A stretch of DNA of 44,945 nt from Planctomycetota bacterium (GCA_014384025.1 JACNGQ010000270.1:1-44945); one strand, 5' to 3'. Shown: positions 1-44,945, counted from the stretch's first letter. The notes: generated from the letters alone by a model not told the origin. Made by a program: numbers and translations.

Positions 1-322
<322 letters not shown>

Positions 323-495
323 TATCAATCTTTGGTTGAGCAGAAAATGCACTGGAGCATCAGTGCATGAGTCAGAAGTTTTATAAATGTGCTCATATTC
401 GCATCTGCGTATTTTTTTGAAGTCAGAAGACGGAAGTCCGAAGACAGAATATTAAATTAGTCCTCCTTCGCATAAAGCTATGGAGGATAACGAAT
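323..495 (+). other. 23S-5S internal transcribed spacer with processing-type hairpin
   Basis: This spacer of about 173 bases carries no tRNA. A perfect 8-bp hairpin (ATGCACTG at 347-354, CAGTGCAT at 361-368, loop GAGCAT) lies shortly after the 23S end. A short purine-rich repeated stretch follows at about 419-448 (GAAGTCAGAAGACGGAAGTC and a near copy). A role for the hairpin in rRNA processing is inferred from its position only. Confidence 0.5.
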
Positions 496-607
496 TTCCT
501 GGTGACTATACTGACGGGGAAACGCCTGATCCCATTCCGAACTCAGAAGCTAAGCCCGCTCAGGCCGATGGTAGTCCTTACGGGCGAGAGTAGGTCATCG
601 CCAGGAA
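496..607 (+). rRNA. 5S ribosomal RNA
   Basis: The sequence has complementary ends (TTCCTGG at the 5' side, CCAGGAA at the 3' side), the conserved loop-C region CCCATTCCGAACTCAG, and the CGATGGTAGT and GCGAGAGTAGG segments typical of bacterial 5S rRNA. The length of about 112 bases fits. It lies downstream of 23S in the same orientation, so it ends the rRNA operon. The terminal bases are estimates. Confidence 0.95.
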
Positions 608-612
608 TTATA

Positions 613-647
613 AAGGCCGATACCGAAAGGTGTCGGCCTTTTCCTTT
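613..647 (+). terminator. Intrinsic terminator of the rRNA operon
   Basis: A 12-bp stem (613-624 with 629-640, one G-U pair) is capped by a GAAA tetraloop and followed by TTCCTTT. It starts 5 bases after the 5S gene. A near-identical copy occurs at 1295-1327. Confidence 0.9.
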
Positions 648-694
648 GGATTGAATTACGAAGAAGAACCAGATTATTAAAAGACGAGAAAAAT

Positions 695-1048
695 ATGCGT
701 ATAATAATAACAACACTACTTCTATGCTGCAGTAACATTTTTATGACATTCGCATGGTACGGCCATCTTAAAAACCTATCCCATCGCACGTGGGTATTTG
801 CGGCTATTATAAGCTGGGGGATAGCTCTTTTCGAATATCTGATTCAGGTTCCTGCCAACAGAATCGGCTATCAGGTGATGAACATCGGACAGTTGAAGAT
901 TCTGCAGGAGGTGATAACCTTGTCGATATTTGTTCCATTTTCTGTTTTATATATGAAGGAACATCTTCGTATGGATTATCTGTGGGCCGGTCTGTGTATT
1001 TTGGGTGCGGTATTTTTTATATTCCGTAAAAAACTTTCAGGAATATAG
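695..1048 (+). CDS. DMT_6 (DUF486) family small membrane protein
   Basis: This 117-residue protein is almost entirely hydrophobic, with four predicted membrane segments, the usual size for the DUF486/DMT_6 family related to small multidrug-resistance-type transporters. Recognisable family features are the FMTFAWYGHLK stretch near the N-terminus, the SWGIALFEYLIQVPANRIG segment and the C-terminal GAVFFIFRK. The substrate of this family is unknown. The ATG at 695 has only a weak purine-rich ribosome-binding site. The gene starts about 50 bases after the rRNA terminator and ends 28 bases before a broken 5S copy, so it sits between two copies of the rRNA operon tail. Family assignment is from memory of conserved residues. 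Confidence 0.85.
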   Translation: MRIIITTLLLCCSNIFMTFAWYGHLKNLSHRTWVFAAIISWGIALFEYLIQVPANRIGYQVMNIGQLKILQEVITLSIFVPFSVLYMKEHLRMDYLWAGLCILGAVFFIFRKKLSGI

Positions 1049-1119
1049 ATTCAATGGGAATTTTTAATGGATGTGTAAGTTCGCTCAGGCCGATGGTAGC
1101 CCTGTTAGTGCGAGAGCAG

Positions 1120-1250
1120 TTTTTAGCGGTTTCTTTTCCGCAATTACTGCGAAAGTTTTTGACTGACTGCACGTACTCGACGTATTTTAATACGCCTGCG
1201 TACGGCGGTAGTCAAACGCCTTGTACTTGCGAAAAACACCTCGCTAAAAA
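1120..1250 (+). repeat. Palindromic insertion element (MITE/REP-like) inside the 5S fragment
   Basis: The inserted stretch begins TTTTTAGCG (1120-1128) and has the exact inverse CGCTAAAAA at 1242-1250. Inner segments pair imperfectly (around 1148-1166 with 1205-1222), and a CGTAT/ATACG hairpin forms the tip. The whole can fold into one long cruciform. It has no coding capacity. A tail of about 30 bases (1251-1283) resembles a short repeat also seen at about 7804-7830. No second full copy is in the window, so its status as a mobile repeat is inferred. Confidence 0.5.
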
Positions 1251-1294
1251 TTCGTTATTGCCCTTTCGGCAAGCTCAAGACAGGCAGGATTATA

Positions 1295-1327
1295 AAGGCC
1301 GGTACCGAAAGGTGTCGGCCTTTTCCT
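1295..1327 (+). terminator. Duplicate of the rRNA terminator
   Basis: A 12-bp stem (1295-1306 with 1311-1322, two G-U pairs) has a GAAA loop and is followed by TTCCTTT. It is nearly identical to the terminator after the 5S gene. It probably now ends the DMT_6 transcript and insulates the downstream locus. Confidence 0.75.
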
Positions 1328-1394
1328 TTGGGCCGATTTTGCATGGAGAGAACAGAGAATTAAAAAATCAGGAGAAATATCTTTTCAGAGAATG

Positions 1395-1423
1395 TTGTTG
1401 ATTAAGAAAAAGGGGTATATAAT
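1395..1423 (+). promoter_or_regulatory. Putative sigma70-type promoter of the RiPP-like locus
   Basis: TTGTTG (1395-1400) and a perfect TATAAT (1418-1423) are separated by 17 bases. Transcription would start near 1430, giving a leader of about 60 bases before the GTG start at 1493. It lies downstream of the duplicated rRNA terminator. The -35 matches consensus at only three positions. Confidence 0.5.
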
Positions 1424-1492
1424 AGAAATGAGAGATAATTTCCATATGAACACGATAATAAATAGTAATAAGATTGTTGGAGGAAGAAGAAA

Positions 1493-2035
1493 GTGGCTCA
1501 TAACAAGGATTCCAAACGGCCCGAAGAGCAAGATGCGGTTTTCACTACCATAGTTGGTGGACGACCTCCCGGGTCGGGGACGAAAGTAGGCGCCATACCG
1601 CGCGGAGTTGAGGTCCTCGTTAAGAAGGCTTCAGTAGATCCGGAATTTCGTCAGAAATTGCTTGAAAAGCGAGGAGAGGCAGCACAAGAGATAGACCTTG
1701 AATTGACAGAAGCTGAGAAAAATATGTTGTCGAGCATATCGGCAGAGCAGTTAGAAAAAATCATCGAAAATACAAAAGTAGAGCCTGAACACCAAGCAAT
1801 ATTTTTGGGAACCGCTGGAAAGCTAATGCTTGCTGCAGTTATAGGTGTGGCTGTTGTATCTATGATGATGCCAAGCTTAGGGCACACCGTTGTCTGGGCA
1901 GGTATCTCGCCTGATCGCATTGAAAAGATGCGAATGGATGACTCGATTGAATCCAATGATGTTAATGAACCAAATGAAGTTGATCCAGATTCAACTGAGA
2001 ATTCACGAGCGGATCAATCGGAGATGGAAGAGTAG
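1493..2035 (+). CDS. RiPP-precursor-like protein A (leader helix, hydrophobic segment, acidic tail)
   Basis: The protein has 180 residues and starts at GTG 1493, preceded by GGAGG at 1479-1483. Residues 38-97 are a helical, charged region (VEVLVKKASVDPEFRQKLLE at the start, SAEQLEKIIENTKV at the end) resembling leader domains of Franean1_4349/nitrile-hydratase-related peptide precursors, where 'DPEFR..LL' is a hallmark. Residues 111-136 are hydrophobic and end in VVWA, like a signal peptide with its cleavage site. The remaining 44 residues begin GISPDR and are rich in Asp, Glu and Asn. The next gene encodes a paralogue, and a B12-radical SAM enzyme follows, so a modified, exported peptide is a reasonable inference. 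The family match is from memory. The protein could instead be a membrane-anchored protein of unknown role. Confidence 0.6.
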   Translation: MAHNKDSKRPEEQDAVFTTIVGGRPPGSGTKVGAIPRGVEVLVKKASVDPEFRQKLLEKRGEAAQEIDLELTEAEKNMLSSISAEQLEKIIENTKVEPEHQAIFLGTAGKLMLAAVIGVAVVSMMMPSLGHTVVWAGISPDRIEKMRMDDSIESNDVNEPNEVDPDSTENSRADQSEMEE

Positions 2036-2062
2036 TAATATAATTTTTAGAGGGATACACAA

Positions 2063-2527
2063 ATGGAAGATGATAATAAATCTATGCAACCCGGTGAACA
2101 ACAGATTGGTTCTATACCGGTCGGAATCGATGTGCTTGTAAAGAAAGCTTCAGTTGATTCTGAGTTTCGACAAATGCTGCTTGAAAAGCGGGGAGAGGCT
2201 GCACGTGAGATAGGTCTCGAATTGACGGAAGCGGAGCAGAAAATGCTATCGAGCATCTCGCTTGAACAGTTGGAGAAGATAATTGACAACACGAAAGTAA
2301 AGCCCGATCAACGAAGTATATTCCGTGGAAAGGCAGTGAAGCTTATGCTGGCTGCGGCAGCGGGTCTTGCTGTGGTGTCGATGTTTGGTGTGACAACGAG
2401 TACTGCTGGTATCTCTCCGGACCGCGTTAGAAAAATGAAAATGGATAACTTAAATGACTCCAATGATGTCAACGACCCAAATAAAGCAGATTTTGATGGT
2501 TTGAAGAGAGATGATTTGAAAGAATGA
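2063..2527 (+). CDS. RiPP-precursor-like protein B (paralogue of A)
   Basis: The protein has 154 residues and starts at ATG 2063 with AGAGGG at 2049-2054. It follows gene A by 27 bases. The leader-like region (residues 22-80) is nearly the same as in A: VLVKKASVD, EFRQ, LLEKRGEAA, LELTEAE, MLSSIS, EQLEKII and NTKV are all shared. A shorter N-terminus lacks A's proline/glycine-rich segment. Residues 91-115 form a hydrophobic stretch ending TTSTA, a good signal-peptidase-type site. The 39-residue tail begins GISPDR and shares K-M-x-M-D and SNDVN-x-PN with A, then diverges. No Cys occurs in the tail, so lanthionine or thioether chemistry is unlikely there. Precursor function is inferred. Confidence 0.6.
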   Translation: MEDDNKSMQPGEQQIGSIPVGIDVLVKKASVDSEFRQMLLEKRGEAAREIGLELTEAEQKMLSSISLEQLEKIIDNTKVKPDQRSIFRGKAVKLMLAAAAGLAVVSMFGVTTSTAGISPDRVRKMKMDNLNDSNDVNDPNKADFDGLKRDDLKE

Positions 2528-2533
2528 GATTAT

Positions 2534-4027
2534 ATGGCTGATATTACATTAGTTAATTTGAATATGCTTTATATTCGATACGGTGAGCAGACGGAAAGAG
2601 AACTGCATGTTCCGCTTGGTCCGCTTTACCTGACGAGGGTGCTGGAGGATGCCGGATTTAAAGTTGATTTCAGGGACTATCAACTCTGTGATGCGGATGA
2701 TCCGTTTGATATGGAGACGTTTCTGGAGTTTTTAAGGAATCCTGCGCCTGTAATCGGATTGTCGTGTATGGCTAATCTTCTGCCATTTACTATCCTGGCT
2801 ATGAAGGCTTTGCGTGGGAAGTATCCGGGCCGGACTTTAGTATTGGGTGGAGTGGGCTCGAAGTCTGTTGAGGATGAAATACTCAAGCGGTTTGACTGGA
2901 TAGACATTATTTGCCGCGGTGAGGCAGAGAAGACAGGTCCGGAATTATTGCGAGTGCTCAAAGAGGGGAGCAATCTTTCACAAGTAAAAGGAATATCATT
3001 CAGAGATAATGGTTCTATCCTTCATAATCGAGACCGCGAAAGGATACAGAACCTCGACAGTATAGCGTTTCCCGCCTTCGAGAAGATTGGCCTTGATAAA
3101 TATGCGGGTTTTGGGATGATGACAAGTCGAGGTTGCCCCTATCAGTGTACGTTCTGCTCTGTTGCTCCAGTTTGGAATCTTGAAAGTTATTCCCGGAGTC
3201 CGCAAAACATTGTGGAGGAAATGAAATTACTCAGAAAACGAGCAGGAATTGATCTCTTTCTTTTTCAGGACGAATTCTTTGTGTCCGGCAGGAAGCAGGT
3301 CATGGATTTTTGCAGAGAGATACAAAGAGAGGGTCTTGATGTTGAATTCAAGGCATTTGGACGTGTCAATCTGGTTGATAGGGAAATGATGCGGGCTCTT
3401 GCAGATTCGGGATGTATCGAGCTTCGTTTTGGTGTTGAATCCGGTTCAGATAAGATTCTATCAGAAATCAAAAAGGGATTCACTTCTTCAGAGGTTCTGG
3501 ATGTTGTTCCGTCGGCTATTGAGATTTTCCCGCGAGTGGATGCTTTCTACGTTTGGGGTTTTCCCTTTGAGACGATTGAGGATTTCAATCAATCTCTTTT
3601 TCAAATGATTTCGCTTCGTATGATGGGAGCCAGGATTTTGCCGAGTTTGCTATGTCTTCTACCACAGACAGATATATACCGTGAGTGGTCCGGCCGGGTA
3701 CCATTGAAATTTTGCTCATATTTGTTTCCTGAGTTTGTTTTTACAGGGCATGAAGTATGCCATGGAGGGGCTATTGAGATTCCCGAAGCTCACATGGACT
3801 ACTTTGAAATGATTCAGCAGAATCCGGATATATTTCCGGGTTTCTTCCATATGGATTTAGAGAGTAATGTGCTGTCGAAGCTTAAACTGCTTCGTCAATT
3901 TGGTTTCTATCCTGATCCGAGCAATCAACCGAAACAGTCCATACGAGACATTCAGAATAATGCGGATAGCTGTGGAGCACACAGTCCCCGAATAGAGCCG
4001 CAAAATTTGGCAACCCGAATTAACTGA
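2534..4027 (+). CDS. B12-binding-type radical SAM protein
   Basis: This 497-residue protein has an N-terminal Rossmann-like region (about 1-150; PLGPLYLTRVLEDAGF and VLGGVGS are typical of cobalamin-binding radical SAM enzymes of the BchE/P-methylase type) and a radical SAM core. The cluster motif is C201-PYQ-C205-TF-C208. GVESGSDKIL and WGFPFET (residues about 300 and 340) are conserved core elements. A classical DxHxxG B12 motif is not evident, as in several members. It starts 6 bases after precursor B, so translation is probably coupled and the precursors are likely substrates. Reactions in this class include methylation of unactivated carbons, ring contraction and other radical rearrangements; which applies cannot be read from sequence. 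Confidence 0.85.
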   Translation: MADITLVNLNMLYIRYGEQTERELHVPLGPLYLTRVLEDAGFKVDFRDYQLCDADDPFDMETFLEFLRNPAPVIGLSCMANLLPFTILAMKALRGKYPGRTLVLGGVGSKSVEDEILKRFDWIDIICRGEAEKTGPELLRVLKEGSNLSQVKGISFRDNGSILHNRDRERIQNLDSIAFPAFEKIGLDKYAGFGMMTSRGCPYQCTFCSVAPVWNLESYSRSPQNIVEEMKLLRKRAGIDLFLFQDEFFVSGRKQVMDFCREIQREGLDVEFKAFGRVNLVDREMMRALADSGCIELRFGVESGSDKILSEIKKGFTSSEVLDVVPSAIEIFPRVDAFYVWGFPFETIEDFNQSLFQMISLRMMGARILPSLLCLLPQTDIYREWSGRVPLKFCSYLFPEFVFTGHEVCHGGAIEIPEAHMDYFEMIQQNPDIFPGFFHMDLESNVLSKLKLLRQFGFYPDPSNQPKQSIRDIQNNADSCGAHSPRIEPQNLATRIN

Positions 4028-4240
4028 ACGATTTGGTAGACTCTTTTAAAAACGCCGGCAGGCACGGTCAATTGGTTATTGATAAATGTTGCTGAGATTC
4101 TTCGCTTCGTTCGAGTGGATGAGGATCAAGCCCAAACGAGTTTGAGCGTTCCACCCTATGCTTTTGGTTCTTTCTGTGATAAGTGGGTGGGGCATTTGTT
4201 CATGGTTCCGTGAAAATCAGTGTTACGAAGGAGGAGAGCA

Positions 4241-4300
4241 GCCGCCCTGCTGCTTTTGGTTGTTGGTGAGTGAGTGTTCAAAGCCGGGATTAATATTTTT
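4241..4300 (+). repeat. Degenerate intergenic repeat, copy 1
   Basis: The segment starts GCCGCCCTGCTGCTTTT and continues through GTGAGTGAGTG to AGCCGGGATTAAT. It aligns with 5134-5190 (GCCGCCCTACCGCTTTT, then GAGAGAGTG, then GGCCGGGCTTTAAT). A weaker third relative is at about 4152-4192. The alignment was made by eye and needs small gaps. Confidence 0.35.
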
Positions 4301-4338
4301 TCGTTGCTTAAAGTTGAGTTTTGTGTTAGTTATCATAG

Positions 4339-4371
4339 GCCGGTTTTGAAAGAAGCCGGCGTTTTGCTTTT
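4339..4371 (+). terminator. Intrinsic terminator upstream of the methyltransferase gene
   Basis: An 8-bp stem (GCCGGTTT at 4339-4346 with AAGCCGGC at 4353-4360, one G-U pair) has a 6-base loop and is followed by GTTTTGCTTTT. It implies that the precursor/radical SAM transcript can end here and that the methyltransferase gene is at least partly transcribed separately. Confidence 0.65.
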
Positions 4372-4407
4372 GATTTGCGACTGTATAAGGTATAGAGGTA
4401 TTGAATT

Positions 4408-5019
4408 ATGACGGCAAGGAGTTTCATTGAAAAAAAACGGAAGATACTGACTCGGCTGTTAAGCTTTGTTTTGGTTTTGCTGATACTTTTCTCGGAAAGC
4501 TACTGGGAAAAGACATTAATCAAAAGCGATATCTTTTTCCTGTTCGGGATTGTTCTGGTTGGAGTTGCGACTGTCGGACGCCTATGGTGTCTTCTTTATA
4601 TTTCCGGCTATAAAACAAATACTCTAATCAGATGGGGTCCATATTCTTTATGTCGTAATCCATTGTATTTTTTTAGTTTATTAGGCGGAGTAGGTGTTGG
4701 TCTTGCAAGTGAGACCCTTATGCTGCCGGGTATTATTCTTATCGGATTCGCATTATACTATCCGTTGGTCATAAGGGCCGAAGAAAGGAAGCTGCACAAT
4801 TTTCACGGGAAGGATTTTGAGGATTACATGAATATAACGCCAAGGTTCTTTCCGGAGTTTCGGGCTTTTAGGGAGCCGCAGGAATATACGGTCAAGCCAA
4901 AGGCATTCCGGAAAGGATTGTTCGATGCACTTTGGTTTGTCTGGCTGGTTGGAATTTTAGAGCTTATAGAAGCGTTTCACGAATATGATGTCCTGCCAGT
5001 TCTTTTTAAGCTTTATTGA
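4408..5019 (+). CDS. Isoprenylcysteine/phospholipid methyltransferase-like integral membrane protein
   Basis: This 203-residue protein has about five hydrophobic segments. The family signature is clear: GPYSLCRNPLYF (77-88), then a glycine-rich membrane helix, then RAEERKLHNFHGKDFEDY (123-140) and TPRFFP. These elements bind S-adenosylmethionine in ICMT/PEMT-type methyltransferases. Bacterial members methylate diverse lipids or small molecules, so the substrate cannot be assigned. AGAGG (4394-4398) precedes the ATG. An extra C-terminal segment (residues about 160-203) ends in one more hydrophobic helix. Its position just after the radical SAM enzyme suggests a possible tailoring role, which is inference from context only. 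Confidence 0.8.
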   Translation: MTARSFIEKKRKILTRLLSFVLVLLILFSESYWEKTLIKSDIFFLFGIVLVGVATVGRLWCLLYISGYKTNTLIRWGPYSLCRNPLYFFSLLGGVGVGLASETLMLPGIILIGFALYYPLVIRAEERKLHNFHGKDFEDYMNITPRFFPEFRAFREPQEYTVKPKAFRKGLFDALWFVWLVGILELIEAFHEYDVLPVLFKLY

Positions 5020-5040
5020 ATAAAGAGGATAATCGCCTCC

Positions 5041-5075
5041 GGAGGAGCTTCCTCCCCCTGTCATTAGTTTTTTTT
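5041..5075 (+). terminator. Weak candidate terminator after the methyltransferase gene
   Basis: GGAGGAGCTTCCTCC (5041-5055) is a 6-bp hairpin with a 3-base loop, overlapping an adjacent CCTCCGGAGG palindrome (5036-5045). A run of eight T follows at 5068-5075. The 12-base gap between stem and T-run makes it a poor intrinsic terminator. Confidence 0.35.
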
Positions 5076-5133
5076 CGCATGATCACGGCCAAACAAGTCA
5101 GTAGATGCGATGCCGGATGACGCATTTGAATGT

Positions 5134-5190
5134 GCCGCCCTACCGCTTTTTTGTTTTTAGAGAGAGTGTGAGGCCGGGCTTTAATAAAGG
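5134..5190 (+). repeat. Degenerate intergenic repeat, copy 2
   Basis: The segment starts GCCGCCCTACCGCTTTT and ends near GGCCGGGCTTTAATAAAGG. It resembles 4241-4300. Upstream, GATCACGGCCAAACAAGT (5080-5097) also resembles GATCAAGCCCAAACGAGT at about 4125-4142, so the related unit may be about 100 bases long. Confidence 0.35.
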
Positions 5191-5310
5191 GCTTTGCTTT
5201 TTTCTTTGCGCGAGTGCTTTTTATAAAATGGCTTGAATTAGAACAAAGCTTATTTATGATGATGGGGACTAACCTGGTGATTTATATTTTGGTTATTATC
5301 AGAGAGTAAA

Positions 5311-6042
5311 ATGAAGGACAGGCAAAAACTAAGGAAAGGTATTATATTATTCTCTTTCTTTCTGTTTCCGGCGACTTTTTATTATTTTTCTCCTGTGCTT
5401 ATTATTCAGGCCACTGCGGAGGGGATAATAAACGGCAGCTTTATAATGTTCGGGCTTATGTTTATCAGCTCACTTGTTCTCGGGAGGGCTTTTTGCGGAT
5501 GGGTTTGTCCGAGCGGGGGTTGTCAGGAGGCGATATTTTCAGCAAGAGACAAGAGAGTTACAAAAGGAAATTACGTTAAATGGATTATCTGGGCGCCGTG
5601 GGTCGGCTCTATCGTGATACCGGCAATTCGGGGCGGGGGTTATACACGAACAGAATTTTTCTATCATACGGAATATGGTTTTTCAATCGGCAACGTACAA
5701 GCTCTTATAACTTATTTTATTGTTCTTTTTGTTCTTATCGTGCTGCCTGCTTTTATTTTCGGAAGAAGGTCATTCTGTCATCATTTGTGCTGGATGGCCC
5801 CGTTTATGATAGCAGGCAGACAAATTCGCAATAAATTCGGCTGGCCTTCACTGAAGTTAAAATCGGAGCCTGACAAATGCAAGCAATGTCTTAAATGCAC
5901 GACAAGCTGTCCAATGAGCCTCCCAGTCGAAGATATGGTTAATGGAAATAAAATGGAGGATGCCGAGTGCATTCTTTGCGGGACCTGTATTGATGTATTT
6001 AAGTTCGATACAATAAAATATGCTTTCTATAACAGGGCATAA
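5311..6042 (+). CDS. Membrane polyferredoxin (NapH-like 4Fe-4S binding protein)
   Basis: The protein has 243 residues with about four membrane helices. The NapH-type motifs C62-GWV-C66-PSGG-C71 and C156-HHL-C160 lie at the membrane face. The C-terminal ferredoxin-like domain has one complete motif, C190-x2-C193-x2-C196-x3-C200-P. The second motif, C220-x2-C223-x2-C226, is followed by Phe230 where the fourth cysteine and proline are expected, so the second cluster lacks a usual ligand. Such proteins pass electrons across or along the membrane to a partner enzyme. In this locus the radical SAM enzyme or the exported reductase are possible partners (inference). The Shine-Dalgarno sequence is weak (AGAGAG). 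Confidence 0.8.
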   Translation: MKDRQKLRKGIILFSFFLFPATFYYFSPVLIIQATAEGIINGSFIMFGLMFISSLVLGRAFCGWVCPSGGCQEAIFSARDKRVTKGNYVKWIIWAPWVGSIVIPAIRGGGYTRTEFFYHTEYGFSIGNVQALITYFIVLFVLIVLPAFIFGRRSFCHHLCWMAPFMIAGRQIRNKFGWPSLKLKSEPDKCKQCLKCTTSCPMSLPVEDMVNGNKMEDAECILCGTCIDVFKFDTIKYAFYNRA

Positions 6043-6057
6043 ACAAAGGGTATCATT

Positions 6058-6780
6058 TTGGTTATTAGCAGTCATAGCGTTCAATGTGTGAAACTGGGCT
6101 GGACCCGGTGCTATTTGTTGAAGTGTACCGGCGGCTATTTGCTTATTGACGTTTATTATCCCGGGTATTACGGGCAATTCGAGAAGAAGCTTGAAAAAAT
6201 AGGGATAACGGCCTCAGATATCAAGTACCTGCTACTGACCCATCATCATGATGACCACGCCGGCTTTGCGGCAGAGCTGGTTCGGAATACGGGATGTCGG
6301 GTCATAGCTCACCGCAATGCGTTATCGGCGCTGGAAAAAGGCGATTCGGAAGATGCCTGCGATAAGCCAGTCAATCGGCGCCTCCAGATAGTCTTTACGT
6401 TTTACATGCTGTTTCATAAAGAGTTCAAGTTTCCGCCGGTGAGATTAGCCGAGAGGGACATTATTATTGAGGGTGATAATGACGAGTTTCTCAAAGGAAT
6501 CGGCATTGACGGGGTCATCTTGCATACGCCCGGTCATACGAGAGACTCGATTTCGGTATTACTTTCTGACGGAAGCGCTTTTGTTGGCGATACTGCTATG
6601 AATTTCCTGCGATGGACGGGAGTTGGGCACAGGCCGATTTACATCGAGGACATCGATACTGTGTATGAAAGCTGGCGGAAACTTCGAGAACGCGGGGCAA
6701 GAGTCATCTATCCTTCTCACGGCAATTGCTTTTCCGCCGCAAAATTAGATAAATCAGCGAGACTTGCCATATCGACTTGA
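6058..6780 (+). CDS. Metallo-beta-lactamase-fold hydrolase
   Basis: The protein has 240 residues and starts at TTG 6058, 15 bases after the polyferredoxin stop codon, with AAAGGG at 6045-6050 as ribosome-binding site. The metal-binding motif is H62-x-H64-x-D66-H67 (THHHDDHAG), with further ligands H160 (HTPGH), D178 (GDTAMN) and H221 (YPSHG), a full set for a dinuclear site. No signal peptide is visible, so it acts in the cytoplasm. Family members hydrolyse thioesters, lactones, phosphodiesters or lactams; the substrate is unknown. Close spacing to the upstream gene implies one transcript. Confidence 0.85.
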   Translation: MVISSHSVQCVKLGWTRCYLLKCTGGYLLIDVYYPGYYGQFEKKLEKIGITASDIKYLLLTHHHDDHAGFAAELVRNTGCRVIAHRNALSALEKGDSEDACDKPVNRRLQIVFTFYMLFHKEFKFPPVRLAERDIIIEGDNDEFLKGIGIDGVILHTPGHTRDSISVLLSDGSAFVGDTAMNFLRWTGVGHRPIYIEDIDTVYESWRKLRERGARVIYPSHGNCFSAAKLDKSARLAIST

Positions 6781-6870
6781 AGCGGTTATCATATGCGATT
6801 ATACCGCATTGCTGAAGCGGCAGATGTAGCAGGTCAATGGTTGCTTAAAGTTGTATGAAAGGAATCCATT

Positions 6871-7785
6871 ATGAGCGGAACAAGCATTTCTCGTCGTCAG
6901 TTTATTAAGGGCACGGCCGCATTAGCCGGAGCCACGTTGTTGTCATCGTGTAATGTTGGGCCAATTGCCACGGGGCGCAAGCTAACGGCAGTGGATCAGG
7001 TAGCTTTGGGCAAGACAGGATTGAAGCTAAGCCGGCTTGGTATTGGTACGGGCAGTAAAGGGGGCAGTATCCAGCGGGCTTTGGGGGCCGATGGTTTTAA
7101 CCGGTTGATACGCTATGCTTATGATCAGGGGATTACGTATATCGATACGGCCGACAGCTACAAAACGCATACAATGGTTCGAGAGGCGATCAAGGGGCTT
7201 CCGCGTGAGAAGCTGTTTATACAGTCGAAGATGCCGGGTATTCCGGAAAAGCCAATGGAGGTGCTGGACCGCTATCTTACGGAATTAGGTGTTGATTATA
7301 TCGACAGCCTGTTATGTCACTGTATGGTCAAGACCAACTGGGAGGATGATCACAAGCGGATGATGGATATCTTCGAGGACGCCAAAGACAGGAAGATAAT
7401 CCGGGCCCATGGCGTGTCTTGTCATTCGCTGCCCGCGACGACAAAAGCGGCGGAGGTGGATTGGGTAGATGTGAATCTGGTGCGGATAAATCCGCAGGGA
7501 GTGCATATGGATACTCCGGCTGAGACCTGGAATGCCGTGAGCGATTCTTCTCATTTGCCTGATGTGCTCAAGCAAGTCAAGATTATGCGGCAAAACGGCC
7601 ACGGCATTATAGGAATGAAAATTATCGGGAACGGTGATTTTACAAAAGCTGAGGACCGTGAGAAATCCATACGCTTTACGATGCAGTCCGGCCTGGTTGA
7701 TGCGGTTGTGATAGGCTTAAAGAGTGCTGCGGAAGTCGATGAGGCCATTGTGCGTATTAATAGTGCCCTTGCAGAAATTGCCTGA
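6871..7785 (+). CDS. Tat-exported aldo/keto reductase lipoprotein
   Basis: The protein has 304 residues. The N-terminus is a twin-arginine signal (SRRQFIKG, residues 7-14) followed by a hydrophobic stretch and a lipobox-like LLSSC with Cys27. The mature part is an aldo/keto reductase (TIM barrel): LGKTGLKLSRLGIGTG (46-61) and the catalytic tetrad D92, Y97, K120 and H150 are all present. Export through Tat implies a folded, NADP-loaded enzyme outside the cytoplasm, or a non-catalytic role. AAAGGA (6858-6863) precedes the ATG. It is the last gene of the run that starts with the precursor-like genes. A gap of 90 bases separates it from the MBL gene, so an independent promoter is possible. Confidence 0.85.
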   Translation: MSGTSISRRQFIKGTAALAGATLLSSCNVGPIATGRKLTAVDQVALGKTGLKLSRLGIGTGSKGGSIQRALGADGFNRLIRYAYDQGITYIDTADSYKTHTMVREAIKGLPREKLFIQSKMPGIPEKPMEVLDRYLTELGVDYIDSLLCHCMVKTNWEDDHKRMMDIFEDAKDRKIIRAHGVSCHSLPATTKAAEVDWVDVNLVRINPQGVHMDTPAETWNAVSDSSHLPDVLKQVKIMRQNGHGIIGMKIIGNGDFTKAEDREKSIRFTMQSGLVDAVVIGLKSAAEVDEAIVRINSALAEIA

Positions 7786-8246
7786 AATCGCGATTCGGGA
7801 GGGTCTTTCGACTTCTCTCAGGACAGGTGGTAGAGAATTTAGCCCTACGGCAAATAATAACCACCCCGCCATTGATTTATTGGCATATTATCATAGGCAA
7901 ACAAGCTTTGTCGTAGTACCTTTATTCGCAAATTTGGAATGTTTCATTATGTCCTTTCGCGGGAATAACAATCTCATGCAACTGGCCGGAATGCGCCACA
8001 GCAGATTGGTGATAAATAGGGTTGGCATCAGAAGTGGAAACATGTTAAGTTAGGGTATTGGACAGAAGTCAGAATTTACGCATTATTATTAATATATCCC
8101 ATTATTTTCGTATAATAATGCAGTTTAGCAGGCACTATTGAATAGAACGGGTTGTGTGAAAAAGATGTTCCATTTATTAGAGTGCCTTTTACTGATAAAA
8201 GGTGGTTACTTTTCGTAATTATCAGCTTAGTTAGGAGGACATTAGA
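7786..8246 (+). other. Intergenic region with a short repeat and leader structures
   Basis: No convincing gene is seen in these 461 bases. Bases about 7804-7830 (CTTTCGACTTCTCTCAGGAC and on) resemble 1263-1289, a common short intergenic repeat type. A perfect TATAAT at 8111-8116 lies inside a CATTATT/AATAATG inverted repeat (8100-8120) but lacks a recognisable -35. The overlapping hairpins at 8185-8225 are listed separately. Confidence 0.5.
8185..8225 (+). promoter_or_regulatory. Overlapping, mutually exclusive leader hairpins before the 8247 gene
   Basis: CCTTTTA (8185-8191) pairs perfectly with TAAAAGG (8196-8202) around a CTGA loop. CTGATAA (8192-8198) can instead pair perfectly with TTATCAG (8219-8225). 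Both cannot form at once, and the second ends only a few bases before the Shine-Dalgarno TAGGAGGA. This has the form of a small translational switch or attenuator. A role is inference. Confidence 0.35.
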
Positions 8247-10127
8247 ATGAAAAAAGCAATATTCGCTTTCATATCAATTCTTTTGCTTTGTGGGGTTGTA
8301 TCGGCTTATGATACAGAGATATCGTGGATTCATGGTGATGATCCGCCGGATTTCAGCAGAATTCCTGAGAATCCCACTACTGCGGGTTTGGTTTATTTCA
8401 CGGTTCCGACCGACGTATTTTTCAATCAATGGACCGCTGAGCGTGCTCTTGGGGGTACGCCCACCCTTAAAGTAGATTCCGCGAAGAGGGAGATAGAGCT
8501 TTGGTTTCAGGGGCCGGTAAATGATGGCGTTGCTTTCGTAGATCCTGGTTCTGTGTGTGGGCTTGAAGGTCATTTTGGGCCTCTTCAAGAGGGCACATGG
8601 CTTTTTTATGTCCATTTTCCGGGTACTATCTGGTTTGATCGTTTTGACGTTAGCCCCCCTACCCCTCTTATATCCGGGCGGGTACGAACGAGCGGCGGAG
8701 CGGGGATTGGGGGAGTGGATCTCGCTTTCAGCAACGGCGGCGGCAGTACTGTTACCGACAGCAGCGGCTTTTATACCAAGAGAGTGCCGGAAGGCTGGTC
8801 GGGGACCGCTACGCCGAGCAAGGGCGATTACATCTTTACTCCGTCACAAAGGTCATATCTGGAGGTAATCTCAAATATACCAAATCAGGATTATGTGGGT
8901 CTTATGGTTCCACCGCCGGCAAAAGATTATTTTACCGAGTATTTTTCTTCCGAAGAGGACATCTTTGACCTGTCGAACAGGTCAGTAATGTTTACACCTG
9001 CCACCGACGGTAGCTTCTACAGCGGGACCCAACAAGAGATTACACAGTTGCCGACCGACCCGGCCGGAGGTAAGAAGCTTCCGCTGGGTGATGACGATTA
9101 CGAGCTTGTTCAGTTGATTGGCTCGGAAACAGTGTTTATCTTCAGTAAAAGCTTTGCGAGCTTCTATGTCGGCAGCAACGGTTACATAACCTTTACCGAG
9201 GGAGATAACGAACATTCCGAGTCTTTGCCGGGCCATTTTGACTCAAAGCGAATATCCGTCTTGTTCGAGGACCTCAATCCTTCCGGAGGCGGAATGGTAA
9301 GCTGGAAGGAAACGGCGGACCGTGCAGTTGTAACGTGGGAGAACGTTCCCGAATATGGAAGCAGTAATTCCAATACGTTCCAGATTGAGATGTTTTTTGA
9401 CGGGAGGATACAACTTTCATGGCTTACTATCGAAGCGGTGAACGGTATTGCGGGTTTGTCTAACGGCCTTGGTGTACCGGGTGATTTCGAGGAGACGGAC
9501 ATATCAGAGAAGTATCCATTGCTGCCTCCGGTGCTTATGAATTTTGCCGAGCACTTTTCTTCCGAAGCGGATACCTTTGACTTGTCGAACAGAACGATTG
9601 TGTTTGAGCCCACGACAGACGGAACTTCCTATAGTGCATATCAAAAAAAGATTACACAATTACCAACCAACCCTATCGGAGGGACCGAGATTGAGCTGGG
9701 GGATGATGATTACATGTTAGTCAGGTTAGGAGGACAGGCGACGGTGTCAATATTCGGCAGTGTTTTTGGGAGCTTCTTTGTCGGCAGCAACGGTTATATA
9801 ACCTTTACCGAAGGAGATGACGATCGTTCCGAATCTTTGTCCGACCATTTTGACTCAAGGCGTATATCCGGGTTGTTCAAGGATCTCAATCCATCCGGAG
9901 ACGGATTGGTAAGTGCGAAGCAATTGTGGGACCGTGTGGCAGTGACGTGGGAGAATGTTCCCGAATACGGCAGCAGCAACTCCAATACATTCCAGATTGA
10001 GATGTATTTTGACGGGAGAATACAAATTTCCTGGCTTACTATTGAAGCTGATAACGGCATTGTGGGCTTATCAGACGGTCTTGGCGTGCCGGAAGATTTC
10101 GAGGAGTTGGATTTTTCAGAGCTTTAA
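8247..10127 (+). CDS. Large secreted protein with carboxypeptidase-regulatory-like domain and duplicated nidogen-like modules
   Basis: The protein has 626 residues. A Sec signal peptide ends near A20 (VVSA-YD). Residues about 140-218 (LISGRVRTSGGAGIGGVDLA and on, ending NIPNQDYVG) look like a carboxypeptidase-regulatory or Ig-like beta-sandwich that is common in surface proteins. Two long repeats follow, about 227-421 and 431-626, each with FSSE..FDLSNR, LGDDDY, VGSNGYITFTEGD, EDLNPSG or KDLNPSG, VTWENVPEYGSSNSNTFQIEM and DGRIQ.SWLTIEA. The repeat resembles NIDO-like extracellular modules. No catalytic motif is seen, and the C-terminus has no sorting signal. The start has a strong TAGGAGGA. 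Surface adhesion or matrix binding is inferred. Confidence 0.75.
   Translation: MKKAIFAFISILLLCGVVSAYDTEISWIHGDDPPDFSRIPENPTTAGLVYFTVPTDVFFNQWTAERALGGTPTLKVDSAKREIELWFQGPVNDGVAFVDPGSVCGLEGHFGPLQEGTWLFYVHFPGTIWFDRFDVSPPTPLISGRVRTSGGAGIGGVDLAFSNGGGSTVTDSSGFYTKRVPEGWSGTATPSKGDYIFTPSQRSYLEVISNIPNQDYVGLMVPPPAKDYFTEYFSSEEDIFDLSNRSVMFTPATDGSFYSGTQQEITQLPTDPAGGKKLPLGDDDYELVQLIGSETVFIFSKSFASFYVGSNGYITFTEGDNEHSESLPGHFDSKRISVLFEDLNPSGGGMVSWKETADRAVVTWENVPEYGSSNSNTFQIEMFFDGRIQLSWLTIEAVNGIAGLSNGLGVPGDFEETDISEKYPLLPPVLMNFAEHFSSEADTFDLSNRTIVFEPTTDGTSYSAYQKKITQLPTNPIGGTEIELGDDDYMLVRLGGQATVSIFGSVFGSFFVGSNGYITFTEGDDDRSESLSDHFDSRRISGLFKDLNPSGDGLVSAKQLWDRVAVTWENVPEYGSSNSNTFQIEMYFDGRIQISWLTIEADNGIVGLSDGLGVPEDFEELDFSEL
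8925..10124 (+). repeat. Internal tandem duplication (two copies of about 585 bases)
   Basis: DNA at about 8925-9509 and about 9537-10124 encodes two copies of the same roughly 195-residue module. Long stretches stay nearly identical at DNA level, for example around 9174-9200 and 9780-9806, and around 9343-9400 and 9949-10006. This indicates a fairly recent in-frame duplication or ongoing gene conversion. Confidence 0.8.
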
Positions 10128-10276
10128 TAGCGCAGGCTTAAAAATAAATAGCGGTGAAGTTAAAAAACTGGTGGGGCAGGACTGAAGCTGGCTCGGCACT
10201 TGCAGGTAAGGTCTATTCTACATTTCTGGAATGAATTTCGTTTTACCTTTTTCCTCATTTGCTTTACAATCAGCTA

Positions 10277-10792
10277 ATGGTTTATCTTTGGTCGATATTA
10301 TTAGTTATTCTCAATTCAGCCTGGCTGGGATTAGTCGTTTTCGGACTGCCGGGTAACTGGCTGATTGTGATATCCACATGTATGTTCGCGTGGTGGCGAT
10401 GGGGTAATAGTGTCTTTTCCATTTATACATTAATTGCGATATTGGTCCTGGCTGTTCTTGGTGAGCTTGCGGAGTTCACGGCGGGTATGATAGGAGCCAG
10501 GAAATCCGGGGCAAGCTGGCCCGGCTCAATTGCGGCCCTTTTCGGGGCGGTTACCGGGGCTATCTTTGGTACGTTTCTGATACCTATACCTTTGTTGGGG
10601 ACGCTTCTTGGAGCCTGCCTTGGTGCGGGGCTGTGCGTATGGGGGATGGAGTTCTCCCGAGGTAAGAAGGCCGAGCATTCTCTTCGCTATGCCGTGGGGG
10701 CCGGACTGGGTGAATTTTTCGGTATTACTACCAAATTTGCACTTGGCGTTGTCATCTGGTTTGTCGTGGCAGTAGCGGCTTTTTGGCCTTGA
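10277..10792 (+). CDS. DUF456 family membrane protein
   Basis: From ATG 10277 the protein has 171 residues; an upstream TTG at 10259 would add six residues. Neither start has a clear Shine-Dalgarno sequence. The protein is hydrophobic with about five helices. Family marks are FGLPGNWLIV near the N-terminus, the glycine-rich GARKSGASWPGSIAALFGAV segment, FLIPIPLLGTLLGACLGAG and a C-terminal helix. DUF456 proteins are small glycine-zipper membrane proteins of unknown function. It lies alone between two secreted-protein genes in the same orientation. Confidence 0.85.
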   Translation: MVYLWSILLVILNSAWLGLVVFGLPGNWLIVISTCMFAWWRWGNSVFSIYTLIAILVLAVLGELAEFTAGMIGARKSGASWPGSIAALFGAVTGAIFGTFLIPIPLLGTLLGACLGAGLCVWGMEFSRGKKAEHSLRYAVGAGLGEFFGITTKFALGVVIWFVVAVAAFWP

Positions 10793-10858
10793 CGCGGACA
10801 ATCCTAATCTGTTATACTTCATATAAGTCGAGATGGGGGAATTGAGGATTAGGATGTT

Positions 10859-13135
10859 ATGAAGGCTGGACATTTGCGAGTTATGAAAATAAAAGCAGTG
10901 CTCTTACTATTATTTACGACTTGCGCCTTGGCTGGCGTCAATAAGGTTCCCTCGGACTATCCAACTATTCAGGCGGGAATTGATGCAAGTGTGAATGGTG
11001 ATACCGTCCTTGTAGCTCCCGGAACTTATACCGGCGAGGGCAATCGAGATATCGACTTCAAAGGCAAGGCTATAACAGTTAAAAGTGAACAAGGCCCTCA
11101 GACGTGTATCATGGACTGTCAGGGATCTGAAGACGAACAACACAGAGGCTTTTATTTCCATAGAGATGAGGACACCAATTCTGTTGTGGAAGGCTTCACC
11201 GTTACTTATGGATATTATACTGATAATATGGGAGGTGGAATATACTGTGATGCTAGTAGCCCACTCATCAAAAACTGCATAGTGGCAGAAAATACAGCTT
11301 GGCTTGGTGGCGGCATCGCGTGCGATTCTTCGAACGCAGTCATCACCAATTGCATCATCATCAGTAATAGGGCCAGATTAGGTACAGGGGGCGGGATATT
11401 TTGCATATACGGTAGCCCACATATTTTAGACTGCCTGATAACAGATAATACCGCTGACGTTGCTGGTGGAGTAGGAATTGGGAGAATAGGTGATAGATCA
11501 TCGCTGCTGACGATGACAAATTGTTTCATCACTGGTAATAAGGCCAAAGGTTCCGGTGGTGGAATGTATTGCAATGGTGAGATTACCATAACTAACTGCT
11601 TCATCATCGGTAATAAAGCTAAAGGTGGTGGTGGGATAGAATGCTCTGGCAAGATTACCCTTTTAAATTGTACTATCTCTGGCAACCGCACCGATTATAA
11701 TGGCGGCGGAGGAGGTATCCAATTTAGTTCTGCTGGAAAAGTAAGCAATTCAATCATCTATGGAAACATAGCTCCCAGAGATGAAGGGAAGGAAATTTAC
11801 CTGGGTCCATATGGTGCCGGTGGGTGCCGTCCCGACTTGATTAAGATCACACATAGTGTGGTAGGAAGTGATCCTAATGCAATCAACATACTACGCTGTT
11901 TAAGTGGAGAATGGCTGCATGCAGATCCACTCTTTGCTAATATCGGCTACTGGGATTCTAATGATACACCTGACGATCCTAACGACGATTTTTGGGTAGA
12001 TGGAGATTATCATTTGAAATCTCAAGCTGGTAGATGGGACCCGAACAGTGAAAGCTGGGTGGTGGATGATATTACAAGTCCGTGTATTGATGCGGGGGAT
12101 CCGAACAGTCCGGTTGGTGATGAGCCGGAGCCTAACGGCGACAGGGTCAATATGGGGGCATACGGGGGGACGGCTGAGGCGAGCAAATCAGGTGCTTCGT
12201 GGTGGTTTGCAACGACTCAAGGGCCGATTGCAGCCGAGGGGCTTGGTGTAATACTTCCTCATGAACATATCTTTACCGACCTTCGAGGACCTGCAACGCG
12301 GGGGTATGGACAGGCGGATGCGGCGGATGTCGTGCGTGTGATGGCGCCGCTGCTGGAAGAGGCGAAGGACAAGGGGGTGGGACTTCTGTTTGAGTGCAGC
12401 AGTATCGGCGTGGGGAGGAATGTTTCTATTCTTTCGGAAGTGTCTGCGACATCGGGATTGCCGGTGGTTGTGCCGACGGGGGTTTATGGGCGTGCGAATT
12501 TTGCGCCGCCTGAGCATAAGAATATGAGCGAGGATGAATTGACGGAGCTGTTTATTAGCGAAATTCGTGAAGGGATTGAAGGAACGGGTATTAAGGCCGG
12601 CTTTATTAAGATAGCGACCGGCGGAAGTAATATGACGGCGCTGGAGGAAAAGTTCCTTCGTGCGGCCGGACGTGCGGCAAAGGAGACGGGTGCCGCTATT
12701 GCAAGTCATACGCCGATAGGAAGCAATGCTGTAAGACAGGCTGATATCCTGGAATCCATCAGTCCGGCGATACGGTTAATCTGGGTGCATGCCCAGAATG
12801 AGAGCAACCGGAGTCTGCACCGGCAATTGGCCGGGCGAGGGGTCTTTATTGAGTTCGATTCGTTGGGGTGGAATCCGGGGCAGGACTCAACTTTTATAGC
12901 CGCAATCAAGGAGCTGCTTGCGGCAGGTTATGGAGAGCAGATTTTGCTATCGCATGATGCCGGGTGGTATCAGCCGGGAGAACAAAACGGCGGGACTCAA
13001 ATGCCATATACATACCTTATTGATACTTTCATACCTAAGCTCAGAGACAGCGGCGTTGACAATGAGGCGATTCGGATGATTACCGAGATTAATCCGATTC
13101 GGGCATTTGGTTTCAATCAGGATGTAAATCCATAG
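10859..13135 (+). CDS. Secreted fusion of a right-handed beta-helix and a phosphotriesterase-family hydrolase
   Basis: The protein has 758 residues from ATG 10859; ATG 10883 gives a tidier signal peptide (MKIKAVLLLLFTTCALAG). Residues about 30-440 form a parallel beta-helix: repeated G-G-G-I-x-C and 'ITNCxIxxN' turns, ending with VNMGAYGGTAEAS. Residues about 455-750 are a phosphotriesterase-family TIM barrel with every metal ligand: H468-E-H470, the carboxylated-lysine candidate K584 (FIKIATGG), H617, H644 and D700 (SHDAG). Known members hydrolyse lactones, phosphotriesters or related esters. The second half is visibly richer in G and C than the first, with the shift near 12070-12150. The 3' end overlaps the convergent DUF362 gene by 19 bases. 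I know of no standard family with this architecture, but have not searched. Confidence 0.85.
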   Translation: MKAGHLRVMKIKAVLLLLFTTCALAGVNKVPSDYPTIQAGIDASVNGDTVLVAPGTYTGEGNRDIDFKGKAITVKSEQGPQTCIMDCQGSEDEQHRGFYFHRDEDTNSVVEGFTVTYGYYTDNMGGGIYCDASSPLIKNCIVAENTAWLGGGIACDSSNAVITNCIIISNRARLGTGGGIFCIYGSPHILDCLITDNTADVAGGVGIGRIGDRSSLLTMTNCFITGNKAKGSGGGMYCNGEITITNCFIIGNKAKGGGGIECSGKITLLNCTISGNRTDYNGGGGGIQFSSAGKVSNSIIYGNIAPRDEGKEIYLGPYGAGGCRPDLIKITHSVVGSDPNAINILRCLSGEWLHADPLFANIGYWDSNDTPDDPNDDFWVDGDYHLKSQAGRWDPNSESWVVDDITSPCIDAGDPNSPVGDEPEPNGDRVNMGAYGGTAEASKSGASWWFATTQGPIAAEGLGVILPHEHIFTDLRGPATRGYGQADAADVVRVMAPLLEEAKDKGVGLLFECSSIGVGRNVSILSEVSATSGLPVVVPTGVYGRANFAPPEHKNMSEDELTELFISEIREGIEGTGIKAGFIKIATGGSNMTALEEKFLRAAGRAAKETGAAIASHTPIGSNAVRQADILESISPAIRLIWVHAQNESNRSLHRQLAGRGVFIEFDSLGWNPGQDSTFIAAIKELLAAGYGEQILLSHDAGWYQPGEQNGGTQMPYTYLIDTFIPKLRDSGVDNEAIRMITEINPIRAFGFNQDVNP

Positions 13136-14190
13136 GGCTCAATCAATCGCTTGTGCGCCTTGAAGTGGTACTGGCATTGGTCGGCCGGTGTTCCGAGGAC
13201 TTCTATCTTGTCGAAATCCCCCTGCCCCATTCCGGCTTCAGCAAAGGCTTTGAGATACATAATCCGGGTCGGGTCGAAGCCCATCAGCTTTGTCGCGAGG
13301 GTGTCCATTGCGAGCGGGTCGAGGCTTGCCAGGGCGAGCCTTGCATCGACTGGCGTTCCGCCTGTCGGGCCGTTGCCTTCCATAGCTACGAAGCCGTCAA
13401 TGACGCCGAGGTCGGGATAAATCTCCTGGGCGAGGTGGAACATGTTGTAGTGCAGGAGTGCCTCGCGGGAGAAATTGTAGTCAGAGTGGGTGAGGCCTTT
13501 GTCATTCTTCTTGTAGTCGTTAAGGGGCGCGCCGAGCAAGATGTTTTTGAGAGACAAGGTTGTGACAACGCGGTCGTGTGTCTTCATTTTGGCCGCGGAG
13601 ATTATGTATAAATCGGGTTCCATGAAGGTCGAGATAATGCGGATAGGTGTCGGGCGGTGACCTTTGCCGAAGACATAACGGTATTTCCAGGGCTGGTGAT
13701 TGAGGTCAAGGAGCTTGACTTTATATTCTTTCTCCAGCGGTAAATAGCCGTAGTTTTTATATCCATCAAAAGTGCCTTCGCGTGAGATAGTGGATTCGCC
13801 AATAATAATCTGATGTTTGAAGTGGGGCTTCAGGAAATCGAGGATTCCTTTGATTGCATCGACGTGAGTGGCGGCAAGCTGTCGGGATGTGATTACGAAG
13901 TTCGGCTTTATGAGAATTTTCTTTTTATCGCCTATGGAAGCGAGTATCTCGTCTTCGATATTCTTAAGTGCCTGATATACGATGTCTCTGCGGTCGTTAC
14001 CTTTTATAAGCGAGACTTTAGCGGGGCCTGCGGCGGAGAATATGCCGTTCTTTTTGACCCATGGGCTTCCTGGTGCGGCTTTGCTGAGGGCGGGACCGAA
14101 GTATTTTCCGCCGAAAGCAAGGCCGACAGCGCTTAGTCCAAAACCTTTTAAGATATCACGACGATTGAGATGTTTTTCGTTGTTTTCCAT
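13117..14190 (-). CDS. Tat-exported DUF362 protein
   Basis: The protein has 357 residues. The N-terminus has a twin-arginine signal (LNRRDILKGFG). The body matches DUF362: IKPNFVITS early, a central IISAAKMKTHD and LSLKNILLG, then VIDGFVAMEGNGPTGG and a 'LDPLAMDTLATKLMGFDP' element. DUF362 proteins are often found fused to ferredoxins or exported, and their biochemical role is unsettled. AAAGGA precedes the ATG. It is the last gene of a five-gene minus-strand set, 38 bases after the ceramidase-like gene, and its 3' end overlaps the phosphotriesterase fusion tail to tail. No terminator lies between the two. Confidence 0.85.
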   Translation of the reverse strand: MENNEKHLNRRDILKGFGLSAVGLAFGGKYFGPALSKAAPGSPWVKKNGIFSAAGPAKVSLIKGNDRRDIVYQALKNIEDEILASIGDKKKILIKPNFVITSRQLAATHVDAIKGILDFLKPHFKHQIIIGESTISREGTFDGYKNYGYLPLEKEYKVKLLDLNHQPWKYRYVFGKGHRPTPIRIISTFMEPDLYIISAAKMKTHDRVVTTLSLKNILLGAPLNDYKKNDKGLTHSDYNFSREALLHYNMFHLAQEIYPDLGVIDGFVAMEGNGPTGGTPVDARLALASLDPLAMDTLATKLMGFDPTRIMYLKAFAEAGMGQGDFDKIEVLGTPADQCQYHFKAHKRLIEPYGFTS

Positions 14191-14228
14191 AGCCGTATCC
14201 TTTCAGGATTTATGATTGCAAATCCTCG

Positions 14229-15518
14229 CTAATCAGCAAAACGTATCGGACGGGGACAGTTATCGATGAACTTCAGTGCTTCATTATTAAAGATCTCTCC
14301 GGTCATTTCGCCCAGGCAGGTCCTGGTGATATATTCATAGCGGTCGAAGCTGTCCCAATCCTCCTTTGTGAGAATATATCCGAAGGCATCGTTGGTAAGG
14401 CCGAAGAGGAGGTTATGGCTGCCGTGCATTTTTCGCTTGAGATAATAGCCAATGTTGGGCAGGGCTTCGCCGGGGATGGTAAGGATTTGTGCGTTGGCGA
14501 TGTTAACGACGTTAACCTGTGTGGATACATTATGACCTTTCTCCAGCTCAAAGCCCAAGGGGGATGCCTGGACAACAGCGCGGAGCAGTTCCGAATCTAC
14601 GGGAAAAACGATTTTTGTACTTGCACAATACACATGAGGATTGGAAAGGATGCGGGCATCAGAGACTATGCGGAGAGATTCATCAGCGAGAAGACGGCCG
14701 ATGCGGAGGCACTCGTCCCAGGTACGGAGGTCTTTTCCGTTGGGGCCGCGGCAGTCGGCGGTTACCATTCCTCCGAGTGCGCTGTTCATAAAAATTCCGG
14801 TTCCGCCGCCGCTTGCTTTGATGCGGTCGTAAAGGGGGCCGACGAAGTCGGGGGAAAGGATGCCCTGCTCAGAGCCGATTACTTCAGGATGACAGGCGTA
14901 ATTGACGAGAGTAATGAATGGTTTGCCTTTGCTATCGAGGGCCTGAATCACATCACAGCGCGGGTCGTACAGGCGTTCGGCGTAATAGTTGTAGGCGATT
15001 TTTCCTCTGGCATTACCGGTTGCAATTCTTATTCTTGCGGGCTGGAGCTTATCGATGGCCTCGTTAATTGCATCGGCCAGTTTTGCGCATACTTGATTTA
15101 CATACTCAAGGTCGATACCTGATTTGCCGGTTCTATCGGGAAAGCCGTAACAGTCCGGGGCGCTATGGGTGTGGGTGGCTCCGATGAGGATATTCTGCGG
15201 CGGGATGGATGGGACTTTAGCACGAACTTTGTCGCAGAGGACGCCCGGAAAACCGAGGAAGTCTGTACTGCAAATTGCCACGCGGGTGCCACTGTTTTCG
15301 ATGACCATGGCGCGGACGGTGAGCCGACCGAATGTCCGGGTTGTGGGTTTCGAAGGTCCAACGCCGCCCGAAACGGGCAGAAGCGGGTCGGGGGTGACAT
15401 CGCGGACGGCAATGCCGGCAAGAAACTCAGCGCCGGCTGTTGTGGAATGCACAAGACAGACGGATGCTACAATCACGAGCACCAATACCGGCACAAAGCT
15501 ATGCTGTTTTCTGTTCAC
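14229..15518 (-). CDS. Neutral/alkaline ceramidase-like exported hydrolase
   Basis: The protein has 429 residues and starts at GTG (15518-15516) after AAAAGGAG. The signal peptide ends near residue 30 (TTAGA). The neutral ceramidase N-terminal domain is recognisable: GIAVRDVTPD (35-44), VAICSTDFLGF, the zinc motif H116-T-H118-SAP, and NYACH210PE. Classical ceramidases are about 650-700 residues with a C-terminal beta-sandwich; this protein is shorter and lacks it, like many planctomycete homologues. It probably hydrolyses an amide or ester bond in an N-acylated or lipid-like substrate outside the cytoplasm, but true ceramide specificity is unproven. Genes on both sides encode exported hydrolases or DUF362 proteins, with gaps of 38 and 52 bases, so co-transcription is likely. 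Confidence 0.8.
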   Translation of the reverse strand: MNRKQHSFVPVLVLVIVASVCLVHSTTAGAEFLAGIAVRDVTPDPLLPVSGGVGPSKPTTRTFGRLTVRAMVIENSGTRVAICSTDFLGFPGVLCDKVRAKVPSIPPQNILIGATHTHSAPDCYGFPDRTGKSGIDLEYVNQVCAKLADAINEAIDKLQPARIRIATGNARGKIAYNYYAERLYDPRCDVIQALDSKGKPFITLVNYACHPEVIGSEQGILSPDFVGPLYDRIKASGGGTGIFMNSALGGMVTADCRGPNGKDLRTWDECLRIGRLLADESLRIVSDARILSNPHVYCASTKIVFPVDSELLRAVVQASPLGFELEKGHNVSTQVNVVNIANAQILTIPGEALPNIGYYLKRKMHGSHNLLFGLTNDAFGYILTKEDWDSFDRYEYITRTCLGEMTGEIFNNEALKFIDNCPRPIRFAD

Positions 15519-15570
15519 TTGTATCTCCTTTTATTTGTCTGACTAACGATTTATACGATTTTGTCCTCAT

Positions 15571-16926
15571 TTAAGTTAATACGTCACGGGCCACACGAAT
15601 TACGTTGCCGCCGAGAATCTTCTGAATGTCCGAGTCGGAAAGACCGAGCTGGACAAGACCGACAGTAAACAGCGGCCAATTCGTCCAGGCCATGCTAAGC
15701 CGACTTTCCAGCGGCCCTGTGGAGAGTGAGCCTTCCGGCCAAAGGCTTTCCCATGCTTTTCTGGCCTTCCTCCGGTTCGGGATTTTTTTATATTCCTTGT
15801 CCGCATTTCGTGAGGAATAGGCGACATCCGTACCGATAGCGACGTGGTCGGCACCGAAGGTCTTCACCACATATTTGATGTGTTCCATCATTCGGGCGAT
15901 GTCACCTTTTTCGCCGAGAAAGCTCGGGATACAACAAATGCCAATCAACCCTCCTTTATCGGCAATGGCGCGGATAACATTATCCGGTTTGCTGCGAATA
16001 TGTTCGTGAAGAGAGGCACAGGTGGTGTGGCTGGCGACTATCGGGCGATTTGAAACTTCGGCGGCTTCGAGGCTGGTTCGCCAACCGCAGTGCGCAACGT
16101 CCACAATCAGGCCAAGCCGATTCATTTCTGTAACGACTGCGCGCCCAAAATCGCTCAATCCTCCATCGGACGGCTCTCCGCAACCATCGCCAATTACGTT
16201 ACGCCGATTGTAGGTCAGGTGCATCATTCTGACACCCAACTGGAAAAAGACCCGGATGAACCTTAATTCTTCTTCGACCGATATCCAGTCCTGTGGAATC
16301 GGCACACCGTTACCGCTGAAATAGAGACAGTGTTTATTCTGTTTTTTGGCAGCAACAATATCATCAGGTGTAGCCGCCTTGTAAACAAAGTTGCTCATCA
16401 TATCCGTGACGTAAGTAAATCTCGCCAGGCGTTTCAACAGCCAACTGACAGCCATTCCTTCTTCACCGGCGTTTTGAAGGATGCATGTGACGCCGGCGGC
16501 TTCCCATGCGTCCATATATTCCCGACGTTCAGCGGCATCGGTGACGCATCGGGTCATCATCATGTCCTCTCTGGTATCCTTGAGTTCGATTTCCGAGGCG
16601 CCATCTTCGATGGCCGCTTTAATCTTGTCGCCATCGAGGGCCGCACGGGGGGAAAAGCCGTACGATTCGACCACAAGCGAATTCGCATGAAGCTCCAGGC
16701 CGTACTCCAGGTCTTTCTTGCTCGGTTTTAGAATGTTCAAAGCTGCCTGGCGAGCCCTTTGAATCTGCTGATTGGTCTCAATCCTCTTTTTTCTTTCTGA
16801 TTCATCTTCATGTAAGATGGCAGGTGCTAAAAGGTTTGAGCCTGCCCGGCTTTCTACTGCTGCGGCTAAAGATATTCCCGCTGAGGTTGTTAAAAATTGC
16901 CGGCGATTCATTATTTCGGCTGGCAT
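15571..16926 (-). CDS. Tat-exported membrane dipeptidase (peptidase family M19)
   Basis: The protein has 451 residues. The ATG at 16926 is preferred because AGAGGAGA precedes it; the ATG at 16911 has no ribosome-binding site. A twin-arginine signal (NRRQFLTTSAG) begins at residue 7. The body is an M19 amidohydrolase: NAGEEG (bridging glutamate), HLTYNRRNVIGDGCGEPSDG, VDVAHCGW, ASHTTC and GTDVAYS carry the expected metal or catalytic residues. The first metal motif reads H80-A-N82, where M19 enzymes normally have HxD. I recall planctomycete relatives with HxN, so this may be a subfamily trait. It likely cleaves dipeptides or related beta-lactam-like amides outside the cytoplasm. Confidence 0.85.
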   Translation of the reverse strand: MPAEIMNRRQFLTTSAGISLAAAVESRAGSNLLAPAILHEDESERKKRIETNQQIQRARQAALNILKPSKKDLEYGLELHANSLVVESYGFSPRAALDGDKIKAAIEDGASEIELKDTREDMMMTRCVTDAAERREYMDAWEAAGVTCILQNAGEEGMAVSWLLKRLARFTYVTDMMSNFVYKAATPDDIVAAKKQNKHCLYFSGNGVPIPQDWISVEEELRFIRVFFQLGVRMMHLTYNRRNVIGDGCGEPSDGGLSDFGRAVVTEMNRLGLIVDVAHCGWRTSLEAAEVSNRPIVASHTTCASLHEHIRSKPDNVIRAIADKGGLIGICCIPSFLGEKGDIARMMEHIKYVVKTFGADHVAIGTDVAYSSRNADKEYKKIPNRRKARKAWESLWPEGSLSTGPLESRLSMAWTNWPLFTVGLVQLGLSDSDIQKILGGNVIRVARDVLT

Positions 16927-16977
16927 AATTAAATCTCCTCTAAATGTTGAGATTCGAATTAAGATAGCTACTATTTG

Positions 16978-18012
16978 TTAATTACTTGTGTTAGTAGTTT
17001 TTATTTTTACCTTTGCGAGGTAGATGCTTGTTTTGCCTTCGTGGCCGGAGTAGTAACTGACGTAGAGCATATCGTTATACCAGAGAAGGCCTGGATAACT
17101 CGTATCGCCGCCGCTGGGCAGTTTTGCCAGTTTGGTCATCGTGACGCTTTTGACGTCGATGTATGTCAGAGCAGTATGCGAGCCGCCCTGGTGCATTCGT
17201 CCTGCGGCAAGCCAGTGTCCGCTTGGGATTTTTATGAGATTGGGGCCGCCGAAACCTTTGAAATCAGGGCCGAGGTCTTTGAATTGCCACTGCTTATAAT
17301 TAGGCTTGCTTATACCCAATAAGGCTGTGCTTGGATCCGTGTCGTTACGGTCGCGGCGGACAATAGCATAACAAGTCCCGTCGGTATCAAAACGCAGTGT
17401 CACTTCGTTCGGGTAGCCCTGCTCGAAAAGTTTTGGCACATGCTGCTCGTAATTAATCCCATCGGTACTTATAAGCAAATCGAGATATCGTGCCGTTCCT
17501 TTTCCCGCAGTATAGGAGACTCCGTAAGCTTTTCCTTTGTGCCAGGTGACGCACCAGAGCCATCGTCCGGGCTTTACGACGATTTGAGGTGTGGTCCATT
17601 GTTTGCCATCGTGCGAAAAACTGACGAAAGTGCCGGTTGGTGCGGATTGATTGTCCTTTTTGCGAGGGGCGGCACCGCCAAGCAGCATTAGTTGATTGTC
17701 CGGCGTTACGGACAGGTGCGCATCGCGGAGGTCGAAGTCTTTTAGAGCAATAAGGGCCGCCGAATGCCAGATGTTAGCGTCCTTTGATTCGAGGATGCGG
17801 ATTTTGCCGTCTGTTGAGACGTGGCCTCTGCCTTCGCGAAAGGCACAGTAAAACGTATCGTTCCAGCGGACAAGGTCTGTAAATGCGCTATGGGGGGCAT
17901 TGTCCCAAATCTTGTTGACCTCGAACACTTCCACTGTCAGCGGGACAGCGGCGAAACTTAACGAGGCGCAAAACAACAATACTAAAAGTAGAGCGTATAG
18001 TTTTTTTGCCAT
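16978..18012 (-). CDS. Secreted BNR-repeat (sialidase-like) protein
   Basis: The start is placed at ATG 18012, which gives 344 residues with a good signal peptide (MAKKLYALLLVLLFCASLSFA). An upstream ATG at 18048 would add 12 polar residues. The protein has the beta-propeller character of sialidase/BNR proteins: repeated short strands with S-x-D-G or S-H-D-G-K-x-W (FVSFSHDGKQWTTP, LLISTDGINYEQH), and AFREGRGH near the N-terminus, which holds an arginine like the first of the sialidase arginine triad. The remaining catalytic residues (Tyr/Glu pair, further Arg) cannot be assigned confidently, so enzymatic activity on sugars is uncertain. It lies between the DUF362-SMP-30 gene and the M19 dipeptidase gene. 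Confidence 0.7.
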   Translation of the reverse strand: MAKKLYALLLVLLFCASLSFAAVPLTVEVFEVNKIWDNAPHSAFTDLVRWNDTFYCAFREGRGHVSTDGKIRILESKDANIWHSAALIALKDFDLRDAHLSVTPDNQLMLLGGAAPRKKDNQSAPTGTFVSFSHDGKQWTTPQIVVKPGRWLWCVTWHKGKAYGVSYTAGKGTARYLDLLISTDGINYEQHVPKLFEQGYPNEVTLRFDTDGTCYAIVRRDRNDTDPSTALLGISKPNYKQWQFKDLGPDFKGFGGPNLIKIPSGHWLAAGRMHQGGSHTALTYIDVKSVTMTKLAKLPSGGDTSYPGLLWYNDMLYVSYYSGHEGKTSIYLAKVKIKTTNTSN

Positions 18013-18094
18013 TTGAATCACTTCACTTTGCCGGTCTTGACACGGCACTGCAAAAAAATGCGGCTATATTTTAATTAGTTATGAAGAACCGATA

Positions 18095-20542
18095 TTACTG
18101 TACTCCTTTGACGCGCATCTGGAGCGAGTAGAACGAGGTCTGGGCGGTAATGAAGAGAGAGTGCCTGTCAGCGCCGCCGAAGCATACGTTTGCGGTCCAG
18201 CCTGCGTCGATGTCAATGTGTTCGATTTGTTTGCCGTCCGGATTGAAAACCGTTACCCCCCTGCCGGTAAGGTAAACGTTGCCCTCGTTGTCAATGGTCA
18301 TGCCGTCGGAGCCCATCGAGCAGAAAAGCTTTTTGTTCGAGAGTTTGCCGTTTTTATCTATTTCATATACATAAGTTTTTTTGTCACCGAGATCGGCAAC
18401 GTAAAGCAGTTTTCCGTCGGGTGTGCCGATTATGCCGTTGGGGGTAACGAGGTCATCGGTTACGCGTATCAGTCTTTTGCGATTCGGTCTGAGGTAATAA
18501 ACATGCTTACCATCCTGCTCCATAGGGCCCCTGTCCCAGTAAGGTCTTTTGTATAAAGGATCGGTGAAATATATTCCGCCTTTAGGGTCCTCCCAGAGGT
18601 CATTCGGGCCGTTGAGCTTTTTTCCTTTATAATCCTTTACCAGCACTTTTACATTACCCTGCATATCAATCGACCACAACTCGTTATCAAGGTCGGCACA
18701 GGCCAATAGATTGCCATTTTTGTCGAAGTAAAGGCCGTTTGCCCTTCCGGGGCTGTCGTGAAAGATAGACAGCTTGCCATCTGTTGACCACTTGTGGATT
18801 CGGTTGTTGGGCTGGTCGGTGAAGAACACGTTACCATGGGCGTCAACGGCGGGGCCTTCGGTAAACTTAAAGCCGTCTGCAAGCTTTTTTACCTTTGCTC
18901 CGGGGGCGATGATACCGGCTTTGGCGAAGTCTTCCTGAGTTAATGTTATCAGCTCGATGCCTTTTCCGGTCCCTAAATTACGTGAATATTTTCTATCCTT
19001 CGGATTATTCCAGTGTTCGTGGGCGCCAAGGCTTTGTAATCTTTTCTCATTGCGGGCATGGTCGGGGTCGTAGAATGTGCCCGAAGGCGGATTATCCGCC
19101 AGCGAGGCCTCGTGAAGATAGTCGTCCGTGCCTGGCATTCGTGCATATTTTTCAATATTGACCTGAAGGATATCCAGGCCGACAGAATCAATAGCCACGG
19201 GGTCCTGCGAAGCGAGCAGGCAGGAAGCCCAGTCATTATTGAAAGGGTCAGCCTGGAATTTTCTCGGTACGCGTTCAGTGTAGTGCAAACCGGCGTAAAG
19301 GCCGTCGAGCAGATATAAAACGGTTTTTCCGCCGATGTGAGTGTGGCCCATTAAATCCACAAGGTTTCTGTATTGAGCGGTTTCTTTTGAGGAAACACTT
19401 TTGTGCAAATCGTAGTAGCCTTTTTCGGGGGGAGTGCGAATCAGGGAGCCATAGTGGTTTTTGGCACAGAGGGTGACACCGGCGAGAGGATGGGCTTTGA
19501 GGTTGGCGAGGTTTATAAGATATTCGGCCTGCTGGAACGACTTGGGTATATAGTCCTGCTTAAAGCCCTGCGGATTGCAGCTCCAGTATAAAGGCGTGGT
19601 GGAGAACTCTTCCTTGACTCTGCCTGATTTTCCATTACAGTCCAGATAGCAGACGTCGGGGAACTCGTTGTGCAGCATGTCATAGTATTCTTTGGCGAAA
19701 TACGTCAAACCGTCGCCTATAGTGATGTCGGCTTGTCTGACACCAGCGGCCTTAGTGAGCTGCCTTAGAAGCGCGGTGATTATCTGTGGTGAGGTATTCA
19801 TATAATCTACCCAGTCCTCGAGGCTGTAGGTTTCACGATTAACCGCCTTCATTGTACGAATGAATCCGACAAAGTTGACTTTAATTGTAATCTTCTCGCC
19901 CTGCTTGTATCCGACATCGCCTTTGTTACGGGCCTTGTTATGGTAGCGGAATATCGCATCCCATGCGGCGGCATCAGAGCTTGTGCCTGCGAGCCTGCGG
20001 ATAGTCTGTGACATCATCTTATCACAAACTTCCTGGTTCGTATGCTCCGGCTTCCACCAGTGCCCGTTTCCGGGGCCTTCCCAGTCGGTTGCATCGGGGT
20101 CATGTGCCCAGACGACGCGTCCGGGATAAATGCCTTGTGCGACTCCCATCGGCGTATTCGCAGTGTGAGGCTGGGCCATGACCGACTTTTCGCTCGTAGC
20201 ACTAAGAGCGAACAGCACCGCCACGATACTTACACCTATGCATGTCAGAGCTACGAGATAACGTCTTTGTGCGAGATTGAATTTGGCTTTTCTAAATGCC
20301 ATTGTTGATGCAAAAAGGGCTGCGAGCCAGGCCACGAAACCAGAGGCCAACGGAAAAGCCATCCGCTGACACGGATATGTCGCCCGTGAGGGTTTCGGTA
20401 TAACTCGTATTAAAAACCACAGAAGCGAAACCAGGCCGGCTATGGGAAATATCCACTTCAGCCAGCGATATTTTGTTTTGCTCTTTAAGGGTTTGCCTGT
20501 TTTGGGACACAAGTGGACACGTTTTCTGTTTGGGGATTGCAT
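18095..20542 (-). CDS. Membrane-anchored DUF362 and SMP-30/gluconolactonase fusion protein
   Basis: The protein has 815 residues; AGGAGG precedes ATG 20542. Three hydrophobic helices (about 28-46, 62-82 and 96-114) anchor it. Residues about 125-540 are DUF362-like (KITIKVNFVGF, ADITIGDGLTYF, LINLANLKAHPLAGVTLCAK, DPVAIDSVGLDIL). Residues about 548-808 are an SMP-30/gluconolactonase beta-propeller: FKFTEGPAVDAHGNVFFTD, GRANGLYFDKNGNLLACAD, KLNGPNDLWEDPKGGIYFTD, TPNGIIGTPDGKLLYVAD and GSDGMTIDNEGNVYLT include the glutamate, asparagine and aspartate metal ligands expected. SMP-30 enzymes are calcium- or zinc-dependent lactonases. It begins the five-gene minus-strand set. The fusion is continuous with no frame break. 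Confidence 0.85.
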   Translation of the reverse strand: MQSPNRKRVHLCPKTGKPLKSKTKYRWLKWIFPIAGLVSLLWFLIRVIPKPSRATYPCQRMAFPLASGFVAWLAALFASTMAFRKAKFNLAQRRYLVALTCIGVSIVAVLFALSATSEKSVMAQPHTANTPMGVAQGIYPGRVVWAHDPDATDWEGPGNGHWWKPEHTNQEVCDKMMSQTIRRLAGTSSDAAAWDAIFRYHNKARNKGDVGYKQGEKITIKVNFVGFIRTMKAVNRETYSLEDWVDYMNTSPQIITALLRQLTKAAGVRQADITIGDGLTYFAKEYYDMLHNEFPDVCYLDCNGKSGRVKEEFSTTPLYWSCNPQGFKQDYIPKSFQQAEYLINLANLKAHPLAGVTLCAKNHYGSLIRTPPEKGYYDLHKSVSSKETAQYRNLVDLMGHTHIGGKTVLYLLDGLYAGLHYTERVPRKFQADPFNNDWASCLLASQDPVAIDSVGLDILQVNIEKYARMPGTDDYLHEASLADNPPSGTFYDPDHARNEKRLQSLGAHEHWNNPKDRKYSRNLGTGKGIELITLTQEDFAKAGIIAPGAKVKKLADGFKFTEGPAVDAHGNVFFTDQPNNRIHKWSTDGKLSIFHDSPGRANGLYFDKNGNLLACADLDNELWSIDMQGNVKVLVKDYKGKKLNGPNDLWEDPKGGIYFTDPLYKRPYWDRGPMEQDGKHVYYLRPNRKRLIRVTDDLVTPNGIIGTPDGKLLYVADLGDKKTYVYEIDKNGKLSNKKLFCSMGSDGMTIDNEGNVYLTGRGVTVFNPDGKQIEHIDIDAGWTANVCFGGADRHSLFITAQTSFYSLQMRVKGVQ

Positions 20543-20572
20543 TTGTTTGCCTCCTGATACTTAGCTGTGCTT

Positions 20573-20600
20573 TTTATCTCCAACCGAGCAGATTAATCAA
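20573..20600 (-). promoter_or_regulatory. Possible promoter of the exported-hydrolase gene set
   Basis: On the minus strand TTGATT (20600-20595) and GATAAA (20578-20573) are 16 bases apart, each matching the sigma70 consensus at four positions. The start codon of the DUF362-SMP-30 gene lies 31 bases further on. This is a moderate match in AT-rich DNA. Confidence 0.3.
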
Positions 20601-20742
20601 GACAGAGAAAGAAATCTGAACTCAACGAAAGACAGATTCCTATATTAATAAGTTGAAGTAAATATAATCTAATTAGCTGAAGATTACAAGCTTTCTTTGT
20701 CGGGCCAAAAGGTAAAACTTAAAAAACAGCAGCAAATATTTC

Positions 20743-20784
20743 ATTAAGAAAAAGGGCTTATACCGAATTATTCGGTATAAGCCC
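20743..20784 (-). terminator. Intrinsic terminator of the first LamG group
   Basis: GGGCTTATACCGAA (20754-20767) and TTCGGTATAAGCCC (20771-20784) are a perfect 14-bp stem with a 3-base loop. Reading the minus strand, TTTTTCTTAAT follows. It lies about 50 bases past the stop codon of the last LamG gene of the group. Its TATACCGA core recurs in the terminator at 36132-36162. The rest of 20543-20835 is AT-rich and holds nothing else recognisable. Confidence 0.85.
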
Positions 20785-20835
20785 ATAATTGACCAAATCA
20801 ACATTAACTACCCAATTATATTTACGAATTACAAG

Positions 20836-22974
20836 CTATGGAGCATAGAGGCGAATATCATCGAAGTACATCATACCTGAGCCGCCGGCAACCGGATTGC
20901 TCCTGTTACCGAGACCAAGAGTAATCGAATTGACATTGGCAAGATTCACACCCTGGTCTGCAAATGCCTGAAGGTCAACATTCCACTCGGTCCAGGTGAC
21001 TGCCTGCGCCGCATCAGGATTATCATTAGTAACCACAGCGGTGTCGTTGAGAGCAACATACAGCGTCTCAGCAGCGTTATCCGTATCGCCTCTGAACCAG
21101 ATCGTCAGTGTGTCGACCCCTTTCTCTGTCCAGTCACGAGGATAAGTCAATGCCGAAGTCGTCTCAGATTTACCAACGGCGTTATCATAGGCAAACGGCA
21201 TTGATTGATTTCCGCTGTGAACGATAGTTTGCTCTGCAAAAGGAGGATTATCATAACCAACAACAGATCCATTTAATGGGTCGTCAAAACCGTCCGACCA
21301 CGCCGTAAATATCCTGTTGCTTGCCGGATCCGCGGGGTCAAGGTCATTGTAGGACTCAAAATCGTCCACGATAAGAAAGTTGGCTGTCGTAAAGCTCCAG
21401 AGATTACCTTTCCATGGACTATCGGCGTTGGCGTTGTTGGCTTCATCAATCCGCCAATAGTATGTAGTATCCCACTGGAGCTTTCCGGGTTCATAGCTTT
21501 CGGAACCGAAGTTTCCGCTGCCTTTATACTCAGGTGAAGCTGTATCGGCGTTTTTCACGGCTTGTTTATCTGTACCGAAATAGACCTGATGTGAATCGGC
21601 ATAGATTCCGTGCGACCATGTAAGTATAGGTGTCTGTGTTACATCCACAGCGCCATTCACCGGGTTTGGACTGTCGACGGCGCCCTGAGTAGTAAAGCTC
21701 CAGATATCGCCCTTATGTGTGGTGACGGCATCAAACTCATCGACACGCCAGTAGTAAGTCTTAGCCAGTTCGAGTGTGCCGGGAGAATAAGTAGCATCCG
21801 CCTGAGGCAAACCACCGGCGGCATTATTCACATCGTCAAAATTATCGCCGAAGTATATGGTGTGCAGCTTCGTACGGAAACCTCCCGTCCAGCGAAGCTG
21901 AGTGTTCAGCTCAATGGACTCGGCATTATCAGCCGGGTTGGGATTGTATGCAGTCATGGGGGGAACCGTAAAATTCCAGACATTGCCCTTCCAAGGACTA
22001 TTCGGCTCGGTGTCATTGACTTCATCGATTCGCCAGTAGTAAGTCGTGCCCGGAGTTAGGCCATCCGGATAGGAAAAGCCCGGGAAGCCGACAATAAAAT
22101 ATGTCGAGTCCTGGTTGCCCAGGAAAGTACCTTCGATACCGTTGTTTACGTCGTCAAAATTGTCACCGAAGTACACATCGTGAGAGATGGCAAAATCTCC
22201 CGGCCGCCAGCTAACGTTTGCCCATGTATCCTCATAATATACCCCGTCAGAAGGATTGGGACCCAGAGCATAAGGATATCCTTCACCACCTTCCATAGCA
22301 GCCAGAATCTCAGGCTCTGTCAGCGCCCGATTGTAAATGCGGACTTCGTCGATTATGCCGCCGATGATATTTCCGCTGCCTCTTTGCCCAATGGTTAAGC
22401 CTCCAACTGCCGAACCTGTCAAAGAATTCAATCCTGTCATGGTGTTCTTCTCTACGCCATCGACATAAACTTTGATAACAGGATCGTCATAAACTCCGAC
22501 AATATGATGCCACTGGCCGTCATTGACGGCGACATTTGAATCCAGTTCAACAGCTCCGCCACTGCCGGCGATTTCGAACTGGAAAGTCAACGGCACATTA
22601 TATTCCTGCCCTATTGCGTAATGCCCAATTTCATCCCAGGCAGTTCCCTTTGAAACAAAGTAACCGTGAGCCGTGCTTGTTGTTTTTACCCATGCCGCAA
22701 CCGTGATCTTATTATTGATGTTAAGCGAAGTGTCATTGCCGCAATCAATGTAATCGTTACTTCCATCAAATTCCAGGGCGGCACCTATTTTGCCCGCTAC
22801 CCACTCCGGGCCACCATTGATAGTTCCGTCGTTGGTGTTATCACTTAAATCATAAGCGACATTGCCGGAGCCCTCATCAAATTTCCAGTATCCCACCAGT
22901 TCGGCATCAGCAATACCAGCGGCAAGGCCCAGCACCAAAACAAAAGAAGTGAAATAAATCATTTTATTGCTCAT
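20836..22974 (-). CDS. Secreted LamG-domain surface protein, paralogue 1
   Basis: The protein has 712 residues; TTAAGGAGG precedes the ATG. The signal peptide ends near A24. A LamG/concanavalin-like domain (about 25-228: YWKFDEGSGN, LEFDGSNDYIDCG, IIDEVRIYNRAL) is followed by three Ig/Fn3-like modules of about 95 residues (about 233-337, 338-429, 430-530), each with 'SHDVYFG' or a variant and 'TYYWRIDE' or 'TYYWRVDE', ending W-x-F-T. A C-terminal carbohydrate-binding-like domain (533-712) runs from VDDFESYNDLD to YFDDIRLYAP. No catalytic motif or PEP-CTERM tail is seen. Such proteins probably bind polysaccharide or neighbouring cells, as inferred from the folds. The C-terminal half is almost the same as in the next two genes. 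Confidence 0.8.
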   Translation of the reverse strand: MSNKMIYFTSFVLVLGLAAGIADAELVGYWKFDEGSGNVAYDLSDNTNDGTINGGPEWVAGKIGAALEFDGSNDYIDCGNDTSLNINNKITVAAWVKTTSTAHGYFVSKGTAWDEIGHYAIGQEYNVPLTFQFEIAGSGGAVELDSNVAVNDGQWHHIVGVYDDPVIKVYVDGVEKNTMTGLNSLTGSAVGGLTIGQRGSGNIIGGIIDEVRIYNRALTEPEILAAMEGGEGYPYALGPNPSDGVYYEDTWANVSWRPGDFAISHDVYFGDNFDDVNNGIEGTFLGNQDSTYFIVGFPGFSYPDGLTPGTTYYWRIDEVNDTEPNSPWKGNVWNFTVPPMTAYNPNPADNAESIELNTQLRWTGGFRTKLHTIYFGDNFDDVNNAAGGLPQADATYSPGTLELAKTYYWRVDEFDAVTTHKGDIWSFTTQGAVDSPNPVNGAVDVTQTPILTWSHGIYADSHQVYFGTDKQAVKNADTASPEYKGSGNFGSESYEPGKLQWDTTYYWRIDEANNANADSPWKGNLWSFTTANFLIVDDFESYNDLDPADPASNRIFTAWSDGFDDPLNGSVVGYDNPPFAEQTIVHSGNQSMPFAYDNAVGKSETTSALTYPRDWTEKGVDTLTIWFRGDTDNAAETLYVALNDTAVVTNDNPDAAQAVTWTEWNVDLQAFADQGVNLANVNSITLGLGNRSNPVAGGSGMMYFDDIRLYAP

Positions 22975-23015
22975 AATAGTCCTCCTTAAAAGAATAAAAA
23001 TGATTATGAATTATG

Positions 23016-23034
23016 TTTTGGTCACAGACTAAAA
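23016..23034 (-). promoter_or_regulatory. Conserved leader hairpin/operator before LamG paralogue 1
   Basis: On the coding strand TTTTAGTCTGTGACCAAAA forms a stem of TTTTAG-type and CCAAAA-type arms (one G-U pair) around about 7 bases. It lies 42 bases upstream of the start codon. A TAATAT -10-like box is just upstream. It corresponds to the elements at 25335, 38996 and 42001. Confidence 0.5.
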
Positions 23035-23114
23035 CAAATATTATTTTGACAAAGGACACTCTCCTGTTATTACATTCTTATCAATCACACAATTGCCGAT
23101 AACGGTTTTTTCGG

Positions 23115-25298
23115 CTACGGAGCATAAAGGCGAATATCATCGAAGTACATCATACCTGAGCCGTCGGCAACCGGATTGCTCCTGTTACCAAGGCCAAGAG
23201 TAATCGAATTGACATTGGTAAGATTTAAGCCCTGGTCTGCAAACGCCTGCAAGTCGATATTCCATTCGGTCCAGGAAGTTATCAGTGCCGCATCAGGATT
23301 ATCATTAGTAATTACAGCGGTGTCATTGAGAGCGACATAAACAGGCTCTGCGGTATTAGCCGCTTTACCTCTGAACCAGATTGTCAATGTGTTGACGCCG
23401 TTGACTGTCCAGTCACGATTGGAAATCAAGACATAAGTCACTTCAGATTTGCCTTCGGTGTTGTCATAGGCCATCGGCATCGACTGCAAGCCTCTGTAAA
23501 CGATAGTCTGCTCTGCAAATGGAGGATTATCATATCCAACGAGAGAGCCGTTTGCCGGGTCGTCCAATCCATCAACCCAAGCAAGAAATATCCTGTTGCT
23601 CAGGGGGTCACTAGGGTCGAGGTCATTATAGCTCTCAAAATCATCCACGATGAGGAAGTTGGCCGTCGTAAAGCTCCAGAGGGGACCTGTCCAAGGGCTG
23701 TCGGCGTTGGCGTTATTTGCCTCATCTACACGCCAGTAGTAAGTAGTATTCCACTCAAGTTGTCCGGGCTCATAGCTCTCTGAACCAAGGTTGCCGCTGC
23801 CTTTAAGCTCAAGTGAACTTGCATCGGCGCCGAAATAAACTTCATGCGAAGCACCAAATCCAGGTGTCCAGGTTAGAACAGGTGATTGCGTTACATCCAC
23901 AGCACCGTTCGATGGGTTTACACTCTGGACGGCGCCTTCGGTAGTAAAGCTCCAGACGTTACCTTTATACGTTTCTGCAACATCGAACTCATCGACGCGC
24001 CAGTAGTAAGTCTTAGCCATTTTTAGTGTGCCGGGAGTGTAGTTTGTAGTTCCCTGCGTTTGTCCACCTGTTGCATTATCAACCTCGTCAAAGTTGTCGC
24101 CGAAATATACGGTGTGCAGTTTCGCACCAAAACCTGCCGTCCAACTAAGGGTTACATCAGGGTTTATAGATTCGGCACCATCAGACGGGTTTGGCTGATA
24201 AGCAGTCCTGGGTGGAACCATAAAGCTCCAGACGTCACCCTTCCAAGGACTATTCGGCTCGGTGTTATTGACCTCATCAATCCGCCAATAATATGTAGTG
24301 CCAGGGACGAGACCATCTGGAAAAGCAAATCCGGGAAAGCCGACAACAATAAACGTATCGGTCTGGTTGCCCTGGAACGTGCTCTCGGCACCAGCACTCA
24401 CATCATTAAAATTATCGCCGAAATAGACATCGTGAGAGACCGCGCTATCGCCCGGGTACCAGTTAAGATTTGCCCATGTATCGGTATGTAGGGAACCATC
24501 AGCCGGGGTGGGGCCTAAGGCAACCGGAGATCCCATACCTTGCATAAGTTTCCTAATTTCGGCCTGCGATAGTGCTCGCTTGAATACGAAGAAATCATCC
24601 AGCAGGCCGTTAAATTGCCAGCTATCGTCAACGTCCATTCCAATGCGGGCACCTCCGTGATTCGTGCTGCCCCAATTTTTTGCTGCCAGTACACCCGGAG
24701 GCGCTTCCACGAACTTGTCCCCATATTCTGCAGCTAATTCCCCATCGATGTACATAACCCCGCCTCCATGCTCACCGGGGACTAATTCCCAGGTAAGTGC
24801 CATGTGGTGCCATACGCCGTATTCTACAGTTCCTTCATACGCATTGATAATGTAGTTGTTAGCAGAGTCGCCTATATGGGCGTGGTACTGGTCGTTGCGA
24901 ACATAACCACCGTGACACCAGGAATGCGGGTCCGCCAGGGCACTGAATATTGTCTGCGTACCACCGGTATTCTCCGGTTTCATCCAGTAGGCGAGTGTAA
25001 AGGCCGTCGTTGGAATATCTTCGAGAGGGAAGTTAGGCCCGTCCAGGTCGAGGTAACTGCCATCGCCGGTGATTTGGCAAGCTTCTGAGCTCGTATTGCC
25101 GGCAGCAGCAAGCCCACTAACGCTGCCGACCACAACGGCATCATTGCCCTTACCGGATTTGTCGAGGACAATGAGGTTATTGCCAAAGCCCTCAAAGTCA
25201 TAGTATATAACCAGAGACGGATCATCAGCAAGGGAAGCGTTACCGGCTAAACACAGCACCAAAATAAAAGAAAAAAAATAAATCAATTTTCTACGCAT
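23115..25298 (-). CDS. Secreted LamG-domain surface protein, paralogue 2
   Basis: The protein has 727 residues; AGGAG precedes the ATG. The signal peptide ends near residue 24 (NASLA-DD). The LamG domain (about 26-240) differs strongly in sequence from that of paralogue 1 (VIYYDFEGFGNN, WHHMALTWELVPGEHGGG, IGMDVDDSWQFNG). The three Ig/Fn3-like modules and the C-terminal domain are nearly the same, ending YFDDIRLYAP. The third Ig-like module is shorter by about ten residues (no 'DKQAVKNADT' segment). The gap to paralogue 1 is 140 bases and contains the leader element. The 3' flank (AATTGCC..AACGGTTTTTTC) is shared almost exactly with paralogue 3. Confidence 0.8.
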   Translation of the reverse strand: MRRKLIYFFSFILVLCLAGNASLADDPSLVIYYDFEGFGNNLIVLDKSGKGNDAVVVGSVSGLAAAGNTSSEACQITGDGSYLDLDGPNFPLEDIPTTAFTLAYWMKPENTGGTQTIFSALADPHSWCHGGYVRNDQYHAHIGDSANNYIINAYEGTVEYGVWHHMALTWELVPGEHGGGVMYIDGELAAEYGDKFVEAPPGVLAAKNWGSTNHGGARIGMDVDDSWQFNGLLDDFFVFKRALSQAEIRKLMQGMGSPVALGPTPADGSLHTDTWANLNWYPGDSAVSHDVYFGDNFNDVSAGAESTFQGNQTDTFIVVGFPGFAFPDGLVPGTTYYWRIDEVNNTEPNSPWKGDVWSFMVPPRTAYQPNPSDGAESINPDVTLSWTAGFGAKLHTVYFGDNFDEVDNATGGQTQGTTNYTPGTLKMAKTYYWRVDEFDVAETYKGNVWSFTTEGAVQSVNPSNGAVDVTQSPVLTWTPGFGASHEVYFGADASSLELKGSGNLGSESYEPGQLEWNTTYYWRVDEANNANADSPWTGPLWSFTTANFLIVDDFESYNDLDPSDPLSNRIFLAWVDGLDDPANGSLVGYDNPPFAEQTIVYRGLQSMPMAYDNTEGKSEVTYVLISNRDWTVNGVNTLTIWFRGKAANTAEPVYVALNDTAVITNDNPDAALITSWTEWNIDLQAFADQGLNLTNVNSITLGLGNRSNPVADGSGMMYFDDIRLYAP

Positions 25299-25334
25299 AA
25301 TGGAACTCCTATGAGAAAGATAAAATATTCATGC

Positions 25335-25351
25335 TTTGGCCACACACCAAA
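25335..25351 (-). promoter_or_regulatory. Conserved leader hairpin/operator before LamG paralogue 2
   Basis: The coding strand reads TTTGGTGTGTGGCCAAA, a perfect 5-bp inverted repeat with a 7-base loop, 37 bases upstream of the start codon. AAATAATATG, holding a TAATAT box, precedes it on the same strand. Confidence 0.6.
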
Positions 25352-25433
25352 AAACATATTATTTACAGTAAAGATCAATCTACAACTGTTAAACTCTTAT
25401 CAATCACACAATTGCCAATAACGGTTTTTTCTG

Positions 25434-27608
25434 CTACGGAGCATAAAGGCGTATATCATCGAAATACATCATACCAGAACCGCCGGCAACGGGATTATTC
25501 TTATTGCCAAGGCCAAGAGTAATCGAATTAACATTGGCAAGGTTCACGCCCTGGTCTGCAAAGGCCTGAAGGTCGATATTCCATTCGGTCCAGGCAACTC
25601 TTTTCGCCGCATCAGGATTATCATGATTAACAACTGCGCTGCCGTTAAGAGCAACATACAAATTCTCAGCGGCATTAGCTGCTTCACCTCTGAACCAAAT
25701 CGTCAGTTTGTTGATGCCTTTCACTGTCCAGTCACGGGAATTAGTCAATGTCAAAGTCGCTTCGGATTTACCAACTGCATTGTTGTATTCAAGGGGCATT
25801 GATTGATTGCCACTGTGGACTATAGTCTGCTCGGCAAATGGAGCATTAGCGTAACCAACGATAGAGCCGTTTATGGCCGGATTATCGAAACCATCAATCC
25901 ATACAAGATATATTCTGTGGCTTGCCGCTTGGCCTTCATCAAGGTCGTTGTAGCTCTCCATATCGTCAATGATAAGGAAGTTAGCCGTGGTGAAGCTCCA
26001 GAGGGGGCCTGTCCAGGGACTATCGGCATTAGCGTTATTGGCCTCATCAATCCGCCAATAGTAGGTAGTATTCCACTCAAGATTGCCGGCATCAAAGCTC
26101 TCGGAGCCGAGGTTTCCGGTGCCTTTATACTCAGGTGAACTCGTATCGGCGTTTTTCACTGCGTCTTTATCTGTACCGAAATAGACCTGATGTGAATCGG
26201 CATAGACTCCATGCGACCATGTAAGAACAGGTGTCTGCGTTACATCCACAGCACCATTAACAGGACTTGGACTGCCAACAGCGCCCTCAGTCGTAAAGCT
26301 CCAGACATTACCTTTATGGGTATCGAAAATATCAAACTCATCGACCCGCCAGTAGTAAGTCTTACTCAATTCAAGCGGACCGGGGGTATAAATCGCGGTT
26401 CCTTGAGTAAGACCGCCTGTTGCATTGCTGACATCGTCAAAATTATCGCCGAAATATACAGTGTGAAGTTTCGCACCGAAACCTGCCGTCCAGCTAAGCT
26501 CCACATCCACACTTATCGAATCGGCACCATCAGCCGGGTTTGGGAAGTAGGCGGTCTTGGGAGGAACACTAAAGCTCCAGACATTGCCTTTCCAGGGGCT
26601 GTTCGGTTCGATGTCATTGACCTCATCGATTCGCCAATAGTAAGTAGTACCCGGAACAAGCCCATCCGGAACAGCAAATCCGGGAAAGCCAACAACTATG
26701 AAAGCCAGGTTCTGGTTACCAAGGAACGTGCCTTCAGCTCCGTCGTTCACATCATTAAAGCTTTCGCCGAAATATACATCGTGCGATTGAGCGAAATCTC
26801 CCGGCCGCCAGCTAAGATTTACCCATGTATCCGGATATAGAGCACCATCAGCCGGGTCCGGAGCATAAGCATTCGGAAATCCTTCACCGCCCTGCATGAC
26901 AATCTGAATCTCGTCCGCCGTCAGGGGCTTGTCGTAAATTCGGACTTCGTCGAGGAAACCGTGGAAAGTTCTCTCACTAAGCTCGGGGCGATTACTGTTA
27001 TATCCGATTTCGAGCTGGGCATCGACGTCAGGACCTATTGAGAATGGTTTGGGGCCTTCTTCATCGACACCGTTAAGATAAAGTGTGAGATCGCTTCCGT
27101 CAAACGTCCAAGTCAGGTGAACCCATTCTTGTTTCGGCAAAATGGAAAAAGCGACAGATCCAGCAGGTTCATAGGAAATCCCAACTCTGTCAGTATAAGC
27201 GGCACTGGTATGGGCTCCCCACAACTCGACCTGGAACATCATGGTATCTGTGCCCCATCCGGCCGACTTGGTGATAAAATGCTGAAAAGTTCCTGTTCCA
27301 TCCCAATACGCCCAAAGAGCAATAGTAAATTGTCCTGTTCCATTTGTAGGATCAAAAACCCCGCAGTCAACACCTATGCACTTTTCCGGGTCGAATGCAA
27401 GTGCTCCGCCAAAGCCGTCGGGTCCAGCCACCCATTCCGGGTTTCCAAGCAGTGTACCATGGTGACCATTTCCTGAGCTGTCAGTAGCGATGTCACCGGA
27501 ACCCTCATTAAATCTCCACCAGCCGACGGTATCCGCCTGAGCTTCGCTTATGTGGAGCATACTAAGCAACAGAGCAAAAGAAATTAAATAAATCAGTTGT
27601 TTGCACAT
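25434..27608 (-). CDS. Secreted LamG-domain surface protein, paralogue 3
   Basis: The protein has 724 residues; AAAAGGAGG precedes the ATG. The signal peptide ends near residue 25 (SEAQA-DT). The LamG domain (WWRFNEGSGDIATDSSGNGH, WVHLTWTFDGSDLTLYLNG, FLDEVRIYDKPL) spans about 26-242, then three Ig/Fn3-like modules and the C-terminal domain starting IDDMESYNDLDEG and ending YFDDIRLYAP. This gene is first in its group. It is the only one of the five LamG genes without the TTTGG/CCAAA leader element, so its control may differ. Confidence 0.8.
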   Translation of the reverse strand: MCKQLIYLISFALLLSMLHISEAQADTVGWWRFNEGSGDIATDSSGNGHHGTLLGNPEWVAGPDGFGGALAFDPEKCIGVDCGVFDPTNGTGQFTIALWAYWDGTGTFQHFITKSAGWGTDTMMFQVELWGAHTSAAYTDRVGISYEPAGSVAFSILPKQEWVHLTWTFDGSDLTLYLNGVDEEGPKPFSIGPDVDAQLEIGYNSNRPELSERTFHGFLDEVRIYDKPLTADEIQIVMQGGEGFPNAYAPDPADGALYPDTWVNLSWRPGDFAQSHDVYFGESFNDVNDGAEGTFLGNQNLAFIVVGFPGFAVPDGLVPGTTYYWRIDEVNDIEPNSPWKGNVWSFSVPPKTAYFPNPADGADSISVDVELSWTAGFGAKLHTVYFGDNFDDVSNATGGLTQGTAIYTPGPLELSKTYYWRVDEFDIFDTHKGNVWSFTTEGAVGSPSPVNGAVDVTQTPVLTWSHGVYADSHQVYFGTDKDAVKNADTSSPEYKGTGNLGSESFDAGNLEWNTTYYWRIDEANNANADSPWTGPLWSFTTANFLIIDDMESYNDLDEGQAASHRIYLVWIDGFDNPAINGSIVGYANAPFAEQTIVHSGNQSMPLEYNNAVGKSEATLTLTNSRDWTVKGINKLTIWFRGEAANAAENLYVALNGSAVVNHDNPDAAKRVAWTEWNIDLQAFADQGVNLANVNSITLGLGNKNNPVAGGSGMMYFDDIRLYAP

Positions 27609-28049
27609 AATAGTCCTCCTTTTAATAACTAAATGTGAGTAATTTTATTGAAATGTTAAGATGATTTCATTTGCTGGACAAAGTTCTTCATTAAGAGACT
27701 GTGCCAGAGACAGTAACTCCTCCTTTATTTTTGAAAATTACACGAATTGCACCTGCTTGATGAATCCAAAGCCAAGGAGTACCGACAGCGCAGGCACAAG
27801 CTATATTACTATCATATGTATCAAATTATCTGCCTTGCTGCAAGGAAAATCCCCTGATTAGGAAAGGAAATGTGTTTAATGGGTGAATCGCCCGGAAATA
27901 TCAGCAGAACACAAAAATAATAAAAAAAATACATAACCGTAACATAACAGTAACAATTAAATGGTAGCTTACTGAACAGAAACGGCGGCTATTTTGCATA
28001 AAGATGCATAAAATAATGGAAAGAATAAAAATATTAAGGATAATAACAA
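27609..28049. other. Divergent intergenic region
   Basis: These 441 bases separate the minus-strand LamG gene from plus-strand genes and should hold promoters in both directions. A 10-base-spaced direct repeat of TGCATAA (27995-28001 and 28005-28011) lies about 40 bases upstream of the small DUF4097 fragment and could be part of a promoter. Otherwise the region is AT-rich with no recognisable gene or terminator. Confidence 0.45.
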
Positions 28050-28235
28050 ATGGAAACGAACAGATATCTTAAACCGGCCTGGACACATAACGGTTCGGTC
28101 AGAACAGACCTGCCGTTAATGGTAGTCGCGAAGGCGAACAAAAAGAAAGTCAAACAAACTGTTCGCCCGGGGCAGCTCTTTTGCGTTGGTAAAGTTTATT
28201 TAAAGACGCACGACGGTTCGATAAGAATAAAATGA
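28050..28235 (+). pseudogene. Truncated duplicate of the DUF4097 C-terminus
   Basis: This 61-codon frame ends in a match to the last 54 or so residues of the next gene: WTHNGSVRTDLPLMVVAK here against STHNGSLRTDLPITVVGK there, then VYLKTHDGSIRIK against LHLETHNGSIRVQ. The signal peptide and all earlier repeats are missing. It has its own ATG with AAGGA nine bases upstream, so a small cytoplasmic protein could still be made. The simplest reading is a remnant of a tandem duplication of the DUF4097 gene with its 5' part deleted. Confidence 0.7.
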
Positions 28236-28264
28236 TAACCGGATATAAACTGAAAGGGGAAAAA

Positions 28265-29113
28265 ATGGAGAAAGCATTGCTAAAGAAATTATCATTGGTT
28301 TCGCTTCTGTGCCTTCTGGCGGTCGCAGCCGGCTCTTGCATCAATATTGGGGGCTTTGGTATGCAGGCAAAGTACGAACGAACAGTCCAGTTGTCGTCGC
28401 CTCTGTCACCCGGTTCGAGTTTTGAAGCCCAGACCCACAACGGCTCAATCGAAATAGCCGGCGCCGATATTGCCGACTGCAATCTAACGGCCACTATTAC
28501 CGCCCGGGCGAAAACCGAAGAAGATGCCCAAAAACTAGCAGATAGGACGACAGTAAGGCTGGAATCCTTTGGGAGCGGGCTAATCGTCAAAATTGATAAG
28601 CCTACTTTCATGACGAACCAGTCCGTGGGCGTCAGTCTTGATGTTCATGTCCCTAATGAGTGCGGCCTGGAGCTTACGACTCATAATGGGTCGGTAGTAA
28701 TAAGAAATATTGCCGGTCGGCTCAACGGTACAACGCATAATGGAAAAATTACCGTCGAGCATGTTTCCGGCATCGCCGAACTACTTACACATAACGGCTC
28801 AGTCGTTTGCAGGGAAATTTCAGGTGATACTCGATTGAGAACTCATAACGGTAGTATAAAGGTTTATTACTCTAAAGCCGCTCCGTCTATCTGTGATATT
28901 TCGCTAATCACATCTAATGGCGGCATAGAGATTGAAATGCCATCGAACTTCTCCGGTGAAGTTGATATTTCTACACATAACGGTTCGCTAAGAACAGACC
29001 TTCCCATAACGGTAGTGGGGAAAATAAGCAAAAGCAAACTCTCCGGAAAAATCGGCACAGGCCAGGGCAAACTGCACCTTGAGACACATAACGGTTCAAT
29101 AAGAGTTCAATAG
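28265..29113 (+). CDS. DUF4097 beta-helix lipoprotein
   Basis: The start is placed at ATG 28265, preceded by AAAGGGGA; an ATG at 28232 would add 11 residues and spoil the signal. The 282-residue protein has a lipoprotein signal (LLAVAAGSC, Cys near residue 22). The mature part is built of regularly spaced THNGS/THNGK or related motifs (eight or nine), the hallmark of the DUF4097 putative-adhesin beta-helix. The last motif, THNGSIRVQ, is at the very C-terminus. The lipid anchor places it at a membrane surface. The truncated copy just upstream covers its last two THNGS units. Confidence 0.85.
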   Translation: MEKALLKKLSLVSLLCLLAVAAGSCINIGGFGMQAKYERTVQLSSPLSPGSSFEAQTHNGSIEIAGADIADCNLTATITARAKTEEDAQKLADRTTVRLESFGSGLIVKIDKPTFMTNQSVGVSLDVHVPNECGLELTTHNGSVVIRNIAGRLNGTTHNGKITVEHVSGIAELLTHNGSVVCREISGDTRLRTHNGSIKVYYSKAAPSICDISLITSNGGIEIEMPSNFSGEVDISTHNGSLRTDLPITVVGKISKSKLSGKIGTGQGKLHLETHNGSIRVQ

Positions 29114-29216
29114 GTAAATAAGAAAACATTGACGCAAGCGGGTTTGTTACCTTGAGTTTACAGGTTGCAGGGAGAGACTATTCCTATGTCTTTTTTACTA
29201 TCTTTTTCTGGTCGAT

Positions 29217-32200
29217 TTATTGCTCGGCTGATTCGGCCCAATTCGGTTGAGACAGGAATGATTTGAGTTTATTAAATTCTGTCTGTATATCGGCAAAAAG
29301 CGCCTCAGTTCCTTCCAGCTTTTCCTCTCTGCCTTTAGTTTCAAGATGTAACAACATATCGGATAATTTCCTGGCGGCAACATGCCTGGCTAAGCCCTTT
29401 AGCTTATGAGCATGTATTTTTACATTCTTGGAATCCCTGGCCTCTATTGCCTCAGCAAGAAGCTCTATTGTCTGCGGGGCTTCTTCAAGAAATATCTTTA
29501 CAGTCTCTTTAAGTACATCTTCGTCGTCATAAATCTTTTCAATTATCGCAAAGTCAACCGGGACTTCGCCATACTGTTCATCCACTGGTTGGGTCGGTGT
29601 AGTTTCAGAACAAAGCTGGTTGAGTTGTTCAACATCGGATTTTACGGAATCAATTTGCCGGCAAATATCTTTATTTTCTTCTGATAAGTATTTATTTAGA
29701 ATCTGGAGAAGTTTCTCGTGCTCAATCGGTTTGCTTATATAATCATTGCATCCGGCGGCAAAACATTTCTCATCGTCGCCTTTCATAGCATAAGCGGTCA
29801 GTGCAATTATTGGTGTTTTCAATCCTTCTTTTCTAATCGCCTTTGTGCCCTCATAGCCGTTCATATTGGGCATTTCGATATCCATAAATATCAGATCAAA
29901 TGGGTTACTCAAGGCTTTTTGCACCGCTTCATTGCCATCTTCTGCAATCGTTACCTTCAGGCCAAGCCGTTTCAGCAGCGATTTGATGAGTACCTGGTTA
30001 GTTCTTACATCTTCGGCAACTAATATGTGGCCGGAGAATTTGGCTTGCTTTGTTTCATCTGTCCCGGTAACTATATGGCTTGTGGTGTTTTGCCTGTCTA
30101 AAAGCGGTTGTTTTGTTACATCAACACCGGCAGGTATCGTAAGCGAAAACACCGAGCCTTTTCCGACTTCGCTGGTCATAGTTAGTTGTCCGCTTAGAAG
30201 TTCCGCAAGCCGTTTCGATATTGCCAGACCCAGACCTGTACCTCCAAACTCGCGAGAGGTACTGCTGTCAGCCTGAACAAATGTCTTGAATATTTCATCT
30301 TGTTTATCTTGAGGGATGCCGATTCCGGTATCTTCCACATCGAAACGAACGAATGGGACATTTTCAATTTCCTGCAGAGATACCCTTAAATCGATGTGTC
30401 CTTCCCGGGTGAATTTAATGGCGTTACCCAAAAGATTGATCAGGCATTGACGAACACGAGTAACATCTGTGCGTATTTGTGCCGGTAGTCTGCCGTCTTC
30501 GATGATCTTAAAATCAAGCCCTTCGATTTTTGCCTTGGGCATCATCAGTGATTCAACAGAGTTGAGTAACTGTCCTAAAGAGCACTCAGCGATCTCAACA
30601 TCTAATTTTCTTGCCTCGATTTTTGATAAGTCAAGTATATCATCTATGATCCTTAGCAGATTTTGCCCTGAATCTTTGACAAGTTTAAGGTGCTCTTTTT
30701 GCTCATTGGTTAGTTCTGATTCCGCCAATAAATTGGTAAAACCTATTATTGCATTCATCGGTGTGCGAATTTCATGGCTCATTATGGCAAGGAACTGGCT
30801 CTTGGCGGTATTGGCCATCTTAGCTTGAGCCATCGCCTCTCTCAAAGCCTGCTCTGTGTGCTTGCGATTGGTGATGTCCTGGATTGACAAAACGACATGC
30901 CTGATTTCATCTATGAAGGTCGGCTCAGCACTGAGCTCCAGCCAAGGCTTAATTTCCTTTCCGTCAATCAAGAGCGAAGCTTGAATTTCGACGCCATGAA
31001 TAGCTTTAAATGAACTCAAAACATCCTCGAAAGTATTACGGACAGGACACCTTAAACACGAAGGCCCGTTACCGCATCCCTCAGCCTGGTTCAATGCATT
31101 GATACATGACAATCCATCACCAGGTTGTTTGTTGATGATTTCCGAGAAGTTACGGTGAACCAACTTTGCCAAAACATCATTTACCCGCTTGACATATCCT
31201 CGTTCATCAACCAGCATCATCCCAACTGGTGTCGCATCAAATATTGCCTCAAGGTTTCTCTGCTTTCGGTCGAGTGTTTCATTAAGCTGCTTACGTTCAG
31301 TAATATCATGAACAACTGCTAATACGCGGTCATTTCGCAATATTCTGACAAGTTTCAGATTCACTTCAACCCAAAACGTTTCTCCACTTTTCTTCTTGGT
31401 CTTCCACTTAAATACCTGCGGGCCATCCTTACGAGCCTTCCTGATCCATTCTAGCGCATCCTGCTGTGTATAGGATGGTTCACCTGAACTTATCGCTCCA
31501 ACGTTGAGATTGAGTGCTTCATCCTGTGTATAGCCAAACATTTCGCACATTTGTTTGTTGACGTCGAGAATATTGCCCGTATCCGGGTCATGCACGAAAA
31601 TGGCATCGTTTGCCTCATTAAAAATGGTGAGATAATTCGCTTCAGATTCGTGAAGTCTTTCCTCCATCCATTTGCGCTCAAACAAACCGGGAATCTGGTA
31701 TGTAGTTACTCTCCCGGCTATATTCGGAGTTTTCTTAAGATAGTTCTGTATGTACAACTCAATTTTTGACGGGTGAGCCATAACAAAGCGACATGCCTGG
31801 TCGCCCTTGGCTTTGCACATTATTTCTGACGCTATCAACGATACACCAAAGCTCTCTTCGCACCATCCTGAAGAATAGCCGGCATTCATCACGCATATTG
31901 GGAATTCAGCCTGCCTGCCTGTGCGCATCCAGGCATCAGATTCAAAAGAAAATGGATGATCGTATACAAGACAGTAGTTCTCGTCCGGAGAAGGATTAGA
32001 TTCAGCGAAGATGTCTACAAACGCCCACCCACTATGTGCAAAATGAACGGGGCCGGCCGACAGTTTCTCAATAGGATCAATAAGATTCATTTTCTTGTGG
32101 AAGTTCCGAGCATCCATTTTGCCTATGGTATGGGCAATATCGAACAGAATGCTTCTTGTGATATTAATCGCCTCTTCTTTTCCCTCACTCCTATATAGGT

Positions 32201-32387
32201 TCTTTATAGCCCCAAAGAAATCAACAGACATAGAAGCAGCCCGCACCAGGATGTAACGCTCTCCAAATATCTCGATGGTACCTTTTGATGGATCTTCTTT
32301 CTTGAGGCTGAAATATTTGCTAACGTATTCCTGGGCTTTCTGGAACAGCGGACTAAACTGCTCTGGGACTTTCACCGTATTCAGCAT
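29217..32387 (-). CDS. Hybrid sensor histidine kinase (XylR_N/V4R, PAS, PAS, HisKA, HATPase, REC, HPt)
   Basis: The start at ATG 32387 (1056 residues) has AGGAGT upstream; an ATG at 32414 lacks a ribosome-binding site. There are no membrane helices, so it is cytoplasmic. Domains: XylR_N plus V4R ligand-binding region (about 10-210, with C191-x8-C199 near its end), PAS 1 (250-365), PAS 2 (375-505, with Cys428, 438, 444 and 447), HisKA with H538, HATPase (N-box NLLGNAIKFT, DTGIGIP, GTGLGL), receiver (D793, phosphoacceptor D836, K887) and HPt with H994 (HAHKLKG). It therefore carries a complete phosphorelay except for the final response regulator. XylR_N/V4R domains bind small hydrophobic molecules in known regulators. 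No output regulator gene is adjacent. Confidence 0.9.
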   Translation of the reverse strand: MLNTVKVPEQFSPLFQKAQEYVSKYFSLKKEDPSKGTIEIFGERYILVRAASMSVDFFGAIKNLYRSEGKEEAINITRSILFDIAHTIGKMDARNFHKKMNLIDPIEKLSAGPVHFAHSGWAFVDIFAESNPSPDENYCLVYDHPFSFESDAWMRTGRQAEFPICVMNAGYSSGWCEESFGVSLIASEIMCKAKGDQACRFVMAHPSKIELYIQNYLKKTPNIAGRVTTYQIPGLFERKWMEERLHESEANYLTIFNEANDAIFVHDPDTGNILDVNKQMCEMFGYTQDEALNLNVGAISSGEPSYTQQDALEWIRKARKDGPQVFKWKTKKKSGETFWVEVNLKLVRILRNDRVLAVVHDITERKQLNETLDRKQRNLEAIFDATPVGMMLVDERGYVKRVNDVLAKLVHRNFSEIINKQPGDGLSCINALNQAEGCGNGPSCLRCPVRNTFEDVLSSFKAIHGVEIQASLLIDGKEIKPWLELSAEPTFIDEIRHVVLSIQDITNRKHTEQALREAMAQAKMANTAKSQFLAIMSHEIRTPMNAIIGFTNLLAESELTNEQKEHLKLVKDSGQNLLRIIDDILDLSKIEARKLDVEIAECSLGQLLNSVESLMMPKAKIEGLDFKIIEDGRLPAQIRTDVTRVRQCLINLLGNAIKFTREGHIDLRVSLQEIENVPFVRFDVEDTGIGIPQDKQDEIFKTFVQADSSTSREFGGTGLGLAISKRLAELLSGQLTMTSEVGKGSVFSLTIPAGVDVTKQPLLDRQNTTSHIVTGTDETKQAKFSGHILVAEDVRTNQVLIKSLLKRLGLKVTIAEDGNEAVQKALSNPFDLIFMDIEMPNMNGYEGTKAIRKEGLKTPIIALTAYAMKGDDEKCFAAGCNDYISKPIEHEKLLQILNKYLSEENKDICRQIDSVKSDVEQLNQLCSETTPTQPVDEQYGEVPVDFAIIEKIYDDEDVLKETVKIFLEEAPQTIELLAEAIEARDSKNVKIHAHKLKGLARHVAARKLSDMLLHLETKGREEKLEGTEALFADIQTEFNKLKSFLSQPNWAESAEQ

Positions 32388-32738
32388 ATGCTTGACTCCT
32401 GTGTTGCTATTCAAGTAACAACCCTATTATTAGTATAAATTTCAGCAATATTTAATCTATCGGTTCTTGGAAGAAGAAAGTTTAGCATCGAATGAAAACT
32501 ATTACGGGAGCAGATTAACCGGTACGTTATACGCTGGTTTTCTATATAGAAGGTTTGTCATTTATTGGACTGCTGAAGTGTAATTGTTCGATACGGTCAA
32601 ATAATTTTTTGTGGGCCTTTGATGGTACGTTTGAATATTAGAATTCCCTTACATCCCAATGTTTCATTGCAATCTCAGACCGTGATATTTATTGTTCGGA
32701 ATCTATACTGCTATATGCTTGTTGTATCCGTATTGTGT
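32388..32738. other. Intergenic region between the kinase gene and the cytochrome gene
   Basis: These 351 bases lie between the start of the kinase gene and the end of the cytochrome c gene, both minus strand. They should hold the kinase promoter and the end of the peroxidase operon. No strong hairpin with a T-run and no convincing promoter pair was recognised. Confidence 0.4.
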
Positions 32739-33386
32739 TCAGTGCTTGCCGTAGTTCATTTCTGTTCCGGTGCGCTGGGCCATGATATATGCTTCCATAG
32801 CCCGCATACGGGGGTCATCCGGCTTAAGATGCTCACCACGAACAGGGTTGTCTATGCACCAGTTTATCATATCGCGCAACAACACGACCCTTCCCAACTG
32901 AGTCTGGAATTTAGGATAAGTTTCCGGGTGAGTATTGGCGGCATGGGGATGGCACATATCGCACGATACTGAAACGGTGCTCTTCAACAAATCAGCGCTG
33001 TGAAAGATACGTGAGCCTTCGAGGACGAATTTTTCAGTCTCCCTAGTCCACGTGAGAAGGTCGCGTTCTGTAGGCCGGCCATAGGTATTTCCTTCGGCCT
33101 GGCCGCCCTGTAGCAATGAGGAGTTGTCGGCGGGAGGTTTAAGCTCGTGTCGCTGCTTTTCTTCGGTCATCCAGTCTCGATCCGGGTGATCCCGCGTCCA
33201 TTGGTCCATGAGCGCGTCGGCAAGGGCCTGTCCAGAGGTGTCTTTGGCGATTTCAACTTTACCCTGTCCGTCACATGTTGTTAGTTCGCTCTCCTGTGTG
33301 CATGCAGCGAGCATTATGACTAATGATAAGCAAACGCAGAAAAGCACGATGAATCTAAAATTAGCAAAGGTAGATGTATTTTGCAT
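32739..33386 (-). CDS. Cytochrome c lipoprotein (single haem)
   Basis: The protein has 215 residues; AAGGAG precedes the ATG. The signal ends in a lipobox, LAAC29. One haem-binding motif is present, C142-DM-C145-H146, followed by PHAANTHPETYPKFQTQLG and RDMINWCIDNPVRG, a pattern seen in c-type cytochromes of the SoxA/TsdA type. Methionines in DPRMRAMEAYIM near the C-terminus could be the sixth haem ligand. It lies 19 bases after the metallophosphoesterase gene and probably delivers electrons to the di-haem peroxidase of the same operon (inference). Confidence 0.8.
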   Translation of the reverse strand: MQNTSTFANFRFIVLFCVCLSLVIMLAACTQESELTTCDGQGKVEIAKDTSGQALADALMDQWTRDHPDRDWMTEEKQRHELKPPADNSSLLQGGQAEGNTYGRPTERDLLTWTRETEKFVLEGSRIFHSADLLKSTVSVSCDMCHPHAANTHPETYPKFQTQLGRVVLLRDMINWCIDNPVRGEHLKPDDPRMRAMEAYIMAQRTGTEMNYGKH

Positions 33387-33405
33387 AGCAATCTCCTTGA
33401 GTGTT

Positions 33406-34530
33406 CTAATATCTGGCGCGGTTGGGTTTTAGCGGGATGCTCTGGCTGCCCCAACTTGCAGTATAATCTTTTGCAACCGTGATTGACTTGCGGTTCCAGA
33501 GGTTGTAAATCTTATCGACCAGCCCATCCGGATGCACATGAACCTGGCCGTCGCCGCAGCCATCGTTTGGATTGAAGGGGTCCGGACGATTCATCTCGAT
33601 AGTCAATTCCGGCATCCCTTCCGGGGCATAGGGCCACGGCCAGGCGGTGGAGAGCATGCCGTGGAAATGAATATTACCGATCCGGTTTGTCAGAATCTGA
33701 TGAGTGTGGCCGTGAATGACAACAACTCGCTCAAACCGATTTAAGATGGCCTGGACTTCTTCGGCATCGTCGGTCCAGAAATTCCATTTTTTGTATAGTT
33801 TATAGAGGGGCGAATGGGAGAAGACAATGATTGGTGCGTCATTTGAATAGCTGGCCAAATCATTCTTCAGCCACTCCCGCTGCTGCGTACCAACCGTGAA
33901 TGAACTCTGCATTCCATTGTCCAGCCCGGCCACCGTCATCATTCGCTCCATTGGTGTCAATCCGCGTTTTGTCCAGAAATCACGCTCGACGACACTATTG
34001 AGGGTAACAAAATGAACACCCTTGTGGTTCCATGAATAAGTCGGCCTGCCGAAGAGTTCTTGCCACTTCTGTCCAAGGTCAAGATACCAATCATGTTCCC
34101 CAACCATCATTCTCAATGGCGCCTTTACGTTCTTGAGGATCTGGGCGCCGAGTTCAAGCTCCTTGGGCTGGCCAAGCTGGGCCAGGTCGCCGCCGTAAAA
34201 AACGAAATCGGGTTGAGGATCCAGGTTATTCACATCCTCAACGGCGCGTAAAAGTGCGCGAACAAAGCGGTCGTTGATTTTCTTTTCGTAAAGGTGTGAA
34301 TCGGAGATGTAGGCAAAACGAAAAGATGGGTTGCTGTCTGATGAGGCAGCCTGCCCGACGCTGACAGGGCAGAATGAATGAGAAGGAAGCAGGCCGGAAG
34401 CTGCAGCCGCTCCCATGGCTGCCGCCGAGACCTTCAAAAAAGAACGGCGATCCAGATTCTTAATGCCGTGAAAGAACTCCTGGCGCTCCTGCATATATTT
34501 TGTTTCTATACTCTTTATCTTGGGCTTCAT
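33406..34530 (-). CDS. Tat-exported calcineurin-like metallophosphoesterase
   Basis: The protein has 374 residues; AAGGAG precedes the ATG. A twin-arginine signal (LDRRSFLKVSAAAMG) begins at residue 27. Metallophosphoesterase motifs are in order: D77-S-H79 (ISDSHL), GGD115L, GEHD (144-147), SHSPL and GHTH. In the third motif the usual Asn of GNH(D/E) is Glu145, which changes a metal ligand. A C-terminal stretch contains NPNDGCGDGQVHVHPDG. Its partners are a di-haem peroxidase gene 43 bases upstream and a cytochrome c gene 19 bases downstream, an unusual pairing. The exported enzyme may act on a phosphoester outside the cytoplasm. Confidence 0.85.
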   Translation of the reverse strand: MKPKIKSIETKYMQERQEFFHGIKNLDRRSFLKVSAAAMGAAAASGLLPSHSFCPVSVGQAASSDSNPSFRFAYISDSHLYEKKINDRFVRALLRAVEDVNNLDPQPDFVFYGGDLAQLGQPKELELGAQILKNVKAPLRMMVGEHDWYLDLGQKWQELFGRPTYSWNHKGVHFVTLNSVVERDFWTKRGLTPMERMMTVAGLDNGMQSSFTVGTQQREWLKNDLASYSNDAPIIVFSHSPLYKLYKKWNFWTDDAEEVQAILNRFERVVVIHGHTHQILTNRIGNIHFHGMLSTAWPWPYAPEGMPELTIEMNRPDPFNPNDGCGDGQVHVHPDGLVDKIYNLWNRKSITVAKDYTASWGSQSIPLKPNRARY

Positions 34531-34573
34531 GAGTTACTCCTTCTTACTTCCGGGTCGTTAACTCTCTATTAAT

Positions 34574-35893
34574 TTATTTTTCGAAGGCAATCTTTTTACG
34601 GAAAGCCATGTCATCATCTTTCAGGGGGCGTTTTTTCTCGGATTGTGCCTTCTGGCGTTTGAGCTGCCGCTGGTTCTCCTGGGCGAAGCGGTCGTCGGTG
34701 AGGCTAAAGAGAAACGCGACGATATTATTTATCTCATCTTCGGTCAGAGCCAGCGGTTCCATACCACCGTCAAGAAACAGATTAGCTTCACCGCCCTTGT
34801 TGTAGTGGTCCATTACGTCCCAAAGAGTTTCCACTGTTCCATCGTGCATATAGGGCGGCGTAATTCCGATATTCAATAGAAGCGGTGTCCGAAATGCTCC
34901 GATATCCGAGCGATTCTTTGTGACTAAGAACCTGCCCAGCTCACTCATGTCTGTTGATAGTGCCAGTTCTTCGAGTTTCTGCTCTGAAGCGTCTTCCTCC
35001 AGGGCCTTCAAGCCTTGCCTGGTGAGAGTGTCGAAATCCTGATGCCGGGCGGAAACCCCGACATTATGAAAACGATTGTCGGTCCCCAAAGGATTCGACG
35101 GATTCATAGGATGGCAGGTAACACAGCGTCCCTTTTCATTAAATAGTTCCCATCCCTGATGTGCTTCTGATGAGATCGCATTTTTATCACCATTAAGAAA
35201 ACGCCGGAATGGTGAGTCCATAAAAATCAGTGTGCGCTCGAAGGCGGCAATTGCCCTGCCGATATCATCATAGTTAACTTGACGTCTGTAGGCTTTTTGG
35301 AAAGCAGCTTGATACTCGGCATCATCTTTGATGGCATTCACTGCGGCTTGTCCGTCAGACATACCCATTTCGATGGGATTTATAATAGGCATCTTTGCCT
35401 GGTGTTCCAGCGTTGGTGAACGGCCGTCAAGAAAAACCGTCTGCAATAATGCAACGTTCAGAGTTGTCGGTGCATTACGCTTACCAAACTGTTCCTTGAT
35501 ACCCTCCGAGACTGCGAGCTGATCAGTGAATCCCCGGGTAACGTCATGGCAGGTGGCACACGAGACTGTACCGTCTGCTGATAATCGTTTATCAAAGTAT
35601 AGTTTGCGGCCTAATAATACTCGCTCCGGTGTAAGAGCATTGTCCTGCGGGATAAACGCCTGCCAAATAACCGAATCGAAACCTGGTGGAGTTTTGCTGA
35701 CATCCACAGATGGCTGGAGTTGATTCAGCTGCTTGATCTGATACTCCATTTCTGCCGCTCCATGTTCTCCTTTCGGCACCTGTGCTAAAACTGCGGCCTG
35801 TGTGTTCCACAGGGTAAACAACACGATCCCACACAGTGTGACGATGGAGACTATGGGCGAGCACCTGCTTGATTGAATCTTTTTGGTATGCAT
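34574..35893 (-). CDS. Di-haem cytochrome c peroxidase (CCP/MauG family)
   Basis: The protein has 439 residues, with GAGGA before the ATG. An N-terminal hydrophobic signal (about residues 12-36) exports it. Two haem motifs are present: C112-AT-C115-H116 and C257-VT-C260-H261. Other family elements are LGRKLYFDKRLSADGTVSC, KRNAPTTLNVAL, INPIEMGMS, AFERTL, FRTPLLLNI and PPYMHDG. The family reduces hydrogen peroxide with electrons from a small cytochrome c, or oxidises protein residues (MauG). The C-terminus has a charged tail (KRQKAQSEKKRPLKDDD) beyond the usual end. It is the first gene of the three-gene operon with the metallophosphoesterase and cytochrome c. Confidence 0.9.
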   Translation of the reverse strand: MHTKKIQSSRCSPIVSIVTLCGIVLFTLWNTQAAVLAQVPKGEHGAAEMEYQIKQLNQLQPSVDVSKTPPGFDSVIWQAFIPQDNALTPERVLLGRKLYFDKRLSADGTVSCATCHDVTRGFTDQLAVSEGIKEQFGKRNAPTTLNVALLQTVFLDGRSPTLEHQAKMPIINPIEMGMSDGQAAVNAIKDDAEYQAAFQKAYRRQVNYDDIGRAIAAFERTLIFMDSPFRRFLNGDKNAISSEAHQGWELFNEKGRCVTCHPMNPSNPLGTDNRFHNVGVSARHQDFDTLTRQGLKALEEDASEQKLEELALSTDMSELGRFLVTKNRSDIGAFRTPLLLNIGITPPYMHDGTVETLWDVMDHYNKGGEANLFLDGGMEPLALTEDEINNIVAFLFSLTDDRFAQENQRQLKRQKAQSEKKRPLKDDDMAFRKKIAFEK

Positions 35894-35933
35894 TTTATAT
35901 ATCCTCTTTTAAACGAATCCACAACGAATGTAA

Positions 35934-35981
35934 TTTTTAAACTCTTTAATAATTATGTCAACAAAAAAAAGTTTTTTTTTA
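35934..35981 (-). promoter_or_regulatory. Promoter of the peroxidase operon with an A/T-tract UP-like element
   Basis: On the minus strand a perfect TTGACA (35961-35956) is followed after 16 bases by TAAAAA (35939-35934). Directly upstream is an A9-C-T8 tract on the same strand (35980-35963), the position and composition of an UP element. The start codon lies about 40 bases downstream. Confidence 0.5.
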
Positions 35982-36119
35982 ATTAGAGGCGTTACCCTGC
36001 TCCAGAGGATACTCCCCTTCCGAGTTCATCGTCTGTAAATGCTTTCTTAATCTACCTTTACTTCCAACTGAGCTTTTTGAGAATGCAGTCTAATCTCAAT
36101 GTAAAATTAAATTGGTTCT

Positions 36120-36162
36120 GTCCAAAAAGAGCAGGGCCTATACCGAATCGGTATAGGCCCTG
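36120..36162 (-). terminator. Intrinsic terminator of the second LamG group
   Basis: CAGGGCCTATACCGA and its exact inverse TCGGTATAGGCCCTG (36132-36162) form a 13-15 bp stem. On the minus strand CTCTTTTTGGA follows. It shares the TATACCGA core with the terminator after the first LamG group and lies about 50 bases past the LamG stop codon, the same distance. Confidence 0.85.
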
Positions 36163-36209
36163 AATTTATAAATCTACATTAACTATTCAATTTTAATGCT
36201 GCTTCTGAC

Positions 36210-38960
36210 TTAGGGTGTCGATTGATAAAGACGAATATCGTCGAAGAAAACCATTCCTGCACCGCCGGCCACAGGGTTGCTCCTGTTACCAAAGCCAAGA
36301 GTAATCGTATTGACATTGGTAAGGTTCACACCCTGGTCTGCAAAGGCCTTCAGGTCGATTCTCCATTCGGTCCATTCATCAGCTAATGCTGCATTAGGAT
36401 TATCATTATCGACACCTGCAGTTCCATTGAGAACAACGTACATTGCCTCGGGAGCGTTGGCCGCATCGCCAATGTACCAGATTACCAGGGTACTTACACC
36501 TTCACTTGTCCAGTTTCTGCCAGAGGTCAATGTCAAGGTAGCTTCGGATTTGCCGACGGCATTATCATATGCAAGTGGCATCGACTGACCACCGCTGTGA
36601 ACAATAGTCTGCTCGGCAAATGGAGGATCAAGGTTACCAACAACAGAACCGTTTATGGCCGGATTGTCGAATCCATCTATCCAGGCAAGATATATCCTGT
36701 TGCTCCCGGGTTCACCTTCATTAATATCATTGTAGCTCTCGAAGTCCTCCACGGGCAGGTAGTCTGGCACCGTGAACTTCCAGATCATTCCGGTTTGCGC
36801 GGTCCCATCGGCCTCGATCTCGTCGATCCGCCAGAAATAATCACCGCCTCCTAACTCAACAAGTCCGGCCGTAGATAAACTGGTCCCGGCCTGATTGCCC
36901 TGGAACTCGGGTGAGTCTTCGATAGCGACAGCGACAGCGTCTCTGTCAATGCCGAGGTACACATCATGTGAGGACGCAGTATCACCCGCCGACCAGCTCA
37001 GTGAACTTAAATTGCGGATATCCACAACTGCATCGCGTTCCGGCACTGGAGTACCGGCAAGCTTCGCATTACCAAGCATTACCTGCTGAATCTCTTCGAG
37101 GCTCAACACCTTGTCGTAGATCCGTGCGTCGTCCATTATACCGATGAAGCCGGAAGTATGGTAGGGAGATTTGCCGATCCTTAACGCTCCCCCGGTGTCC
37201 GTATCGATCGCCGTTTCCTGCGAAGCGGCGGTGGTTTCGGGTTGGCCGTCCAGGTAGAGCAGGGTATCCACAACGTCCGGTGTCCCGTCATCTTCAAACG
37301 TTACTGCCACGTGATGCCATCGCCCGTCGGCGATGTTCGTCACGCCGTAGTGGTACCCGCCGTTGACTTCTATGCGCAGGCCGCCTGTAGCGTCGGAACG
37401 CATTCTCCATTTATTACCGACCGTATTCAGACCCCAGGACATAATCGTACGGTTGTTATCCGAGGTTTTGATCCATGCACAGAGGGTTCGGGCGGCCGTC
37501 CCTGTAATTCCCGGATACCCCGCCGCTTCCACATAGTCATTGGCGCCGAACATCAACGCAGTACCCTGAAAACCATCGACCCACTGGGCATCGCCATTGA
37601 TAACGCCGTGATTTCCGTGACCGGACCAGTCAACCGCAGTGGCACCTTCGGCTTCGTCCAGTGTCCACCAGAGGATTAGATTTGGATTCGTGACCTGGAC
37701 ATCGGAGACCGTAGTGAAGCTCCAGACATCGCCTTTATGCGTAACACCGGTGGCAAACTCATCGATTCGCCAATAGTAGGTCTTGCCCGATTCGAGTGTG
37801 CCGGGGCTGTAGGTTGGGTTTGTTAGCATCTGGCCACCTTCGGCATTGTTTATATCGTCGAAATTATCGCCGAAATAGACATAGTGTAAACTCGCACCTA
37901 TCCCGGCAGCCCAGTTGAGACTCACATCCGTCAACACATATTTGCCGCCGTCGGCTGGGCTGGGATTGTAGGCCTTTTGAGGCTGAACCCAGAAGCTCCA
38001 GACATCACCCTTCCATGGGCTGTTCGGCTCGGCGTCATTGACTTCATCAATACGCCAGTAGTAAGTCGTGCCCGGCACAAGGCCTTCTGGATAAGGCATA
38101 CCTGGAAAGCCGACAATCAATTCAGTTCCGGCCTGATTACTAAGGAAAGCACTTTCGGCTCCGCTGTTTACATCCTCAAAATTATCACCTATATACACAT
38201 CGTGTGAGATCGCGAAACCTCCCGGTTTCCATCCAAGGTTCGCCCATGTGTCGGTATAAATGACACCATCAGCTGGCTCGGGGCCAAAGGCATAAGGAAA
38301 TATCTTACCTTTCATAGCGCTGAGAAGTTCGACCTCTGACAGAGCGTGGTCGTAAACGCGGAAGTCGTCAATGATTCCAGAGAACCAGTTGTCTCTGTTT
38401 CTGTTCACACCGATGGCGAACTGGTTGAAGTTCAGATTTTGTAGGGTTCCCGTGGTAGCCAAGGCGCCGTTGTAGTAGAGGCTTGCAGATGTACCCTCAC
38501 ACGTTACTGCTAAATGGATCCAGTCCGTGGTGACGGTGCCGAATAGCAGCCCACTTGGATTAATACGATATTCCCCTGGATCTCCACCATTCGTATCGAT
38601 CTGGAAACCGGATGAGTTCGGGTAGTAATTAGTAAATGGACTCCTGTATTGGGCTTGCCCGACGGTGTCAGCCTTGACCCAAAGTGCGACAGAGCAAGCT
38701 GTAAAGGTTTGTGCCTCGTCAAAGGAGTATACAACAAAGTCGTCGACACCATCGAATTCAAGCGCACCACCGCCGCCATGACCTTCTACCCACTGCGGCT
38801 CGCCGCTGAATGTACCATCATTGCCATTGCCGGATGTGTCAAAGGCAGTAGTGCCGGAACCCTCATCGAGTCCCCAGCGAACCACGAGGTCGGCTGAGGA
38901 ATTGCCTGTCATGCTCAAGACCAAAACAAGAGAGACAAAATAAAACAAATTCTTACACAT
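36210..38960 (-). CDS. Secreted double-LamG surface protein, paralogue 4
   Basis: The start is placed at ATG 38960 (916 residues) because TTAAGGAGG precedes it and a signal peptide follows (MCKNLFYFVSLVLVLSMTGN, ending SSA). A farther upstream ATG would add 40 residues without a signal. Order: LamG 1 (about 24-220), two Ig/Fn3-like modules (about 221-417), LamG 2 (about 427-640: WWTLDEAEGATAVDWSGHGN), one more Ig-like module (about 650-735) and the C-terminal domain (about 737-916: VEDFESYNDINEG to FFDDIRLYQSTP). It pairs with paralogue 5 and differs from paralogues 1-3 by the inserted second LamG domain. No catalytic motif is visible. Confidence 0.8.
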   Translation of the reverse strand: MCKNLFYFVSLVLVLSMTGNSSADLVVRWGLDEGSGTTAFDTSGNGNDGTFSGEPQWVEGHGGGGALEFDGVDDFVVYSFDEAQTFTACSVALWVKADTVGQAQYRSPFTNYYPNSSGFQIDTNGGDPGEYRINPSGLLFGTVTTDWIHLAVTCEGTSASLYYNGALATTGTLQNLNFNQFAIGVNRNRDNWFSGIIDDFRVYDHALSEVELLSAMKGKIFPYAFGPEPADGVIYTDTWANLGWKPGGFAISHDVYIGDNFEDVNSGAESAFLSNQAGTELIVGFPGMPYPEGLVPGTTYYWRIDEVNDAEPNSPWKGDVWSFWVQPQKAYNPSPADGGKYVLTDVSLNWAAGIGASLHYVYFGDNFDDINNAEGGQMLTNPTYSPGTLESGKTYYWRIDEFATGVTHKGDVWSFTTVSDVQVTNPNLILWWTLDEAEGATAVDWSGHGNHGVINGDAQWVDGFQGTALMFGANDYVEAAGYPGITGTAARTLCAWIKTSDNNRTIMSWGLNTVGNKWRMRSDATGGLRIEVNGGYHYGVTNIADGRWHHVAVTFEDDGTPDVVDTLLYLDGQPETTAASQETAIDTDTGGALRIGKSPYHTSGFIGIMDDARIYDKVLSLEEIQQVMLGNAKLAGTPVPERDAVVDIRNLSSLSWSAGDTASSHDVYLGIDRDAVAVAIEDSPEFQGNQAGTSLSTAGLVELGGGDYFWRIDEIEADGTAQTGMIWKFTVPDYLPVEDFESYNDINEGEPGSNRIYLAWIDGFDNPAINGSVVGNLDPPFAEQTIVHSGGQSMPLAYDNAVGKSEATLTLTSGRNWTSEGVSTLVIWYIGDAANAPEAMYVVLNGTAGVDNDNPNAALADEWTEWRIDLKAFADQGVNLTNVNTITLGFGNRSNPVAGGAGMVFFDDIRLYQSTP

Positions 38961-38995
38961 AATAATCCTCCTTAAAAGATTTTGAATAATGATAC

Positions 38996-39012
38996 TTTGG
39001 CCATACACCAAA
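38996..39012 (-). promoter_or_regulatory. Conserved leader hairpin/operator before LamG paralogue 4
   Basis: The coding strand reads TTTGGTGTATGGCCAAA, a perfect 5-bp inverted repeat with a 7-base loop, 36 bases upstream of the start codon. It differs from the element at 25335 in one loop base. Confidence 0.6.
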
Positions 39013-39125
39013 ACATGCATTTTTTCAAACAACAAATTTCTCTGTGCGGCTGTTTCACGAAGCAGCACAGTCTCAATCACAAGTTTTGTTGTAAAACTTT
39101 ATTCCAACAGTAAATATATTGCCTC

Positions 39126-41957
39126 TTATGGCGTCGGTCGATAAAGACGAATATCGTCGAAGAAGACCATACCTGCACCGCCGGCCATAGGATTAGCTCT
39201 GTTACCAAAACCAATAGTAATCGTATTGACATTGGTAAGGTTCACACCCTGGTCTGTAAAGCGTGCCAGGTCGATAGGCCATTCGGTCCAGGCATCAGCT
39301 AATGCCGCATCAGGATTATCATTGGTGACAGCAGCGTTGCCGTTTAGAACAACATACATCGGTTCGGCAACATTAGCCGCATCACCTATGTACCAGATTA
39401 CCAGAGTACTGACTCCACTTTCAGTCCAGTCGCGCGGATAAGTCAGTGTCAAAGTGGCCTCGGATATACCAACTGTGTTGTCGTAAGCAAACGGCATTGA
39501 CTGGGAGCCACCATGAACGATAGTTCGCTCGGCAAATGGAGGATCAAAGTTACCGACGACAGAGCCGTTTATGGCCGGGTTGTCGAATCCATCTATCCAG
39601 GCAAGATATATCCTGTTACTCCCGGGTTCATCTTCATTAAGGTCGTTGTAGCTCTCGAAATCATCAACTGCAATGAAGTCGGCCACTGAAAAGTTCCAGA
39701 TTCTGCCTTTGCTGACAGTACCGTCGGTGTTGACTTCATCGATTCGCCAGTAGTATGGTCCCCCGCCCCACTCGACATCCTGAGTAGTATTAAAGGTTGT
39801 ACTTCCCTGTCTGCCTCTATATACCCCGGTAGTATCGGAGGCATCTGCATTACTTACAGCGTCTTTGTCGGTGCCGAAATAGACATCGTGCTCAGAGGCG
39901 TTATCTCCGGGTGAGAAGCTCAATGATCCTGCATCCCTGAGGTTTAGTAGAGATCCGTTAGTCGGACTGGCGTCCCAGGCAAGCATAGGATCACCCCGCA
40001 TTGCAAGCTGAACTTCTTCCTGCGTCAGGGCACGGTTGTAAACGCGAAAATCGTCAACCGAACCATCAAACCAGTTGTCTTCAGCCCTATTGACACCGAT
40101 CGCAAACTTGTTGACTACGAGGTCGACTGCAGATGGGGCAAAGGTCCCGGCATATTCGCCGTTGTAGTAAGCCGTTGCGATAATACCATCATAGGCTACA
40201 GCAAGATGGACCCAATTCAGCGAAGCCGAACCCATAACCTCGTCAACACCAGCGTGGTATTGGTAGTTGTTCAGAGTATCAAAAGAGAACTGGAAGCCGC
40301 CTCCGGTAGTTTCATTTGTAGCACATATAGAGCTATTGTTGGATTGGAACAGAGCATCCGCTTTGGCCCATAAGGCAACCGTAAAAGCCGTCCAGGTCTC
40401 ATCGGCAAAGCGAGATATCACGCTCTCACCGGTTCCATCGAAGTTTAACGCACCGCCGTCATAGCCATCCACCCACTTCGGTTCATTAACGAAATCACCA
40501 TGGTTGCCATGGCCGGACCAGTCAAGGGCAACAGTACCCGAGCCTTCCTCAAGTGTCCACCAGCAAATCAAATTGGGATCGGTAACAGGTATATCGGGCA
40601 TCGTTTTGAAGCTCCAGACATTGCCTTTAATGGTTTGGATACCATCAAACTCATCGATACGCCAGTAGTAAGTCTTATCCAGCCCAAGAGCGGCGGGAGT
40701 GTAAGTTGCATCTGCATTTGGCAGTGCTCCGGTGGCATTGTTAACGTCGTCAAAATTGTTACCTAAATACACATAGTGTAATCTTGAATTGAAACCACCT
40801 GTCCAGCTAAGCTCCACATCGGTAGCGATAAATTTGGCGTCGTCAGCGGGAATGGGATTGTAAGCAGTTTTTGAGGGAACTGTAAAGCTCCAGGTCTTGC
40901 CTTTCCATGGGCTATTAGGCTCGACATAATTGACCTCATCGATTCGCCAATAATAAGTTATGCCTGGCACAAGACCATCTGGTAATGCAAATCCGGGAAA
41001 GCCGACAATAAATTCAGTTGTGGCCTGATTACCCAGAAAGGTACTTTCGGATCCGTTGTTCACGTCCTCAAAGTTTTCACCCATATATACGTCGTGCGAG
41101 ACAGCAAGACCTCCCGGTCTCCAGGCAAGGTTCACCCAAGTGTCCACAACCAAAGCTCCATCGGCTGGCGATGGGCTGGAAGCGTAAGGCCATACCTTAC
41201 CCACAAAACCACCCAGCTCGACTTGTGTTAGTGCCGCGCCGAGAATCCAAACCTCGTCAACTACGCCCTCGAAATAACTGCCGGTGGCCGAAACATTACC
41301 GTCATGAAATTTCACTTGTGCATTGTGATACCCGATACCGCAGTCATTCGAGCGGCTCTGCAACTGACCGCCGGGCCCCTTACCGATGAGCACTCCATCC
41401 ATCCACATTTCAAACTTGTCGTCTTCCTGGGCTGCGCCACCGTCTCGGAGAACCATAGCAACACCATACCATGCGCCGGAACTAATCGGCGTAGAGAGAT
41501 ATGTACCTGTCCATTCCGGCGTATAATCGCTCAAGTTCCATCCTCCGGCATAGACCAGACCTTCATGGACGTATATGGTGAGCCCGCGGGTTGTGCCCCC
41601 TTCGTCATACACCACCTGTTTCTCCGGTTTAGTCACATCGGTACATTTGAATATTGCAACAACCGTACGATTCTGGTTAGTACTAAGGTTGACCGTAGCT
41701 GCATCCGGGATATGAACGCCATCATCGACTCCGTTGAATTGTAACGCCTTGCCTTTGAGGCCATCAACGACTTGTGGATTTCCAACAAGATTGGCCGTAT
41801 TGCTATTGGCTGAATCATCTGGAACATCGCCACCGACATTCTCAAACAGATAGACATTACCATCGGTAATGGAAGCCGGGTCGAGCTGGGCCATCGCATT
41901 GCCGGCCGGCACCAGCAGTAAAATAAGAGAAACTAAAAAAAACAATTGTTTACACAT
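39126..41957 (-). CDS. Secreted double-LamG surface protein, paralogue 5
   Basis: The protein has 943 residues; TTAAGGAGG precedes the ATG. The signal peptide ends near residue 24 (NAMAQLD). LamG 1 (about 25-255) is unlike the others (VYLFENVGGDVPDDSANSN, FNGVDDGVHIPDAATVNLS). Two Ig/Fn3-like modules, LamG 2 (WWTLEEGSGTVALDWSGHGN to DDFRVYNRALTQEE), one further Ig-like module and the C-terminal domain (VDDFESYNDLNED to FFDDIRLYRPTP) follow. The last 170 or so residues are nearly the same as in paralogue 4. It is the first gene of the second LamG group. Confidence 0.8.
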   Translation of the reverse strand: MCKQLFFLVSLILLLVPAGNAMAQLDPASITDGNVYLFENVGGDVPDDSANSNTANLVGNPQVVDGLKGKALQFNGVDDGVHIPDAATVNLSTNQNRTVVAIFKCTDVTKPEKQVVYDEGGTTRGLTIYVHEGLVYAGGWNLSDYTPEWTGTYLSTPISSGAWYGVAMVLRDGGAAQEDDKFEMWMDGVLIGKGPGGQLQSRSNDCGIGYHNAQVKFHDGNVSATGSYFEGVVDEVWILGAALTQVELGGFVGKVWPYASSPSPADGALVVDTWVNLAWRPGGLAVSHDVYMGENFEDVNNGSESTFLGNQATTEFIVGFPGFALPDGLVPGITYYWRIDEVNYVEPNSPWKGKTWSFTVPSKTAYNPIPADDAKFIATDVELSWTGGFNSRLHYVYLGNNFDDVNNATGALPNADATYTPAALGLDKTYYWRIDEFDGIQTIKGNVWSFKTMPDIPVTDPNLICWWTLEEGSGTVALDWSGHGNHGDFVNEPKWVDGYDGGALNFDGTGESVISRFADETWTAFTVALWAKADALFQSNNSSICATNETTGGGFQFSFDTLNNYQYHAGVDEVMGSASLNWVHLAVAYDGIIATAYYNGEYAGTFAPSAVDLVVNKFAIGVNRAEDNWFDGSVDDFRVYNRALTQEEVQLAMRGDPMLAWDASPTNGSLLNLRDAGSLSFSPGDNASEHDVYFGTDKDAVSNADASDTTGVYRGRQGSTTFNTTQDVEWGGGPYYWRIDEVNTDGTVSKGRIWNFSVADFIAVDDFESYNDLNEDEPGSNRIYLAWIDGFDNPAINGSVVGNFDPPFAERTIVHGGSQSMPFAYDNTVGISEATLTLTYPRDWTESGVSTLVIWYIGDAANVAEPMYVVLNGNAAVTNDNPDAALADAWTEWPIDLARFTDQGVNLTNVNTITIGFGNRANPMAGGAGMVFFDDIRLYRPTP

Positions 41958-42432
41958 AATCAGACCTCCTTAAACAGATTAACGTTATGATAAATTATGC
42001 TTTGACCACACACCAAAACACTGATTGTATTCGAGAAGCATTTAAGAGGATTGTTAAATTTAGCTTGCTTACAGGAGAGTTAAACAACCACCACCTTCCT
42101 TCCCAAAGCTCGCTTTGAGCTATTAACTGAAATATGGCAATCTTATGACGAGATACAAAGTTTTCACTTGACACGATGTATCTTACTTATTAACCTAAAT
42201 TAGCTGAAAATTACGTAAAATCAGCCTGAAGAAAGGAAAATACATTAAATCCTATAATTATATTTATATCAAATTAACTGCTTTTACGTCAAGGGAATTC
42301 CCTTGGATTAGAAGCGTTATTTTGATAAGATGATATAGGAAATCGCGGCTTTATGGATTTTATAGCCGTGAAAAGTGTTTAAATAACAGTTAACAGGCAG
42401 CTTAATCTAAAGTGAGAAGGAGAAGGTGGACT
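41958..42432. other. Divergent intergenic region between LamG paralogue 5 and the pseudopilin gene
   Basis: The region contains the LamG leader element (42001-42017), a TACAAT -10-like box on the minus strand just upstream of it, and a plus-strand TTGACA at 42168-42173 whose matching -10 is poor (TAACCT after 17 bases). A short inverted repeat AGCTC-GCTTT-GAGCT lies at about 42107-42121. No gene was recognised. Confidence 0.45.
42001..42017 (-). promoter_or_regulatory. Conserved leader hairpin/operator before LamG paralogue 5
   Basis: The coding strand reads TTTGGTGTGTGGTCAAA, matching the element at 25335 except for one stem base (a mismatch in the fifth pair). It is 44 bases upstream of the start codon. 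GAATACAATC, with a TACAAT box, precedes it. Confidence 0.55.
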
Positions 42433-43251
42433 ATGGACGAGATAAAAGTTTTTAGACCTTTCGGAGCTAAAATTATCAGCCGAAGGACCGCAGGGAATAC
42501 AAGAGGTTTTACATTAATCGAACTTCTGGTAGTTATCGCTATCATTGCTGTTTTGATGGCGATCTTAATGCCGGCACTGAACCGCGCCCGTTTACAGGGT
42601 AAACGGGCTGCCTGCATGGGCAATCTAAAGCAACTTACCTTAGCTTGGATTATGTACGCCGATGAGAACGATGATAAAATACCCTTTGCAAATCCCAATG
42701 CTGATGGTTGGGTGGAGTGGGTGAGCAATCAAAACGCACCTGAACAACAAAAACGCGCAGGCATCAGGGGAGGAACTCTTTATGAATACTGCCCCAATGA
42801 GAAGTCCTACTGTTGTCCCACCGGGATACGAGGAGAGGTAGTCACCTATGCGATTACGGACGCGATGAACGGTTATTCTGGTCATCCATGGTCTGATGGG
42901 ATGACCTTTACAAAAAGGAGTTCGATTAAACAGGGTTCGAAGCGTCTTGTTTTTATTGACGAGGGACGCCTAAGTCCCAACAGTTGGACAATTTGGTATA
43001 CAGAGCCACGCTGGTGGGACCAAATTACCCGTCGACATGGCCAGGGAACTACGCTTTCCTTTGCAGACGGGCACAGTGATTATTACAAATGGAGCGATCC
43101 CCGCACCTTTAAGGTTACAGAAGCTGAATACAACGAGTGGCAGGGTAGTCTGCGTCTCTCAGTGGATGCGTCCCGACAGCCTGGTAACCAAGACTTATAC
43201 AAAGTACAGAAAGGAGCTTGGGGAAAACTGGGTTATACACCTACAAATTAA
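42433..43251 (+). CDS. Type II secretion/type IV pseudopilin-like protein with H-x9-DG C-terminus
   Basis: ATG 42433 gives 272 residues, with AAGGAG and GAAGGTGG upstream; a GTG at 42412 is less likely because it overlaps this purine-rich region. The prepilin peptidase site is G25-F26-TLIE30, with glutamate at +5 of the mature protein, followed by a hydrophobic helix ([19 protein letters not shown]). The middle has cysteines in [10 protein letters not shown]. Near the C-terminus, H followed by nine residues and DG ([14 protein letters not shown]) is the H-x9-DG motif of planctomycete and related pseudopilins. Such proteins occur in many copies in these genomes and are presumed surface or secretion components. 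Confidence 0.85.
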
Positions 43252-43339
43252 TAGGTGTGATTTTGTTCGGGGAACAAGGCAGCTTAAAGTGCTCTTAAGA
43301 TGATTGTGAGCGCATTTTATAAATGACAGCTTCGTATTG

Positions 43340-43840
43340 TTACAGGGAGTTGTTTTCCTCGTCCTGCCTGCGCTCTCGGTCGGTAAAATCCTCATCGTAG
43401 TGAGAATGTCTGGTTTTGTGTTTTTTCGCATAGCGTTCCAGGGGCTTTGCCAGCTTTGAGAGACCCGCAAGGACGACAATTGCAATAAGAGTCGATACGA
43501 CCGCCAGGTCGTGAAAACCGGCGCCACAAGACATTCCAATACTTGCAACGAGCCAGATGGTTGCTGCTGTTGTCAGCCCGTGTACGCCGCGTCTGTCCTG
43601 GATGAGTGCACCGGCTCCTAAAAAGCCGACACCTGTAACAATCTGAGCAGCTATCCTTGTGGTAGAACCTTCAGTGACAATCATTCGTTTGGAAATTATA
43701 GTAAAGATGGCTGCGCCAAGGCATATTAAGAGATTTGTCCGAAGACCGGCGGACTTGCCGCTAAGCTCTCTCTCGAGGCCTATTGCCGCTCCAAGAAAAG
43801 TTGCCAAGATTATACTGAATACATCTTGCTGCCAAATCAT
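43340..43840 (-). CDS. MgtC/SapB family membrane protein
   Basis: The start is placed at ATG 43840 (166 residues), with AAAGGT upstream. The upstream TTG at 43855 would make the ribosome-binding site part of the gene. The N-terminal membrane domain shows the MgtC signature: GAAIGLERELSGKSAGLRTN, LICLGAAIFTI, RIAAQIVTGVGFLGAGALI and GLTTAATIWLVASIG. The C-terminal tail is short and charged, without the ACT-like domain of virulence MgtC proteins. Function in bacteria varies (magnesium stress, modulation of ATP synthase). It starts 5 bases after the stop codon of the upstream aroB'-type gene, so both are co-transcribed. Confidence 0.9.
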   Translation of the reverse strand: MIWQQDVFSIILATFLGAAIGLERELSGKSAGLRTNLLICLGAAIFTIISKRMIVTEGSTTRIAAQIVTGVGFLGAGALIQDRRGVHGLTTAATIWLVASIGMSCGAGFHDLAVVSTLIAIVVLAGLSKLAKPLERYAKKHKTRHSHYDEDFTDRERRQDEENNSL

Positions 43841-43844
43841 AAAT

Positions 43845-44840
43845 CTACCTTTCAATCAGAGTTTCATCAACCTGCATACCGAAGTGCCTGCCGGCTTTTT
43901 CGATATGGCCCAGTACTTTATCGCCCTGCTTTAAAGCTGTGACCGAAACCGCTTTTCCATCCGGGCTGACAAGCCGAATCGTCTCGGCGTTTTGAAGGAC
44001 GAGGGTTATCGGTTGGCCTTCGGCGTCGGCCTCGATGAGCATGACAGGTCTTTTTTCGATTTTGTTTCTACCGAGGTAAGCGATCTGGCTTTTGCCCTGG
44101 AAATTTATGAGCAGGACTTCGTCGCCCGCCTTTAAATCGGCCAGATATTTTGTCTTACCGCCCGGCGTCAGGGTGTATGCGTGTACGGCCCCGGCATTGA
44201 CACGGAACGGTCGGGATGCGACGTAAGGATTGTCGATGGATTCCGAATGTATCAGGAAGAAGCCGGAAGCGGTATTGCCGACGAGCATCCCTTCGCCCAA
44301 AGCCATCTGCGTACAGGTGTCGAGACAGGCCCGATCGCCCATGCCCAATTGTTTTATACCTGTGATAGTGGCTGTTACGAGAGAGACCTTTTCGCTGACG
44401 CCGTGTATGAGATCGGCGCATTTCTTTATCTGGTTTATGTCGGTGGTATCTAAGAGGACACCGTCAACGCCTTTTTCGAGTATTTCAACCATAAGTTTGG
44501 CCTGTTCGCTGTTTTCGACCTGGACAATAATATTTTTACCTCGCCGGGCTAACAGGTTTTCTATCGGTATAATCGTCCAGTCAAGCATTCTAAGGACAAT
44601 GATTTTATCGGCGGGTAATGCAGCCGCTTTGTCCTCATCTTTCTTGCTGGCTATATCGATGAACTCGACATCTACACCCGGCTTGATGTCACCATCTTTT
44701 TCGACGGTCTTTATTTTGCCGAATTGCCGGACGGTTTCGCTCTGGCCGTCAGGCAGAACAACGGCCTGGGCCCCGCTTTCGAGGGCTGCTATGGCGATTT
44801 CCTTATTATATGGAACAACATTTACCCATAAATATTTCAT
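43845..44840 (-). CDS. aroB': 3-dehydroquinate synthase II (archaeal type)
   Basis: ATG 44840 gives 331 residues (MKYLWVNVVPYNKE), the usual family length; a GTG at 44882 would lie upstream of the likely transcription start. Family elements are ALESGAQAVVLPDG near the N-terminus, VDGVLLDTTD, TATITGIKQLGMGDRACLDTC, LGEGMLVGNTASGFFLIHSES, RPFRVNAGAVHAYTLTPGGKTKYL and RNKIEKRPVMLIEADA. The enzyme converts 2-amino-3,7-dideoxy-D-threo-hept-6-ulosonate to 3-dehydroquinate in the alternative start of aromatic amino acid synthesis known from methanogens. The partner enzyme (ADH synthase) is not in the window. The product is soluble and cytoplasmic. Confidence 0.9.
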   Translation of the reverse strand: MKYLWVNVVPYNKEIAIAALESGAQAVVLPDGQSETVRQFGKIKTVEKDGDIKPGVDVEFIDIASKKDEDKAAALPADKIIVLRMLDWTIIPIENLLARRGKNIIVQVENSEQAKLMVEILEKGVDGVLLDTTDINQIKKCADLIHGVSEKVSLVTATITGIKQLGMGDRACLDTCTQMALGEGMLVGNTASGFFLIHSESIDNPYVASRPFRVNAGAVHAYTLTPGGKTKYLADLKAGDEVLLINFQGKSQIAYLGRNKIEKRPVMLIEADAEGQPITLVLQNAETIRLVSPDGKAVSVTALKQGDKVLGHIEKAGRHFGMQVDETLIER

Positions 44841-44887
44841 TTTTCTTACGTCCTCAGTCAAAGTTAACAAAACCTCACCCACACGAG

Positions 44888-44916
44888 ATTTAACTCAGAT
44901 AGGATAATATTGTCAA
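44888..44916 (-). promoter_or_regulatory. Sigma70-type promoter of the aroB'-mgtC transcript
   Basis: On the minus strand a perfect TTGACA (44916-44911) and TTAAAT (44893-44888) are separated by 17 bases. Transcription would begin near 44880, about 40 bases before ATG 44840, and GAGGA lies about 10 bases before that ATG. This supports the ATG over the GTG at 44882. Confidence 0.6.
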
Positions 44917-44945
44917 CTGCTTTTATTATCGAGTGTTTTCGAGCC

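Follow-up and report, generated by a model that had tools for sequence, protein, structure and literature searches.

The window, by which we mean the whole 44,945-nucleotide stretch of Planctomycetota DNA that was analyzed, encodes two tandem leader proteins, A and B; the gene of a cobalamin-type radical SAM enzyme begins 6 bases downstream of B (Table 1). In our favored reading, which we hold to be fairly likely from sequence comparisons, positions 1493-4027 form a two-component protein-modification module in which the enzyme modifies a motif of the leader proteins in the cytoplasm and the products are then exported. The N-terminal Os1348/NHLP-type leader would recruit the B12 radical SAM enzyme, which would modify residues of a G-I-R-P-D-x-P motif in the flexible tail, most likely by C-methylation of an unactivated carbon, and the modified proteins would subsequently cross the membrane at their hydrophobic segment. 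This stretch is also the conserved unit, as positions 1395-1492 contain no coding part of the module. Upstream of the module lies an rRNA operon, of which the window contains the 3′ part of the 23S rRNA gene (1-323) and a 5S rRNA gene (498-606), and a partial repeat of the post-5S sequence recurs near 1285-1336. Further downstream, an ORF of 758 residues (10859-13135, plus strand) appears, judged from its sequence, to combine a repeat-rich N-terminal half with a phosphotriesterase-like C-terminal half.

Table 1. Features of the module and of the genes downstream of it (window coordinates).
Feature	Coordinates	Strand	Remarks
Leader protein A	1493-2035	+	180 aa, GTG start; NF038399 42.3 bits, above the cut-off of 40
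TTIVGGRPPG N-terminal motif of A	1544-1573	+	Kept in A-type copies at most loci; absent from B
GISPDR motif of A (family consensus G-I-R-P-D-x-P)	1901-1918	+	Motif statistics
Leader protein B	2063-2527	+	154 aa; tandem paralogue of A, 64% identical
GISPDR motif of B	2408-2425	+	Comparison with A and motif statistics
Cobalamin-type radical SAM enzyme	2534-4027	+	497 aa; presumed modifying enzyme; PF02310 and PF04055
CxxxCxxC cluster-binding motif (CPYQCTFC, residues 201-208)	3134-3157	+	Cysteines invariant in 15 aligned members
CGAH in the enzyme C-terminal tail (residues 480-483; tail SCGAHSPRIEPQNLATR)	3971-3982	+	Invariant in 15 aligned members
ICMT/PEMT-like gene	4408-5019	+	Family assignment by profile search holds
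NapH-like gene	5311-6042	+	Family assignment by profile search holds
MBL gene	6058-6780	+	Family assignment by profile search holds
Tat AKR gene	6871-7785	+	Family assignment by profile search holds

The leader is an Os1348/NHLP-type helical domain fused to a hydrophobic export segment, behind which lies a variable cargo. Leader protein B scored 38.8 bits against NF038399 (Os1348 family of the NHLP clan), just under the cut-off of 40, and the homologues scored 25-43 bits. A sequence-only reading of the window had called both proteins precursor-like and proposed a comparison with the RiPP leader families Franean1_4349 and NHLP/Nif11. A likeness was found to the Os1348 family, whose threshold A exceeds and B narrowly misses, but did not extend to PF14407 (Franean1_4349, Frankia_peptide), for which both proteins reached about 20 bits against a gathering score of 48, or to TIGR03793 (NHLP/proteusin precursor), for which B reached 13.8 bits against a cut-off of 50.9 and A had no listed match. 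An AlphaFold model of B contained a helical bundle at residues 20-88 (pLDDT mostly above 90) followed by a disordered tail, and the solved structure closest to this model was Os1348 (6LK7; Z 6.2 over 64 residues). This match, though weak, is consistent.

Four parts can be distinguished in the leader proteins, homologues of which were found at about 28 loci. The N-terminal T-T-I-V-G-G-R-P-P-G motif is present in many copies and absent from many others, such as B. It is followed by the leader proper, G-[IV]-E-V-L-[VL]-K-K-A-x-V-D-P-x-F-R..., and by the hydrophobic segment, which in many copies is preceded by a Tat-like R-x-x-F-L-G-K; two homologues exceeded the Tat cut-off of TIGR01409. The tail varies in length from some 40 residues to over 450, giving leader-headed, export segment-containing proteins of about 150-620 residues, and some tails hold known domains (CarboxypepD_reg, TonB_C, T2SSG or acyl-carrier-like). 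The tail of A is acidic, and in one leader protein (L033, 7800-8819, plus strand) the acyl-carrier-like domain lies behind the GIxPDxP motifs. A strict lipobox was found at the hydrophobic segment in 24 of 60 homologues (0.76 in shuffled sequences), which makes membrane crossing at this segment plausible. To judge from this anatomy, the segment would serve in many homologues as a lipoprotein or Tat-like signal peptide, and cleavage by signal peptidase would release both leader and signal at once, so that no dedicated transporter or protease would be needed. The segments of A and B have no lipobox and could instead stay as membrane anchors.

The proposed target is a motif that recurs across the family. 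The pattern G..[PAV][DE].P occurred in 91 copies in 44 of 60 proteins at 21 of 25 loci (shuffled mean 3.15), and windows with at least five of the seven consensus residues numbered 87 (shuffled mean 0.58); L015, L088 and L092 are left out of these counts. A strict form of the pattern was found 54 times in 7,766 tail residues and not once in the 88,542 residues of 267 other genes at the same loci. The GISPDR tail that the sequence-only reading had singled out as the modified part thus proved to be a repeated motif of the whole leader-protein family. The window proteins carry one copy each, AGISPDR, directly behind the hydrophobic segment, while in the family the motif is often repeated within one protein and often lies close to the C-terminus. 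Some features of the motif speak against the favored reading. No side chain is invariant and would thereby point to one target, the leave-one-out frequencies being 0.94 for G, 0.77 for the last P, 0.76 for D, 0.70 for the first P, 0.58 for R and 0.57 for I, and a clear motif is missing from a few leader proteins, including the first copy at L013.

Alternatively, the enzyme may act on the leader proteins outside the motif, for instance on TTIVGGRPPG or on the cargo, and the motif may serve in binding or sorting as a tag that is recognized once the protein has been exported. The motif's frequent position at the extreme C-terminus, which is reminiscent of sorting tags, and its attachment to unrelated cargo of the kinds listed above agree with this explanation, and TTIVGGRPPG is conserved as well. 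However, that sequence is missing from many copies, B among them, no sorting gene is recurrent at the loci, and the presence of several motif copies per protein is a feature of multi-core substrates; we therefore regard this alternative as unlikely, though it deserves some weight.

We next consider the association between the leader proteins and the enzyme. At 20 loci, one to six tandem leader proteins are followed by a full-length enzyme, and at two more (L014 and L037) the enzyme begins but is then interrupted by a contig end or N-gap; at five others (L031, L036, L040, L092 and L094) the contig ends too soon downstream of the leader protein. Where the spacing of the last leader protein and the enzyme was measured, the two either overlap or have no more than 139 bases between them. 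Homologues regularly found without a radical SAM neighbor would have counted against the sequence-only reading, but the enzyme or its start was present at 22 of the 25 loci whose downstream sequence could be read. The three exceptions are L032, with no enzyme within 1.3 kb downstream of the leader protein; L088 (8725-9198, minus strand), where a leader protein continues in frame into the C-terminal ~65 residues of the enzyme, CGAH tail included, as a result either of a deletion or of faulty assembly; and L015, a remote homologue with a leader-like domain in a 670-residue protein (E 7.9e-5).

The loci bearing the enzyme come from Planctomycetota and from MAGs whose titles name Zixiibacteriota, Verrucomicrobiia, Coatesbacteria, Chloroflexota and Desulfomonile. 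In GTDB species genomes, a scan recovered 20 loci with titles from the same groups and from Nealsonbacteria; because the records are MAGs, a single small contig may have been misbinned. In the genome of the window itself, only A and B matched the leader-protein search, and in two of 198 relatives (G031 and G087) leader proteins directly precede the enzyme, which shares 84% and 71% identity, respectively, with that of the window. Among 392 genomes of the phylum, ten had a leader-protein match (one of them weak) and eight had the enzyme at E <1e-200, all eight being among the ten (hypergeometric 3.5e-15, uncorrected for relatedness). Enzyme and leader distances were correlated (Mantel r 0.50, 15 of 5000 permutations), which could be partly explained by shared phylogeny. 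Together, these neighborhood data strongly support the interpretation of the precursor-like proteins and the radical SAM enzyme, already paired in the earlier reading, as a conserved, putative modification unit.

The enzyme has the hallmarks of a cobalamin-dependent radical SAM protein, namely a B12-binding domain (PF02310, 43.5 bits; cut-off 32.1) and a radical SAM domain with CxxxCxxC (PF04055, 65.1 bits; cut-off 29.5). Its best NCBIfam score was to ApyD (NF050148, 162.9 bits), far off the equivalog cut-off of 750, and it remained below the cut-offs of TIGR03975 (RiPP maturation radical SAM C-methyltransferase; 102.1 bits against 281.85) and, with regard to MgmA, TIGR04014 (87 bits against 360). 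Profile searches of the PDB matched CysS, MgmA (9ccb), OxsB, AprD4 and TokK, and the enzyme model was closest to CysS, AprD4, OxsB, MgmA and TsrM (Z 22-24, 356-418 residues aligned). B12 radical SAM enzymes whose known substrates are peptides or proteins, as in the case of ApyD and MgmA, are C-methyltransferases, and for this reason the putative modification of the motif is probably a C-methylation, but the presence of AprD4 (a dehydratase) and OxsB (ring contraction) among the structural neighbors means that methylation is not assured.

The same comparison raises the possibility that the enzyme acts on some other substrate, such as a lipid, cofactor or small molecule, with the leader proteins serving as regulators, scaffolds or carriers: the fold relatives CysS, TokK, OxsB and AprD4 act on small or carrier-bound molecules, and the L033 leader protein has its acyl-carrier-like domain. 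Against this, up to six tandem leader proteins with a kept leader, a repeated motif and a variable cargo form the pattern of a substrate, and the loci share no further biosynthetic gene; we consider this explanation improbable.

Members of the enzyme family share a C-terminal CGAH tail, placed after a variable linker, which was missing from the outgroup enzymes checked; relative to these, the invariant tail appears to be private to the family. One B12 radical SAM enzyme 47% identical to that of the window (L020, 7261-8775, minus strand) was treated as an outgroup because it lacks CGAH and no leader protein was detected nearby. Its N-terminus contains IPIVGARPGSG, resembling the TTIVGGRPPGSG motif of the leader proteins, and its neighbors are a small lipoprotein-like ORF, an SDR-type gene and a 754-residue double radical SAM protein. 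Adjacent pairs of B12 radical SAM genes with E values of about 1e-100 to the enzyme family were seen in other Planctomycetota (L076-L083), and leader proteins were absent from the flanks examined there.

According to the sequence-only reading, the pathway extended over seven genes, with the ICMT, NapH, MBL and AKR genes adding electron supply and extracytoplasmic tailoring. All seven genes were found where it had placed them, on the plus strand, with the radical SAM cysteines at C201-x3-C205-x2-C208, and shared strand and neighboring position in the window are what favors a common pathway. Clustering of all genes at 28 loci nevertheless revealed no family of fixed neighbors besides the leader proteins and the enzyme. 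Two further clusters, at three or more loci each, varied in place and strand and did not include the window's ICMT, NapH, MBL or AKR, and no transporter or peptidase family was recurrent at these loci, though one encoded at a distance may exist. Thus, of the predicted co-occurrences, that of leader proteins with radical SAM genes recurred, whereas that of leader proteins with AKR did not; nor did ICMT, NapH or MBL genes lie near leader proteins at any other locus.

Congeneric genomes contain these genes separately from the module. ICMT, MBL and AKR genes lie together in G001 (83, 86 and 94% identical) with neither the module nor NapH, and MBL-AKR is present in G003, again without the module; a NapH match was found in one of 61 genomes, that of the window. 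In another congener (G005, L098), matches to window 516-648 (the 5S rRNA end) and 4127-4257 are only ~64 bases apart, so that window 649-4126, and with it the module, is absent as a block. We rejected the downstream genes as pathway members on these congener data, and their participation now seems very improbable. The doubt that the earlier reading itself had voiced over a single operon was borne out in this way; scanning recovered a terminator-like site at 4339, where it had placed a terminator, but sites of this kind are no more numerous in the region than in shuffled sequences (7 vs. a mean of 5.3).

Several known systems resemble parts of the module. Proteusins have a B12 radical SAM partner, as do the leader proteins. 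A long nitrile hydratase-like leader is likewise common to the leader proteins and to the proteusin/NHLP and Nif11 RiPPs (PMC2887384). The module differs from proteusins in that TIGR03793 scores are far below the cut-off, no transporter or peptidase gene is recurrent at the 28 loci, the export segment is fused to the leader, and the repeated motif is carried on a larger cargo. The Os1348 family (NF038399; Pseudomonas Os17 cluster OS3, PDB 6LK7) has the same leader domain as A and B, but Os1348 itself is an 85-residue protein from a cluster with an acetyltransferase and transporters, and its paper makes no mention of radical SAM, whereas here the domain heads much longer proteins with an export segment.

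Modified precursors that contain a signal peptide have their closest precedent in the bufferins, MNIO-modified RiPPs with Sec signal peptides, such a peptide being rare among bacterial RiPP precursors (PMC12452194). As proposed for the module, bufferins are modified before export via general secretion, and some substrates are protein-sized (PMC12452194). They differ in their enzyme, in their Cys-motif targets and in that the signal peptide replaces the leader, whereas in the module it lies behind an NHLP-type leader; no MNIO was recurrent at the 28 loci, where the radical SAM enzyme was the only recurrent partner. MgmA (9ccb), the methyl-coenzyme M reductase glutamine C-methyltransferase, is a B12 radical SAM enzyme that acts on a protein, and the enzyme model aligned with it at Z 22.7 over 356 residues with 21% identity; it differs in being archaeal and in having a single large substrate and no NHLP leader. 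ApyD, a peptide C-beta-methyltransferase that makes beta-methyltyrosine in the aminopyruvatide pathway (PMC10635010), has an RRE and works with a P450, an MNIO and a methyltransferase, none of which recurs at the module loci. As its product is a methylated tyrosine and not a methylated Asp, we draw no conclusion from it about the Asp of the motif.

As far as tested, the fusion of an NHLP-type leader to an export segment and repeated motif, with a B12 radical SAM enzyme encoded next to it, is a new form of an established type: the open-access literature searched contained no description of a leader protein paired with a B12 radical SAM enzyme and export, and no occurrence of the motif strings GIRPDRP, SCGAHSP and TIVGGRPPG. 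Most of what is known about RiPP-type leaders and B12 radical SAM enzymes comes from natural products that are small and secreted. In contrast, the leader is joined here to an export segment and to a protein-sized, varied cargo, and the seven-residue motif is the only shared target candidate. We tentatively suggest that the repeated GIRPDRP motif on varied exported cargo is a portable envelope tag or linker on which the enzyme writes a carbon-level modification, with the leader discarded along with the signal peptide, rather than a natural product. If confirmed, the module would represent a minimal system of two genes with the potential to mark a variety of exported proteins by radical chemistry, and would provide both a portable tag for enzyme engineering and a function class for unannotated proteins of Planctomycetota.
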